Shown piece by piece: positions 1 through 48,238 of a DNA stretch of 48,238 nucleotides. The stretch spans positions 1 through 48,238 of the forward strand of contig CADAMI010000003.1 in NCBI GenBank assembly GCA_902788975.1, in the 5' to 3' direction. The notes beneath the pieces were generated by a model. The model was given only the letters and a program-made list of their open reading frames with translations, did no database searches and had not been told where the DNA came from. The stretch's first letter is position 1. Every line of letters begins with the position of its first letter. A program made the translations under genes and the position numbers. Origin of the DNA: an uncultured Erysipelotrichaceae bacterium. GTDB taxonomy: Bacteria; Bacillota_I; Bacilli_A; RF39; UBA660.

Positions 1-837
1 TTTTTACTATCTCTTCATTTATTTAATAGTAAAGACGATAAAAAATATCTAAAAACAATTTATTCAATAACTAACAATATTGAAAATAATTATAAAGTAT
101 ATAAAATAAAAAAAAGAAATGGCAAACTAAGAACTATTCATGAACCTAATAAATTATTAAAACATATTCAAAGACAAATCTTAAATAATATTTTAAATAA
201 TAAAACTATTTCAAAGTATGCTAAAGCATATCACCCTGGTATCTCATTAAAAGAGAATGCTATACCTCATATTAATAAAGATTTAATATTAAAGTTAGAT
301 ATCAAAGATTTCTTTGAAAATATTAATTTTATTGATGTCTATAATGCTTGTTTTTCTATTGAATACTTTCCAAAATCAGTGGGTATGATTTTAACATATC
401 TTTGTACTTACCAGGATCATTTAATACAAGGAGCTCCAACCTCAGCTTATATTTCTAATTTAGTAATGAAAGATTTTGATGATGTAATAGGTGAGTGGTG
501 TGATAATAATAACATTTCGTATACTAGATATTCTGACGATATGACATTCTCTGGTAATTTTAATCCCAGTGAAATAATTACTAAAGTAAGAAAAATGCTA
601 TCTAAATTAGGCTTAGAATTAAACAATAAAAAAACACATATTGTAAAGAAATCAGCTAGTCAGAATATAACTGGATTAGTAGTTAATGAAAAAGTTCAAA
701 CAAATAATAAATATCGTAAAAAAATAAGACAAGAAGTATACTATATTAAGAAGTATGGATTATCTTCTCATTTAAAGAAATTAAATATTCAAGATAAAGA
801 TAAATATTTACATAGTTTATATCCTACAAATAGATAA
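1..837 (+). CDS. Retron-type reverse transcriptase, 5' truncated by the window edge
   Basis: The frame is open from base 1, so the start lies upstream. Motifs appear in the right order for a reverse transcriptase: the retron-type NAxxH motif as NAIPH (256-270), LKLDIKDFF with the first catalytic Asp (298-300), QGAPTSAYISN (427-459), the active site YSDD (529-540), LELNNKKTH, and ITG in place of the retron VTG motif (667-675). NAxxH and VTG-type motifs mark retron RTs, which make msDNA from a noncoding RNA usually encoded just upstream; that RNA would lie outside the window. The frame ends early with HSLYPTNR, while the next frame (818-895) encodes YILQIDKNNQEF and more, which resembles the usual RT tail. 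The thumb end therefore looks frameshifted. No effector gene follows on this strand. Confidence 0.85.
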   Translation, partial: FLLSLHLFNSKDDKKYLKTIYSITNNIENNYKVYKIKKRNGKLRTIHEPNKLLKHIQRQILNNILNNKTISKYAKAYHPGISLKENAIPHINKDLILKLDIKDFFENINFIDVYNACFSIEYFPKSVGMILTYLCTYQDHLIQGAPTSAYISNLVMKDFDDVIGEWCDNNNISYTRYSDDMTFSGNFNPSEIITKVRKMLSKLGLELNNKKTHIVKKSASQNITGLVVNEKVQTNNKYRKKIRQEVYYIKKYGLSSHLKKLNIQDKDKYLHSLYPTNR

Positions 838-895
838 GAATAATCAAGAATTCATTACATATAAAAAAATAATTAAAGAATATCTTAATAATTAA
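818..895 (+). pseudogene. Frame-shifted C-terminal tail of the reverse transcriptase
   Basis: Frame 2 from 818 to the stop at 893-895 reads YILQIDKNNQEF followed by a Lys-rich end. This pattern (Y-x-L-x-I-x-x-x-x-x-E-F) is common at the extreme C-terminus of retron and group II-like RTs. It lies directly after the point where the main frame becomes unlike the family, so a small deletion or insertion near 818-823 probably separated it from the body of the enzyme. Confidence 0.55.
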
Positions 896-930
896 AAACA
901 CTTTATACAACCATATAAAGTGTTTTCTTT
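895..930. terminator. Bidirectional terminator between the RT and the 717-aa gene
   Basis: A perfect 13-bp inverted repeat (895-907 with 914-926, loop CAACCA) has A residues on one side and T residues on the other. It can end both the RT transcript and the convergent minus-strand gene. Confidence 0.8.
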
Positions 931-3082
931 ATCTCTTTTTAGTTTCTGTTGACATCATACTAACTATTTCGCTTTCAATTTCATTTATGCTTGCTTTTAT
1001 AGCACTTCCTTGATCAATTACCACAATTTTTCCTTCAGTAGAATATTGACCGGTATCATGAATTTCCTTTAACAAGTTTTCTCTTACTATTTCATTTATC
1101 GAAATTGTATGCCTTGATCCATCTGATGATACTAAAATAATATTTCTAGGATTATGATTTATTTCATGTATATAAATATGAGAATCAGTCATAATTCTAA
1201 AATTACTATACGCCTGCTTACACAATTCGCGAAGTATATATTTTCTTGATCTTTCATCATTAAGTATATTTGACGCTTCATAATTAGTAAAAATAAATTC
1301 ACTTGCATTTTTCAAAATTGAACGATTAGGGAAAAATGAATCTGTTTGGTGAATATTTAACAAAGTAGATGGTATTGTTATTGACTCTGTTTTTAAACTA
1401 ACAAAATCTAAATCACCTTTAATTTCTTCTAAACCCTCATTAAGAACAACTTTACTTATATATAAATTATTATCATTTTTATAATTGAAAAAATGCTCAA
1501 GACAAATATTTTTTAAACTATTGGGAGTTATAAGAGTCTTACCAGCAGAACCCTCAAGTATAGTATCTCTAATAAACCAATCTGTATAAAATGGACGAAT
1601 TTCAGTAATCCCCTCGGGTACTTTGTATTCTAAAGTTTTTTCGCTTTCTATACCAGAAAAATAATTATATATTTCAACAATTCTATTTGTATCTCCATTA
1701 ATAAAACCTTGTCCATTTTTTTCCATTATTATATTTAAATTATTAATCCAACAAACAGTACCCAAAGGTATTTTATCTTTTGTTTCAATACCTACTGCTG
1801 GAAGCTTTTTCATGAAATGATAAGGTAAATTAACATCATTAAAATCAATTTGATAATTATTAAAGAAATAATTCATTTTTTCATGACTAACAGCACTAAG
1901 TACTAATGATAAACTAAAAGCACTTTGCAATATTAAAGCAAGATTTAAATTATCATACTTTAATAATTCAACAATATACTGAATTAAATACTTTTTACCA
2001 TCAGGTAATATTTGATTAAGTAATGAATCAACACCGGTAATATTGGTAGTTAATTTGTCTAAAATAATATCTTTATAATACTTTAATTCTCTACCTGCTG
2101 GAATATTTTTAAATGGACTTTCTTCTTGATTAACAATATCGATTGTTAAAATATCAAACTTAACCTCATATAAAGGTTTCAAATCTAATTCATGTCCACC
2201 ATAATCATTTAAAACTAAGTATTTTATTTCTAATTCATTGATTTTGTCTAATAACATTTGTCTATTTTTAGGTGCTTTTTCTATTTTATCAATTGCTTCT
2301 AATTCTTGGTTTAAATCATCAATTTTAAGATGATTATATGCATATAGTTCAAGTTCTCTTTCTAAATATGCTATTTTGTCTATTACATCAAGATTAATAT
2401 TTTTAAGTGCATATAATTTATCGGGTATAAGGATACTTACATAATAAGTTAAATCTAATTCATGTCTATTTAAAACATATTCTTGATCTGTAATATCAGG
2501 AGTATTTTGACCATAACTAAATTCTTTTTTATAAGTTTCTACTTCTTTTAAAGCAGCATAAATATTATTCTTAAATATAATAAAATTACTTGTCAAATTA
2601 TATATCTCATTTAATATTGCACTTTGTTTATCTTTAGATAATTTCTTACCAGATTCACTATATATTTCCTTTAAAGCAACTAATCTTAAATGTGTTTCAT
2701 TATACATTGCCTCCATTTTATCAATATATAATTTAATTTTTATAGGATTAATTCTTTGTTTAAGCCATAATTCATCCTTTTCATAATCTTTCATTGTATC
2801 AAGATTATAATTATTATCATGGTTAATTACTAATCTCCCAAATAACTCAAAATTCATAAGCATTTCTTGACTAAAATCTTTTGAACTAATATTATGACTA
2901 GTAAAATGTTTCTTTTGTGCTAATATTTCTAAATAATTATCTTTATATTCATCTAATTCTTTAATTTTATCATCATCTAAACAATCACGCATTGGAACAG
3001 ATACTAAATCAGTAGGTAAAGCTAGACCATAATTCTTAGTTTCAGATTTAAATATTTTTTTTATTAATTCTTTTAAATTCAT
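929..3082 (-). CDS. Unrecognised 717-aa protein
   Basis: The reading frame is long, with a good start: ATG at 3082 preceded by GGTGA. There is no signal peptide and no membrane segment, so it is probably cytoplasmic. The first ~400 residues are rich in Lys, Glu, Leu and Tyr and probably helical. Around residues 510-600 the text (LNEGLEEIKGDLDFVSLKTE, then SITIPSTLLNI) has the rhythm of BspA-type LRR_5 repeats, but only one or two copies. I do not recognise a family. It converges on the retron RT across a shared terminator and is not in its operon, so there is no reason to call it a retron effector. Confidence 0.8.
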   Translation of the reverse strand: MNLKELIKKIFKSETKNYGLALPTDLVSVPMRDCLDDDKIKELDEYKDNYLEILAQKKHFTSHNISSKDFSQEMLMNFELFGRLVINHDNNYNLDTMKDYEKDELWLKQRINPIKIKLYIDKMEAMYNETHLRLVALKEIYSESGKKLSKDKQSAILNEIYNLTSNFIIFKNNIYAALKEVETYKKEFSYGQNTPDITDQEYVLNRHELDLTYYVSILIPDKLYALKNINLDVIDKIAYLERELELYAYNHLKIDDLNQELEAIDKIEKAPKNRQMLLDKINELEIKYLVLNDYGGHELDLKPLYEVKFDILTIDIVNQEESPFKNIPAGRELKYYKDIILDKLTTNITGVDSLLNQILPDGKKYLIQYIVELLKYDNLNLALILQSAFSLSLVLSAVSHEKMNYFFNNYQIDFNDVNLPYHFMKKLPAVGIETKDKIPLGTVCWINNLNIIMEKNGQGFINGDTNRIVEIYNYFSGIESEKTLEYKVPEGITEIRPFYTDWFIRDTILEGSAGKTLITPNSLKNICLEHFFNYKNDNNLYISKVVLNEGLEEIKGDLDFVSLKTESITIPSTLLNIHQTDSFFPNRSILKNASEFIFTNYEASNILNDERSRKYILRELCKQAYSNFRIMTDSHIYIHEINHNPRNIILVSSDGSRHTISINEIVRENLLKEIHDTGQYSTEGKIVVIDQGSAIKASINEIESEIVSMMSTETKKR

Positions 3083-3112
3083 ATATCATCACCATAACTT
3101 ACTACTAATTAC

Positions 3113-3140
3113 ATTATAACATAAACTATTTTATAAACAA
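3113..3140 (-). promoter_or_regulatory. Promoter of the 717-aa gene
   Basis: On the minus strand, TGT plus TATAAT (extended -10, complement of 3113-3121) lies about 30 bases before the ATG at 3082. A weak TTGTTT lies 16 bases further upstream. Confidence 0.5.
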
Positions 3141-3162
3141 ATATTAATACTACTAATTATAG

Positions 3163-3402
3163 ACAAAATATTATATTATATTAATACCAACAGGAACATT
3201 ATTATTTATTGGTGATAATTGGTATATTGCATGCAACAATGGTAACATTATTAATTCATGCGTATTAACATTTGATAAAAAAGCAATTATTGAATATGAA
3301 GTAACCAAAAAAGAAATAAAAGAAAAATACTTGCTTAATTATGAAGACGTATCATCACAAAATAATACTCCCTATACAAAAGTAAAGAGTATAAATAAAT
3401 AA
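3163..3402 (+). pseudogene. Coding remnant with no start codon
   Basis: Frame 1 is open from 3163 to the TAA at 3400-3402 and reads like protein (TGTLLFIGDNWYIACNNGN, then a Lys/Glu-rich tail). It contains no Met codon in frame and no ribosome site. This looks like the 3' end of a gene whose front was lost. I compared it by eye with the neighbouring 717-aa protein and found only a weak P-x-GT match, not enough to call it a duplicate. Confidence 0.45.
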
Positions 3403-3406
3403 TTAT

Positions 3407-3445
3407 AAAGAGGAATTTATCTTAAATGATAGATTACTCTTTTAT
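3407..3445 (+). terminator. Hairpin after the remnant, before the alr operon
   Basis: An imperfect 15-bp hairpin (3407-3421 with 3428-3442, one mismatch) with a 6-base loop ends in TTTT. A TATAAT-like box follows at about 3453, so it separates the remnant from the next transcript. Confidence 0.5.
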
Positions 3446-3478
3446 AAATATGATATAATAATTAAGGATGTGATTAAA

Positions 3479-3673
3479 ATGGAAATAACAATCGATATAG
3501 ATGCACTTAGAAATGATTTAATTAATTACTTTGGCTCTGCTATGCAGTATAATAAAGTAGCCATGATGGATTTAATTAAAGTAGAACAGGCTAGTGATAA
3601 TGAAGTAGTTAATATTGCTTTAAAGAATGGTTTTAACTTATATGATTATGAAATTAAAGGAAAGAGAAGATAA
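3479..3673 (+). CDS. Small conserved-looking protein upstream of alr
   Basis: This codes for 64 residues with no membrane segment and no known motif; the middle (YFGSAMQYNKVAMMDLIKVE) is probably helical. I chose ATG 3479 over GTG 3470 because AAGGA (3464-3468) is ten bases from the ATG and almost touches the GTG. The stop is one base before the alr start codon, so the two are probably cotranslated. The function is unknown; it may simply be the first gene of the alr operon. Confidence 0.7.
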   Translation: MEITIDIDALRNDLINYFGSAMQYNKVAMMDLIKVEQASDNEVVNIALKNGFNLYDYEIKGKRR

Positions 3674-3674
3674 T

Positions 3675-4760
3675 ATGGATATAACTAGACCAACAATTAT
3701 GGAAATAGATTTAAATGCCTTAGATCATAATATAAATGCAATTCAAAATAAAGTTGGGCCTAATGTTAAATTAATGCCCGTAATTAAAGCTAACGGTTAT
3801 GGAACTTACATAAATAAAAGATTAGATTTTTTAAATAAATTCGATATTGTTGCCGTTGCAACGGTAGATGAAGGCGTTGACTTAAGAAACATTGGTTATG
3901 AAAAAGAAATCTTTGTTTTAAATCAGCCATATTATGAAGAAATAACTAAAATTATTAATTACAAATTAGTGGTAGGTATCAGTTCTTATGAATTTGCTGA
4001 AAAATTAGCCGAAACTAATAAAGAAGTAACCATTCATATTGAAATTGGTACTGGTATGGGTAGAACTGGTATTCATCCATATAAAATAGAAAAATTTATC
4101 GATTCACTATCATCTAATATTAAAGTTGAAGGTTTATATACCCATTTTTCATCTGCTGATATTGATCCTGAATATACCAGGAAACAATTAGCTTCTTTTA
4201 AATATGCTGTAAGCATTGTTGAAGCTAAATTAGGAAAAATGAAATATCTCCATACAGCAGCATCTAATGCCATCCTAAATTATCCTGAAACATATTTTAA
4301 TTTAGTAAGACCAGGTATTATCTTGTATGGTTATTCTAGTGAAGAAGATACTTATAAAAAAATTGATATTAAACCCATTGCTAAATTAAAATCAAAAATT
4401 ACTTTCTTAAAAGTGGTTGAAGCAGGAACAAGTATTGGTTATGGTAGAAGTTATATTACCAACAAAGTTACTAAAGTAGCTACTGTTCCTATCGGTTATG
4501 CTGATGGCTTCAGAAGGACATTCTCTAATGGCTGGTGTGTTCTTATTAATAATGAGAGAGTTCCTATTATTGGTAAAGTATGTATGGATAGTTTTATGGT
4601 TGATGTTACCAATCTTAAAAATGTTAACATAGGTGATGAAGTAATTATTTGGGATAATAATAATATAACTTTAGAAGATTTAGCTAATAAATGTGATACG
4701 ATTAACTATGAAATATTATCGACAATTAGTGCTAGAGTACCTAGAAAATTTATTAAATAA
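3675..4760 (+). CDS. alr: Alanine racemase
   Basis: Interconverts L- and D-alanine with pyridoxal phosphate, supplying D-Ala for peptidoglycan in the cytosol. The PLP lysine is Lys38 in VIKANGYG. The second catalytic residue is Tyr256 in IGYGRSY. VCMDSFMVDVT and the C-terminal racemase barrel are present. Length, 361 residues, is normal. The usual YGHG after the lysine motif is replaced by YGTYINKR and the following helix is about five residues short, a form also seen in VanT-like racemase domains, so serine racemase activity cannot be excluded. ATG 3675 was chosen because GGAAAGAGA lies just upstream; the longer frame from 3627 overlaps the preceding gene. Confidence 0.93.
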   Translation: MDITRPTIMEIDLNALDHNINAIQNKVGPNVKLMPVIKANGYGTYINKRLDFLNKFDIVAVATVDEGVDLRNIGYEKEIFVLNQPYYEEITKIINYKLVVGISSYEFAEKLAETNKEVTIHIEIGTGMGRTGIHPYKIEKFIDSLSSNIKVEGLYTHFSSADIDPEYTRKQLASFKYAVSIVEAKLGKMKYLHTAASNAILNYPETYFNLVRPGIILYGYSSEEDTYKKIDIKPIAKLKSKITFLKVVEAGTSIGYGRSYITNKVTKVATVPIGYADGFRRTFSNGWCVLINNERVPIIGKVCMDSFMVDVTNLKNVNIGDEVIIWDNNNITLEDLANKCDTINYEILSTISARVPRKFIK

Positions 4761-4772
4761 AAAGAGGTGTAT

Positions 4773-5408
4773 ATGAAAAAAATAATAATTACCATAATAA
4801 TCTTTCTATTATTAATTTTAACCTTATACATTTTTAACTATATTCCCCATAAAATATATACGAATGAAGACTTTAATATCAAAACATATATTAGTAGTAT
4901 CGATAATGATAATGATGGTATTGATGATCAAACTGATATCTTAAATAATGCTAGAGATTACATTTCCAGAAAACCTAAATATAAAAGTAAATATTATAGT
5001 ACTGGTTATCCAGATGATAATTATGGTGTCTGTACTGATGTTGTAGCTTATAGTTTAAAAAATGCTGGTTATGACTTAATGGAATTAGTAAATAATGATA
5101 TCAATGATAATAAAGATAAATATAATATTAAAACCATTGATAAAAATATTGATTTTAGAAGAGTCGTTAATTTAAAAGTATATTTTGATAATCATGCGAT
5201 ATCATTAACTACTGATATTAATAAAATAGCTGATTGGCAAGGTGGCGACATCGTTGTCTTTAAAAAACATATTGGTATAGTTTCAGACAAACGTAATAAA
5301 AATGGTATTCCATTTATTATTCATCATGCTAATCCATTTCAAAGAAGTTATGAAGAAGATATCCTAGAAAATAGAACTGATATTATCGGTCATTATCGTA
5401 TCAGTTAA
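4773..5408 (+). CDS. DUF1287 family protein, membrane-anchored
   Basis: A 211-residue protein with one N-terminal hydrophobic segment (about residues 4-22), so it is likely outside the membrane. After an acidic DNDNDGIDD stretch it shows the DUF1287 pattern: GVCTDVV (Cys87), NIDFRRVVNL, GGDIVVF, HIGIVSD and a final IIGHYR. These Cys/His positions suggest an NlpC/P60-like amidase fold, and some relatives are thought to act on the cell wall; activity here is inference. It sits 12 bases after alr and shares its transcript, which fits a wall role. Start ATG 4773 follows AGAGG. Confidence 0.8.
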   Translation: MKKIIITIIIFLLLILTLYIFNYIPHKIYTNEDFNIKTYISSIDNDNDGIDDQTDILNNARDYISRKPKYKSKYYSTGYPDDNYGVCTDVVAYSLKNAGYDLMELVNNDINDNKDKYNIKTIDKNIDFRRVVNLKVYFDNHAISLTTDINKIADWQGGDIVVFKKHIGIVSDKRNKNGIPFIIHHANPFQRSYEEDILENRTDIIGHYRIS

Positions 5409-5411
5409 TAC

Positions 5412-5440
5412 TTGATTATTAACATAAAGTATGCTAAGAT
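5412..5440 (+). promoter_or_regulatory. Promoter upstream of the 203-aa gene
   Basis: TTGATT (5412-5417), 17 bases, then TGC-TAAGAT (-10 at 5435-5440, extended form). It lies 28 bases before the ATG at 5468. Confidence 0.6.
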
Positions 5441-5467
5441 ATTATCTGCCATTGGAGGTATATAATA

Positions 5468-6079
5468 ATGGATAGTCAAATTGAAAGATTTAATTATAGC
5501 AGATTAACAAATGAAATGAATGTAGATGATAAAATAAAATATTTAAAAACAGTTAAAGCTAATCTTTTAGCCAGAGCTTACGTCCACTCACTAATTGGTA
5601 ATCTATATATTAAATTATATAATCATAGTGGTTATGCTAACGAAGTTGTTAAAGATGAATTATTAGATAATTATTCTTATGAAGCTACATCAAGCATAAT
5701 TCCTTTCTTTAAAGAAAATGATCTTATAATTAGAGGTTTACTTGTTGATGATTGGAGTAGATATTTTAATCATAGCTGGATAAGCTTTACCTTACATAAT
5801 AAAGAATACATCTTTGATCCAGCCTTAAATTTAATTGTAAAAAAACAAGACTATGAAGAAATCTTCACACCAGATAGAATTGGAAGCGTTTCTTCATACC
5901 GAGTAAAAACTGATTTGTTAGATACCCTTGCAAATGGAAAAGAAAATCAAGATGGTTTCATCGAAGTTAACAAATCAAATGACATTAATAGTTCATTTTA
6001 TAAAGCAGATATGCAAATAAAAGGTGAAGCTATTAATCGTAAAATTTTAACCCTTACTACCAAATATAATCAAAAATAA
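5468..6079 (+). CDS. Uncharacterised 203-aa protein with a transglutaminase-like segment
   Basis: Starts at ATG 5468 after GGAGGT. It has no signal peptide. The stretch FNHSWISFTLHNKEYIFDPA resembles the His and Asp strands of transglutaminase-like folds (H-x-W ... Y-x-FDP). I do not see the matching catalytic Cys, so activity is doubtful. It is a single-gene unit between its own promoter and the terminator at 6082. Function unknown. Confidence 0.7.
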   Translation: MDSQIERFNYSRLTNEMNVDDKIKYLKTVKANLLARAYVHSLIGNLYIKLYNHSGYANEVVKDELLDNYSYEATSSIIPFFKENDLIIRGLLVDDWSRYFNHSWISFTLHNKEYIFDPALNLIVKKQDYEEIFTPDRIGSVSSYRVKTDLLDTLANGKENQDGFIEVNKSNDINSSFYKADMQIKGEAINRKILTLTTKYNQK

Positions 6080-6081
6080 TT

Positions 6082-6108
6082 ATACAAACTAATTGTTTGT
6101 ATTTTTTT
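6082..6108 (+). terminator. Terminator after the 203-aa gene
   Basis: ATACAAAC and GTTTGTAT form an 8-bp stem with loop TAATT, followed by TTTTTT. Confidence 0.8.
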
Positions 6109-6109
6109 A

Positions 6110-6118
6110 TGTTATAAT
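6110..6118 (+). promoter_or_regulatory. Extended -10 promoter of the DUF1848 gene
   Basis: TGT-TATAAT directly follows the preceding terminator. The predicted transcript start is almost at the ribosome site AGGAAG (6125-6130), so the leader would be very short. Confidence 0.5.
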
Positions 6119-6137
6119 TTTTTTAGGAAGTGGTTAT

Positions 6138-7025
6138 ATGATACTTATGGTAAGTGGTAGAACAGATATTGTTGCTTTTTATTCTGAATGGTTTATGAAT
6201 CGTTATTATGTAGGCTATGTCGATGTCAGGAATCCTTTTAATCCTAAACTAGTAAGCCGTATAAATTTTGATAATGTTGATCTTATTATGTTCTGTACTA
6301 AAAATCCTATTCCTATCGTTAATGATTTAAAAGAAATAAATAAACCAATTCTATTTCATGTAACCTTAACTCCATATAATAAAGATATTGAACCAAATGT
6401 TCCTGATAAAAAGAAAGTAATCGAAGCTATAAAACAAATATCACAAATAATAGGCCCAGATAATATTTTTATTAGATATGATCCAATATTTTTAAATGAT
6501 AAATATAACCTTGATTATCATGAAAGAGCCTTTAATAAAATGTGTCAACTATTAAATGGCCATGTTAAACATATAATTATCTCTTTCATTGATGATTATA
6601 AAAATGTTAGAAAGAATTATAAATATCTAAATTATAAAGAATTAACCGAAGAAGATTATAAAACTATTGGCGTGTCTTTTAGTAAAAGTGCTAAAGAAAA
6701 TAATATGACTGTCCAGACTTGCTTTGAAGAGAGAAATCTTACAGAGTATGGCTTTATTAAAGAAGATTGCTTATCACACACACTTGCCTATAAATTAACC
6801 GGTAAAACATTTAATACATGGAAGGCTAGAAAAGGTAATAAATGTAAATGCGTTGAAATGGTCGATATTGGTGCCTATAATACCTGTAAACATCTTTGTA
6901 AGTATTGCTATGCCAATTTTGATGAAAAAGAAATAAATAATAATGTCATAAAACATAATCCAAATTCTTCTCTTTTAATTGGTGAATTAAATAAAGATGA
7001 TATTATCAAAGAAAGAATTAAATAA
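6138..7025 (+). CDS. DUF1848 family protein with a C-terminal cysteine cluster
   Basis: A 295-residue soluble protein. The start MILMVSGRTDIVAFY, then the core DLIMFCTKNP and IFIRYDPIF, match the DUF1848 family. The C-terminal Cys cluster (CKC, then TCKHLCKYCYAN) could bind an iron-sulfur cluster as in radical-SAM-related proteins. Its biochemical role is not known. ATG 6138 fits AGGAAG seven bases upstream; an upstream frame extension from 6093 runs through the promoter and was discarded. Confidence 0.8.
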   Translation: MILMVSGRTDIVAFYSEWFMNRYYVGYVDVRNPFNPKLVSRINFDNVDLIMFCTKNPIPIVNDLKEINKPILFHVTLTPYNKDIEPNVPDKKKVIEAIKQISQIIGPDNIFIRYDPIFLNDKYNLDYHERAFNKMCQLLNGHVKHIIISFIDDYKNVRKNYKYLNYKELTEEDYKTIGVSFSKSAKENNMTVQTCFEERNLTEYGFIKEDCLSHTLAYKLTGKTFNTWKARKGNKCKCVEMVDIGAYNTCKHLCKYCYANFDEKEINNNVIKHNPNSSLLIGELNKDDIIKERIK

Positions 7026-7075
7026 AATGTTTAACTTTCAAATAATTAATCCATAATATTATTGGAGGAATAAAT

Positions 7076-7267
7076 ATGACACAAAAAGAATTAGCTTATC
7101 TTGAAGATGCTATTGGTCATGAAAAAACTATTATTGCCATCTGTCAAGAATCAATAAAATACTTACAAGATGAATCTTTAATTACATTTATTGAAAATGA
7201 AATACCTAAACATGAACAAACTAAAAGAGATCTAATGCATATGTTGGAGGTAAAAGCCAATGAATGA
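7076..7267 (+). CDS. Small helical protein paired with a CotF-like protein
   Basis: A 63-residue, all-helical protein (one Cys) that starts after TTGGAGG. Its rhythm (LAYLEDAIGHEKTIIAICQE, then KHEQTKRDL) is that of a two-helix, ferritin-like half, like small CotF-related spore coat or rubrerythrin-like proteins. It overlaps the next gene by 8 bases, so the two are translationally coupled. The coat assignment leans on the neighbour. Confidence 0.65.
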   Translation: MTQKELAYLEDAIGHEKTIIAICQESIKYLQDESLITFIENEIPKHEQTKRDLMHMLEVKANE

Positions 7268-7508
7268 TAAATTAATAATGGAAAATTATCTATTAGTTTT
7301 AAAAAGTACCATTGAAGTATATATACATGGTACTCTAGAAAGTTCAAATAAAGATATTCGTGAGTTACTTCATAAAGGCCTAAATAGCACTTTAACTCAT
7401 CAAGCCAACACTTATGACTTAATGGCTGAATATGGTTTTTATCAAGTTAATAATATTATGCCACAAACTATTAACCAAACTTTAACTAAAATAAATAGTC
7501 AAAACTAA
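7260..7508 (+). CDS. Spore coat protein F-like (Coat F domain)
   Basis: An 82-residue protein matching the Coat_F pattern: MNDKLIMENYLLVLKSTIEV, then YIHGTLESSNKDIRELL, a Gln in the second helix pair and a final DLMAEYGFYQV (usual form M-x-x-x-G-W/F-Y). Such proteins are small helical bundles found in spore coats of Bacilli and Clostridia, though some occur in non-spore-formers. The ATG at 7260 follows TTGGAGG and overlaps the stop of the previous gene. With CotE at 29.2 kb this hints at sporulation. Confidence 0.78.
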   Translation: MNDKLIMENYLLVLKSTIEVYIHGTLESSNKDIRELLHKGLNSTLTHQANTYDLMAEYGFYQVNNIMPQTINQTLTKINSQN

Positions 7509-7523
7509 TATTTTAGTTTTTTT
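7501..7523 (+). terminator. Terminator of the CotF-like pair
   Basis: AAAACTAA and TTAGTTTT form an 8-bp stem with loop TATT, followed by T residues. It overlaps the stop codon of the CotF-like gene. Confidence 0.75.
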
Positions 7524-7530
7524 CTTTTCA

Positions 7531-7559
7531 TAGACATTTCTTTCTTACTATGATACAAT
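7531..7559 (+). promoter_or_regulatory. Promoter of the membrane protein/glycosyltransferase pair
   Basis: TAGACA, exactly 17 bases, then TACAAT preceded by TGA. Confidence 0.6.
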
Positions 7560-7581
7560 TAAATTATATTTGGAGGGTATC

Positions 7582-8463
7582 ATGGTTAAGAAAAAAGAAA
7601 CAGAAAAAGTCGTTAAAAAAAGTAGTAAGGAAACAATTAATATTGAATCACTAAAAGAAGAATTAACGGAGTATATTGATAAATCTATAAAAAAAGAATT
7701 TATCTCTGAATTAGAAAAATCTTATAAAAGAACAATTAGAGAAAAAAATAAAAAAATAATTATTAAAAATATGTTTATTACCGGCTTATTATTCATTATA
7801 GTTTGTTTAGTATTTATTATGAATAAAAATAATTATTTTGATAAATTCTTTATCGAAGATAATAATACTAAACAAGTAAAAGTTACTAAAACAAAAGAAG
7901 AAAATACTAATACTGAAGAAGAACCAACATTAGATGAATTAAAAGAAGAATACTCTTATCTATTAGATAATATTTATATAAATGAAAACTCTAGTTATTT
8001 ATCAGATTATTATAATGGTAATTTAACTAGTGAATTAAAAAATTATCTAACTCTTAATTTTTTAGATATTGATTCTTTTCCTCAAGAAGATAACTATCAA
8101 ATTATTGATAAAGAATCTTTTACTAATGAATATCAAAAGCACTTTAATGATAAATATCAAAATAAAACATTTAACTATAATGGTAATTTAATTCGTTATA
8201 TTAATAAATTAGATTCTTATTTATCAGATGATATAATCAATAAGAATAGTACCAATATCATAAGAGAAATAACTGATATTAAAGTATCAGATGATAAAGT
8301 ATTAATAACTACAACTGAAGCTCTATCTTATGATAATAAACTATATAATATTATTACTAACGAAGAAATATCAGATGATATTAATGACCTATTATCATAT
8401 ACTGATAAATTAAATACTGTTACTTATACATTTGAAGATAATAAATTAATAAGTATTAAATAA
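7582..8463 (+). CDS. Single-pass membrane protein of unknown function
   Basis: A 293-residue protein: about 60 charged residues inside, one membrane helix near 58-80 (FITGLLFIIVCLVFIMNK), then an outside acidic domain rich in Asp, Asn and Tyr. ATG 7582 was chosen because GGAGG (7572-7576) sits six bases upstream; the TTG at 7570 overlaps that site. It is followed after a few bases by a glycosyltransferase gene. No family was recognised. Confidence 0.75.
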   Translation: MVKKKETEKVVKKSSKETINIESLKEELTEYIDKSIKKEFISELEKSYKRTIREKNKKIIIKNMFITGLLFIIVCLVFIMNKNNYFDKFFIEDNNTKQVKVTKTKEENTNTEEEPTLDELKEEYSYLLDNIYINENSSYLSDYYNGNLTSELKNYLTLNFLDIDSFPQEDNYQIIDKESFTNEYQKHFNDKYQNKTFNYNGNLIRYINKLDSYLSDDIINKNSTNIIREITDIKVSDDKVLITTTEALSYDNKLYNIITNEEISDDINDLLSYTDKLNTVTYTFEDNKLISIK

Positions 8464-8475
8464 AGGATGATTATT

Positions 8476-9159
8476 ATGAAGTATATAATATTAATCCCTG
8501 CCTATGAGCCTGATAGTAAACTATTAAAATTATTAAGAGAAATCAATAATAAGTATCCCGTTGTTGTAGTTAATGACGGTTCAAATAAAGCCTATAAAGA
8601 TATTTTTAATGAAGTAAAAAAATATGCCCATCTCTTATCATATGATAAAAATATGGGTAAAGGCTATGCCTTAAAAACAGGTTTAAATTATATTGAAGAT
8701 ACTTATGATAATTATATTGTCGTTACCATGGATGCCGATGGTCAACATACTTTAAATGATGCCATAAGATTATGTGATTATGTTAAAGAGCATAAAGATA
8801 CATTAGCTCTAGGTAAAAGATATTTTACTAAAAATACCCCTATAAGAAGCCGTATCGGTAATTATATAACCAGAAAAGTATTTAAATTAGTAACTAAAAA
8901 TAAAATATATGATACTCAAACTGGTCTTAGAGCTTTCTCAAAAGAATTAATTGATTATATGATAAACATACCAGGGAATAGATATGAATATGAAATGAAT
9001 GTCTTACTAAATCTAAAAAAAGATAATATTAAACATACAGAAATACCTATCGAAACTATATATCTAGATCATAATAAATCATCCCATTTTAACTCATTAA
9101 CAGATTCATATAAAGTATACAAAGAAATATTTAAATGGTATAAGAATAACAAAAACTAG
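8476..9159 (+). CDS. Family 2 glycosyltransferase
   Basis: A 227-residue enzyme with a GT-A fold. ILIPAYEPD opens the fold, VVVNDGS is the nucleotide-sugar site, and MDADGQH (DxD-type) binds the metal. TQTGLRAFSK and YEYEMNVL match the dolichol-phosphate-mannose-synthase/YkcC-like group, which usually transfers a sugar to a polyprenyl phosphate at the membrane. There is no C-terminal membrane pair, so it is the soluble form. ATG 8476 is eight bases from AAGGA; ATG 8467 overlaps that site. The sugar and acceptor are unknown. Confidence 0.88.
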   Translation: MKYIILIPAYEPDSKLLKLLREINNKYPVVVVNDGSNKAYKDIFNEVKKYAHLLSYDKNMGKGYALKTGLNYIEDTYDNYIVVTMDADGQHTLNDAIRLCDYVKEHKDTLALGKRYFTKNTPIRSRIGNYITRKVFKLVTKNKIYDTQTGLRAFSKELIDYMINIPGNRYEYEMNVLLNLKKDNIKHTEIPIETIYLDHNKSSHFNSLTDSYKVYKEIFKWYKNNKN

Positions 9160-9189
9160 AACTAATTAATAACAAATAGTTCTAGTTTT
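9152..9189. terminator. Bidirectional terminator
   Basis: A perfect 13-bp stem (9152-9164 with 9177-9189) contains the stop codons of both converging genes. A and T runs flank it. Confidence 0.8.
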
Positions 9190-10702
9190 CTATTGTTACA
9201 AAATATGTTAAATTCTTTAATTTCTTAAATAGACAGAAATAATCATCTTCATATAGAATTTCATAATTACTATCATTTTTTAATATTTCATAAAATTGAT
9301 TATCTTCTTTATATATTAATACGTGGGTAATTTTATAAAATTCAAATTTTTCTTGATAATTTCTACCTATAAAATGAAAATCATCTAAGATATCATAATC
9401 TAATCCACTAAATTGTTTCGTATATAAATCAGCTCTTGAATCGATGAATACCGGAATATTATTTAACATTAAATAACTACCAAAATTATATTCATTAAAT
9501 ATCCGCATACTATCAATATCAATATTTTCTTTAATATATTTAACCGCCTCTATTGGATATACCTCTTTATCGATATAATCTTTACTATTTTGAAAGTTAA
9601 ATAGAAGACTACTACCAATAACTGCTATCATAAAACTAATAATAATTACTACCTTTTTATTAAAGAAATTCAAAACTGGTTCCATAGAAAGATCATATTT
9701 ATCTAAAAACATGGTAAATATTCTGACAAAACAAATCGTTCCGATTAAGGCAAGGAGAGCAATATGTCTAACGGAAATAATTGACATTAAAACTAATCCG
9801 CATTCCATAAATAAATCTCTTAATTTTGCCTTTGAGAAGAAAGCAAAAAAGATAGTTTCAATCGCAATAATAAGGGTAAATGGACTATTAGCCCAACTAA
9901 TCATTTGATGCTCTAGAATATATTTTTGACTATTGCCCATAAATGTTTTAATAAAATAAGTATATGGTGTTAATCCAATCGGAGTAATTAAACCAGTTAA
10001 TAAACTTAATAACATAGTAACAAATAAATATTTAATATTATTATTTTCTTCAAGAATCATTCTCGATTTTAAATACTTAATAAATATATTTTCTTTTTTT
10101 AATTTAATCTTTTTACATATCTTAGTAATTATATATTCAGCTAAATATGGTAAATACACAATGAAGTAGAATGGCCATACCGCTACATGAACATTGCATA
10201 TAATTAAGGATACTAATAAGAGGCCAATTAAATTTCTCTTATTACCATTTTTTAAGAAACTTTCAATAAAATATATTTCAAGAGCAAATAAGATAAAACT
10301 AACTAACTGAGCCCTTGCTGTTGCAAAACCACTTATTGCTAACATACATAAAAATACTCCAAGAGCGGACATTATATAATTATTAGTAATCTTTAAATTA
10401 ATTTTAAAAACAATCATTAATAAAATATATAATAATATCATTGATGATATATATATACCTGTATAACCCAAGTTATGATAAATTAAATAAATAAATACAT
10501 CATATAACCAATGTGGATATGTATAAGCTAGTCCCGTATGAAATGAAAAATGATCCATCATATCTATACCATTATTTATAATTAATTCACCAATCTTAAT
10601 CGTATAAAAGGTATCATTCTGTAATGTTTTTCTAACAACTGCTATGACTAAAATAGCTATCCATACCATAAACATATATTTAAATTTTTTCTTCTTATCC
10701 AT
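9182..10702 (-). CDS. Polytopic membrane protein, GT-C-like
   Basis: About 506 residues and 10-12 membrane segments. The opening (NDTFYTIKIGELIINNGIDM, then DHFSFHTGLAYTYPHWLYD) has the acidic first outside loop and the layout of membrane glycosyltransferases of the GT-C type, and the soluble C-terminal part contains a YPIEAVKYIKEN segment seen in related hypothetical proteins. No catalytic residue can be proved by eye. ATG 10702 has GGTGA upstream; ATG 10714 has no ribosome site. It converges with the glycosyltransferase gene, so both may serve surface-glycan assembly, but that is inference. Confidence 0.7.
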   Translation of the reverse strand: MDKKKKFKYMFMVWIAILVIAVVRKTLQNDTFYTIKIGELIINNGIDMMDHFSFHTGLAYTYPHWLYDVFIYLIYHNLGYTGIYISSMILLYILLMIVFKINLKITNNYIMSALGVFLCMLAISGFATARAQLVSFILFALEIYFIESFLKNGNKRNLIGLLLVSLIICNVHVAVWPFYFIVYLPYLAEYIITKICKKIKLKKENIFIKYLKSRMILEENNNIKYLFVTMLLSLLTGLITPIGLTPYTYFIKTFMGNSQKYILEHQMISWANSPFTLIIAIETIFFAFFSKAKLRDLFMECGLVLMSIISVRHIALLALIGTICFVRIFTMFLDKYDLSMEPVLNFFNKKVVIIISFMIAVIGSSLLFNFQNSKDYIDKEVYPIEAVKYIKENIDIDSMRIFNEYNFGSYLMLNNIPVFIDSRADLYTKQFSGLDYDILDDFHFIGRNYQEKFEFYKITHVLIYKEDNQFYEILKNDSNYEILYEDDYFCLFKKLKNLTYFVTIEN

Positions 10703-10768
10703 ATATATCACCATCTAAAATATATCATATAAATACTTATATAACAACTAAATTGACATATTTTTTAC

Positions 10769-10797
10769 TTACATAAAAAAGGAAAATATGCTATAAT
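10769..10797 (+). promoter_or_regulatory. Extended -10 promoter of the CarD-type gene
   Basis: TGC-TATAAT (-10 at 10792-10797) with a weak TTACAT 17 bases upstream. Transcription should start near 10804. Confidence 0.65.
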
Positions 10798-10808
10798 TTA
10801 TATGAAAC

Positions 10809-10852
10809 GAGTAGCCGAAGGCGTAAGTCCAGTTTGCTATTCTTTTTTCTTT
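10809..10852 (+). promoter_or_regulatory. Structured leader/possible attenuator before the CarD-type gene
   Basis: Just after the predicted start of transcription, GAGTAGC (10809-10815) pairs with GCTATTC (10836-10842) around a 20-base loop, and TTTTTTCTTT follows, as in an intrinsic terminator. A competing small hairpin GCC-GAA-GGC (10814-10822) would break the outer stem. The ribosome site AAGGAGGAG starts at about 10855. I do not recognise a known riboswitch class. Confidence 0.5.
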
Positions 10853-10868
10853 ATAAGGAGGAGAAAAA

Positions 10869-11354
10869 ATGTATAAAATAAATGATTATATAATATATAA
10901 AAGAGAAGTATGTAAAATAAATGATATCTTACCTAAATTCTTTAAAGATAATGATTATTATTTATTAAGTCCCTTATCTGATGATACACTAACAATAAAA
11001 GTACCCGTTAATAATAAAGAAATACGTAGTCTAATTACTAAAAAAGATATTGATAAAATTATAAATAAAATACCTGATATCGAACCAGTTAATAGTGATA
11101 CGAAAACGTTAGAAAATACTTATAAAGAATTATTAGCATCTGGTACTCATGAAGATTTGATTAAAATAATTAAGACAACATACTTAAGAAATAAAGAAAG
11201 AATTGATAATAATAAAAAGACTACTGATAAAGATAATTATTATTTTAATTTAGCTGAAAAATATCTTTATCAAGAGTTTCAAATTGTCTTAAATTTATCT
11301 TATGAAGAAGCTAAAAATTATGTTATTAATAAAGTAGCAAAATTATCTAAATGA
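10869..11354 (+). CDS. CarD/CdnL-family transcription regulator
   Basis: A 161-residue protein. The N-terminus (YKINDYIIYKREVCKINDIL, then DYYLLSPLSDDTLTIKVPV) matches the CarD/TRCF RNA-polymerase-interacting domain, a small beta barrel that binds the RNA polymerase beta subunit and affects promoter open complexes. The C-terminal half is helical and ends in NYVINKVAK, as in CarD proteins. It sits behind the structured leader at 10809 and a strong AAGGAGGAG ribosome site. It overlaps the converging flippase gene by 12 bases. Confidence 0.82.
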   Translation: MYKINDYIIYKREVCKINDILPKFFKDNDYYLLSPLSDDTLTIKVPVNNKEIRSLITKKDIDKIINKIPDIEPVNSDTKTLENTYKELLASGTHEDLIKIIKTTYLRNKERIDNNKKTTDKDNYYFNLAEKYLYQEFQIVLNLSYEEAKNYVINKVAKLSK

Positions 11355-12623
11355 TTTTTTAACATAATAAATATGGTGGATTGTTACATAAAATATATTA
11401 ATTATACTGGCAATAATAAACCCCCACATACCCATAAATATAGGTAGAATAATTAATAAAATATTTTTAATTATTGCTCCTTTTAATGTCCCTAACATAG
11501 CTGTTTTAGCCATCTCAGCCGCTTGCATATAAGAAGTAAGTGGTCCTTGAATATAATGCATTAAAAATAAGGGAGCCACTATTCTGATATAACCAACACC
11601 TTGAGTAGTGTTATAGATAAATTTAAGCAGGATATCTGGAATAGTCATAAAAAACATGGTAAAAAATATTCCTACGAATAATGAAATAGTTATCGCTTGG
11701 CGTAACTTTTTTTTCGTATAAGCTATTTTTCCTTTAGCAAGTCCATTCGACACGACTGGAAGAAGAGAAGTAGATATGGCCATAGTAAAGAATGATGGAA
11801 TCAATAGTAATGGGAAAACATATCCAGTAATTATTCCATATTCTGAAACAATATAACTATTATCATATCCACATCTTAACAATATAAAGGTAAGAATTAC
11901 TGGTTCTAAGAAATATGATATAGAACCAATAAATCTACTTCCCGTAGCACTAAGAGATATATTTAAAACATCTTTAAATATTTCTTTATCGAGTTTTAAA
12001 TCATTTAAATTTATCTTTTTACTAGGTACAAATAATATTAAACATATAATCGATGAAAATTCACTAAATATATTGATAAGTACTACCCATAAAACCGCTA
12101 TTTTCATGCCATATACCATTAATTTAGGTATCATAAAAATAATAAATAATAACCTAACTATCTGTTCAATAACATTAGATACAACATATGGAGTCATTCT
12201 TTCATTACCATAAAAATATCCTTTTAATATTGAAGACATACATATAAAAGGTAAGGTAAAACTAATTCCCATAATTGGTAAATATGTATCTGGATTATTA
12301 AGTAAATGATTACTAATAAATGGTGCTAATAATATTAACAATATCATTAAAATAATATTATAAAGGATACTTACTGGTATTAGTGATAAGACCACTTTCT
12401 TTCCTCTTTTACCTTCCGCTACTACTTTACTAATCGATGTTGGTAATGACATAGTACATAAAGTAATAAATAAATTAAATGTAGGCATTATTAACATATA
12501 TAAGCCAATACCATTACCACCAATACTTCTTGTTAAAAATATTTTAATCACCATGGCCATTAATTTCGTAATAGCTCCACCAATAATTAAAATCATTGTC
12601 GATTTAATAAATTTACTTTTCAT
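11343..12623 (-). CDS. SpoVB/MurJ-like polysaccharide flippase
   Basis: About 426 residues and 12-14 membrane segments of the MATE-like MVF/flippase superfamily. The N-terminus (ITKLMAMVIKIFLTRSIGGN, then GIGLYMLIMPTFNLF and SLPTSISKVVAEGKRGK) is the SpoVB-type signature. SpoVB-like proteins move lipid-linked wall or cortex precursors across the membrane, and MurJ moves lipid II. Which substrate applies here cannot be said. I take ATG 12623 as the start; a TTG at 12647 could add eight residues, and neither has a clear ribosome site. Its promoter region is shared with the divergent gene at 12711. Confidence 0.8.
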   Translation of the reverse strand: MKSKFIKSTMILIIGGAITKLMAMVIKIFLTRSIGGNGIGLYMLIMPTFNLFITLCTMSLPTSISKVVAEGKRGKKVVLSLIPVSILYNIILMILLILLAPFISNHLLNNPDTYLPIMGISFTLPFICMSSILKGYFYGNERMTPYVVSNVIEQIVRLLFIIFMIPKLMVYGMKIAVLWVVLINIFSEFSSIICLILFVPSKKINLNDLKLDKEIFKDVLNISLSATGSRFIGSISYFLEPVILTFILLRCGYDNSYIVSEYGIITGYVFPLLLIPSFFTMAISTSLLPVVSNGLAKGKIAYTKKKLRQAITISLFVGIFFTMFFMTIPDILLKFIYNTTQGVGYIRIVAPLFLMHYIQGPLTSYMQAAEMAKTAMLGTLKGAIIKNILLIILPIFMGMWGFIIASIINIFYVTIHHIYYVKKSFR

Positions 12624-12656
12624 AATAAAGTATATGTTTAAAATCAAACATTATCA

Positions 12657-12685
12657 TTGAAAATAGGATGATAATATGCTATTAT
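12657..12685 (+). promoter_or_regulatory. Promoter of the 568-aa gene
   Basis: TTGAAA, 17 bases, then TGC-TATTAT, a good housekeeping-type promoter with extended -10. It lies in the divergent region shared with the flippase gene. Confidence 0.65.
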
Positions 12686-12710
12686 ATAAAGCCAAGAAAA
12701 AGGTGATAGT

Positions 12711-14417
12711 ATGAATATGACTTTATTACCTAAAGAGTTTGCTTTTGGTAAAAATAAATTAGAAATATTTAAAAAAACAGTGCTTGGAGCTAGTATTACT
12801 GACTATGCACTTCTTTGCGGTGGAAAATATGATTGGATGGTTAAATCAAAAATTGATGTAATAGATAAAATTTTTGACAGAGTAAATCTTTCAGTTGATG
12901 TTGTAAATGTACGTGGAGAATGGGAAACAAGAGATAGATACTGTGCACGCAATGTAGGAATTCGTCCTATTGTCTATTACAAAGATATAGAGTCAGAAAT
13001 AATAAAAAAACATATAAATGCGGCTGGCATCCTAGAGATAGAATATGGTATGTATCCAACTTATGTTGTAAGGGATGAATTGGCCAAAAAACTGGATAAA
13101 CTTTATCACGAAGAAAAATTAACTCATAGTACTCAATATACGACAACAGTTGATTCACCAGATAGTATTTTTCAAGAGAGAAAGTGGAATAATAGTTTTT
13201 TATTTAATGGAGAAAAATATGTACATTGTCAAGCCGATGTCGATGAAGATATTAATATTATATTATCAGATGGTAGTTTAATCATAAATGAAAAGTTTTA
13301 TTGGGTGCGCGTAGAGCCAATAGAATGGTTAGTAGATACAAAAACAGGAATAGCAATTTCAAAATATATAATTGCCAGTGGCGAAGAACCTAGATTTATA
13401 GATTATTTATTAAAATATTATCTTCAAAATGAAATTCGAATGTTTGATTATAATCAAAAATATAATAAAATAATAGAACAAAAGAAGATAGATATAACTA
13501 GTAACCAAAAAACTAATGAAATATTAAAAATAATAGATGAAATAACCAAATATCAAAAATACTATCATGGTAAAATAGATATTGACACAAAAGTAAACAG
13601 TTTAATAACTGAATATAATAATAAAATAAATAATGTATTAACTAATAAAAGTATTTTAACATTAGAAAATAATGATAAAGAATCATTATATCTAAAACTA
13701 ATATCTAATTTAAATGAAATATTAGATGGCTTAAAACTAAATTACGAAAATAATAAAGTATATCATAATATTTTAGAATTATTAGATAATTGTTTATTAA
13801 TTATTGAAAATAAAGATAAAGAACCAAAAACAGAATTAGAAAAAGATCTTAAAACAATAACTAATATCATTATTCCTTATCTAAATGATAATTATAGTTT
13901 ATCTAAATTAAAAGAAATATTTAGTTTAGAAAAAACAAATATTACTATGTCGCTAGAAAATATGGCTAATTTAAATAGTAAGATAAATGGTAAGTATAAA
14001 TCCATTATTGATTTTGAATTAAGTATAAGAATTAAATTACAAGTCTTTTTAATGGATATTTATAAAAATATCATTGATAGAGATATATCTAATGAAATAA
14101 TTAAAAATTATAAAGATATTGCCTCAAATAACTATAAAGAATCAAGCTATAGTATTGTTAAAGTATATTTAAATACCTTAAATGAATTATCTGAATATAT
14201 TAAAAAGAATGGTAATCAAGATGAGATAAATGAATTAAATACTATACTAAGTCATATCAATACTGAAAATGATTTAAATACTACGATTAATAATTTAATT
14301 AAAGTATTAAAAGTCTTATATATGATTAAATTTAAAATTGATGAACGATTAAACAATGCTAAATTAATCGAAGAATATACTATAAGTATTCCTAAAGTAA
14401 AAACTAGAAGCATATAA
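12711..14417 (+). CDS. Unrecognised two-part protein (DUF6273-like front, coiled-coil back)
   Basis: A 568-residue cytoplasmic protein starting after AGGTGATAGT. Residues ~1-235 include ARNVGIRPIVYY and YWVRVEPIEWLVDTKTGIAI, which resemble the repeated-tryptophan domain found with LRR proteins (DUF6273-like). Residues ~245-560 are Asn/Lys/Ile/Leu-rich and probably long helices. The back half is clearly more AT-rich and lower in complexity than the front, as if two pieces were joined near base 13440. A terminator follows. I do not recognise a function. Confidence 0.7.
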   Translation: MNMTLLPKEFAFGKNKLEIFKKTVLGASITDYALLCGGKYDWMVKSKIDVIDKIFDRVNLSVDVVNVRGEWETRDRYCARNVGIRPIVYYKDIESEIIKKHINAAGILEIEYGMYPTYVVRDELAKKLDKLYHEEKLTHSTQYTTTVDSPDSIFQERKWNNSFLFNGEKYVHCQADVDEDINIILSDGSLIINEKFYWVRVEPIEWLVDTKTGIAISKYIIASGEEPRFIDYLLKYYLQNEIRMFDYNQKYNKIIEQKKIDITSNQKTNEILKIIDEITKYQKYYHGKIDIDTKVNSLITEYNNKINNVLTNKSILTLENNDKESLYLKLISNLNEILDGLKLNYENNKVYHNILELLDNCLLIIENKDKEPKTELEKDLKTITNIIIPYLNDNYSLSKLKEIFSLEKTNITMSLENMANLNSKINGKYKSIIDFELSIRIKLQVFLMDIYKNIIDRDISNEIIKNYKDIASNNYKESSYSIVKVYLNTLNELSEYIKKNGNQDEINELNTILSHINTENDLNTTINNLIKVLKVLYMIKFKIDERLNNAKLIEEYTISIPKVKTRSI

Positions 14418-14445
14418 AAAGAAACTCAAATGTTTCTTTTTTTTT
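14416..14445 (+). terminator. Terminator of the 568-aa gene
   Basis: AAAAGAAAC and GTTTCTTTT form a stem with loop TCAAAT, followed by a T run. It starts at the stop codon. Confidence 0.8.
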
Positions 14446-14513
14446 GACACTTTTTTAATTATTTTATGTCAAATCAAAAAAATTTACTTTAAAAAAAAGT
14501 AAAGTGGTATAAA
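14443..14513 (+). promoter_or_regulatory. dinD promoter region with two inverted repeats
   Basis: Two palindromes lie upstream of dinD. TTTGACA (14443-14449) is mirrored by TGTCAAA (14467-14473) with 17 bases between. TTTACTTT (14483-14490) is mirrored by AAAGTAAA (14496-14503) with five bases between. The second lies within a candidate promoter (TTTACT ... TATAAA at 14508). A repressor site is likely, but neither repeat matches the usual Bacillus LexA box. Confidence 0.4.
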
Positions 14514-14547
14514 TTTCTACAATATTATTTATGAAGGAGGAAAAAAT

Positions 14548-15375
14548 ATGAGTAACGTAGAGGAATTTAAAGAAATAGTTTTTGATAATATTAAACATAT
14601 CAACAAAGAAGGAAAAGAATTTTGGTGTGCAAGAGAACTAATGGTCGCTTTAGAATATAAAAGATGGGATAAGTTTAATGATGTAATAGAAAATGCAAAA
14701 ATAGCATGTCAAAACAGCAAGAATTTGACAAATGACCATTTTTCCCATGTGGGAAAAATGGTTGATATTGGCTCAAACACAAAAAGAAAAATTAGTGATT
14801 ATAAATTATCTCGTTACGCTTGTTATTTAATAGTTCAAAATGCAAATCCAAGAAAGAAATCGGTTGCTTTAGGTCAAACATATTTTGCTATTCAAACAAG
14901 ACGTCAAGAATTAAGTGAAAGAGAATATAGTTCATTATCAGAAGATGAAAAAAGATTTTACCAAAGAGATTTAACTAAGAAAGGTAATTATTCATTAAAT
15001 AAGACTGCTGCATCAGCTGGTGTAAAAAATTTTGATCAGTTTCATAATTCGGGATATAAAGGATTATATGGTGGAGAGACAGCTAATGATATAGCTAAAA
15101 GAAAAGGTTTAAGATATCGAGAAGATATACTTGATAATATGTGTAGTGATGAATTAATTGCTAATTTATTTAGAATCTCGCAAACGGAACAAAAATTAAA
15201 AAAAGAAAATATAAAAAATGAAAAAGATGCCAATAACACTCATTACGAAGTAGGTAGTAAAATCAGAAAAACAATTAAAGAACTAGGCGGAACTATGCCA
15301 GAAGATTTTTCGACTCCTGAAAAAAGTTTAAAACAATTAGAAAAAGAAACAAAACTTTTAAACGAAAAAAAATAA
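14548..15375 (+). CDS. dinD: DNA damage-inducible protein D
   Basis: A 275-residue cytosolic protein. It opens with a BRO-N-like domain (EFWCARELMVALEYKRWDKF, then NDHFSHVGKMVDIGS), continues with LSRYACYLIVQNANPRKKSV and ALGQTYFAIQTRRQEL, and ends in a DinD-type helical tail. This full pattern is DinD, an SOS-linked protein that in E. coli inhibits RecA filament function. The start at ATG 14548 follows GAAGGAGG. It stands alone between unrelated genes, often a sign of transfer. Regulation is probably through the inverted repeats upstream. Confidence 0.9.
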   Translation: MSNVEEFKEIVFDNIKHINKEGKEFWCARELMVALEYKRWDKFNDVIENAKIACQNSKNLTNDHFSHVGKMVDIGSNTKRKISDYKLSRYACYLIVQNANPRKKSVALGQTYFAIQTRRQELSEREYSSLSEDEKRFYQRDLTKKGNYSLNKTAASAGVKNFDQFHNSGYKGLYGGETANDIAKRKGLRYREDILDNMCSDELIANLFRISQTEQKLKKENIKNEKDANNTHYEVGSKIRKTIKELGGTMPEDFSTPEKSLKQLEKETKLLNEKK

Positions 15376-15459
15376 TTATTTTAGGCAATAAAATAAATGT
15401 ATGTGGCAGTAAAGAAGTTGCTTAATATTTAGAATGATAAGAAGTATAAGTAAATAAAA

Positions 15460-15492
15460 TTTTAAAGGGGGCGAATTTTGTCCCCTTTAAAA
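15460..15492. terminator. Symmetric hairpin after dinD
   Basis: TTTTAAAGGGG pairs perfectly with CCCCTTTAAAA over an 11-base loop. It could end transcripts from either side, though the following T run is absent. Its GGGG/CCCC core is striking in such AT-rich sequence. Confidence 0.5.
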
Positions 15493-15587
15493 ATAATATA
15501 GGTAGTAATGATTTAAAATATCTTCATAAAATATGTAATTCAATAATTTTAACATTCACAAAAAATGGAATATATCAAAAATCAACT

Positions 15588-15613
15588 AAATCCATATATA
15601 ATGGATTTTTTTA
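15588..15613 (+). terminator. Terminator-like hairpin before murC
   Basis: AAATCCAT and ATGGATTT form an 8-bp stem with loop ATATA, followed by T residues. There is no gene directly upstream, so it may end an unseen short RNA or read-through from dinD. Confidence 0.6.
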
Positions 15614-15699
15614 ATAATAACAATGCCATAGGCCTAACCATATAATAATTCTAATATTTACAATTAGTTATATAATTTTAGTAATATTTAACTATTTTG

Positions 15700-15708
15700 T
15701 GTTATAAT
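15700..15708 (+). promoter_or_regulatory. Extended -10 promoter of murC
   Basis: TGT-TATAAT lies 26 bases before the murC ATG. No clear -35 was seen. Confidence 0.5.
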
Positions 15709-15733
15709 TATATAAAGAAAGAAAGTGATTGTT

Positions 15734-17038
15734 ATGTATCATTTTATTGGTATAAAAGGAGCAGGTATGTCTGCTTTAGCCGTAATATTAAAACAATTAG
15801 GTTATGAAGTAAAAGGAAGTGACTTAGATAAACATTTCTTTACTGAAAGTGAATTAATTAAAAATAATATTAAAATGACTCCATATAATGAAGAAAATAT
15901 CTATGAAGGATTAATAATTATTAAAGGAGCCTCAATTACTGATGATAATGTTGAATTAATTAAAGCAAAAGAATTAAATCTAGAAATAATCGGTTATGAA
16001 GAAATGTTAGGTAAACTAACAAGAGAATATAATACAATCTGTATTGCTGGATGCCATGGTAAAACAACTACTACAGCCATGATGAGTCAAGTATTAAATA
16101 ATATAATTGGTATTAATTATCTAATCGGCGATGGTACTGGCTATGCCAAAAAAGATAATAAATTCTTTGCTTTAGAAAGTTGCGAATATAAAAGACATTT
16201 CTTAAATTATTTACCATATTATGCCGTTATTTTAAATATTGATTTAGATCATGTTGATTATTTTAAAGATATTGATGATGTTATCTTAGCTTATCAACAA
16301 TTTGCTAGTAGGGCTACTAAAATGGTTATTGCTTGCGGCGATGATGCGAATGTTCATAAAATGAAATTAAATAAAAAAATAGCTTATTTTGGATTAAATG
16401 ATAATAATAATATCCGTGCTATTAATATTAATTATTCTAAAGATGGCACTAGTTTCGATGTTATTGCTGATAATAATCTATATGGTCATTTTGATTTACC
16501 AATATATGCCTCTCATCAATTATTAGATGCCTTAGCGGTTATATCTGTATGTTTCTATGAAAATTTAGATAGTAATGAAGTCGAAAAATATTTTAAAGAC
16601 TTTACTGGTGCTAGAAGAAGATTTACTGAAACTATTGTTGGTAATAATATAATTATTGATGATTATGCTCATCACCCTAATGAAGTAAAATCAACCATTA
16701 ATGCCATTAAGCAGAAATATCCTGATAAAGAAATTATCGCTATCTTTCAACCACATACTTTTACTAGAACCAAAGAATTTGCAAGTGATTTAGCTAAAGT
16801 CTTTAATGAAGTAGATGCGACTTATATTATGGATATCCATCCAGCCAGAGAAAAACAAAAAGACTATCCAGATATTACCAAAGATATTATTATTAATAAA
16901 CTTAATAATGGTTATCCAATCAATATCGATGAAGCAGATAAACTAAACGTATATAATAATGCGGTATTTATCTTTATGTCACCAAACGACATCTCTAAAC
17001 TAGAAGATGACTTAATTAAACTAAAGAGTAACTTTTAG
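15734..17038 (+). CDS. murC: UDP-N-acetylmuramate--L-alanine ligase
   Basis: Adds L-alanine to UDP-MurNAc with ATP, the first stem-peptide step of peptidoglycan in the cytosol. All three Mur ligase domains are present: the N-terminal Rossmann part (FIGIKGAGMSALA), the ATP-binding GCHGKTTTTAMM, the ALESCEYKRHFL and ILNIDLDHVDYF motifs, then YAHHPNEVKSTI and FQPHTFTRT. It has 434 residues. I chose ATG 15734; a GTG at 15725 would add three residues. It is a single-gene unit away from the division cluster that holds it in many Bacilli. Confidence 0.95.
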   Translation: MYHFIGIKGAGMSALAVILKQLGYEVKGSDLDKHFFTESELIKNNIKMTPYNEENIYEGLIIIKGASITDDNVELIKAKELNLEIIGYEEMLGKLTREYNTICIAGCHGKTTTTAMMSQVLNNIIGINYLIGDGTGYAKKDNKFFALESCEYKRHFLNYLPYYAVILNIDLDHVDYFKDIDDVILAYQQFASRATKMVIACGDDANVHKMKLNKKIAYFGLNDNNNIRAININYSKDGTSFDVIADNNLYGHFDLPIYASHQLLDALAVISVCFYENLDSNEVEKYFKDFTGARRRFTETIVGNNIIIDDYAHHPNEVKSTINAIKQKYPDKEIIAIFQPHTFTRTKEFASDLAKVFNEVDATYIMDIHPAREKQKDYPDITKDIIINKLNNGYPINIDEADKLNVYNNAVFIFMSPNDISKLEDDLIKLKSNF

Positions 17039-17067
17039 TAAACCACAAGATTAATTTATAAATTTAT

Positions 17068-17107
17068 AAAAAAAGTTTTACGAAAAAAAAGTAAAACTCT
17101 TTTTTTG
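17068..17107 (+). terminator. Terminator of murC
   Basis: AGTTTTAC and GTAAAACT form a stem over an A-rich loop, flanked by an A run and followed by CTTTTTTT. Confidence 0.8.
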
Positions 17108-17138
17108 CGTGTATATAATTTATGAGGAGGTAAGAAAG

Positions 17139-19220
17139 ATGTCAAAAAAAATAATAGTCATCCAAGATGGAATTAAAGAGTGTGGCAGTGCCTGTCTATT
17201 ATCGATTATTAGATATTATGGTGGTAATGTTCCTATGCAAGAATTATTAAGACTAACTAATACAACCAAAGATGGAACCACTTTTTATGACATAAAAGAA
17301 GCAGCTTATGAAATAGGCCTTTCAGTAAAAGGATACAAAGTAGAAAATGCTAGCAAACTCTACGAACTAACAAAGCCATTTATTAGTCAAGTAATCATTA
17401 ATAATTATCTTCATTTTATAGTTGTCTATAAAATAGATAATGATAATGTTACTATTATGGATCCAGCTAAAGGAATGGTCAAAATGTCCCTAACTGAATA
17501 CCTAAATATATATACTGGTAATATTCTTCTATTTGAGCCCTTCAAAGAATTACCTAAGTATAATGAATCCAATTATTTAAAAAGTGTTATTAAATCAGTT
17601 ATAAATAGTAATAAATATTTAATTATAAATTTAATAATTTTAACTATAATTACTACTATCTTTACTTGTCTATATAGTTGTTATTTAAAAATAATTATCG
17701 ATAACTATCTATCTCAAAGTACTTTTAAAATATTAATTATATCAATTATCTTTATAATTATTTATTTAATAAAAGTAATTAGCGAATACTTCCGTAATAA
17801 TCTTTTAATATATCTAAATAAAAAGATAGATTTAACGATCATTACTTCCATCATAAGAAAAATAATCTTACTTCCTTATAGTTATTATAAGAATAAAACA
17901 ACTGGTGAAATGATTTCTCGTATTAATGATCTTTTATATCTAAAAAATATTATTACTAAAGTAATAACTACAATCTTTTTAGATTTTTTCTTATCATTAA
18001 CAATTATTATTATTTTATTTAAGATAAATACATCTATGACATTTATGTTATTTATAATAACTATTATCTATTATTTAATATTTATTTCATACAAGAAAAT
18101 AATCGAAAAATATACTGAAAAAATTCAGATTAGTAGTGCTTTAACTAACTCACTTTTAACTGAATCTATCAGTAGTTATGAAACAATTAAAGGATTATCT
18201 CTTGAAGAATCCTTCATTAAAAAAATAAATAAAAAATACGAAACAACAATTAGCAATAATTTATTATTAAATAAAAATATTAATCTAGAAAATCTTTTAA
18301 AAAGCTTATTCGAGGGAATTATTATAATTTTTATTCTATATCGAGGATTTACATCAGTTATAAATAATACTCTTTCTTTAGGAAGTCTAATTACTTATAA
18401 TACCTTAATATTATATTTTTTAACCCCCATTAAAAACATTTTAGATTTTTATAAAGAATTTTATTATATTAAAAATAGTTTAATCAGAGTTAATAATTTA
18501 ATAAATTATAAATATGAAAGTTTAGACACAAAACAAAATCTTATTATTCATGGTAGTATCCACATAACTAATCTTAATTATAGTTATAATAAGCATTATT
18601 CTGTTTTAAACAATCTTACGCTAGATATCGAAGAAGGGAGTAGAGTATTAATTTTAGGTTCTAGTGGTAGTGGTAAATCAACTATATTAAAGTTATTATA
18701 TCGATACTACGACATTAAGAATAATAGTATATTTATTAATGATAAAGATCTATTAAATTATAACATAGCTGATCTTAGAAATAATATAACTTATGTTTCC
18801 CAGAATGAATATCTATATACCGACACTATAAAAAACAATATTATTTTAGATAGAAATATTCCAGAAAGCAAGTTTATTATGATCTGTAAATTACTCTATA
18901 TAGATGATTTTGTTAAGGACAAGCCCTTATCATATAATTTTTTAGTCGAAGAAAATGGTGCTAATTTATCAGGAGGTGAACGACAACGAATTATCTTAGC
19001 CCGATCATTTTTAAAAGAAAGTAATTACCTTTTTATTGATGAAGGATTAAATGAAATTGATATTAATTTAGAAAGAAAAATACTTAAAAATATTTTTCTC
19101 TATTATCGTAATAAAACCATAATTATTATTTCTCACCGGACCGATAATATGGATTTATTTGATAATGTTATCTATTTAGAGAGAGGATTTATTACTAAAA
19201 ATATTAAAAGGAGGAATTAA
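17139..19220 (+). CDS. C39-peptidase ABC exporter for double-glycine peptides
   Basis: A 693-residue exporter that would cut double-glycine leaders and pump the product out. The C39 peptidase comes first: oxyanion Gln9, catalytic Cys15 in IKECGSAC, His92 in YLHFIVVY and Asp108 in IMDPAKG. Six membrane helices follow (about 160-420). The ATPase has Walker A GSSGSGKS near residue 507, signature LSGGERQRI near 609, Walker B LFIDEG and H-loop IIISHRTD. The start follows GAGGAGG. Its stop overlaps the ATG of the first peptide gene, so exporter and cargo are cotranslated. ComA/LanT-type families share this build; no lanthionine-forming enzyme is nearby. Confidence 0.93.
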   Translation: MSKKIIVIQDGIKECGSACLLSIIRYYGGNVPMQELLRLTNTTKDGTTFYDIKEAAYEIGLSVKGYKVENASKLYELTKPFISQVIINNYLHFIVVYKIDNDNVTIMDPAKGMVKMSLTEYLNIYTGNILLFEPFKELPKYNESNYLKSVIKSVINSNKYLIINLIILTIITTIFTCLYSCYLKIIIDNYLSQSTFKILIISIIFIIIYLIKVISEYFRNNLLIYLNKKIDLTIITSIIRKIILLPYSYYKNKTTGEMISRINDLLYLKNIITKVITTIFLDFFLSLTIIIILFKINTSMTFMLFIITIIYYLIFISYKKIIEKYTEKIQISSALTNSLLTESISSYETIKGLSLEESFIKKINKKYETTISNNLLLNKNINLENLLKSLFEGIIIIFILYRGFTSVINNTLSLGSLITYNTLILYFLTPIKNILDFYKEFYYIKNSLIRVNNLINYKYESLDTKQNLIIHGSIHITNLNYSYNKHYSVLNNLTLDIEEGSRVLILGSSGSGKSTILKLLYRYYDIKNNSIFINDKDLLNYNIADLRNNITYVSQNEYLYTDTIKNNIILDRNIPESKFIMICKLLYIDDFVKDKPLSYNFLVEENGANLSGGERQRIILARSFLKESNYLFIDEGLNEIDINLERKILKNIFLYYRNKTIIIISHRTDNMDLFDNVIYLERGFITKNIKRRN

Positions 19221-19354
19221 TGGAATTAACAAATCAAGAAATGTTAAAAATTAACGGTGGCTCTTGGTATGTCATCGCAGGAATTGGGGCTGCCTTAACC
19301 TATATAATAGGTATTCTTAGTGGCTTTACTAATCCAAGTCGTTGCAATAATTAG
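19220..19354 (+). CDS. Double-glycine leader peptide A (candidate class II bacteriocin)
   Basis: A 44-residue gene too short for ordinary ORF calling. The ATG overlaps the stop of the exporter gene (TAATG) and follows AAAGGAGG. The leader MELTNQEMLKINGG is a textbook double-glycine leader; cutting after Gly14 leaves a 30-residue peptide beginning SWYVIAGIGAALTY. The mature part is strongly hydrophobic, contains GILSG (a GxxxG motif) and ends PSRCNN with a single Cys. This fits one half of a class IIb two-peptide bacteriocin, but a signalling peptide is possible. Confidence 0.85.
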   Translation: MELTNQEMLKINGGSWYVIAGIGAALTYIIGILSGFTNPSRCNN

Positions 19355-19366
19355 AAAGGAGGATAT

Positions 19367-19540
19367 ATGCAAGTAAGAGAACTTAATGAAAAAGAAATGT
19401 TAAAAATAAATGGCGGAGCCTTGACGTCTTCATTTATAAATGCCATTAACAGTGTTATAAACACCTTATTTGAATTAGGTAAAGAAACCGGCAGCACCTT
19501 AAGACGATTAATACAAGGTAATTATTGTCCTATGAACTAA
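19367..19540 (+). CDS. Double-glycine leader peptide B (candidate partner peptide)
   Basis: A 57-residue gene starting 12 bases after peptide A, with its own AAAGGAGG. The leader ends in EKEMLKINGG; cutting after Gly17 leaves 40 residues starting ALTSSFINAINS. The mature part is an amphipathic helix, contains GKETG (GxxxG) followed by Arg-Arg, and ends NYCPMN with a single Cys. The leaders of A and B share EMLKINGG while the mature parts differ, as expected for two cargoes of one exporter. Confidence 0.85.
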   Translation: MQVRELNEKEMLKINGGALTSSFINAINSVINTLFELGKETGSTLRRLIQGNYCPMN

Positions 19541-19543
19541 AAA

Positions 19544-19575
19544 ATAGAAGTGTAGATTAATATCTACACTTCTAT
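19544..19575 (+). terminator. Perfect 14-bp hairpin after the peptide genes
   Basis: ATAGAAGTGTAGAT pairs perfectly with ATCTACACTTCTAT across a TAAT loop. No T run follows, so it may protect or process the mRNA, or only partly end it, between the peptide genes and the lipoprotein gene. Confidence 0.6.
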
Positions 19576-19617
19576 GAATATGTATATTTATTAACTATAA
19601 GTTAAAAAGGAGGTCAA

Positions 19618-20232
19618 ATGAAAAAAATAATTATAACTAGTTTTCTTATTATTTGTTTAACTGCCTGTCATAAAACACCTAAAGAACAAGTGTTTGAAAC
19701 AAAAATAGAAAACAATAATGCGGTTATTAAAACTGATAAAGATTTGCCAAAAGAAGAATTATCGGAAAATAATGAAGAAGATAATTCAATAAATAAAGAA
19801 ATAAAAGAAGAAAACCACCCTGAAAAAGAAGAAATAACAATCGATAAACCTAAACCAATTATTGAACTACCAACTATTCCTATTATTGAAGAACAAATTG
19901 ATTCAGTAGATGAAGAAAGTCTTGACTATTCGATTCATAAAGGAAGAATTGATTGTCAGGATGAAGCATCGTGTATGGATAAATCAATTCCCATCCAATT
20001 TAAGTATAAACAATCAATTTCTAACGTTTTTTATCTTGAAGTAATCTCTAAAAAAGATAATATTTTAGGTTATTTTATCGAATATAACTTCAAAGAACAT
20101 AAATATCAAAATAATGAAGAATGTCTTTTAATTGGCAAAGATATTAAAGATGCCTTACCAGATAGAGTAGTTAGTTATGAATGCTCAGCTGATGGTATCT
20201 TAAAAATAAATACTGATTATGGAAAGGAGTAA
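19618..20232 (+). CDS. Lipoprotein between the peptide genes and the adhesin
   Basis: A 204-residue protein with a lipoprotein signal (IICLTAC, lipid-carrying Cys17), so it is anchored to the outside of the membrane. Residues ~20-95 are a very acidic, Lys/Glu/Pro spacer. The C-terminal ~100 residues hold paired Cys (DCQDEASC and ECLLIG with YECSAD) and may form a small disulfide-bonded beta domain. It starts after AAAGGAGG. It could be an immunity protein for the peptides or a partner of the adhesin; the sequence does not decide. Confidence 0.75.
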   Translation: MKKIIITSFLIICLTACHKTPKEQVFETKIENNNAVIKTDKDLPKEELSENNEEDNSINKEIKEENHPEKEEITIDKPKPIIELPTIPIIEEQIDSVDEESLDYSIHKGRIDCQDEASCMDKSIPIQFKYKQSISNVFYLEVISKKDNILGYFIEYNFKEHKYQNNEECLLIGKDIKDALPDRVVSYECSADGILKINTDYGKE

Positions 20233-20233
20233 T

Positions 20234-22354
20234 ATGTTAAAGAAAATAATAATAATTATAACAACTATTTTATTAATGATAAATTGTGTATATGCAGATA
20301 TTAATGATAGCAAACTAGTAAAAAATAGATATGATAATATTTATGCTGTCTATGATGCTCCGGATAGAGTTCATTTATATTATGCTCAGAAATATACCCT
20401 AAATGATATAACAGCTTACTGTATTGAACCAGGTCTTGGTATTGATACTGATACCTATTCTTCGACAACCGATTGGTCACTTACTAACTTAGATAGCGAT
20501 ACGATTAATGCTATTCGTTTGATTGCTTATTATGGCTATGATTATCCTGAACATAATACAATGAAATATTATCTAGCCACTCAAGAATTAATATGGCGAA
20601 AAATTGCTAATCGTGACGTTTACTGGATTGAAGGAACCGATAAAGATGGTCCAAGAATTAACATTGATAATGAAAAAAACACCATTATTGAATTGGTTAA
20701 TGAACATACCAAAGTTCCATCTTTTGATAACAAAACAATCAATTTATCATTAGGTGAAAATAAAATTATCGAAGACACTAACTATGTCTTAAATAATTAT
20801 GAAATATATTCATCTGATATAAGTGATGTTAAAATTGATGATAATAAACTTGTTATAAATATAACTAAACCAAAGAAAAATGCTGAAGTAAGATTAATAA
20901 AAAAGAATTATACCACTAAAGTAGCCTTAATCTATTATAGTGGTAATAATCAAAAACTAATTCGTTCCGGAATTCTAGATCCTGTTATTGCTTCATCTAA
21001 AGTAAATATTACTATGCGTTCAAAAATAAAAGTAATAAAGATTGATGAAGTATCTAAAAATACGGTTAAAAGAAAAGGCATAAAATTTCAAATAAAAAAT
21101 ATGGATACTAACGAATATATCTGTAATAATTATGAATGTACTTATGAAACAGAATCTGATGGTACTTTTACAACTGATTACTTAGAACAAGGAAATTATC
21201 AATTAGAAGAAGTAAAGCAAGCTGAACTATATGGGTATTACTGGAATAAACAACCATTAAGTTTTTCAATTAACGAAAACTCAGATATAAAATATGAAAA
21301 TAATGAACCAATAATTGAATTAAAATTTGCTAATCGCCAATTAACAGGTGGTTTTAGTTTTAAGAAAGTAGGGGAAAATCCAATCTTTAACGATGGTAAA
21401 ATAATCTATGAAGATGTTCTTCTAGATGGAGTAGTCTTTAAATTATATGCCAACGATGATATCTATTCAGCTGATGGTACGCTAATATACCACAATAAAG
21501 AAATAATTAAAGAAATAACAACTGAAAATGGTACTTATTCACAGTATGGAATGTATTTAGGTAAATATTGTTTGGAAGAAATATCATCTGTTAAGAATCA
21601 TATTGTAAATTCAAACCCTCGTTGCTTTGAACTAAATTATAAAGACAGTTTTCATGACAATTATGTTACTTGGTTTCAATTAAATAACTATCTTCCCAAA
21701 GGTAATTTTGAATTAACTAAATTAAATATCTCGACTCAAGGCCCAATTAAAGATGTCAAATTTGCTATTTATACCGAAGATAATAAATTGTTCTATTCTG
21801 GCATTACCGATGAAGAAGGCCATATTTATTTACCAAATATTCCAGTAGGTAAATATTATTACAAAGAATATGCAGCTCCGAAAGGTTATGCCATAAATAC
21901 AGAAAAAATGTTTTTTGAAATAAAAGAAAATGGTGAAACCGTAAAATCAACCGTTACTAATAAATATATAACTGGTACTTTTATATTTACCAAAACTGAT
22001 TATTCAACTAATGCCCCCCTTTCTAATACCCTAATCGAAATATATAATGAAGATAATGAACTCTTATATTCAGAACGAACCAATGAAGAAGGAAAAATAG
22101 TAATCAACAATTTACCATATGGTAAATATTACTATAAAGAGATTGAAGCCCCAGAGGGTTATATGCTTAATCCAGAAACTATATCTTTTGAAATCAAAGA
22201 AGATAATGAAATTGTAAATGCTAATATGACTAATGAAAAAATACCTGTTCCCATTACCGGCTTAAATGAAAACTATCTTGTCTATGGAGTATGTGCATTT
22301 TCGATTATTCTAGGAGCTATATCAATAATTTATGATCATCAAAAGAAAAAATAA
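20234..22354 (+). CDS. Sortase-anchored adhesin with thioester and Cna-B domains
   Basis: A 706-residue surface protein. After a signal peptide (1-21) comes a thioester domain: Cys63 in AYCIEPG and Gln117 in LATQELIW are the pair that form the internal Cys-Gln thioester used to bind host amines. Cna-B/SpaA-type beta domains follow (from about 275, 375, 490 and 580), with the GKYYYKE(Y/I)xAPxGY repeat twice. The end has VPITG, a hydrophobic stretch and KKK, a class of LPxTG-like sorting signal. Start ATG 20234 after GGAAAGGAG. It overlaps the sortase gene by 23 bases. Confidence 0.9.
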   Translation: MLKKIIIIITTILLMINCVYADINDSKLVKNRYDNIYAVYDAPDRVHLYYAQKYTLNDITAYCIEPGLGIDTDTYSSTTDWSLTNLDSDTINAIRLIAYYGYDYPEHNTMKYYLATQELIWRKIANRDVYWIEGTDKDGPRINIDNEKNTIIELVNEHTKVPSFDNKTINLSLGENKIIEDTNYVLNNYEIYSSDISDVKIDDNKLVINITKPKKNAEVRLIKKNYTTKVALIYYSGNNQKLIRSGILDPVIASSKVNITMRSKIKVIKIDEVSKNTVKRKGIKFQIKNMDTNEYICNNYECTYETESDGTFTTDYLEQGNYQLEEVKQAELYGYYWNKQPLSFSINENSDIKYENNEPIIELKFANRQLTGGFSFKKVGENPIFNDGKIIYEDVLLDGVVFKLYANDDIYSADGTLIYHNKEIIKEITTENGTYSQYGMYLGKYCLEEISSVKNHIVNSNPRCFELNYKDSFHDNYVTWFQLNNYLPKGNFELTKLNISTQGPIKDVKFAIYTEDNKLFYSGITDEEGHIYLPNIPVGKYYYKEYAAPKGYAINTEKMFFEIKENGETVKSTVTNKYITGTFIFTKTDYSTNAPLSNTLIEIYNEDNELLYSERTNEEGKIVINNLPYGKYYYKEIEAPEGYMLNPETISFEIKEDNEIVNANMTNEKIPVPITGLNENYLVYGVCAFSIILGAISIIYDHQKKK

Positions 22355-22949
22355 ATTATTTATAATCAAACTATTAGGTATCATCCTAATAATAATTCCC
22401 ATTTCATTTCTGTTATCTAAAAAAATATATCATATAAAGAATGTTAATCAAAGTAAGCAGGAAATATCTAAATATATTGAAGAAACATCTATTAATAATG
22501 AAATAGAAGAAATAAATGAAGATAATCATCCAGAATTATTACATTATATTGCTGTATTAGAAATACCTGATATATTTTTGAAAAAAGGTTTATTAGATAT
22601 TAATGATAAATATAATAATGTTGCCTATAATATTGAAGTATTATCTCAAAGTAAAATGCCCGATATTATTAATTCTAATCTTATATTAGCTAGTCATAAT
22701 GGAAATAGTAATGTCTCTTATTTTAAAGATTTATCAAAATTAACGAAAGGTTCTTTAATTTATATCTATTACCAAGGAACTAAATACATTTATAAATTAA
22801 ACAATTCTTATGAAATAAAAAAGAATGGGGAAGCTAATATAATTAGAGATAGAACTGTAAATACCCTTACGCTAATTACTTGTAAAGATAATAGTGATAC
22901 GGAACAAGTTATTTATATTGCCTATCTTATATCTAAAGAAACATATTGA
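22332..22949 (+). CDS. Sortase family transpeptidase
   Basis: A 205-residue enzyme: N-terminal membrane helix (about 9-29), then the sortase barrel with His122 in LILASHNG and Cys184 in TLTLITC. It links sorting-signal proteins to the wall or to each other, and overlapping the adhesin gene makes that protein the obvious substrate. The conserved Arg that normally follows the Cys by about eight residues is Gln192 here (TEQVIYIA), and no nearby Arg fills the place. Size and lack of a second C-terminal helix suggest a class D-like form. The ATG lies inside the adhesin gene, so translation is probably coupled. Confidence 0.88.
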   Translation: MIIKRKNKLFIIKLLGIILIIIPISFLLSKKIYHIKNVNQSKQEISKYIEETSINNEIEEINEDNHPELLHYIAVLEIPDIFLKKGLLDINDKYNNVAYNIEVLSQSKMPDIINSNLILASHNGNSNVSYFKDLSKLTKGSLIYIYYQGTKYIYKLNNSYEIKKNGEANIIRDRTVNTLTLITCKDNSDTEQVIYIAYLISKETY

Positions 22950-22974
22950 AAAATATGCCATAATCTGTTAAAAT
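22946..22974 (+). promoter_or_regulatory. Promoter of the 474-aa membrane protein gene
   Basis: TTGAAA overlaps the sortase stop codon; 17 bases later TAAAAT gives a good housekeeping-type match. Confidence 0.6.
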
Positions 22975-23004
22975 TATATTAATAGATAGGGAGTGGGGAT
23001 AGGT

Positions 23005-24429
23005 ATGCAAGAAAGAAAAAGTTTTATTTTAAATACCCTTAATTTAATATGGTTCATAATTCTATACTATATCATTGGCAACAAGAGTATCTTTCTTTAT
23101 GTCTTATCCTTAAGTTTATATAATATTTTTGAGTCATGCTTTAATCATATAAGTATTAAAGAATCATTAAAAAAAATAATAACAACTAAATCAAAAGAAA
23201 AAATATTTAAATATCTCTTATTAATTATAACTGTTATATCATTTTCATTTATATTACTTAGTATCTTAATAAGTGATCTTACTAGCGTTTTTCTAAAAAT
23301 AAATAATATATTACCTATATTTATCCTTATGGGTATAACTATTATAAATAAACCATTAATAAGACTATTAACGGAATACTTAGAAAATATAAAAAGCAAT
23401 CATAAATATTCAACACTAATTACTATCTATAAAATAATTGAAAAAATACTTTTATTAATATTTGCTTTATTTTCTTTTAGAATATTTAAACTAAATATTA
23501 TTTCATCAATATCACTAATGTATTTTTCTAAAATAGTGAGTATAATTCTTATAATCTATTTAATTTATAAAACAAGAAATATTGGAAAGGATAATTATAC
23601 CCTTGGTGAAGATAAAATTAATTATAAAAAAGAGATAAAAAAAATACTTACAAATAATAGTCATAAAAGTATGATTGAAATTATAAAAAATAGTTATTAT
23701 TATATATCGATTATAGTCTTATATATAATCTTAAGTACAAGATATCACTATCAAATAGATGAAATTGAAAAGATAATAACTTTTATCTATTTCTATGCTT
23801 TTGGTATAATTAATTATTTAATTTATCTAGCTAAATCAGTAACTAAAAGATTGCCTAAAGATGCTTTAGTAACCGATAAATTATATCAGAGTTTTAAAAT
23901 GATGCTGACGATAGCTATCATCTTTGGCATGATTTCACCACTGACTTGTAAAGTAATATTTAATGATTCAAGTAAATCAATCTATCTAACAATGATTAAT
24001 TTTTTAGCTATCTTTATCATGTTATATGATACAACATATGAAAACATAAAGAATAAAAAAATGATATATATAAGTTTATTTATTGGTCTAATTATAAAGA
24101 TAATCCTAATAGTTCCACTAATAAATTCCTTTTATCGTATGGGATATAGTCTAATATATGGTGATATTCTTAGTACTGCCATGGGTATGTTCATATCGAT
24201 AATAATCAATTATATTTATTTACGAAATATTAATAAAAAGAATGATAATTATTTTGAAAAAATATTAAATATCTTATATGAAAATATTATTTTAACAATA
24301 ATCTTAATTATTGTTCAGTTTATTATCCCCATGGATACGAATAATTATTTTAAATCATTAAGTTTAATAATAATCTATTTAATTATAAGTATAGCATTTA
24401 TCAAAATAAAGAATAAAAAGCGAGGTTAA
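23005..24429 (+). CDS. Polytopic membrane protein, flippase-like
   Basis: About 474 residues and 12-14 predicted membrane helices, very Ile/Leu-rich, with few charged loops. Arrangement and length fit the polysaccharide flippase (MATE/MVF) group, but no motif is decisive. The start could be ATG 23005 (GGGGATAGG upstream) or GTG 22993; I prefer 23005. It ends four bases before the pyrophosphatase gene. A role in envelope glycan export is only a guess. Confidence 0.65.
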   Translation: MQERKSFILNTLNLIWFIILYYIIGNKSIFLYVLSLSLYNIFESCFNHISIKESLKKIITTKSKEKIFKYLLLIITVISFSFILLSILISDLTSVFLKINNILPIFILMGITIINKPLIRLLTEYLENIKSNHKYSTLITIYKIIEKILLLIFALFSFRIFKLNIISSISLMYFSKIVSIILIIYLIYKTRNIGKDNYTLGEDKINYKKEIKKILTNNSHKSMIEIIKNSYYYISIIVLYIILSTRYHYQIDEIEKIITFIYFYAFGIINYLIYLAKSVTKRLPKDALVTDKLYQSFKMMLTIAIIFGMISPLTCKVIFNDSSKSIYLTMINFLAIFIMLYDTTYENIKNKKMIYISLFIGLIIKIILIVPLINSFYRMGYSLIYGDILSTAMGMFISIIINYIYLRNINKKNDNYFEKILNILYENIILTIILIIVQFIIPMDTNNYFKSLSLIIIYLIISIAFIKIKNKKRG

Positions 24430-24432
24430 ATT

Positions 24433-26049
24433 ATGGAAAGTGTTTATGTATTTGGTCATCGTAATCCAGATACTGATAGTGTTACTGCAGCAATAACATT
24501 ATCATATTTAAAAAGAAAACTAGGTATGAATTCTACACCGGTTATCTTAAGTTCAGTTAATCGGGAGACAAAATATGCTTTAAATTATTTCGGAGTAAAA
24601 GAACCATCATTCTTAAATGATGTTAAATTAAAAGTAAAAGATTTAGATTATTCAAAAGGATATATGGTTCAAGGAGATTGTTCAATTTATGATGCTTATC
24701 AAAAAATGGTTACCGAAGGTATTAGTAAAATTCCTGTAGTTGATAAATCTAAACAATTACTAGGTATCGTCAGTATGACTGATATTGCTAAAGAATGTTT
24801 AACCGGAGAGTATTCTAAAATAGACTCTTATTACAAAAATATTTTAACAGCTATCGATGGTGAGAAAATAACCAAGTATGATACGATTATTAAAGGAAGA
24901 TTAATTGTTCCAGGTTATCGTTCAACAACTTTTATTAATGAAGTAACATTAAAAGAAAATGATATCTTAATTACCGGTAACCGTTATAGTATCATCGAAT
25001 ATGCCGTTCAATCAAAAGTAAAATTAATTATTGTAACTGATGGACTTGAAGTTAAACCAGAACAATTAAAAGAAGCAAGAGCTAATAAAGTAAATATTAT
25101 TAAAACTAAATACAGTTCCTTAGATACGATTAAGAAATTTAATTTCTGTAATAATATATCTACGATCATCAACACAACAAAGATTCATACAGTTAATGAA
25201 AATGATGATTTAAGCTCATTCATAAGTAGTGCTGAAAAAACAAAATATACTTATTATCCAATTATCGATAACCATAATAAATGTTTAGGTATTATTAAAT
25301 ATGCCAATGTTGGTTACCATAATCGTAAGAAAGTAATATTAGTTGATCACAACTCTTATGAACAATCTGCGATTGGTCTAGAAGAGGCTGACATTATTGA
25401 AATTGTCGATCATCACAATATATCTAATATTGGCACAACTCATCCGATTAATTTTAGAAATATGCCAGTCGGCAGTACTAACACCATTATCTATTTAATG
25501 TATAAAGAGAATAATGTTAAGATTCCTAGAGATATGGCAGGTCTAATGTTGTCAGGAATCTTATCTGATACTTTAATATTAAATTCTCCAACTACGACAA
25601 ATATTGATAGAGATGCTGTTAACAATCTTGCAAGAATTGCTAAAGTAGGATATAAGAAATATGGCTTTGATATGATATCATATGGTACAAAGCTAGTTGG
25701 TAAAACAAAAGAAGAAATATTATATAATGACTATAAAAGATATCCCACTGATAGTGGTACTATTGGTCTAGGCCAAATATATACAACAAATATTGAAGAA
25801 ATAGAAAAAGACAAAAAAGGTTATATCGCTATGTTAAATAATGTCGCCAGTATCAATGAATATAAATTTGTAGCCTTATTTGTAACCGATATAATTAAAA
25901 ATGGTACGTATGTATATTATAGTGATGAAGGTAAAGAAATATTAACCAAAGCCTTTAATCTTGATGAAATAACTGAAGGAACCTATTTACCAAATATTTT
26001 ATCACGTAAGATGCAAATACTACCAGCAATATTAGATATAATGAATTAA
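24433..26049 (+). CDS. ppaC: Manganese-dependent inorganic pyrophosphatase with CBS and DRTGG insert
   Basis: Splits pyrophosphate into two phosphates in the cytosol. It is a family II (DHH) enzyme of 538 residues, longer than the ~310 of the plain form because a regulatory insert sits in the DHH domain. Motifs: FGHRNPDTDSVTAA, a CBS pair (GISKIPVVDKS ... SMTDIA, then TYYPIIDNH), a DRTGG-type middle (GNRYSIIEYAV), VDHNS, the signature VDHHNI and the DHHA2 end (GQIYTTN). CBS-containing forms are regulated by adenine nucleotides. It leads into a small zinc-ribbon protein gene. Confidence 0.92.
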   Translation: MESVYVFGHRNPDTDSVTAAITLSYLKRKLGMNSTPVILSSVNRETKYALNYFGVKEPSFLNDVKLKVKDLDYSKGYMVQGDCSIYDAYQKMVTEGISKIPVVDKSKQLLGIVSMTDIAKECLTGEYSKIDSYYKNILTAIDGEKITKYDTIIKGRLIVPGYRSTTFINEVTLKENDILITGNRYSIIEYAVQSKVKLIIVTDGLEVKPEQLKEARANKVNIIKTKYSSLDTIKKFNFCNNISTIINTTKIHTVNENDDLSSFISSAEKTKYTYYPIIDNHNKCLGIIKYANVGYHNRKKVILVDHNSYEQSAIGLEEADIIEIVDHHNISNIGTTHPINFRNMPVGSTNTIIYLMYKENNVKIPRDMAGLMLSGILSDTLILNSPTTTNIDRDAVNNLARIAKVGYKKYGFDMISYGTKLVGKTKEEILYNDYKRYPTDSGTIGLGQIYTTNIEEIEKDKKGYIAMLNNVASINEYKFVALFVTDIIKNGTYVYYSDEGKEILTKAFNLDEITEGTYLPNILSRKMQILPAILDIMN

Positions 26050-26066
26050 TAAAAGGAGGTAATTAA

Positions 26067-26474
26067 ATGGGTTCAATTTCTAAAATACTATTTATAACTG
26101 TTCCAATATTAATAGCATGTACATTTATCTTTACCATAATGATGATACTAAGTCCTAAATTTAGAGGTAAGTTAATGGCAAGACAAATAAAAGCAACAAA
26201 ATATATGCTAGATGAAAGTAAAGATTCTTTAGAAGCCATAGGAAAAACAGCCGGTAATATTGGCATTAATATCAAAAAAGATATTCTTGATGAAAATAAA
26301 GATAATCTTAAAAATATTGCTAGAGATGAAGCTGATATTGTAAAAGATAGTATTAAGATCAAAGCAAGAGCCATTAAAGAGGGATTAACTAAAGAAAATA
26401 TCTTTTGTAAATATTGTGGCGAACCAATTGATGAAGATTCAATCTATTGTAAAATTTGTGGTAAAAAGCAATAA
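26067..26474 (+). CDS. Membrane protein with a C-terminal zinc ribbon
   Basis: A 135-residue protein: one membrane helix (about 6-27), a long charged helical stretch, then a zinc ribbon with two CxxC knuckles (CKYCGEP and CKICGKK) at the very end. Ribbon-plus-helix proteins of this kind are common but unassigned. ATG 26067 follows AAAGGAGG, 17 bases after the pyrophosphatase. A minus-strand frame over the same bases is a shadow. Confidence 0.8.
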   Translation: MGSISKILFITVPILIACTFIFTIMMILSPKFRGKLMARQIKATKYMLDESKDSLEAIGKTAGNIGINIKKDILDENKDNLKNIARDEADIVKDSIKIKARAIKEGLTKENIFCKYCGEPIDEDSIYCKICGKKQ

Positions 26475-26500
26475 AACTATTCTTTCAAGAATAGTTTTAA
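26473..26500 (+). terminator. Terminator after the zinc-ribbon gene
   Basis: AAAACTATTC and GAATAGTTTT form a 10-bp stem with loop TTTCAA, overlapping the stop codon. Confidence 0.75.
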
Positions 26501-26527
26501 TTTATCTTAAAAAATTGTTATAATTGC

Positions 26528-26556
26528 TTGAAAAATATGCTATATTCAGATATAAT
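26528..26556 (+). promoter_or_regulatory. Promoter of ackA-nrnA
   Basis: TTGAAA, 17 bases, TATAAT: among the best housekeeping promoters in the window, 22 bases before the ackA ATG. Confidence 0.75.
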
Positions 26557-26577
26557 TACTAAAGAAAGAGGTGTAAT

Positions 26578-27798
26578 ATGATAGTATTATCAGTAAATGC
26601 AGGAAGTTCTTCTTTAAAATTCCAAGCATTCGATATGCCTGAAGAAACAGTTTTAATTTCTGGCGTGTTCGAAAGAATTGGTATGAAAGAAAGCTTCTAT
26701 ACAATAAAATTAAATGGTGAAAAAATTAAAAAAGAAGTTGAATTAAAGAATCACGAAAGAGCCATGGAACTTGTTATGGAGGAATTAATCGATAACAAAA
26801 TAGTTGAATCTTTAGATGAAATTAAAGCAATTGGACACCGAATTGCTCAAGGTGGTCCTTACTTTGACAAAACTGAAGAAATGACTGATGAAAATATTAA
26901 GAAGGTAAAAGAGTTATCTGTTTTAGCTCCACTTCATAATCCAGCTGCTGTAAAAGGTATTAAAGCTGCTATGGAAGTTGTTCCAAATGCTTTACAAACA
27001 GGGGCTTTTGATACGGCCTTCCATCAAACAATTGAAGAAGAAAATTATATGTATCCCGTTCCATATGAATGGTGTGAAAAATATAAAGTTAGAAAATATG
27101 GTTTTCATGGAACTAGCCATAAATACGTATCTAGTCGTATGAATGAAATCCTAGGAAGATATAACACTAAACTAATTACTTGTCACATTGGTAACGGTGC
27201 TAGTGTATCCGCTATTAAAGAAGGTATCTGTGTTAATACGTCAATGGGCCTAACTCCAAACTCAGGACTTATGATGGGTTCTCGCTGCGGTGATATGGAT
27301 GCAACAGTAATTACTTATATGATGCAACAACTAGATTGTACAGCTGAAGAAATGGATACTATTTTAAATAAACAAAGTGGATTGCTTGGTATTAGTGGTA
27401 TATCTAGTGACTCTAGAGATATCGAAGATGGTATTAAAATTGGTAACCAAAGATGTAATCTAGCTCAAAAAATGTTTACCAATAGAATTATTGATCACAT
27501 TGCTAAATACTATGTTGAATTAGGTGGATGTGATGCAATAGTATTCACAGCTGGAATTGGTGAAAATTCAATTCATACGAGAAGAGAAATTCTTGATGGC
27601 CTAGCTGTATTAGGAGTTAAAATTGATGAAGAAGCCAACGATTGTCGTGGCATAGAAAGGTTAATAACAACTGAAGATTCATCTATACCATGCTATATAA
27701 TTCCAACTAATGAAGAATTGATGATAGCTAGAGATACATATGCATTGTATCAGCAAAAAGAGAATAAAAAAGAATTAGAAGCTAATGAAATTATTTAA
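26578..27798 (+). CDS. ackA: Acetate kinase
   Basis: Converts acetyl phosphate and ADP to acetate and ATP, the energy-yielding end of fermentation. Length, 406 residues, is usual. The ASKHA motifs are clear: VLSVNAGSSSLKFQ, LAPLHNPAA, FDTAFHQT, YGFHGTSHKYV, HIGNGASVSAI, TPNSGLMMGSR and FTAGIGENS. One oddity: the GHRxxHGG motif reads GHRIAQGG, with Gln in place of His; the substrate-binding Arg before it is kept. ATG 26578 follows AAAGAGG. The end overlaps nrnA by 14 bases. No phosphotransacetylase gene is adjacent. Confidence 0.96.
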   Translation: MIVLSVNAGSSSLKFQAFDMPEETVLISGVFERIGMKESFYTIKLNGEKIKKEVELKNHERAMELVMEELIDNKIVESLDEIKAIGHRIAQGGPYFDKTEEMTDENIKKVKELSVLAPLHNPAAVKGIKAAMEVVPNALQTGAFDTAFHQTIEEENYMYPVPYEWCEKYKVRKYGFHGTSHKYVSSRMNEILGRYNTKLITCHIGNGASVSAIKEGICVNTSMGLTPNSGLMMGSRCGDMDATVITYMMQQLDCTAEEMDTILNKQSGLLGISGISSDSRDIEDGIKIGNQRCNLAQKMFTNRIIDHIAKYYVELGGCDAIVFTAGIGENSIHTRREILDGLAVLGVKIDEEANDCRGIERLITTEDSSIPCYIIPTNEELMIARDTYALYQQKENKKELEANEII

Positions 27799-28744
27799 AG
27801 AAATATTAAAACAAATAAAAAAATATGACAATATTGTTATTGCCAGACATATTGGCGCAGACCCAGATGCTCTCGGTAGTCAATTTGCTCTAAAAGAATT
27901 GATTGAAGTTAATTTTAAAAATAAAAAAGTATATGCTGTTGGCTCTATTGCCTCTAGATTTAAATTTATGGGTAATACCGATAAAATAGATGATTTAGAT
28001 AAAGCACAATCTTTATTGATTGTTGTCGATACTCCTGATATTAAAAGAATTGAAGATATCGATAATCCAAACGATTTTGCTAGTGTTATCAAAATTGATC
28101 ATCATCCGTTTATTGAAAAATTTAGTGTAGATTCAATTGAATATATTGAAGAAGCCTCTAGTGCTAGTCAATTAGTATTCAAATTTGCTCTAGATTGCAA
28201 ATTAAAATTAACTAAAAAAATTGCTGAAAACATTTATATAGGTATTATTGGAGACACCGATAGATTCTTACATGATTATACGACTAATGAGACATTTGAA
28301 TTAGTAACCAAACTATTAAATATGACTAATATTGAATTTACTAAACTATATGAACCATTGTATAATAGACCATTATCAGAAATAAAATTCCAAGGCTACA
28401 TTTATCAAAATCTTACTTTAACTGATAATAATGTCGCTTATATAAAAATAACAGATGATATAATTAAAAAATTTGATGTTGATTCAGCTGCTGCTGGTAA
28501 TATGATAAATGAATTAAAATTTGTTAGTGGTATCTTGATCTGGGTATTCTTCTCTGAAGATCCTAAAATGAAAATAATCAAAGCCAATATTAGATCACAT
28601 GGTCCAATTATTAACGAAGTGGCCATGAAATACGGTGGCGGTGGTCATATTTATGCATCAGGAGCTAGATTAACTAGTTGGATAGATGCTGAAAATCTAA
28701 TAAATGATTTGAATGAAGTTGCTAAAGAGTATAACTCTAAGTAA
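27785..28744 (+). CDS. nrnA: Oligoribonuclease/pAp phosphatase (DHH-DHHA1)
   Basis: Degrades short RNA pieces and dephosphorylates pAp in the cytosol. It has 319 residues, the normal length. DHH motifs: IARHIGADPDALGS, VVDTPD, KIDHHPF and GIIGDTDRF; the DHHA1 end has GGGGHIYASGA. The ATG lies inside ackA, so translation is coupled. It is linked by operon to acetate metabolism only through position. Confidence 0.92.
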   Translation: MKLFKEILKQIKKYDNIVIARHIGADPDALGSQFALKELIEVNFKNKKVYAVGSIASRFKFMGNTDKIDDLDKAQSLLIVVDTPDIKRIEDIDNPNDFASVIKIDHHPFIEKFSVDSIEYIEEASSASQLVFKFALDCKLKLTKKIAENIYIGIIGDTDRFLHDYTTNETFELVTKLLNMTNIEFTKLYEPLYNRPLSEIKFQGYIYQNLTLTDNNVAYIKITDDIIKKFDVDSAAAGNMINELKFVSGILIWVFFSEDPKMKIIKANIRSHGPIINEVAMKYGGGGHIYASGARLTSWIDAENLINDLNEVAKEYNSK

Positions 28745-28763
28745 CTTCTTTTTAATGTTAATC

Positions 28764-28791
28764 TTGAAAAAAAAATATTTAGTGTTATAAT
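28764..28791 (+). promoter_or_regulatory. Promoter of the 126-aa membrane protein gene
   Basis: TTGAAA, 16 bases, then TGT-TATAAT (extended -10). Confidence 0.65.
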
Positions 28792-28808
28792 CATTATAGG
28801 TGGTAAGC

Positions 28809-29189
28809 ATGAGTTTAACGTTACAAATAATCATTGAAATATCTATCGTTTTTACATTAGTTTTCTTACTTAATTATTTTCTATTTGTTAGAAAAAATAA
28901 AAAACTAAAAAAAGATGAAATGCCTTTAGAATTAATATATTTATCAGGGATTTATGGTATAGATCCTAAAAAGATAAATTTCCGTAGATTTCAATATGCT
29001 TATAGTTTAATTAATGCCTTTATTATAACAACAACCTACATGTTAGTAATATATCTTATTAGAACAATGATTATGAAAGTAATAATTGGTATTGTTATCT
29101 TAATATTATTAATTATAATCTGTTATGGATTATTAGGAAGATATTATTTATATAAAGAAGAAAAGAGTAGCGCTAAAAATAAGAAATAG
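28809..29189 (+). CDS. Small membrane protein of unknown function
   Basis: A 126-residue protein with an N-terminal helix (about 5-26), a middle cytosolic part (LIYLSGIYGIDPKKINFRRF) and two close helices (about 66-105), ending in a Lys-rich tail. The conserved-looking middle suggests a real family, which I do not recognise. ATG 28809 follows AGGTGG; the GTG at 28800 overlaps that site. It stands just before cotE but has its own terminator. Confidence 0.7.
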   Translation: MSLTLQIIIEISIVFTLVFLLNYFLFVRKNKKLKKDEMPLELIYLSGIYGIDPKKINFRRFQYAYSLINAFIITTTYMLVIYLIRTMIMKVIIGIVILILLIIICYGLLGRYYLYKEEKSSAKNKK

Positions 29190-29202
29190 TGCTATTTTTT
29201 TT
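29165..29202 (+). terminator. Terminator before cotE
   Basis: A 10-bp stem with G-T pairs (AGTAGCGCTA with TAGTGCTATT) and an A-rich loop, followed by T residues. Confidence 0.65.
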
Positions 29203-29236
29203 ATACTTGCATATTTTATATTGAGGAGTGATGTAT

Positions 29237-29770
29237 GTGGCATATAGAGAAATAGTTACTAAAGCTGTCATTGGCAAAGGTAAGAAAAAATATACTAATT
29301 CATATGAAATTAATGTCGATGAAAAGCCATCAACTGTTTTAGGTTGTTGGATAATTAATCATAATTTTGAAGCACATGAATCGGGAGATAAAATATTAAT
29401 TAATGGTTCATTTGATGCAAATGTTTGGTATTCTTATGATAATGATACAAAGACAACCGTTACAACTAAAAGAATAACCTATAATGAAGAAGAAAAACTA
29501 AATGTTGATGCCAAAGATGTTGTTAACAAAGATATTATTATCAGAAGTTTAAAACAACCTACATGTATTAGTGCTAAAGAAGATGGAAATACTATTAAAT
29601 TAGATATTGAAAAAGAACTTGGTATCGAAATAGTAGGCGATACAAAGGTAAAAATATCATCTGTCGATGATGACGATGATACATGGGATGATTTAGATAG
29701 TACAAAAAATATTGATGAAGAAATAGAAAAAGTAAATCCAAATTATATCGACAAAGAGATCATGAAATAA
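29237..29770 (+). CDS. cotE: Outer spore coat morphogenetic protein CotE
   Basis: In Bacillus CotE organises the outer coat around the forespore. The match is strong: AYREIVTKAVIGKGKKK, then KPSTVLGCWIINHNFEA, GSFDANVWYSYDNDTKTTV and TTKRITYNEEEKL, followed by LKQPTCIS and an EIVGDTKVKIS segment, then an acidic tail (DDDDD region) as in CotE. It has about 177 residues, normal for the family. I chose the GTG at 29237 because GGAG lies eight bases before it and the product then begins like Bacillus CotE; the ATG at 29231 and GTG at 29228 sit too close to that site. Confidence 0.9.
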   Translation: MAYREIVTKAVIGKGKKKYTNSYEINVDEKPSTVLGCWIINHNFEAHESGDKILINGSFDANVWYSYDNDTKTTVTTKRITYNEEEKLNVDAKDVVNKDIIIRSLKQPTCISAKEDGNTIKLDIEKELGIEIVGDTKVKISSVDDDDDTWDDLDSTKNIDEEIEKVNPNYIDKEIMK

Positions 29771-29783
29771 TCTCTTTTTTTCT
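29753..29783 (+). terminator. Terminator of cotE
   Basis: AAAGAGAT and ATCTCTTT pair across the stop codon, followed by a T run. Confidence 0.75.
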
Positions 29784-29811
29784 TTACAATTAGTAATAAA
29801 TTTAGTAAAAT
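29783..29811 (+). promoter_or_regulatory. Promoter of tgt
   Basis: TTTACA, 17 bases, TAAAAT, 24 bases before the tgt ATG. Confidence 0.6.
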
Positions 29812-29814
29812 TAG

Positions 29815-30966
<1,152 letters not shown>

Positions 30967-30977
30967 TAAACATATAG

Positions 30978-31008
30978 AATACAAATTATATGAATAATTT
31001 GTATTTTT
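30978..31008 (+). terminator. Terminator of tgt
   Basis: A perfect 12-bp stem (30978-30989 with 30994-31005, loop ATGA), followed by T residues. Confidence 0.8.
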
Positions 31009-31009
31009 A

Positions 31010-31038
31010 TTGTTTTTTTTATTCTTTTATGTTAAATT
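31010..31038 (+). promoter_or_regulatory. Possible promoter of the prepilin-like gene
   Basis: TTGTTT, 17 bases, TAAATT; a modest match between the tgt terminator and the ATG at 31056. Confidence 0.35.
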
Positions 31039-31055
31039 TATACTAGGTGAAGGAT

Positions 31056-32750
31056 ATGATAAAGATTAATAAAAGAGGGTTTACTTTAGTTGAATTATTA
31101 GCTGTAATCGTAGTTCTTGGTATAGTTGCTTCAATTAGTATTTATGCAATCACAAATACAATAAGAAAAACTAAAGAAAAAAGCTATCAGGTAACAATAA
31201 ATGAAATAGAAAATATGGCTAATGATTATTTGTTAGAGAATAATGGTAAATTATTTTTTATAAGTAGTAATGATGGAAGTGAGACCGAATATCAGTGTGT
31301 TACAATAAAACAATTAATAGATGCAGGTTATTTTAAAACTGATATAACTGAATCATTGGTAGATGTGGATACGAATGTCAATATAAATGATTTTGTAAAA
31401 ATTACGAGAAATCAAAATTCAAAAGTCATCAGTGATATTGCTTATATTAAAAATGATGATAGTAATGATTTAGATAAATGCAGATCAGCATTTAATTCTA
31501 ATGCTAACATTAGGTTTGAAATTGAACCAAATGAGTGGAGTAAAGAAAAGACAGTTAAGATATCATATACATTAATTAGTAACACTGATTCAGAAGATTA
31601 TGTGTATGGATATAGTTATGATGATACTGATTATTTTGATAATAGCCCAAATAAAGAATTTTTAATAGATAAAAATGTTTTAATAAAGGCATATATTAAA
31701 AATGGCAACAATGTTGTTAAAAATAGTTCATATTTAGTTAAAAGTATTGATAATACAAAACCCACAATTAATTACAGCTTGAATGCTGGTGAATACAACA
31801 CTAAAAAGGATGTAAAGATTACAACAATTGATAATGAAAGTGGCTTTGATTATATGAATATTAAAGTATATAAAGATGATGCTTTAGTAACTGATGAAAG
31901 CAATTTAAGTGGTAGTACTCATACGATTAATTTAGATTCTAGTGGTGAATGGAGAATTTATACTGAAGCCTTTGATAAACTTGGTAATAAAAATACTAAA
32001 GAAGCTAATTATTCAATAATAACTAAGATTACTGAAAATGATTTCAATTATACTGGACAATTGCAATTCATTAGTGAGGATGATAATAATTGGTATGTTA
32101 AGTTTTTATCTAGTGGGACATTAACACTTAGTAAAAGTATGGAAGTTGAAGTATTCTTAGTTGGCGGCGGTGGCGGCGGCGGAAGTGGATACTACGATGG
32201 TTATGCCGGAACCTATGGCGGCGGTGGCGGTGGCGGCGGCTATATAGCAACCGGAACTGTTACAATTAGTTCTGATACCAATTATGAAATTTTAGTTGGC
32301 ACTGGCGGTGCTGCAAACACCAATGGTGGTGATACAACGGCATTTGGTCTTACTGCTAATGGTGGAAATAAAGCAAATAGCAAAAATGGTGGCGCAGGTA
32401 CTGGCGCTGGTGGTACTGGAATAAATGATAATAGGTTGCCAGGCGCATCAAATAAAAAGGCTAATCCTGGAGGTAATGGTCAAGCTGCTTTTGGAAATAC
32501 TAGTTATTATTATGGCGCCGGTGGCGGCGCTGGTGCTGGCGCTTCGAAAGATAATGCTTTTGGTGAAGGTGGCTCTGGTGGAGCCAATGGTGGTGGCGCT
32601 GGTGGCGGACCTTGGGGCGGCGTAGGTGGCGACGGCGTTGCTAATTCTGGAGGCGGTGGCGGTGGCGGCGGAGCCATCTCTGGCAAATCTGGAACTGCGT
32701 CTGGTGGTAATGGCGGCTCAGGAATTGTAATAATCCGCAATGTAAGATAA
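31056..32750 (+). CDS. Prepilin-type N-terminus joined to a glycine-rich C-terminal domain
   Basis: A 564-residue protein. It begins with a type IV prepilin leader and helix (KRGFTLVELLAVIVVLGIVA), to be cut between Gly and Phe and methylated by a prepilin peptidase. Residues ~45-160 resemble a pseudopilin body; ~165-330 form beta-rich Ig-like repeats (NTKPTINYS, then FDKLGNKNTKE). The last ~190 residues are extremely glycine-rich (runs of up to eight Gly, GGNGGSGIVIIR at the end), the kind of domain seen in phage tail fibres and surface proteins. That part uses GGC/GGT codons and is far more GC-rich than its surroundings, suggesting separate origin. No other pilus-assembly gene is in the window. 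Confidence 0.85.
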   Translation: MIKINKRGFTLVELLAVIVVLGIVASISIYAITNTIRKTKEKSYQVTINEIENMANDYLLENNGKLFFISSNDGSETEYQCVTIKQLIDAGYFKTDITESLVDVDTNVNINDFVKITRNQNSKVISDIAYIKNDDSNDLDKCRSAFNSNANIRFEIEPNEWSKEKTVKISYTLISNTDSEDYVYGYSYDDTDYFDNSPNKEFLIDKNVLIKAYIKNGNNVVKNSSYLVKSIDNTKPTINYSLNAGEYNTKKDVKITTIDNESGFDYMNIKVYKDDALVTDESNLSGSTHTINLDSSGEWRIYTEAFDKLGNKNTKEANYSIITKITENDFNYTGQLQFISEDDNNWYVKFLSSGTLTLSKSMEVEVFLVGGGGGGGSGYYDGYAGTYGGGGGGGGYIATGTVTISSDTNYEILVGTGGAANTNGGDTTAFGLTANGGNKANSKNGGAGTGAGGTGINDNRLPGASNKKANPGGNGQAAFGNTSYYYGAGGGAGAGASKDNAFGEGGSGGANGGGAGGGPWGGVGGDGVANSGGGGGGGGAISGKSGTASGGNGGSGIVIIRNVR

Positions 32751-32777
32751 AAATGTAAAGTATATAAAAACTATTTG

Positions 32778-32803
32778 AAAACTATTTACAAATAGTTTTT
32801 TTT
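32778..32803 (+). terminator. Terminator before mraZ
   Basis: AAAACTA and TAGTTTT form a stem over TTTACAAA, followed by T residues. A second copy of AAAACTATTTG just upstream could form an alternative stem. Confidence 0.7.
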
Positions 32804-32812
32804 ATTATAAAA

Positions 32813-32818
32813 TATAAT
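32813..32818 (+). promoter_or_regulatory. -10 box of the mraZ operon
   Basis: TATAAT is clear; the -35 is not. The MraZ boxes begin three bases downstream. Confidence 0.5.
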
Positions 32819-32820
32819 TG

Positions 32821-32847
32821 CAAGTGGTGAAAAGTGGAAGAAAGTGG
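32821..32847 (+). promoter_or_regulatory. Three MraZ-type boxes
   Basis: CAAGTGG (32821), AAAGTGG (32831) and AAAGTGG (32841) repeat at exactly ten-base steps, one helix turn, between the -10 and the mraZ ATG. MraZ is known to bind such AAAGTG-type direct repeats and repress its own operon in Mollicutes and other bacteria. Confidence 0.75.
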
Positions 32848-32855
32848 GGGATAAA

Positions 32856-33299
32856 ATGTTAATTGGAGAATATCATCATAATATTGATGAAAAAGGAAGA
32901 TTAATAATTCCTTCAAAATTTAGAGATGAAATTGGAGCGTCATTCGTGGTAACTAGAGGACTAGATGGATGCTTATTTGTCTATTCATTAATCGAATGGG
33001 AAAAGATTGTTTCTAAATTAAAGAAATTACCTTTCACTAAGAAAGATGCGAGAACATTTACAAGGTTCTTCTTATCATCAGCCACTGTATGTGAATTCGA
33101 TAAACAAGGTAGAATTAATCTAGTAAACTCTTTAATTGAATATGCGGGTCTTAAAAAAGAATGTGTTATCATTGGGGTAAATGATCGTCTAGAAATTTGG
33201 TCATTAGATAAGTTTAATAATCTAATGGAAGAAAACTTTGATAAGCTTGATATGATTTCAGAACATTTATTTGATGGGGATTTTGAGGATGAAGCATAA
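32856..33299 (+). CDS. mraZ: Transcriptional regulator MraZ
   Basis: Regulates the division/cell-wall cluster it heads. A 147-residue protein with two SpoVT/AbrB-like halves: [20 protein letters not shown] with [10 protein letters not shown], then [14 protein letters not shown] with [15 protein letters not shown] 32856 follows GTGGGGGA; the GTG at 32844 lies inside the third MraZ box. It overlaps rsmH by 11 bases. Confidence 0.95.
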
Positions 33300-34212
33300 G
33301 AGTGTATTATTAGAGGAAAGTATTGAATTCCTTAATATTAAGGAAGATGGAGTTTATGTAGATGCTACTTTAGGATTCGGAGGACATAGTTTAGAAATCT
33401 TGAAGAGATTAAATAAGGGGTTTCTCTTCGCCTTTGATCAAGATAGTGAAGCTATTCTTTATAGTACTGAAAGATTAAAAGATTATACCAATTTTAAGAT
33501 TATAAAGAGCAACTTCGCCAATATGAAGGAATGCTTATTAAAAGAAGATATTCATAAAGTTGATGGAATACTTTTTGATATAGGTGTTTCTTCAATGCAA
33601 CTAGATGAAGATTATCGTGGATTTAGCTACCATAATGAAGCTAAACTAGATATGAGGATGGATACCGATAGTAGTTTATCAGCATATGAAGTAGTAAATA
33701 ATTACAGTTATCAAGATTTAGTTAGAATACTTCGTGATTATGGTGAAGAAAAATATGCATCTAGTATAGCTAAAAATATTGTCAAGGAAAGAGAAATAAA
33801 ATCCATAGAAACAACTTTTGATTTGGTAGATATAATAAAAAGAAGTATGCCTATTCGTGAACAAAGAGATGGACATCCCGCTAGAAGGACATTTCAAGCT
33901 ATTAGAATTGAAGTTAATCATGAATTAGATGTGCTAGAGAAAGGTCTAATTCAAGCGTTAGAATTACTCGATGTAGGTGGCAGAATATGTGTTATTACAT
34001 TCCATTCTTTAGAAGATAGAATAGTTAAGAATATATTTAAAAAGTATAGTGAAATAGATAGTAAGTTTGCAAAACTCCCTTTTGTACCTGATGAATATAT
34101 GCCAAAATATAAAATAATAAGTAAAGGAATTACACCTAGTAAAGAAGAACTTGAAGAGAATAACCGAGCAAGAAGTGCAAGACTTAGAGTAATTGAAAGA
34201 ATAAAGGACTGA
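33289..34212 (+). CDS. rsmH: 16S rRNA (cytosine-1402 N4) methyltransferase
   Basis: Methylates C1402 in the ribosomal P site using SAM. It has 307 residues. Features: [15 protein letters not shown] start, SAM motif [58 protein letters not shown] and [16 protein letters not shown] 33289 matches the family start; GGGGA is eight bases upstream inside mraZ. The gene ends four bases before the ftsL-like gene. Confidence 0.95.
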
Positions 34213-34216
34213 TATT

Positions 34217-34510
34217 ATGAAAAAAAATAAAAAGACTAATAAAAAAAATAGACGTGAAAAACAATTATATAAATGCTTTGTTATTACAAGTATATTTTTA
34301 GTAGTTGGAATAATTTACAGTAGAGCAGCCCTTGGCAAAATTAATTTGGAAATTCAAGAACTTAGTGATATAATTAAAGAAGAAAATGATGATAATCAAA
34401 GTTTAGCAATGAAGATAAATGAAATGGTATCATTAGATAAAATAAGACAAGTAAGTAATGAACAAGGCCTTACATATAATAATAATAATATAAAGTCTGT
34501 ATTAGAATAG
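34217..34510 (+). CDS. ftsL: FtsL-like division protein
   Basis: A 97-residue protein with a Lys/Arg-rich cytosolic start, one membrane helix (about 20-37) and a coiled coil outside, ending in RQVSNEQGLTYN. Sequence is poorly conserved, but topology, size and position between rsmH and a division PBP are those of FtsL, which bridges the divisome with DivIC/FtsB. Confidence 0.75.
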   Translation: MKKNKKTNKKNRREKQLYKCFVITSIFLVVGIIYSRAALGKINLEIQELSDIIKEENDDNQSLAMKINEMVSLDKIRQVSNEQGLTYNNNNIKSVLE

Positions 34511-34518
34511 GTGATTTT

Positions 34519-36672
34519 ATGAAAAGCAATAAGGTTAATACAAATAAACTTAAAATAAGTAAATTTGTGTACGTTATTGTCTTTTTTTTGTTTATCTTAT
34601 TTGGTTTATCTTTGGGATATAGATGTTTAGTAGATTATGAGGCTACTAAAGGGGTAAGTATTAGTGAATTTATTCAAAATAGAAATATCGAAGAAGATGT
34701 TTTAATGCCAGAGAGAGGTACTATTTATGATATAAATGGTAATGCTTTAGCTCAAGATGTAGCTAGTTATACGATAATTGCATATTTAAATAAAGACAGA
34801 GGACAAGATAATGCTGGTAATTATCGTTATGTCATTGATAAAGAAAAAACAGCTAGCGAATTATCTAAAAAGATAGATACTTCATATGAAAGAATACTAG
34901 AATTATTAAATAAAGACGCTTATCAAGTAGAACTAGGTACTGGCGGTAAAAATTTAAGTCAATTACAAATGGAAGACATAAAAGCACTAAACTTACCAGG
35001 AATAGATTTTATTAAGAGTACGAAACGATATTATCCAAATGGCGACTTTGCTTCTTATTTACTTGGTTATACCAAAAATAAAGAGTTAGATGATGGCAAT
35101 ACTTATATGGTTGGAGAATTAGGTATCGAAGGGTACTACAACAAAGAACTTACCGGTAAAAGCGGTTATATTAAATATGAAAAAGATGGTCGAGGTAATA
35201 TTATTGCTAATTCTAATGAATATAGAGAAGACGCTATCGATGGTTCTGATATTTATCTAACGATCGATAGTAATATTCAATTGTTTATTGAGAATGAAGT
35301 CAAAAAAAGTCAAAGTAATAGCAATGCTGAATGGACTGTTATGGGAGTAATGAATGCCAAAACAGGAGCTATTTTGGGGTATTCTTCGACACCTTCATTT
35401 GATCCTAATATTAGAAACTTAACTAGTTATATGGATCCTTTAGTAAGCTATGCTTATGAACCAGGTAGTACCATGAAAACATTTAGTTATATGTGCGCAA
35501 TTAACAGTGGTAAATACAATGGTAGTGATACTTTTATGTCAGGATCTAAGACGTATGTTTCAGCAAGAGATGAAAATGACACAGTAACGATTAAAGACTG
35601 GAATAATGGACAAGGCTGGGGAAGAATTAGTTACGATTTTGGATATGCGATGTCATCGAATATTGGAGTAGCCAATTTACTTGAAAATGTTATTACCAAA
35701 AATGAACTTAGTAATTGTTATGAAAAATTTGGCTTTGGTAAAAAGACAGGAATTACTTTAAATGGCGAAGTTAGTGGTGATATTAAATTTACTTATGATG
35801 TTGAAGCAGCAACAGCTGGTTATGGACAGGGAATAGTTGTTAGTCCTATTCAAATGCTTCAAGGGCATACAATAATTGCCAACAATGGAACATTATTAAA
35901 ACCATATATTGTTTCTAAAATAGTTGATAGTAGTGGTAAAACAATTCTTGAAAATAAACGCGAAGAAATAGGAACGGTTGTAAATAAAGAAACGATTAAT
36001 AAAATTAAAGAACTAATGCGTAGTGTTATTTCAGAGGATAGTTCTACTGGTACTGGATCAGCTTATAAAATGGATGGCTATGATTTAATTGGTAAAACTG
36101 GGACTGCATCTATTTTTGAAAAAGGAAGATATTTAACTGGGGACGGTAATTATATTTATTCATTTGCTGGATTATATCCAGGAGATGATCCTGAAATAAT
36201 AATCTATATGGCTGTAAAAAAACCAAAAGATGGTCAAAATTATATTGCCTCATCAGTTAAAGATGTTATTGTTAATACCTCTAAATATTTAAGTATCGAA
36301 GAAAAAACAAAGGAAAATAAAAACATTGTTTTAGATGATTATTCAAATAAAATTGTTACTGAAGTTAAAAGCAAATTGGAACATAATAAAATAAAAGTAA
36401 TTACTTTGGGTACAGGAAATAAAGTAATTAATCAATACCCAAATAAAGGTATTAAAGTATATGAAAATGGCTTAGTAGTATTATTAACTAATAACTATAA
36501 TAAGACAATGATTGATTTTAATGGAATGAGTTATAAAGAAGTTAAAGAAATACTTAAGTTAATGGATGTTGAATACGAATTATCTGGTTATGGCTATGCT
36601 TATCAACAAAATATAGATAATGGTAATGTCATAGATAAAAAGGTAATTATAGAGTTTAAGGGATTATATTGA
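34519..36672 (+). CDS. Class B penicillin-binding protein (PBP2/FtsI) with PASTA
   Basis: Cross-links septal peptidoglycan outside the membrane. A 717-residue protein: membrane helix (about 15-35), pedestal domain with PERGTIYDINGNALA, then the transpeptidase with active Ser in GSTMKT, the SSN motif and GKTGTAS. The last ~110 residues contain one full PASTA domain and part of another, as in the FtsI/SpoVD group. AGGTGA precedes ATG 34519. No mraY or murF follows: the cluster stops here. Confidence 0.92.
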   Translation: MKSNKVNTNKLKISKFVYVIVFFLFILFGLSLGYRCLVDYEATKGVSISEFIQNRNIEEDVLMPERGTIYDINGNALAQDVASYTIIAYLNKDRGQDNAGNYRYVIDKEKTASELSKKIDTSYERILELLNKDAYQVELGTGGKNLSQLQMEDIKALNLPGIDFIKSTKRYYPNGDFASYLLGYTKNKELDDGNTYMVGELGIEGYYNKELTGKSGYIKYEKDGRGNIIANSNEYREDAIDGSDIYLTIDSNIQLFIENEVKKSQSNSNAEWTVMGVMNAKTGAILGYSSTPSFDPNIRNLTSYMDPLVSYAYEPGSTMKTFSYMCAINSGKYNGSDTFMSGSKTYVSARDENDTVTIKDWNNGQGWGRISYDFGYAMSSNIGVANLLENVITKNELSNCYEKFGFGKKTGITLNGEVSGDIKFTYDVEAATAGYGQGIVVSPIQMLQGHTIIANNGTLLKPYIVSKIVDSSGKTILENKREEIGTVVNKETINKIKELMRSVISEDSSTGTGSAYKMDGYDLIGKTGTASIFEKGRYLTGDGNYIYSFAGLYPGDDPEIIIYMAVKKPKDGQNYIASSVKDVIVNTSKYLSIEEKTKENKNIVLDDYSNKIVTEVKSKLEHNKIKVITLGTGNKVINQYPNKGIKVYENGLVVLLTNNYNKTMIDFNGMSYKEVKEILKLMDVEYELSGYGYAYQQNIDNGNVIDKKVIIEFKGLY

Positions 36673-36686
36673 TAATCTCTTTTTTG
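36658..36686 (+). terminator. Terminator of the mraZ-PBP operon
   Basis: AAGGGATTAT pairs with ATAATCTCTT (with one G-T pair) across the stop codon, followed by T residues. Confidence 0.65.
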
Positions 36687-36727
36687 TTATATTTATTGGG
36701 TTTATACATATGATGGTAGTGATATAT

Positions 36728-36756
36728 TTGACAAAAGAGTAAAAGTATGCTAATAT
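36728..36756 (+). promoter_or_regulatory. Promoter of the 174-aa gene
   Basis: TTGACA, 17 bases, TGC-TAATAT: consensus -35 with extended -10. Confidence 0.75.
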
Positions 36757-36782
36757 TATTAAACGAAAAAGGAAGGATTAAA

Positions 36783-37307
36783 ATGAAAAAGATATATACT
36801 ATTACATTAGATGATGAGATTCCACTCTCGGAGAGTATTAGTAGTGATATAAAAGAAATAGCATATTGTCTTTTTGAAGAAATAGATAAATATGATAGAC
36901 AAATACTTGTTGTTGATGATAATCGAAATTTAATTAGAAATGAATTGTTAGAATCATATAAAAATGGTAGATATAATTATAAATTTGAATCAGAAAATTC
37001 TAGCATTGATAATTATAAATATGAACCATTCTTAATTGATAATAAATCTTTTGGCTTTACAGTATATGATGGAACTATTAGCGAAGAAGAAATATTATTA
37101 TTCTTAAATAATGTTTTAAATTTTTTAGGTTTAAAATATAAGTTTAGTATTGACAGTATATATTATGATGATGAATTTGTTAATGGTAGATTAACAGCTT
37201 ATAATTATATTATGAATAACACGACGCAAGTTAAAAATGACAATATTAAAATTAAAAAAAAAGCAAGATTATTGACTAATCCATTATTAACAATGTTTGA
37301 TTTTTAA
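36783..37307 (+). CDS. Uncharacterised 174-aa protein
   Basis: A soluble, acidic protein with no motif I recognise, mixed alpha/beta by appearance (KIYTITLDDEIP, SFGFTVYDGTISEEEI, FLNNVLNFLGLKY) and a Lys-rich end. ATG 36783 follows GGAAGGA; the earlier ATG at 36747 overlaps the promoter. It is a single gene between its own promoter and terminator. Function unknown. Confidence 0.7.
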   Translation: MKKIYTITLDDEIPLSESISSDIKEIAYCLFEEIDKYDRQILVVDDNRNLIRNELLESYKNGRYNYKFESENSSIDNYKYEPFLIDNKSFGFTVYDGTISEEEILLFLNNVLNFLGLKYKFSIDSIYYDDEFVNGRLTAYNYIMNNTTQVKNDNIKIKKKARLLTNPLLTMFDF

Positions 37308-37332
37308 GACTAATTTATTTAGTCTTTTTTCT
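37303..37332 (+). terminator. Terminator of the 174-aa gene
   Basis: AAGACTAA and TTAGTCTT form a stem over a short T-rich loop, followed by a T run. Confidence 0.75.
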
Positions 37333-37338
37333 ATATTA

Positions 37339-37347
37339 TGATATAAT
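37339..37347 (+). promoter_or_regulatory. Extended -10 promoter of the SDR-murD operon
   Basis: TGA-TATAAT, 22 bases before the ATG at 37369. Confidence 0.5.
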
Positions 37348-37368
37348 ATTAAAGAAGGGAAGAATAAG

Positions 37369-38052
37369 ATGAAAGTATTAATAGTTGGCGGAAGTTCTGA
37401 TATAGGAATTAGTTTAGCAAAGTATTTAAAAGAAAAAAATAATCAAGTTATAATTACTTATAATAACAATACTATTGATATAACAGATATTGATACAGTA
37501 CATTGTGATGTAACTAAAGAAGAAGAAATAGATAAAATATTTAAGAAATTAGGTAGAATTGATTGTTTGATTAATATGGCTGCTATAAGTAGAGATAATT
37601 TATTATTAGATAGCAATAAGGTAGATTTTATGGATACTTTAGAAGTAAATTTAGTAGGTAGTTATCTTACTTCAAAGATATATAATAAATATAATGATAA
37701 TGGACTAATTATTAATATTGCTAGTACTGATGGTATAGATACATATAACGAATATAATATGTTTTATGCGGTTAGTAAAGCTGGATTAATTCACTTATCT
37801 AAATGTTTATCCTTATCTATGAATAATAAAGTTTATTGTATATGTCCTAATTGGATTAATTCAAATAGTACTAGAGAGATAGATAAAGATTATTTAGATA
37901 ATGAATTAAAAAGAATTAAACAAAGTAGATTAATTGAAATAGATGAATTATGTGATAGTATTTATAAAATTATTAATATGAATGAAAAAAGCGGGACTGT
38001 TTTCAGAATAGATATAAAGGGTGATAAATTATGGATAGAAAAAGTATTGTAG
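37369..38052 (+). CDS. Short-chain dehydrogenase/reductase
   Basis: A 227-residue NAD(P)-dependent Rossmann enzyme. VGGSSDIGIS binds the cofactor, LINMAAIS is the NNAG-like motif, INIAST carries the catalytic Ser, and YAVSKAG is the Tyr-x-x-x-Lys pair. The build is FabG-like; there is no fatty-acid gene nearby, so the substrate is open. It overlaps the next gene by 22 bases, which ties it to that gene and murD. Confidence 0.85.
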   Translation: MKVLIVGGSSDIGISLAKYLKEKNNQVIITYNNNTIDITDIDTVHCDVTKEEEIDKIFKKLGRIDCLINMAAISRDNLLLDSNKVDFMDTLEVNLVGSYLTSKIYNKYNDNGLIINIASTDGIDTYNEYNMFYAVSKAGLIHLSKCLSLSMNNKVYCICPNWINSNSTREIDKDYLDNELKRIKQSRLIEIDELCDSIYKIINMNEKSGTVFRIDIKGDKLWIEKVL

Positions 38053-39278
38053 AATACGTATATGCATGCGAAGATAATTTAAGAGCAGAATTTAAAAAAA
38101 ATGAACATATTAGTTTTTTGAATAGTATGAAAGTACTTAATGCTTTTCATAAAAATAGAATTAGCGAAAGCCATTTAAACGGAACAACAGGATATGGATA
38201 CAACGACTATGGGCGAGATGCTGTTGAAGCAGTATACGCTGATGTATTTAAATGTGAAGATGCCTTAGTTAGATGTCAATTAATATCTGGAACCCATGCA
38301 CTAACAGTAGCAATGTCAGCTATGTTAAGACCGGGCGATACGATGCTAGCTATTAGTGGAAAACCATATGATACACTAGATAAAGTTATTGGGTTAGTTG
38401 ATAACCCAAGTAGTTTAATCAGTTATGGAATTAAGTATGAACAAGTTGATCTAATAGATAATAATTTTGATAGAGATAAAATCTATACGTATTTACTTAA
38501 AGGAAATATAAAACTAATTACTATTCAAAGAAGCAAAGGATATTCAACTAGAGAAAGTTTATCAATTGATAAAATAGAAAAAATAATTGATGAAATTCGT
38601 AGGATAGATAAAAAAGTAATTATTATGGTCGATAATTGTTATTGTGAATTTGTCGATTATAGAGAGCCAACTGAAGTAGGGGCTGATTTAGTAGTAGGTA
38701 GTTTAATTAAAAATTTAGGAGCTGGCATAGCTACCAATGGAGCATATATTTGCGGAAGACATGATTTAGTAGAACTATGTAGCGAAAGATTAAATGTACC
38801 AGGACAAGGTAAAGAAGTAGGCCCTAGCGGTAATGCCAATAGAATGTTTTTGTTAGGATTATATATGGCTCCACAAGTTATTTTAAATAGTTTAAAAACA
38901 GCTATTCTCTTAAGTTATGTTATGGAAGGAATAGGATATGAAGTAAGTCCTAGATATAATGATAAAAGAGTTGATATTGTAGAGAATATTATATTTAAAG
39001 ATCCAGATAAATTAATTGATTTTTGCAAAGTAATTCAAGCAAGTTCAGCTATTGATAGTCATGTTGAACCAACTCCTAGCGATATGCCAGGATATACTGA
39101 CAAAGTAATTATGGCTAGTGGGTCATTTACCCAAGGAAGTTCAATTGAAATATCTTGCGATGGACCATTAAGAAGTCCTTATATTGCATATTTTCAAGGA
39201 AGCTTATCATATGATTATGGTAAGATAGCCATAATTAACGTTTTAAGTAAATTTGTAAGTGGTGATAATAATGAATAA
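38031..39278 (+). CDS. Aluminium resistance/methionine gamma-lyase family protein
   Basis: A 415-residue PLP-dependent protein of the aspartate aminotransferase fold. GYGYNDYGRD, then RCQLISGTHALTVAMSAML, the DNCYCEFV metal/PLP motif and VGSLIKNLGAG with the PLP Lys are all typical of the family called aluminium resistance protein (YnbB). True activity is not established; C-S lyase is the likely chemistry. It overlaps the SDR before it and murD after it. Confidence 0.88.
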   Translation: MDRKSIVEYVYACEDNLRAEFKKNEHISFLNSMKVLNAFHKNRISESHLNGTTGYGYNDYGRDAVEAVYADVFKCEDALVRCQLISGTHALTVAMSAMLRPGDTMLAISGKPYDTLDKVIGLVDNPSSLISYGIKYEQVDLIDNNFDRDKIYTYLLKGNIKLITIQRSKGYSTRESLSIDKIEKIIDEIRRIDKKVIIMVDNCYCEFVDYREPTEVGADLVVGSLIKNLGAGIATNGAYICGRHDLVELCSERLNVPGQGKEVGPSGNANRMFLLGLYMAPQVILNSLKTAILLSYVMEGIGYEVSPRYNDKRVDIVENIIFKDPDKLIDFCKVIQASSAIDSHVEPTPSDMPGYTDKVIMASGSFTQGSSIEISCDGPLRSPYIAYFQGSLSYDYGKIAIINVLSKFVSGDNNE

Positions 39279-40608
39279 AAAATTAGATGAATTTAATCAA
39301 AAATTAAAAAAAAGTAAAATTGCTATTATTGGTGTTGGTGTCAGTAATTTACCCCTTCTTGATTATTTATATCAATTAAATTGTGATGTAACTATTTTTA
39401 GTGACAAAAAAATAGATATTGATATTAGTAAATATAATTATCCAATATATGAAGATGGTCTTAGTAAATTAGTAAACTTTGATATTATTTTTAGATCTCC
39501 TGGATGTTTACCTACAAGAGAAGAAATAGTTAAAGAAAAAGAAAGAGGAGCCATAGTCACTACCGAAGTAGAACAAGTAATTAAATTAACTCCTGCTAAA
39601 GTAATTGGCATAACAGGATCCGATGGAAAAACTACAACAACTACTTTGATTAATTTAGTGCTAGAAGCAAACAACTATAAAACATTTTTAGGCGGTAATA
39701 TAGGAACACCATTATTTACAAAAATAAAAGATATGACTAAAGATGACATTGTAGTCCTTGAATTATCCTCATTTCAACTAATGGAGATGACTGTTAGTCC
39801 TGATATATCAGTTATTACCAATATTACCCCAAATCATTTAGATAAACATAAAGATATGCAAGAATATATTGATAGTAAATGTAACATCTATAAATATGAT
39901 GGCAGTCTTCTAGTATTAAATGATGACAACGAAATAACTAAGAATTTAACTAGTGATAGAGAAATTAGATATTTTAGTAGAAATCATAAAACCAATAGTT
40001 TTTATACATTAAATGGCTTAATATATCACAATGATTTAGTTATTCTTGATAGTAAAGATTTACATATTAGAGGAGTACATAATTTTGAAAATATCTGTGC
40101 TTGTTTAGCAGCTACTTATGATTTAATAGATATGGATAAAGCAATACAAGCTATTAAAGAATTTAGTGGAGTTGAACATAGATTAGAGTTTGTAAGAGAA
40201 ATAAATGGAATTAAATGGTATAATGATTCGGTATCATCTAGTCCAACGAGAACAATTGCCGGATTAAACTCATACGATGAAGATATTGTCTTAATAGCAG
40301 GAGGATATGATAAAAATTTAGATTATACCCCCATAGCTAAACCAATACTTAAGAAAGTAACAAAATTAATCTTATTTGGAGCTACGAAAGACAAAATATA
40401 TAATGCCGTTATCAAAGAAAAAACAAATGAAAATATCAAAATATATGTTCTTAATACTTTAGAAGAAGTTGTTAATAAAGCTAAAGAAGTAGCTGTTAAA
40501 GGAGAAATAGTCCTATTTAGCCCTGCGTCAGCATCTTTTGATATGTTTAAGAATTTTGCTGATAGAGGAATACAATTTAAAGAATTAGTAAAAAAATTAG
40601 AAGATTAA
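39271..40608 (+). CDS. murD: UDP-N-acetylmuramoyl-L-alanine--D-glutamate ligase
   Basis: Adds D-glutamate to UDP-MurNAc-L-Ala with ATP. A 445-residue enzyme: N-terminal domain (AIIGVGVSNLPLLDY), IFRSPGCLP, ATP loop GITGSDGKTTTTT, VLELSSFQLM, ITNITPNHLDKHKD, VEHRLEFV and the C-terminal SVSSSPTRTIAGL. ATG 39271 follows AAGTGGTGA and overlaps the preceding gene by eight bases. Its terminator palindrome includes the stop codon. Confidence 0.95.
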   Translation: MNKKLDEFNQKLKKSKIAIIGVGVSNLPLLDYLYQLNCDVTIFSDKKIDIDISKYNYPIYEDGLSKLVNFDIIFRSPGCLPTREEIVKEKERGAIVTTEVEQVIKLTPAKVIGITGSDGKTTTTTLINLVLEANNYKTFLGGNIGTPLFTKIKDMTKDDIVVLELSSFQLMEMTVSPDISVITNITPNHLDKHKDMQEYIDSKCNIYKYDGSLLVLNDDNEITKNLTSDREIRYFSRNHKTNSFYTLNGLIYHNDLVILDSKDLHIRGVHNFENICACLAATYDLIDMDKAIQAIKEFSGVEHRLEFVREINGIKWYNDSVSSSPTRTIAGLNSYDEDIVLIAGGYDKNLDYTPIAKPILKKVTKLILFGATKDKIYNAVIKEKTNENIKIYVLNTLEEVVNKAKEVAVKGEIVLFSPASASFDMFKNFADRGIQFKELVKKLED

Positions 40609-40620
40609 TCTTCTAATTTT
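40597..40620. terminator. Bidirectional terminator between murD and the minus-strand gene
   Basis: A perfect 20-base palindrome (40597-40616) followed by T residues, at the tail of both converging genes. Confidence 0.7.
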
Positions 40621-41141
40621 TATTTTATTATTAATTTTGCAATAAATATACCAAGTGCTGAAGCAAACATAATTGTTAGTAAGGTTAAAATCCATGAAGA
40701 TATGTTTAATTTAAAGAAACCATTTTTATTCATACTATTTAATAAATTAATTTTAAACATATCTAATTCTTTATGAGATTTAGATACCATAACACCTTTA
40801 TAAGTAGTCAGTTCTTTTTGATGCCCCTCTGTTAAAATGTCCTCTGGTGTCAATGTCTCTAGCATAACTATTTTTTGATTACGATAGACTGAATAATGAA
40901 GAGTAATATTGCCATGAACTTTAGTAAAAGTTTTATCAGTTGGTAATGTTAATTCATATTTATCTATTGCATCTTTATCATTCGTTGATACTAATACTCC
41001 AGGAAATGTTCCTTCTCTTAAACTAGGATAATAATCAAATAATAATTTTTTATATGCCAACATATTATATTTCTTAATAGCTCTTTCTTTTTTTCTAAAT
41101 TCATTTTCATTTATATAATCAATAATATAACTACTTTTCAT
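40620..41141 (-). CDS. Uncharacterised tail-anchored membrane protein
   Basis: A 173-residue protein with a soluble front of about 145 residues (YYPSLREGTFPGVLVSTNDK, NITLHYSVYRNQKIVML) and one C-terminal membrane helix (about 148-170), so the front faces the cytosol. ATG 41141 follows AGGTGA, and TGA-TATAAT lies upstream on the minus strand. No family recognised. Confidence 0.7.
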   Translation of the reverse strand: MKSSYIIDYINENEFRKKERAIKKYNMLAYKKLLFDYYPSLREGTFPGVLVSTNDKDAIDKYELTLPTDKTFTKVHGNITLHYSVYRNQKIVMLETLTPEDILTEGHQKELTTYKGVMVSKSHKELDMFKINLLNSMNKNGFFKLNISSWILTLLTIMFASALGIFIAKLIIK

Positions 41142-41157
41142 ATTTTCACCTAGAATA

Positions 41158-41166
41158 ATTATATCA
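41158..41166 (-). promoter_or_regulatory. Extended -10 promoter of the tail-anchored protein gene
   Basis: On the minus strand TGA-TATAAT, 17 bases before the ATG. Confidence 0.5.
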
Positions 41167-41237
41167 TAAAAATATAAAATGTGTTAGGATTTTATTAAGA
41201 AAAAGTATTTAATTTTTATTTGGAATGTACAATTATT

Positions 41238-41267
41238 AAACCTCATTCCATTAAAGGAACGAGGTTT
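41238..41267 (-). terminator. Terminator of the Gly/Pro/Tyr-rich gene
   Basis: AAACCTC-A-TTCC pairs with GGAA-C-GAGGTTT (one mismatch). It lies just past the stop codon on the minus strand. Confidence 0.6.
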
Positions 41268-41271
41268 TATA

Positions 41272-41496
41272 TTAATTGTAATAATAATATTGATTTTGAG
41301 TATATGGGACTGGATATGGAGGATATGGCATTGGTACTGGTCCATAATATGGTCTAGGATAGAATGAAGGAGCTAATAAACCACCAGTAATGCCACCTAG
41401 AATAAATGGGCCTAAGAAACCGCCACCAATAAATCTATCACCATTATTAGGCCTCCTGATAGGTCTCATTGGTCTATTAAAATTATTTGGATTCAT
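41272..41496 (-). CDS. Small Gly/Pro/Tyr-rich protein, spore-coat-like
   Basis: A 74-residue, low-complexity protein: MNPNNFNRPMRPIRRPNN, a glycine-rich GGGFLGPFILGGITGGLLAP, then a Pro/Tyr tail ending NQYYYYN. Small proteins of this composition are frequent among spore coat and surface proteins of Bacilli and Clostridia, but the composition alone is weak evidence. ATG 41496 has AAAGG about 11 bases upstream; longer frames lack a ribosome site. Confidence 0.65.
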   Translation of the reverse strand: MNPNNFNRPMRPIRRPNNGDRFIGGGFLGPFILGGITGGLLAPSFYPRPYYGPVPMPYPPYPVPYTQNQYYYYN

Positions 41497-41692
41497 AAAT
41501 ACACAACCTTTCATATTTATTATATTAAAATAATAAAAATATGTTAAAAGTTTATGCACTTTTATAGACAAAGAATTATTCTATTAAGAAATATTTTAAT
41601 TGATAAATAAAGTCTTGTCAAGGAAAAAAATATGGAAATTTTTAGTATAAAAAACAGATAAAAAAAGCAATGTAAAAAATGTGTCAAATCTA

Positions 41693-41720
41693 TTGATATC
41701 TAAATTAAAATGATTAAAAT
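41693..41720 (+). promoter_or_regulatory. Likely lon promoter
   Basis: TTGATA, 16 bases, TAAAAT. No CIRCE or CtsR site is visible near it. Confidence 0.45.
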
Positions 41721-41740
41721 AAAAAGACATGAAGAGGAAG

Positions 41741-41785
41741 TGACTTTTATTATTTATAAGAATTATAATAATAAAGTCATTTTTA
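41741..41785 (+). promoter_or_regulatory. Hairpin with T run in the lon leader (possible attenuator)
   Basis: TGACTTT pairs with AAAGTCA; inner ATTATT and ATAA pair with AATAAT and TTAT with single bulged T residues. TTTTTA follows, then the lon ribosome site AGGTGAAG. It looks like an intrinsic terminator between promoter and gene. Confidence 0.5.
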
Positions 41786-41806
41786 TTAAGTAAGTAGGTG
41801 AAGATA

Positions 41807-44083
41807 ATGGTTCAGAGTAATTTACCAGTGTTATTTTTAAAAGATGTCGTATTACTACCTTATAATGAACTCAGAATAGAATTATCTTCAGAACTAGATA
41901 AGAATATACTAAATATAAGTGAAAGAAATTATGATGGGCATATATTATTTATTAATCTAAATGATAATTTAGAAGAACATCCTAATATAAGAAAATTACC
42001 TAAAATAGGAATATTAGGTAAAATTAAGACAAAACTTGAATTATCTAATGGGATAGTTAGATTAGTAGTAGTTGGTTTAGATAGAGTAGAAATACTTAAT
42101 TATATTGAAAATGATGATGATAGTATTGAAGCTTTTGTCATACCAACCAAAGAATATGATTATGATGAATTAGAAGCAACGGCCTTAAAAAGAATATTAC
42201 TTAAAGATTTAAATGATTATATAGAAATATCTTCAAATATATCTAATAATGTATTAGGAAGAATTAGTGGAGTAAATAGTTTATCAAGATTGTCAGATAT
42301 TATTGTTAATGAATTACCACTTGATTATTATATAAAAAATAAATATGTAGAAGTATGTAATCCAATTATTAGAATTAAACATATAATACAAGACTTAAAT
42401 CGTGAAATGGAAACGGTTAAGTTAGAGAACCAAATTGACGAAGATTTAAAAGAAAAATTAGATGAAGAACAAAAAAATTATATTCTTAAAGAAAAAATTA
42501 AATTAATTAAAGAAGAAATTAATGAAGTTGATATTAAAGATAATGATATTGTTAAATTAAATAGTAAAATTAATGATGGCGATTATCCAGATTATATAAG
42601 AGAAAGACTTAATGAAGAATTAAATAGATATGAATTAACAAGTCCTACTTCACCTGAAATGAGTATTATTAGAAACTATATTGATTGGTTAGCTAGTTTA
42701 CCATGGAACAAATATACTAAAGATAATGATGATATAAATGATATTAGAAATAAATTAGATAGTACTCATTTTGGGCTAGAATCAGTTAAAGATAGAATAG
42801 TTGAATATATTGTAGTAAGTAAAATAAAGAAAAAAAACAAGAGTCCCATATTATGTTTAATTGGACCACCAGGTGTCGGTAAAACAACAATGGCTAAATC
42901 AATAGCACATGCACTAAATAAAAAATTTGTTAAAATTAGTGTTGGTGGAGTACATGATGAAGGAGAAATTGTTGGACACAGAAGAACATATATTGGAGCA
43001 TCACCTGGTAGAATTGTTGGGGGACTTAAAAGAGTAGGAGTTAATAATCCTGTATTTTTGATCGATGAAATAGATAAACTTACGAAGGATTATAAAGGAG
43101 ATCCCGCTTCAGCTTTATTAGATGTATTGGATAAAGAACAAAATAATAAATTTATTGATAATTATATTGAAGAAGAAGTAGATTTATCAAATGTCTTATT
43201 TATCCTTACAGGTAATGATGAAGATAGTATTCCAGACGCTTTAAAAGATAGATTAGAAATAATTAATTTAGCTAGTTATACAATACATGAAAAAGAAGAT
43301 ATTGCTAAAAATTATATTATTCCTAAATTTAATGATTATTATGATACTGATATTGAATTAAGTAGTCGTGATATTCAAGATATAATTACCCATTATACGA
43401 GAGAATCAGGAGTTAGACAATTAGAAAGGGTTATTGATACAATATTTAGAAAAATAATAATCGAAGGAAATATTCCTGAAAAAATAGCTATTACTAAATA
43501 TTTAGGGGATTATAAATATCGTACTATTAAGAATGAAAAAGAAAGTTATATTGGAGTAATTAATGCATTAGGTTATACACCATATGGAGGATGTATTCAG
43601 AAAACAACAACTATTAATTATCCTGGAAAAGGAGATATTAAATTAACAGGAATGCTTGGAGATGTTGTTAAGGAAAGTGTATATGTAGCAATTAGTTATA
43701 TTAAAGCTAATAGTTATATAATGGATATTGATAATAAAATATTTAATGATAATGACTTTCATATTCATTTTGAAGGTGCCGCTATTCAAAAAGACGGACC
43801 ATCAGCTGGCCTTGCCATAATGACAAGCCTAATAAGCTTACTTAAGCAAAAAGAAATAGACTCATCAGTAAGTATGACAGGTGAAATTACTCTTAGAGGT
43901 AAAGTATTACCAGTAGGTGGTGTTAAAGAAAAAGTATTAGCAGCTATTAATAATAATATTAAAACAATCTATGTCCCTATCGATAATAAAGAAGATGTTA
44001 AAGAAATACCAATTGAACTATTAAAAGGAATAAAAATAAAATATATTAATAATTATTTAGAACTTTATAATGATTTGTTTTAG
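41807..44083 (+). CDS. lon: ATP-dependent protease Lon
   Basis: Degrades damaged and regulatory proteins in the cytosol. A 758-residue enzyme: N-terminal substrate domain (LPVLFLKDVVLLPYNE), coiled coil, AAA+ module with Walker A GPPGVGKTT (about 355), Walker B VFLIDEIDK, and the protease with catalytic Ser666 in KDGPSAGLAI and Lys707 in GGVKEKV. ATG 41807 follows AGGTGAAG; the GTG at 41798 overlaps that site. It is a single-gene unit with a leader hairpin and its own terminator. Confidence 0.96.
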   Translation: MVQSNLPVLFLKDVVLLPYNELRIELSSELDKNILNISERNYDGHILFINLNDNLEEHPNIRKLPKIGILGKIKTKLELSNGIVRLVVVGLDRVEILNYIENDDDSIEAFVIPTKEYDYDELEATALKRILLKDLNDYIEISSNISNNVLGRISGVNSLSRLSDIIVNELPLDYYIKNKYVEVCNPIIRIKHIIQDLNREMETVKLENQIDEDLKEKLDEEQKNYILKEKIKLIKEEINEVDIKDNDIVKLNSKINDGDYPDYIRERLNEELNRYELTSPTSPEMSIIRNYIDWLASLPWNKYTKDNDDINDIRNKLDSTHFGLESVKDRIVEYIVVSKIKKKNKSPILCLIGPPGVGKTTMAKSIAHALNKKFVKISVGGVHDEGEIVGHRRTYIGASPGRIVGGLKRVGVNNPVFLIDEIDKLTKDYKGDPASALLDVLDKEQNNKFIDNYIEEEVDLSNVLFILTGNDEDSIPDALKDRLEIINLASYTIHEKEDIAKNYIIPKFNDYYDTDIELSSRDIQDIITHYTRESGVRQLERVIDTIFRKIIIEGNIPEKIAITKYLGDYKYRTIKNEKESYIGVINALGYTPYGGCIQKTTTINYPGKGDIKLTGMLGDVVKESVYVAISYIKANSYIMDIDNKIFNDNDFHIHFEGAAIQKDGPSAGLAIMTSLISLLKQKEIDSSVSMTGEITLRGKVLPVGGVKEKVLAAINNNIKTIYVPIDNKEDVKEIPIELLKGIKIKYINNYLELYNDLF

Positions 44084-44112
44084 AACACACGACAAGTGTG
44101 TTCTAATTTTTA
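44080..44112 (+). terminator. Terminator of lon
   Basis: TTAGAACACAC and GTGTGTTCTAA form an 11-bp stem over GACAA, followed by a T run. Confidence 0.85.
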
Positions 44113-44217
44113 AAAAAATTATATATTTTCTTGTAAAAATTATTTCCTTGTGGTATATTAATATTAAAGATAGAAAATATGACAAATGAATACTGGCATA
44201 TAAGGTGGGTGTAAATA

Positions 44218-45444
44218 ATGAATAAAATTATTAATAAACTATGGATATTTATTTTGTTGCTTTTTCCTGTTAATGTCCATGCAATAACAGGAGGTTTAAA
44301 TATTTCTTGCAGTCCAAGCACAGTTAGAGCTAGTGGCACAGTTACATGTACAATTACTGGGACTTCTGATGAAATAGTAAGTGCAGTCGAGGCCCAAGTT
44401 ACAATGCTAACAGATAAAGCAACAATTGCTTCATTTACAAAGAATGATGCTTGGACAACAGGTAGTCTTGACGATAATAAATATTTTAATGTTAGCGTTG
44501 AAAATTCAACCATAAAAGATAGTTTTACCATTGGTACATTGACTTTAAATATAAGTGAAAATGCTAACGAAACTAATGATATTAGAGTAAATATTCAAAA
44601 TGTAAGTTTTACTGATGCTAATGATAATAAAGTAAGTGAAGGATTATCTGGAGGTTCTGCTACTTTTAGTATTGAAGGTAAATCTGAACCACAGGATACT
44701 CTTAAAGGACTTAAATCGTTAGATATCATCAATGGCGTTTTATCTCCATCTTTTAGTTCTTCATTTACTGGAGGAAGAGTTGATTTAAATGCTGATACAA
44801 CAACGTTCGGTATTTCTGCAGTTGCTAATAATCCGGATGATAATATTGCGTGTAAAAATGTAGATGATGCTAATAGTGTTTTGACTTGCAATAATATAGA
44901 ATTTAAAACAACTGGTGGTAAAGAAAGCATGGCTATTCATATTGAGGTCGGTGAGGGAGAAAGTTTAGTTTCTTATAGTTTAATTGTTATTAAGAATGTC
45001 CCTGATACAATTGCCAATCCTGAACTTACCTCCCTTACTATTGGTGGGAAAACTGTTGAATTGCAATCTGGTAAGTATGATGGCTATGTTGTTGAGTTAG
45101 AAAATGTAAACAGTTATGAAGTTTCATGGACTTTAAAAGATGACGATAATTATCAAGTCGTAAATTTATCTAATCCTACTATAAGAACGGCAGAAGGAGA
45201 ATTTATAATTCAAATCGAACCTAAGGATAAAACGGCCGGGCTTAAGTCTGAAAATTATTATATAAAAGTAGTTAAGGCTGGTGGTAATCCAACTGAACAA
45301 CCAACTCAATCTCCAAAACCAGTAACACCAGGTAATAATCCTCAAACAGGAGGCACAAGTGCAGCTATTATGGCATTGATTTTGTTTTTATCACTTGGAG
45401 CAAGCATATATTTTTATCAAAGAAATATGAGTAGTTATAATTAA
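44218..45444 (+). CDS. Sortase-anchored surface protein with NPQTG signal
   Basis: A 408-residue exported protein: signal peptide (1-22, ending VHA), a cohesin-like beta sandwich (about 25-150; NISCSPSTVRASGTVTCTIT), cadherin-like beta domains to ~360, a Pro/Gln/Thr stalk (TEQPTQSPKPVTPG) and a sorting signal NPQTG followed by a hydrophobic stretch and a short tail. NPQTG resembles the sortase B motif NPQTN as well as LPxTG forms. No sortase gene is next to it; the only one in the window is at 22.3 kb. ATG 44218 follows AAGGTGGG. Confidence 0.85.
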   Translation: MNKIINKLWIFILLLFPVNVHAITGGLNISCSPSTVRASGTVTCTITGTSDEIVSAVEAQVTMLTDKATIASFTKNDAWTTGSLDDNKYFNVSVENSTIKDSFTIGTLTLNISENANETNDIRVNIQNVSFTDANDNKVSEGLSGGSATFSIEGKSEPQDTLKGLKSLDIINGVLSPSFSSSFTGGRVDLNADTTTFGISAVANNPDDNIACKNVDDANSVLTCNNIEFKTTGGKESMAIHIEVGEGESLVSYSLIVIKNVPDTIANPELTSLTIGGKTVELQSGKYDGYVVELENVNSYEVSWTLKDDDNYQVVNLSNPTIRTAEGEFIIQIEPKDKTAGLKSENYYIKVVKAGGNPTEQPTQSPKPVTPGNNPQTGGTSAAIMALILFLSLGASIYFYQRNMSSYN

Positions 45445-45452
45445 TGTCGATT

Positions 45453-45480
45453 AAAAAAGAACAAGTAATTGTTCTTTTTT
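45453..45480 (+). terminator. Terminator of the NPQTG surface protein gene
   Basis: AAAAAAGAACAA and TTGTTCTTTTTT form a perfect 12-bp stem over GTAA. Confidence 0.85.
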
Positions 45481-45502
45481 CATATATTTTAGTGGTGATA
45501 TA

Positions 45503-46309
45503 ATGCTATTTATTAAAGGATTTATTGTGGGATTAGGAAAAATAATTCCAGGGGTATCTGGAGCATTGTTAGCGATAAATTTTAATGTATATGAAAGATT
45601 GTTAAATAGCTTAACAAATTTTTTTGACGATTGGAAAAACAATTTAAAATTCATAATTATTTTTGGATTAGGAGCAATCAGTGCAATTGTTTTATGTAGC
45701 AAAATTATATTATTTTTACTCACTTATTATAAGTTCATTACATTAATGTTTTTTATGGGTTTAATTATTGGTGGTACTTACAATTTTTCTATAAATATAA
45801 AGTTTACTCGTAAAAATATATTAACTATCGTACCAATTATTATATTCTTTTTATTTATTAGCATTAGTTCTTTTAAGAATTCTTATATATTAAAAAATAA
45901 TTTTACTGACAATATAATTTTTTTTATTGGTGGCATTATTGAAATATTTGCATCGATTACACCGGGCATTAGTGGCACATCACTTTTAATGATGATAGGC
46001 ATATATAATCAGGTTTTAAAAATGATATCAATGATATTTGATTTTAGTTATGTAGTTAATCATTTAAATATATATATTAGTTATGGATTAGGTATGGGTA
46101 TATCTTTTATTATAAATGCATATTTAATTAGTTATTTATTAAAAAAATATCGCAATCAATGTTATATTGTTATTTTTGGATTATCAGTATCAAGTATTAT
46201 TTTTCTTTTAATAACTATATTTAATATTAAAATAAAAGTAATTGAGTTTATTATAGGAATAATGTTACTAGTACTAGGAATACTTATTTCCTCTATTTTA
46301 GATAAATAG
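45503..46309 (+). CDS. DUF368 membrane protein, candidate undecaprenyl-phosphate translocase
   Basis: A 268-residue protein with about 8 membrane helices. The two DUF368 half-motifs are present: VGLGKIIPGVSGALLAINF near the start and ASITPGISGTSLLMMIGIYN in the middle. DUF368 proteins (PopT) return undecaprenyl phosphate to the inner side of the membrane for wall and glycan assembly. ATG 45503 has AGTGGTGA upstream. Confidence 0.85.
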   Translation: MLFIKGFIVGLGKIIPGVSGALLAINFNVYERLLNSLTNFFDDWKNNLKFIIIFGLGAISAIVLCSKIILFLLTYYKFITLMFFMGLIIGGTYNFSINIKFTRKNILTIVPIIIFFLFISISSFKNSYILKNNFTDNIIFFIGGIIEIFASITPGISGTSLLMMIGIYNQVLKMISMIFDFSYVVNHLNIYISYGLGMGISFIINAYLISYLLKKYRNQCYIVIFGLSVSSIIFLLITIFNIKIKVIEFIIGIMLLVLGILISSILDK

Positions 46310-46375
46310 TGTCAAATTATTATTAAAATAATGAATTAATTAATAAATTATGATATATTAATATTGGTGGTAATA

Positions 46376-47080
46376 ATGAATGATAAATTAGGTAAAATAA
46401 TTGTTATTGAAGGAACTGATTGTTCTGGAAAAGAGACACAAACCAGATTATTGGTTGAAAAATTGGAAAGTGCTGGTAGAAAAGTAAAAAGAATATCATT
46501 TCCGATGTATGATAGTCCAACAGGCAAAATAATTGGCGCTTGCTTACTTGGAAAACCTGATATGTGTGCTAATTTATTAAAAACAGATCATAGCTTATTT
46601 CCTGAAGGTGGCGGAAATGTTGATTCTTTAGCAGCTATTGATTTATATGCTGCTGATAGGAGATATAACTTACCTAAAATAAAAGCCTTACTTAATGATG
46701 GCTATATTGTAATAATCGATAGATATGTAGCATCAAATATGGCTCATCGTGGTGGACTTTTAGAAAAAAGAGCCGATAGATTAAATATCTATAAAAAGAT
46801 TGAAATGCTTGAATATGAAATAAATGAATTACCTAGACCTGATAAAACAATTTTATTATATTTACCATATGAATATGCATGTATTCTTAAGAAAAATAGA
46901 CAAGAAGTAGCGGATGAGACTGAAAAGAATGAAAAATACTTAAAAATGGGTGAAAAAGCATATTTAGAATTATCAGCATTATATGACTATGATATAATTG
47001 ATTGTGTTAAAGATAAACAAATTAGAACAATTGAAGATATAAATCAAGAATTATTTAATAAAATAAAAGAAATATTATAA
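46376..47080 (+). CDS. tmk: Thymidylate kinase
   Basis: Phosphorylates dTMP to dTDP in the cytosol. A 234-residue enzyme: P-loop EGTDCSGKETQT, DRYVASNMAHRGG with the conserved Asp-Arg-Tyr, and LPRPDKTILLYLP. The loop has CSGKE where many bacterial enzymes have GAGKS, which fits the GKxTQ-type subfamily. ATG 46376 follows TTGGTGG. It converges with the YigZ-type gene across a shared terminator. Confidence 0.9.
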   Translation: MNDKLGKIIVIEGTDCSGKETQTRLLVEKLESAGRKVKRISFPMYDSPTGKIIGACLLGKPDMCANLLKTDHSLFPEGGGNVDSLAAIDLYAADRRYNLPKIKALLNDGYIVIIDRYVASNMAHRGGLLEKRADRLNIYKKIEMLEYEINELPRPDKTILLYLPYEYACILKKNRQEVADETEKNEKYLKMGEKAYLELSALYDYDIIDCVKDKQIRTIEDINQELFNKIKEIL

Positions 47081-47108
47081 AAGTACTCTGAGAGTACTTA
47101 TTTTTCTA
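47078..47108. terminator. Bidirectional terminator between tmk and the YigZ-type gene
   Basis: AAGTACTC and GAGTACTT form an 8-bp stem around TGA (47081-47099), with A residues before and T residues after. Confidence 0.75.
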
Positions 47109-47673
47109 TTTTAAGATATTTAATTATTTGATAATCAAGATTATTATTTATAATAATATTTAAAAAATCTTTTTCAATATTAAGATTATATGTTATTAAA
47201 TTATCAAAAGATTTAGCATTTATTTTCAAATCTTTTAAAAGATAATCTATTTCTTTTAGTCTGGTATAAGGAAAAGTTACAGTAATATTAATACCATCAA
47301 CTAATTCTTTTAAATTGGCTTCTTTTATTGCATTAGCACATGATTTAGTGTATGCTCTAACTAAACCATTAGCTCCTAATCTAATACCACCAAAGTATCT
47401 AATAACTATACATAGAATATTTGTTAAATAATTATTTTCTAACACTTTTAAGATAGGAATGCCAGCAGTACCATTAGGTTCACCATCATCAGATGATTTT
47501 TTAATATCATTAATAATATAAGCATAACAATAGTGAGTGGCATCAGGATATTCATTTTTAATATTAAAAAGAATATCATCTATATTATTATCATTTATTT
47601 TATATAGTATAGTAATAAATTTAGAATTCTTAATTATTAATTCATATTTGATATTGTTTTCTATGGTATACAT
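47098..47673 (-). CDS. YigZ/IMPACT (UPF0029) family protein
   Basis: A 191-residue cytosolic protein. The UPF0029 signature is clear: ATHYCYAYII, SDDGEPNGTAGIPIL and VIRYFGGIRLGANGLVRAYT, followed by the C-terminal ferredoxin-like part. Related IMPACT proteins affect translation control in eukaryotes; the bacterial role is not settled. ATG 47673 follows AGGTGA; a GTG at 47682 lies within that site. Confidence 0.9.
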   Translation of the reverse strand: MYTIENNIKYELIIKNSKFITILYKINDNNIDDILFNIKNEYPDATHYCYAYIINDIKKSSDDGEPNGTAGIPILKVLENNYLTNILCIVIRYFGGIRLGANGLVRAYTKSCANAIKEANLKELVDGINITVTFPYTRLKEIDYLLKDLKINAKSFDNLITYNLNIEKDFLNIIINNNLDYQIIKYLKIEK

Positions 47674-47790
47674 AATTTTCACCTGACTTAATTATATAAA
47701 AAAATAATGAATTATACAAGTTTGATTATAAATGGTATTTATTTTTGTTGTAGTGTTACAATTGATGTGAATTTTTCTTTTTGTTTGTTA

Positions 47791-47819
47791 TAGACAAAAT
47801 AATGTAAATTTGGTACAAT
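47791..47819 (+). promoter_or_regulatory. Promoter of smc
   Basis: TAGACA, 17 bases, TACAAT, 25-28 bases before the smc ATG. Confidence 0.6.
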
Positions 47820-47843
47820 TTAAATAGTGGATAAGTAGGTGTT

Positions 47844-48238
47844 ATGATGTACTTAAAAGAGATACAGACATATGGTTTTAAATCATTTGCTGATAAAATA
47901 AATTTTGAATTTACCAAAAATATAAATGGAATAGTTGGACCTAATGGATCAGGTAAAAGTAATGTTGTCGATGCCGTTAGATGGGTTTTAGGAGAAGCAA
48001 ACAACTTAGAGCCAGTGATACAACTAGTGTTATATTTTCTGGTTCTAAAAGTAGAAAACCATTAAATAGTGCAATGGTCAATATTATTTTTGATAATAGT
48101 GATAGGCATCTTCCTATTAATTTTAATGAAGTTTCTATCAAGAGAGTATTATATCGTACAGGTGAGAATGAATATTATTTAAATGGCGCAAAATGTCGTT
48201 TAAAGGATATAACAGAACTTCTAACAGATAGTGGAGCA
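47844..48238 (+). pseudogene. smc: Chromosome segregation ATPase SMC, N-terminal part, with an apparent frameshift
   Basis: The gene begins [18 protein letters not shown], with Walker [14 protein letters not shown] and RWVLGE, the SMC head that helps compact and separate chromosomes. After RWVLGE the frame leaves the family and stops at 48065. Frame 2, from 47996 to the window end, continues correctly: [36 protein letters not shown] and YYLNGAKCRLKDI, without a stop. The normal text there is GEQSxKxLR, so a small deletion (one, four or seven bases) near 47994-47996 removed the Q-loop Gln and broke the frame. It may be a sequencing or assembly error, because smc is usually important. The gene runs off the window. 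Confidence 0.85.

Follow-up and report, generated by a model that had tools for sequence, protein, structure and literature searches.

The locus described here occupies positions 17139-19540 of the window, by which we mean the whole stretch of 48,238 nucleotides that was analysed; the window is one entire contig of a genome of 1.23 Mb that is 70.6% complete. An exporter gene and two small peptide genes, pepA and pepB, lie there in one row on the plus strand (Table 1). The exporter reads from an ATG at 17139 to a TAA at 19218-19220, and one base is common to this stop codon and the pepA ATG at 19220. Each peptide gene has AGGAGG or GGAGG ahead of its start. The two leaders share the ending EMLKINGG, and the lone cysteine is the third residue from the end in pepA and the fourth in pepB. 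The original prediction had described an intact C39 exporter with a stop codon overlapping the pepA start, two genes of 44 and 57 residues each with a strong ribosome site, leaders with a common EMLKINGG ending, mature peptides of 30 and 40 residues with GILSG and GKETG, and a single cysteine near each C-terminus; the sequence, and for the exporter also its coordinates, Pfam matches and catalytic triad, agreed with this description throughout.

Table 1. Features of the exporter and peptide locus, in positions of the window.
Feature	Position	Strand	Basis
Peptidase-containing ABC exporter (C39 + ABC membrane + ATPase), 693 aa, C15/H92/D108 triad intact	17139..19220	+	Pfam, structure match, relatives
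pepA ribosome-binding region AAAAGGAGGAATTA, within exporter 3' end	19206..19219	+	sequence
pepA, 44-aa precursor: leader 1-14 (GG), mature 30 aa, hydrophobic helix with GILSG, Pro39, Cys42	19220..19354	+	
pepB ribosome-binding region AAAGGAGGATAT	19354..19366	+	sequence
pepB, 57-aa precursor: leader 1-17 (GG), mature 40 aa, helix with GKETG, Arg46-Arg47, Cys54	19367..19540	+	
14-bp perfect hairpin directly 3' of pepB	19544..19575	.	z = -5.8; T-run solely on minus strand

The hairpin behind pepB is the probable end of transcription, and the next gene, at 19618, encodes a lipoprotein. No accessory, modifying, kinase or immunity gene adjoins the pair in the window. The lipoprotein, a SpaA/thioester-domain surface protein and a sortase (19618-22949) stand between pepB and a gene for a 478-aa membrane protein (22993-24429). 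In two relatives (G002 and G006) a relative of this membrane protein is encoded directly 3' of pepB, and in G004 (L006) a lipoprotein and a similar surface-protein start also follow pepB. From this layout, a pilin-type cluster appears to have been inserted after pepB in the window. Elsewhere on the contig we noted the C-terminal part of a retron/group II-like reverse transcriptase with a YSDD motif near the contig start (379-837), a type IV prepilin-like N-terminus (GFTLVELLAV) joined to a C-terminal domain very rich in glycine (31047-32750), a secreted protein ending in a sortase-like signal (NPQTGG and a helix), possibly a substrate of the sortase at 22332 (44218-45444), and a gene at 14548-15375 which we take to encode a DinD-like DNA-damage-inducible protein.

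The exporter exceeded the Pfam cut-offs for all three of its domains (Peptidase_C39, 112 bits; ABC_membrane, 125; ABC_tran, 87.5). In a profile search against solved structures, the closest was the peptidase-containing ABC transporter (PCAT) 4ry2, with an E value of 5e-105, and ComA structures were also similar over the full length. The C39 Cys15 is kept in 49 of 49 readable relatives, and His92 and Asp108 in 64 of 64; the protein thus combines the fused C39 peptidase, membrane domain, ATPase and Cys-His-Asp triad that define a PCAT. It resembles PCAT1 and ComA in its full-length similarity and intact triad, but differs from them in belonging to a clade-specific orthologous group tied to one peptide pair, and full-length orthologues stand behind the pair throughout the family. 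The best NCBIfam match was TIGR01193 (bacteriocin_ABC) at 401.9 bits, which is below the cut-off of 523.85.

At 47 of 69 loci a further gene of about 140 aa, encoding one membrane helix and a soluble part, lies between the exporter and pepA; an accessory gene beside the exporter is also the usual layout in class II bacteriocins. No Pfam or PDB family claims the protein, which in our reading resembles a shortened HlyD-type accessory protein. In the window's genus, the gene is present in two near-complete genomes; it was detected neither in G004 nor anywhere in the window's genome, the latter being 70% complete. The earlier statement that no accessory protein is adjacent therefore holds for the window's genome and not for the system as a whole.

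Profile searches found pepB in 357 of 386 family genomes, in 241 of the 251 near-complete ones and in 144 of 150 genera, usually as a single copy, and pepA in 109 of 117 family genomes. Comparison of the two counts showed that pepB is present in each of the 109 genomes with pepA, and that six of the eight without pepA lack pepB as well; in the other two, the locus meets a contig end (G008) or holds a diverged A-like gene (G013, L028). Nearly all of the first 30 exporter loci read had both peptides directly downstream, and the order of exporter and pair was constant over more than 60 loci. Thus, pepA and pepB are adjacent in relatives and are lost only together. The sole clear break of adjacency that we saw is a 227-aa gene between pepA and pepB at L013 (4170-4853). 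In class and phylum samples outside the family, pepB matches were weak and mainly over the leader, and the pair was not found. One of the genomes with pepB is the MAG 'Bacilli bacterium RGIG3038' from goat rectum. This MAG, the genome size and the occurrence of small, mycoplasma-like genomes within the class suggest to us that the order is RF39.

In the exporter tree, nine of ten multi-member genera were monophyletic. The gene for ribosomal protein S21, often with yqeY, lies within 1.2 kb downstream at 25 of the 42 loci with enough flank; rsmD, ylbD and ylbE are found upstream in some relatives, and in the window's genus the locus adjoins murC. Exporter phylogeny and gene neighbourhood together indicate vertical inheritance at an ancestral site. 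A strain-specific or mobile bacteriocin was considered and rejected on the clade-wide vertical pattern and the presence of pepB in 0 of 72,556 plasmids; a phage collection gave matches solely to distant exporters, at less than 60% identity. The locus is a usually single-copy, vertically inherited core locus of the whole order, for which our sample comprised this one family only, and not a strain-level bacteriocin.

Several genera carry SpoIIIAH, GerM-like and GerE genes on the upstream side of the peptide locus (for example L087, 9923-11763, and L098, 2717-2947), and therefore sporulation-type genes exist in the order. Such genes are near the locus in six of the 32 loci with enough flank, which would suit signalling or cannibalism, with the pair acting on siblings at a developmental stage in the manner of CibAB/CibC fratricide or spore-linked cannibalism. 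CibAB of Streptococcus pneumoniae is a known double-glycine two-peptide killer with a small membrane immunity protein, CibC (PMC7595303). Cib, however, is competence-induced, whereas the system described here has a dedicated linked exporter and no competence link was seen. The sporulation neighbours are in the minority and may reflect plain synteny, and no kinase or regulator stands beside the locus; we thus consider an action on siblings at such a stage unlikely.

Conservation was assessed in alignments of 64 pepA and 67 pepB sequences. The leader GG is kept in 96-100% across both peptides, the glycines of GxxxG in 98/100% of pepA and 100/100% of pepB, the proline of pepA in 98% and the Arg-Arg of pepB in 92/97%. 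The C-terminal cysteine is present in 100% of intact copies of both, and 54 of 63 mature pepA and 61 of 65 mature pepB sequences have exactly one cysteine. Since dN/dS of related pairs was mostly 0.07-0.3 for both genes (two pepA pairs gave 0.6 and 0.43), well below 1, pepA and pepB are real genes under purifying selection, and chance is excluded by these values together with the number of genomes in which pepB was matched. Within a locus, the two leaders matched at 4.42 of 10 positions versus 3.21 for shuffled partners (p<=0.0002), as expected if a single exporter serves both. That the peptides form a pair served by the exporter, as had been proposed, is upheld by adjacency, joint loss, the kept GG and GxxxG, and this leader likeness; relatives retain both peptides with their GG site, and neither a lone peptide nor loss of the site, either of which was to speak against the pairing, was found. 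Neither pepA nor pepB had a significant match among solved structures in profile searches. A salt bridge between an aspartate of pepA and an arginine of pepB beside the GxxxG motifs was also tested and was unsupported by the alignments, in which neither D/R nor other clear covariation between the peptides was found.

These features bear on whether the products could be a pheromone pair sensed by a receptor elsewhere and devoid of membrane activity. PCATs do export peptide pheromones as well, such as CSP through ComAB (PMC7595303). However, both peptides are long and partly hydrophobic, each having an invariant GxxxG and cysteine, and no kinase gene stands beside the pair in the window or recurs next to it in the relatives read, which makes a pure pheromone role highly improbable.

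Comparison with known families points towards class IIb bacteriocins. pepA scored 24.0 bits against the NCBIfam model TIGR03949 (lactobin A/cerein 7B, class IIb), above its cut-off of 21.5, and 25 of 28 pepA relatives matched this model at E<=0.1. pepB exceeded no cut-off (13.6 bits for TIGR03949) and showed a weak match to lactococcin G-beta/TIGR03949. The system shares with class IIb (TIGR03949, lactococcin G family) an adjacent pair of different peptides with double-glycine leaders, a dedicated C39-type exporter and often an accessory gene. A GxxxG or GxxxG-like motif in both mature peptides is a class IIb feature (PMC8538875); here the motif is invariant in pepB and nearly so in pepA. In contrast to class IIb, the locus is core to a whole order, the mature part is strongly conserved, each peptide has one cysteine, pepB passes no cut-off, and the window's genus has no adjacent immunity gene. 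The original assignment as class IIb-like is retained in view of the pepA score, with the framing changed to that of a core locus. PMC8538875 and PMC6957408 describe dedicated membrane immunity proteins for class IIb systems. Beside the peptides no such gene was found in the window or its genus, and a candidate, gene C, is present at 37 of 63 family loci. Since the window lacks this element and the synergy of class IIb peptides at about 1:1 is, for this pair, a prediction, we do not claim full class IIb membership.

Gene C encodes 36-62 aa and mostly starts 6-22 bases before the pepB stop, overlapping it. Its product has a strong membrane helix followed by GxxxGT..R. A rule based on position, length and hydrophobicity alone matched 39 of the 63 loci, 37 of these with the motif. 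The two glycines are invariant and the arginine is nearly so; the cysteine is often missing. In a profile comparison gene C matched pepB with an E value of 1.4e-7 (94%) and pepA about not at all, and by this measure the C-terminus of gene C is homologous to pepB. The score of 34.3 compares with 12.2 for the best of 60 column shuffles and 14.2 for the reversed profile, which rules out an artefact of hydrophobic composition. Masking the GxxxG..R columns lowered the score to 17.7, and much of the signal is therefore the motif. Some gene C seeds had been found via the pepB profile; this selection bias was removed by using a position-only set and omitting these seeds, and the match stayed.

Gene C is absent from the window's genus. 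We considered that it had moved elsewhere, but it was not found in 17 of 18 near-complete genomes without it at the locus, and the one match was pepB itself. Many members are thus without a recognisable immunity gene, as is the case for about 40% of loci, the window included. We regard gene C, on its sequence, as a candidate immunity mimic. Modelling in PMC10100652 presents GIP, the immunity peptide of gallocin A, as mimicking the two bacteriocin peptides, and gallocin A (GllA1/GllA2/GIP) likewise comprises two double-glycine peptides and a third gene for a small toxin-like immunity peptide. The resemblance of GIP comes from a low-confidence structural model, whereas for gene C the homology to pepB comes from a profile comparison. 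Gallocin A peptides have two cysteines each, which form intramolecular bridges and matter (PMC10100652); with one cysteine per peptide, the pair described here falls outside that subclass. CbnZ of carnobacteriocin XY is a 42-aa immunity protein with one helix (PMC6957408, PMC8538875); it is a small protein with a single membrane helix, as is the gene C product, which differs in resembling pepB, a likeness to its own bacteriocin not being reported for CbnZ in the accessible part of PMC6957408.

Taken together, we favour, at a probability of roughly 55%, a core, vertically inherited, class IIb-like two-peptide system of an order of genome-reduced Bacilli that acts on membranes. Judging from its family, the leaders and adjacency, the C39 domain of the exporter would cut pepA and pepB after Gly-Gly and the exporter would release both. 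Outside, the mature peptides would act as one unit in a membrane, pepA providing a transmembrane helix and pepB an amphipathic cationic helix, packed via their GxxxG motifs. The invariant lone cysteine in both partners leads us to predict a covalent heterodimer, in which the C-terminal cysteines may lock the pair; with one cysteine per peptide, the disulfide could be intermolecular only. A search of 58 family genomes turned up no DsbA homologue, a point against the putative disulfide. In the literature we found no class IIb description of a covalent, cysteine-linked heterodimer and no paper tying RF39 to double-glycine peptides. The likeliest outcome would be that close relatives, or siblings lacking protection, suffer membrane damage or are inhibited, as for class IIb. 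At loci with gene C, the pepB-like, membrane-anchored helix of its product would shield the producer by pairing with pepA in the place of pepB, by analogy with the model for gallocin A GIP (PMC10100652).

Some of the same evidence counts against a bacteriocin. Bacteriocins usually vary between strains, and their genes are usually patchy and fast-changing. Here the pair is core and its mature part (2.56 bits per column) is more conserved than the leader (2.2), which is unlike an arms race. The pair could instead have a self-directed core function as a membrane or surface complex of the producer, such as a channel, surface anchor or envelope-assembly factor, with gene C as a third subunit or dock anchored in the membrane and not immunity. 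Such a role would fit the near-universal, usually single-copy and vertical presence over 150 genera, the strong purifying selection with the more conserved mature part, the position amid the housekeeping genes rpsU/yqeY/rsmD in many genera and the 40% or so of loci without an immunity candidate; however, class IIb bacteriocins have just this layout (PCAT, accessory gene, two double-glycine peptides, small overlapping membrane gene), and pepA passes a class IIb cut-off. Because of the strong conservation and the many loci without an immunity gene, a self-directed role keeps about a quarter of the probability. As a doubtful, more specific conjecture, a bacteriocin-like pair may have become, or always have been, a core function of the order, a cysteine-linked heterodimer acting on the producer's own envelope or population and not on competitors; in this view gene C, a pepB homologue retained in the membrane, would dock pepA.

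For two-peptide systems in general, the mechanism of immunity is called a mystery in PMC6957408, and gene C offers a direct test case, since this presumed mimic shares homology with pepB according to the profile comparison. It is unexpected that about 96% of the near-complete genomes in a large gut order contain the pair, which provides these uncultured bacteria with a secreted product that defines them. Its retention across the order suggests a basic role, with the two peptides probably acting as a pair on cell membranes.

Follow-up and report, generated by a model that had tools for sequence, protein, structure and literature searches.

cotE in a genome-reduced gut lineage, and a putative family of skin-type elements that splits its anchor gene spoIVA

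CotE is a morphogen of the outer spore coat. In the relevant passages of Galperin et al. (2012, PMC3533761), it occurs in all bacillar spore formers, is absent from clostridia and interacts with SpoIVA, whose gene is a sigma-E target (PMC5025042). The presence of cotE in the stretch of DNA analysed here (the window, 48,238 nt of contig CADAMI010000003.1 from an uncultured bacterium with a compact genome) therefore raises the question of what such a gene does there. The original prediction had left two options, unsuspected spore formation or the reuse of coat genes for another purpose.

That cotE is intact is borne out: in a Pfam search, its 177-residue product gave a single full-length match to PF10628 (E 7.2e-50; 169.4 bits, where the cut-off is 25), in which residues 3-172 align to profile positions 2-176 of 177. 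A structure search returned no solved CotE structure at E 0.1. The GTG start codon at 29237 suits a GAGGAG at 29223-29228, while an alternative in-frame GTG at 29228 would yield a protein of 180 residues. Relaxed selection, which had been named as a ground for abandoning the prediction, is not seen, with dN/dS values of 0.19-0.31 against five named relatives. The gene is preceded by a putative -10 box, assigned to its class by what we take to be the sigma-E/K consensus. The features of the window considered here are:

7076..7267, plus strand: short helical-looking ORF overlapping the Coat_F gene, its partner by position only (translation; no Pfam match)
7260..7508, plus strand: Coat_F domain protein, 82 aa (PF07875, E 4e-14)
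11343..12623, minus strand: SpoVB-like lipid flippase (TIGR02900, spore_V_B, E 9e-87, under the curated cut-off)
29210..29218, plus strand: CATATTTTA, putative mother-cell (sigma-E/K-type) -10 box of cotE (sequence; box upstream in 111/111 loci)
29237..29770, plus strand: cotE, outer spore coat morphogen, 177 aa (PF10628; orthologues in 261/288 genomes; dN/dS 0.19-0.31)
41272..41496, minus strand: small Gly/Pro/Tyr-rich ORF, putative coat protein (translation; no Pfam match)

Three of the other features had been put forward as companions of cotE. The supposed Coat_F pair at 7076-7508 stands only in its second member, since the first matches no Pfam family. The flippase was correctly recognized, spore_V_B being its best NCBIfam match; we call it SpoVB-like because its score of 291.8 bits lies under the curated cut-off of 372.3. 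The Gly/Pro/Tyr-rich ORF likewise exists, with a frame open to 41571. The window further contains the C-terminal piece of a retron-like reverse transcriptase (379-837, plus strand; NF038233, E 1.8e-33, profile positions 127-260 of 289), a C39-peptidase ABC exporter with a downstream protein that carries SpaA repeats and a thioester domain (17109-22354, plus strand), and a penicillin-binding protein with a PASTA domain (34519-36672, plus strand), which best matches PBP2X and then SpoVD, both under cut-off. According to Field et al. (2024, PMC10868615), spoVD is one of the genes that are reduced in, or missing from, RF39.

The source genome is compact, as had been supposed (1.23 Mb in 72 contigs, 70.6% complete), and it holds the core genes for which a genome-wide search had been proposed. 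Spo0A scores over the TIGR02875 cut-off, and SpoIIGA-SigE, SigF, SigG, SigH and both halves of spoIVA are present as well, the four sigma factors carrying best-match names below the NCBIfam equivalog cut-offs. SigF is accompanied by a STAS gene and followed by an HTH gene, a YabP-family gene and YqfD; in the related genome G070, SpoVAC-, SpoVAD- and SpoVAE-type genes lie downstream of sigF. Among the five sigma hits of the 70.6%-complete source genome, there is no SigK or second SigE/K-type factor. A lack of core sporulation genes, the other ground named against the prediction, is thus not what this genome presents.

The relatives of the source genome are MAGs from the gut that bear the names ‘Bacilli’ or ‘Tenericutes’, Candidatus Onthousia among them, and the order is very probably RF39 of the GTDB, a genome-reduced group (Nayfach et al., 2019, PMC6784871). 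Its gene profile fits that of Field et al. (2024, PMC10868615), who predicted spore formation for RF39, with spoIIAB and spoIIE reduced or absent and spoIIGA present; the lack of the former two and the presence of the latter are common to both analyses. The prediction of sporulation for this order is thus the known part of our results, and it was not unsuspected. Unlike the present work, the accessible portion of that paper contains no occurrence of CotE and reports no split spoIVA. The passage of ‘Mollicutes RF39’ to chicks via treated eggs, alongside spore formers (Richards-Rios et al., 2020, PMC7028958), fits environmental spores.

SpoIIAB and SpoIIE are held to be universal among spore formers (Galperin et al., 2012, PMC3533761, in the passages cited). 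In our profile search, each was over the cut-off in 0 of 97 genomes of the order, which departs from the endospore programme with its SpoIIAB/SpoIIE control of SigF and counts against the reading proposed below. Nor does spoIIAB lie beside sigF at any of 21 sigF loci (L035:1158-2139 of the source genome and L147-L166), which were taken by coordinate, the SigF search ranking SigG loci first. At 16 of the 21, a STAS gene is found just upstream of sigF. The nearest match of nine aligned STAS proteins from such loci is SpoIIAA (1th8, E 1e-16), and just two of the nine have Ser or Thr at what we take to be the phospho-serine position. With SpoIIAB and SpoIIE missing and this position not kept, sigma-F must have other control.

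Within its order, cotE is not odd but an ordinary, nearly order-wide gene: PF10628 matches occur in 261 of 288 sampled genomes, which mostly measure 0.8-1.6 Mb, and 260 of them are over the cut-off. Its losses coincide with those of sporulation genes. Among the 288 genomes, 12 lack both CotE and Spo0A, 15 CotE only, 13 Spo0A only and 248 neither (p 8.5e-8), where Spo0A counts as absent at a best E above 1e-34, a threshold of our own, and where the double losses represent nine genera, same-genus genomes not being independent. In the set of 97, the corresponding counts are 10, 3, 2 and 82 for CotE and SigF/SigG (p 1.4e-9; absence above 1e-39, likewise our threshold) and 9, 4, 5 and 79 for CotE and SpoIVA (p 8.1e-7); all of these counts include noise from incomplete MAGs, and the loss and carrier lists behind the statistics were compiled by hand. 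Furthermore, all 111 cotE loci have a CATA...T box at 12-95 nt upstream of the gene (shuffles: mean 15.9, maximum 22), as do 31 of 33 spoIVA loci (shuffles: mean 5.2). An ATA at -35 distance accompanies it at 27 of the 33 spoIVA loci but at only 13 of the 111 cotE loci, which leaves the promoter type of cotE less certain.

Could CotE nevertheless have been recruited to a role unrelated to sporulation? The link is imperfect, as 3 of the 13 CotE-less genomes in the set of 97 keep SigG and two CotE-bearing ones are without SigF/SigG hits. Against this stand the co-loss, the mother-cell-type -10 box at every cotE locus and the adjacency of cotE and sigG at 4 of 30 sigG loci; the co-loss and promoter evidence leads us to reject such a takeover, which has scarcely any chance of being correct. 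Because of the co-loss, the CATAnnnT box and the sporulation set of the source genome, we conclude that cotE serves sporulation. Of the two options offered originally, spore formation is therefore supported, whereas the reuse of coat genes is not, given the co-loss, the -10 box, the dN/dS values and the core genes.

SpoIVA, the anchor of CotE, is over the cut-off in 83 of the 97 genomes, and in seven of these 83, the source genome included, spoIVA is cut at the codon for Trp121 (GPRxVxTPW), inside the ATPase domain; an eighth genome, G087, has only a C-terminal half, at a contig end. In the source genome, the N-half lies on contig C4 (attL match 10005-10035) and the C-half on C6 (attR match 39742-39784), while spoIVA of the genus-mate G037 is uninterrupted. 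On the attL side, the N-half ends in CCNTGG and is followed by 14-15 nt and GTGATACC; on the attR side, GGTATCAC is followed by 15 nt, TGGT and the C-half. A scan of 385 genomes located attL in 22 (19 genera) and attR likewise in 22 (17 genera), giving 25 genomes and 20 of 117 genera with either arm in total, and the reversed control patterns gave 0 matches. All but one of the 23 attL matches directly adjoin a SpoIVA N-half, which in one case consists of residues 95-123 only; the remaining match (L229) is near a contig end, without SpoIVA. Two types of core exist within the genera g41 and g46. In the named-genome set, SpoIVA was matched in 49 of 50 genomes (out of 80) and is split at the Trp121 site in three; G390 of this set is apparently the same genome as G268, and the two are to be counted once. 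In G027, G416 and G414, SpoIVA is in pieces or shortened elsewhere than at Trp121; the pieces of G027 lie at contig ends and are therefore perhaps mere assembly breaks.

A single contig holds the whole element in G301 (3328 bp), G356 (5196 bp), G268 (11102 bp) and G188 (13801 bp), as well as in G391, where the right arm deviates from the att pattern. In-silico excision yields a spoIVA frame that is open from the first Met in G356 (491 aa), G268 (492 aa) and G188 (491 aa); in G301, it yields a frame of 515 codons whose start codon is not ATG. In each of the 11 elements read, a gene for a large serine recombinase (LSR) lies beside attR, with a small ORF directly upstream. The LSR of G082 has the Pfam domains Resolvase, Recombinase and zinc ribbon. 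The small ORF encodes 41-73 residues, with 16 invariant columns across ten sequences; its structure model is poor, and no resemblance to known directionality factors was found. Upstream of its start, at a distance of 27-33 nt, all ten distinct sequences have a CATAnn[AT]T box (shuffles: mean 0.95, maximum 5). In the source genome, the element is interrupted by a contig gap: LSR residues 1-443, 94% identical to the LSR of G082, are truncated by the start of C4, and residues 466-528 are found at the end of C6, before attR. We put its length at about 10.35 kb, the sum of about 10,026 bp, 66 bp that are unassembled and judged from the alignment, and 262 bp.

The remaining cargo varies and includes a Mob_Pre relaxase in the source genome, Fic proteins (L252 and L255), AAA_14/DUF4143 proteins and a protein of 2317 residues (L254, from G268). 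As regards mobility, G082 and G054 belong to different genera. Their sequences are identical over 4929 of 4929 nt as far as the TGG core, beyond which 15 of 60 nt differ, and their spoIVA C-halves have 70% DNA identity; similarly, the LSRs of G301 and G356 are 97% alike and their SpoIVA C-halves 61%. LSR relatives of at least 66% identity occur in seven of the 97 genomes, six of them with a split spoIVA, and all others reach at most 45%. The seventh, G016, has a partial LSR on a contig end (L265, G016:C24) that is 92% identical to a spoIVA-element LSR; spoIVA is whole in this genome, and the partial LSR perhaps represents another target or a free form. We considered a phage identity and rejected it: LSR relatives above 60% identity are missing from phage and plasmid records, those in viral contigs reach at most 44%, and the elements carry mobilization, Fic or large-protein genes. 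The LSR is of the same kind as the serine recombinases TndX (34.8% identity) and XisF (model E 3.4e-32, below cut-off), but differs from them in its target site. As a separate observation, seven genomes (G015, G021, G082, G159, G169, G209 and G263) have two CotE matches each, as if cotE were in two pieces, with a best E of merely 1e-28 to 1e-32 in six of them; in stretches from three of the seven, CotE was not found near other LSR genes.

How is this arrangement to be read? One might suspect an artefact of assembly or binning, as the halves lie on different contigs in the source genome and several others, and as G062 breaks exactly at the Trp121 site, with no element sequence seen. However, five elements are complete on one contig, which rules out a plain assembly artefact, the arms recur in 20 genera and the reversed patterns are absent; we attach practically no weight to this explanation. 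The halves could also work as two separately made polypeptides, in which case excision would be unneeded, and the frame of the C-half does often extend upstream into the element without a stop, taking in potential start codons (L253, L255). Yet the break falls within a single domain, the site carries a full recombinase system and, in the carrier G035, a stop immediately precedes the core, so that we regard two functional polypeptides as very improbable.

The element may, furthermore, simply knock out spoIVA, its carriers being coat-defective or asporogenous and their cotE a relic awaiting loss. In keeping with this, excision is here a deduction, one of the N-halves (G315) and one of the C-halves (G186) are broken, and sporulation genes have been lost elsewhere in the order. 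However, 21 of 22 N-halves have a frame that is open from a start codon through to Trp121, 21 of 22 C-halves have one that runs to the normal end, and close pairs are under strong constraint (dN/dS of 0.006 and 0.02 in the two closest N-half pairs and 0.03-0.08 in the five closest C-half pairs), although these low values may partly date from before the insertion. The carriers also retain their sporulation genes: among the 288 genomes, 20 of 20 keep CotE and Spo0A, and CotE is missing from none of the eight split genomes (a set that includes G087, with its lone C-half, and G062, where the contigs stop at this site), as against 9 of the 14 without spoIVA (p 0.0055). Together with the conserved -10 box before the recombinase operon, the open halves and the retention of CotE favour a skin-type element over a plain knockout, which we deem unlikely. 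Consistent with a skin-type element are the in-frame split of a sporulation gene, the recombinase of its own and the att sites, and the spoIVA elements look like a new family of this type.

From CotE, the sporulation set, the split and its att sites, the recombinase, the restored frames and the conserved -10 boxes, all read directly from sequence, we infer mother-cell expression, excision during sporulation, a role for the small protein and spore formation itself. In the sequence of events that we propose, the mother cell would express cotE from a promoter of the CATAnnnT type, and CotE would dock on SpoIVA at the forespore surface, where the outer coat begins. In the source genome, and in scattered members of about one sixth of the sampled genera, this docking would hinge on a DNA rearrangement at the Trp121 site of spoIVA. 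A two-gene operon, encoding the candidate recombination directionality factor of 41-73 residues and then the LSR, would be turned on in the mother cell from a CATAnnAT promoter; the LSR would recombine attL and attR at their short TGG core, spoIVA would be rejoined in frame, and the SpoIVA then made would allow CotE to assemble.

We hold it to be likely that CotE is the ordinary coat morphogen of a stripped-down, vertically kept endospore programme and that its docking needs the spoIVA rearrangement in carriers. With somewhat more reserve, we also think it probable that a family of small mobile elements, spread through this order of uncultured gut bacteria with genomes of 1 Mb, has captured spoIVA, such that coat assembly from SpoIVA to CotE would need a rearrangement at the sigma-E stage of the mother cell, earlier than those of sigK and gerE, in a programme that runs sigma-F without SpoIIAB and SpoIIE. 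Such an element would move between genera, and its host would tolerate it since excision is required in the doomed mother cell alone.

The targets named in the literature consulted for elements that intervene in sporulation genes are sigK (skin), spsM (SPbeta), spoVFB (vfbin), gerE (gin), yabG (yin) and spoVR. With skin and its counterparts, the spoIVA element shares the in-frame split of a sporulation gene, an LSR, a short shared core and a small ORF beside the LSR gene, and like it, the gin element is not a phage (PMC5595907, in the part consulted). It differs in its target, in its smaller forms (3.3 kb), in its very wide spread within one uncultured order and in that its excision is deduced. 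CotE itself resembles that of Bacillus (PF10628) in its full-length family match, its mother-cell-type -10 box and its co-occurrence with SpoIVA; unlike there, the genome measures about 1.2 Mb and the anchor gene is interrupted. The new part of our results is this split of spoIVA, the gene for the anchor of CotE, of which we found no report in the open-access literature searched.

Under genome reduction, cotE, which goes unmentioned in the accessible portion of the RF39 paper (PMC10868615), thus persists almost throughout the order and is lost together with sporulation genes. Moreover, spoIVA extends the list of sporulation genes known to be split by such elements. Its own elements come in natural variants of 3.3 to 13.8 kb and offer order-specific integrases with a defined att site. 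They also turn the general prediction for RF39 into a sharp one that can be tested by PCR, namely that rejoined spoIVA DNA and the element circle would be present only in sporulating carrier cells. Metagenomes or ethanol-treated stool could thereby reveal sporulation in bacteria that have never been grown.
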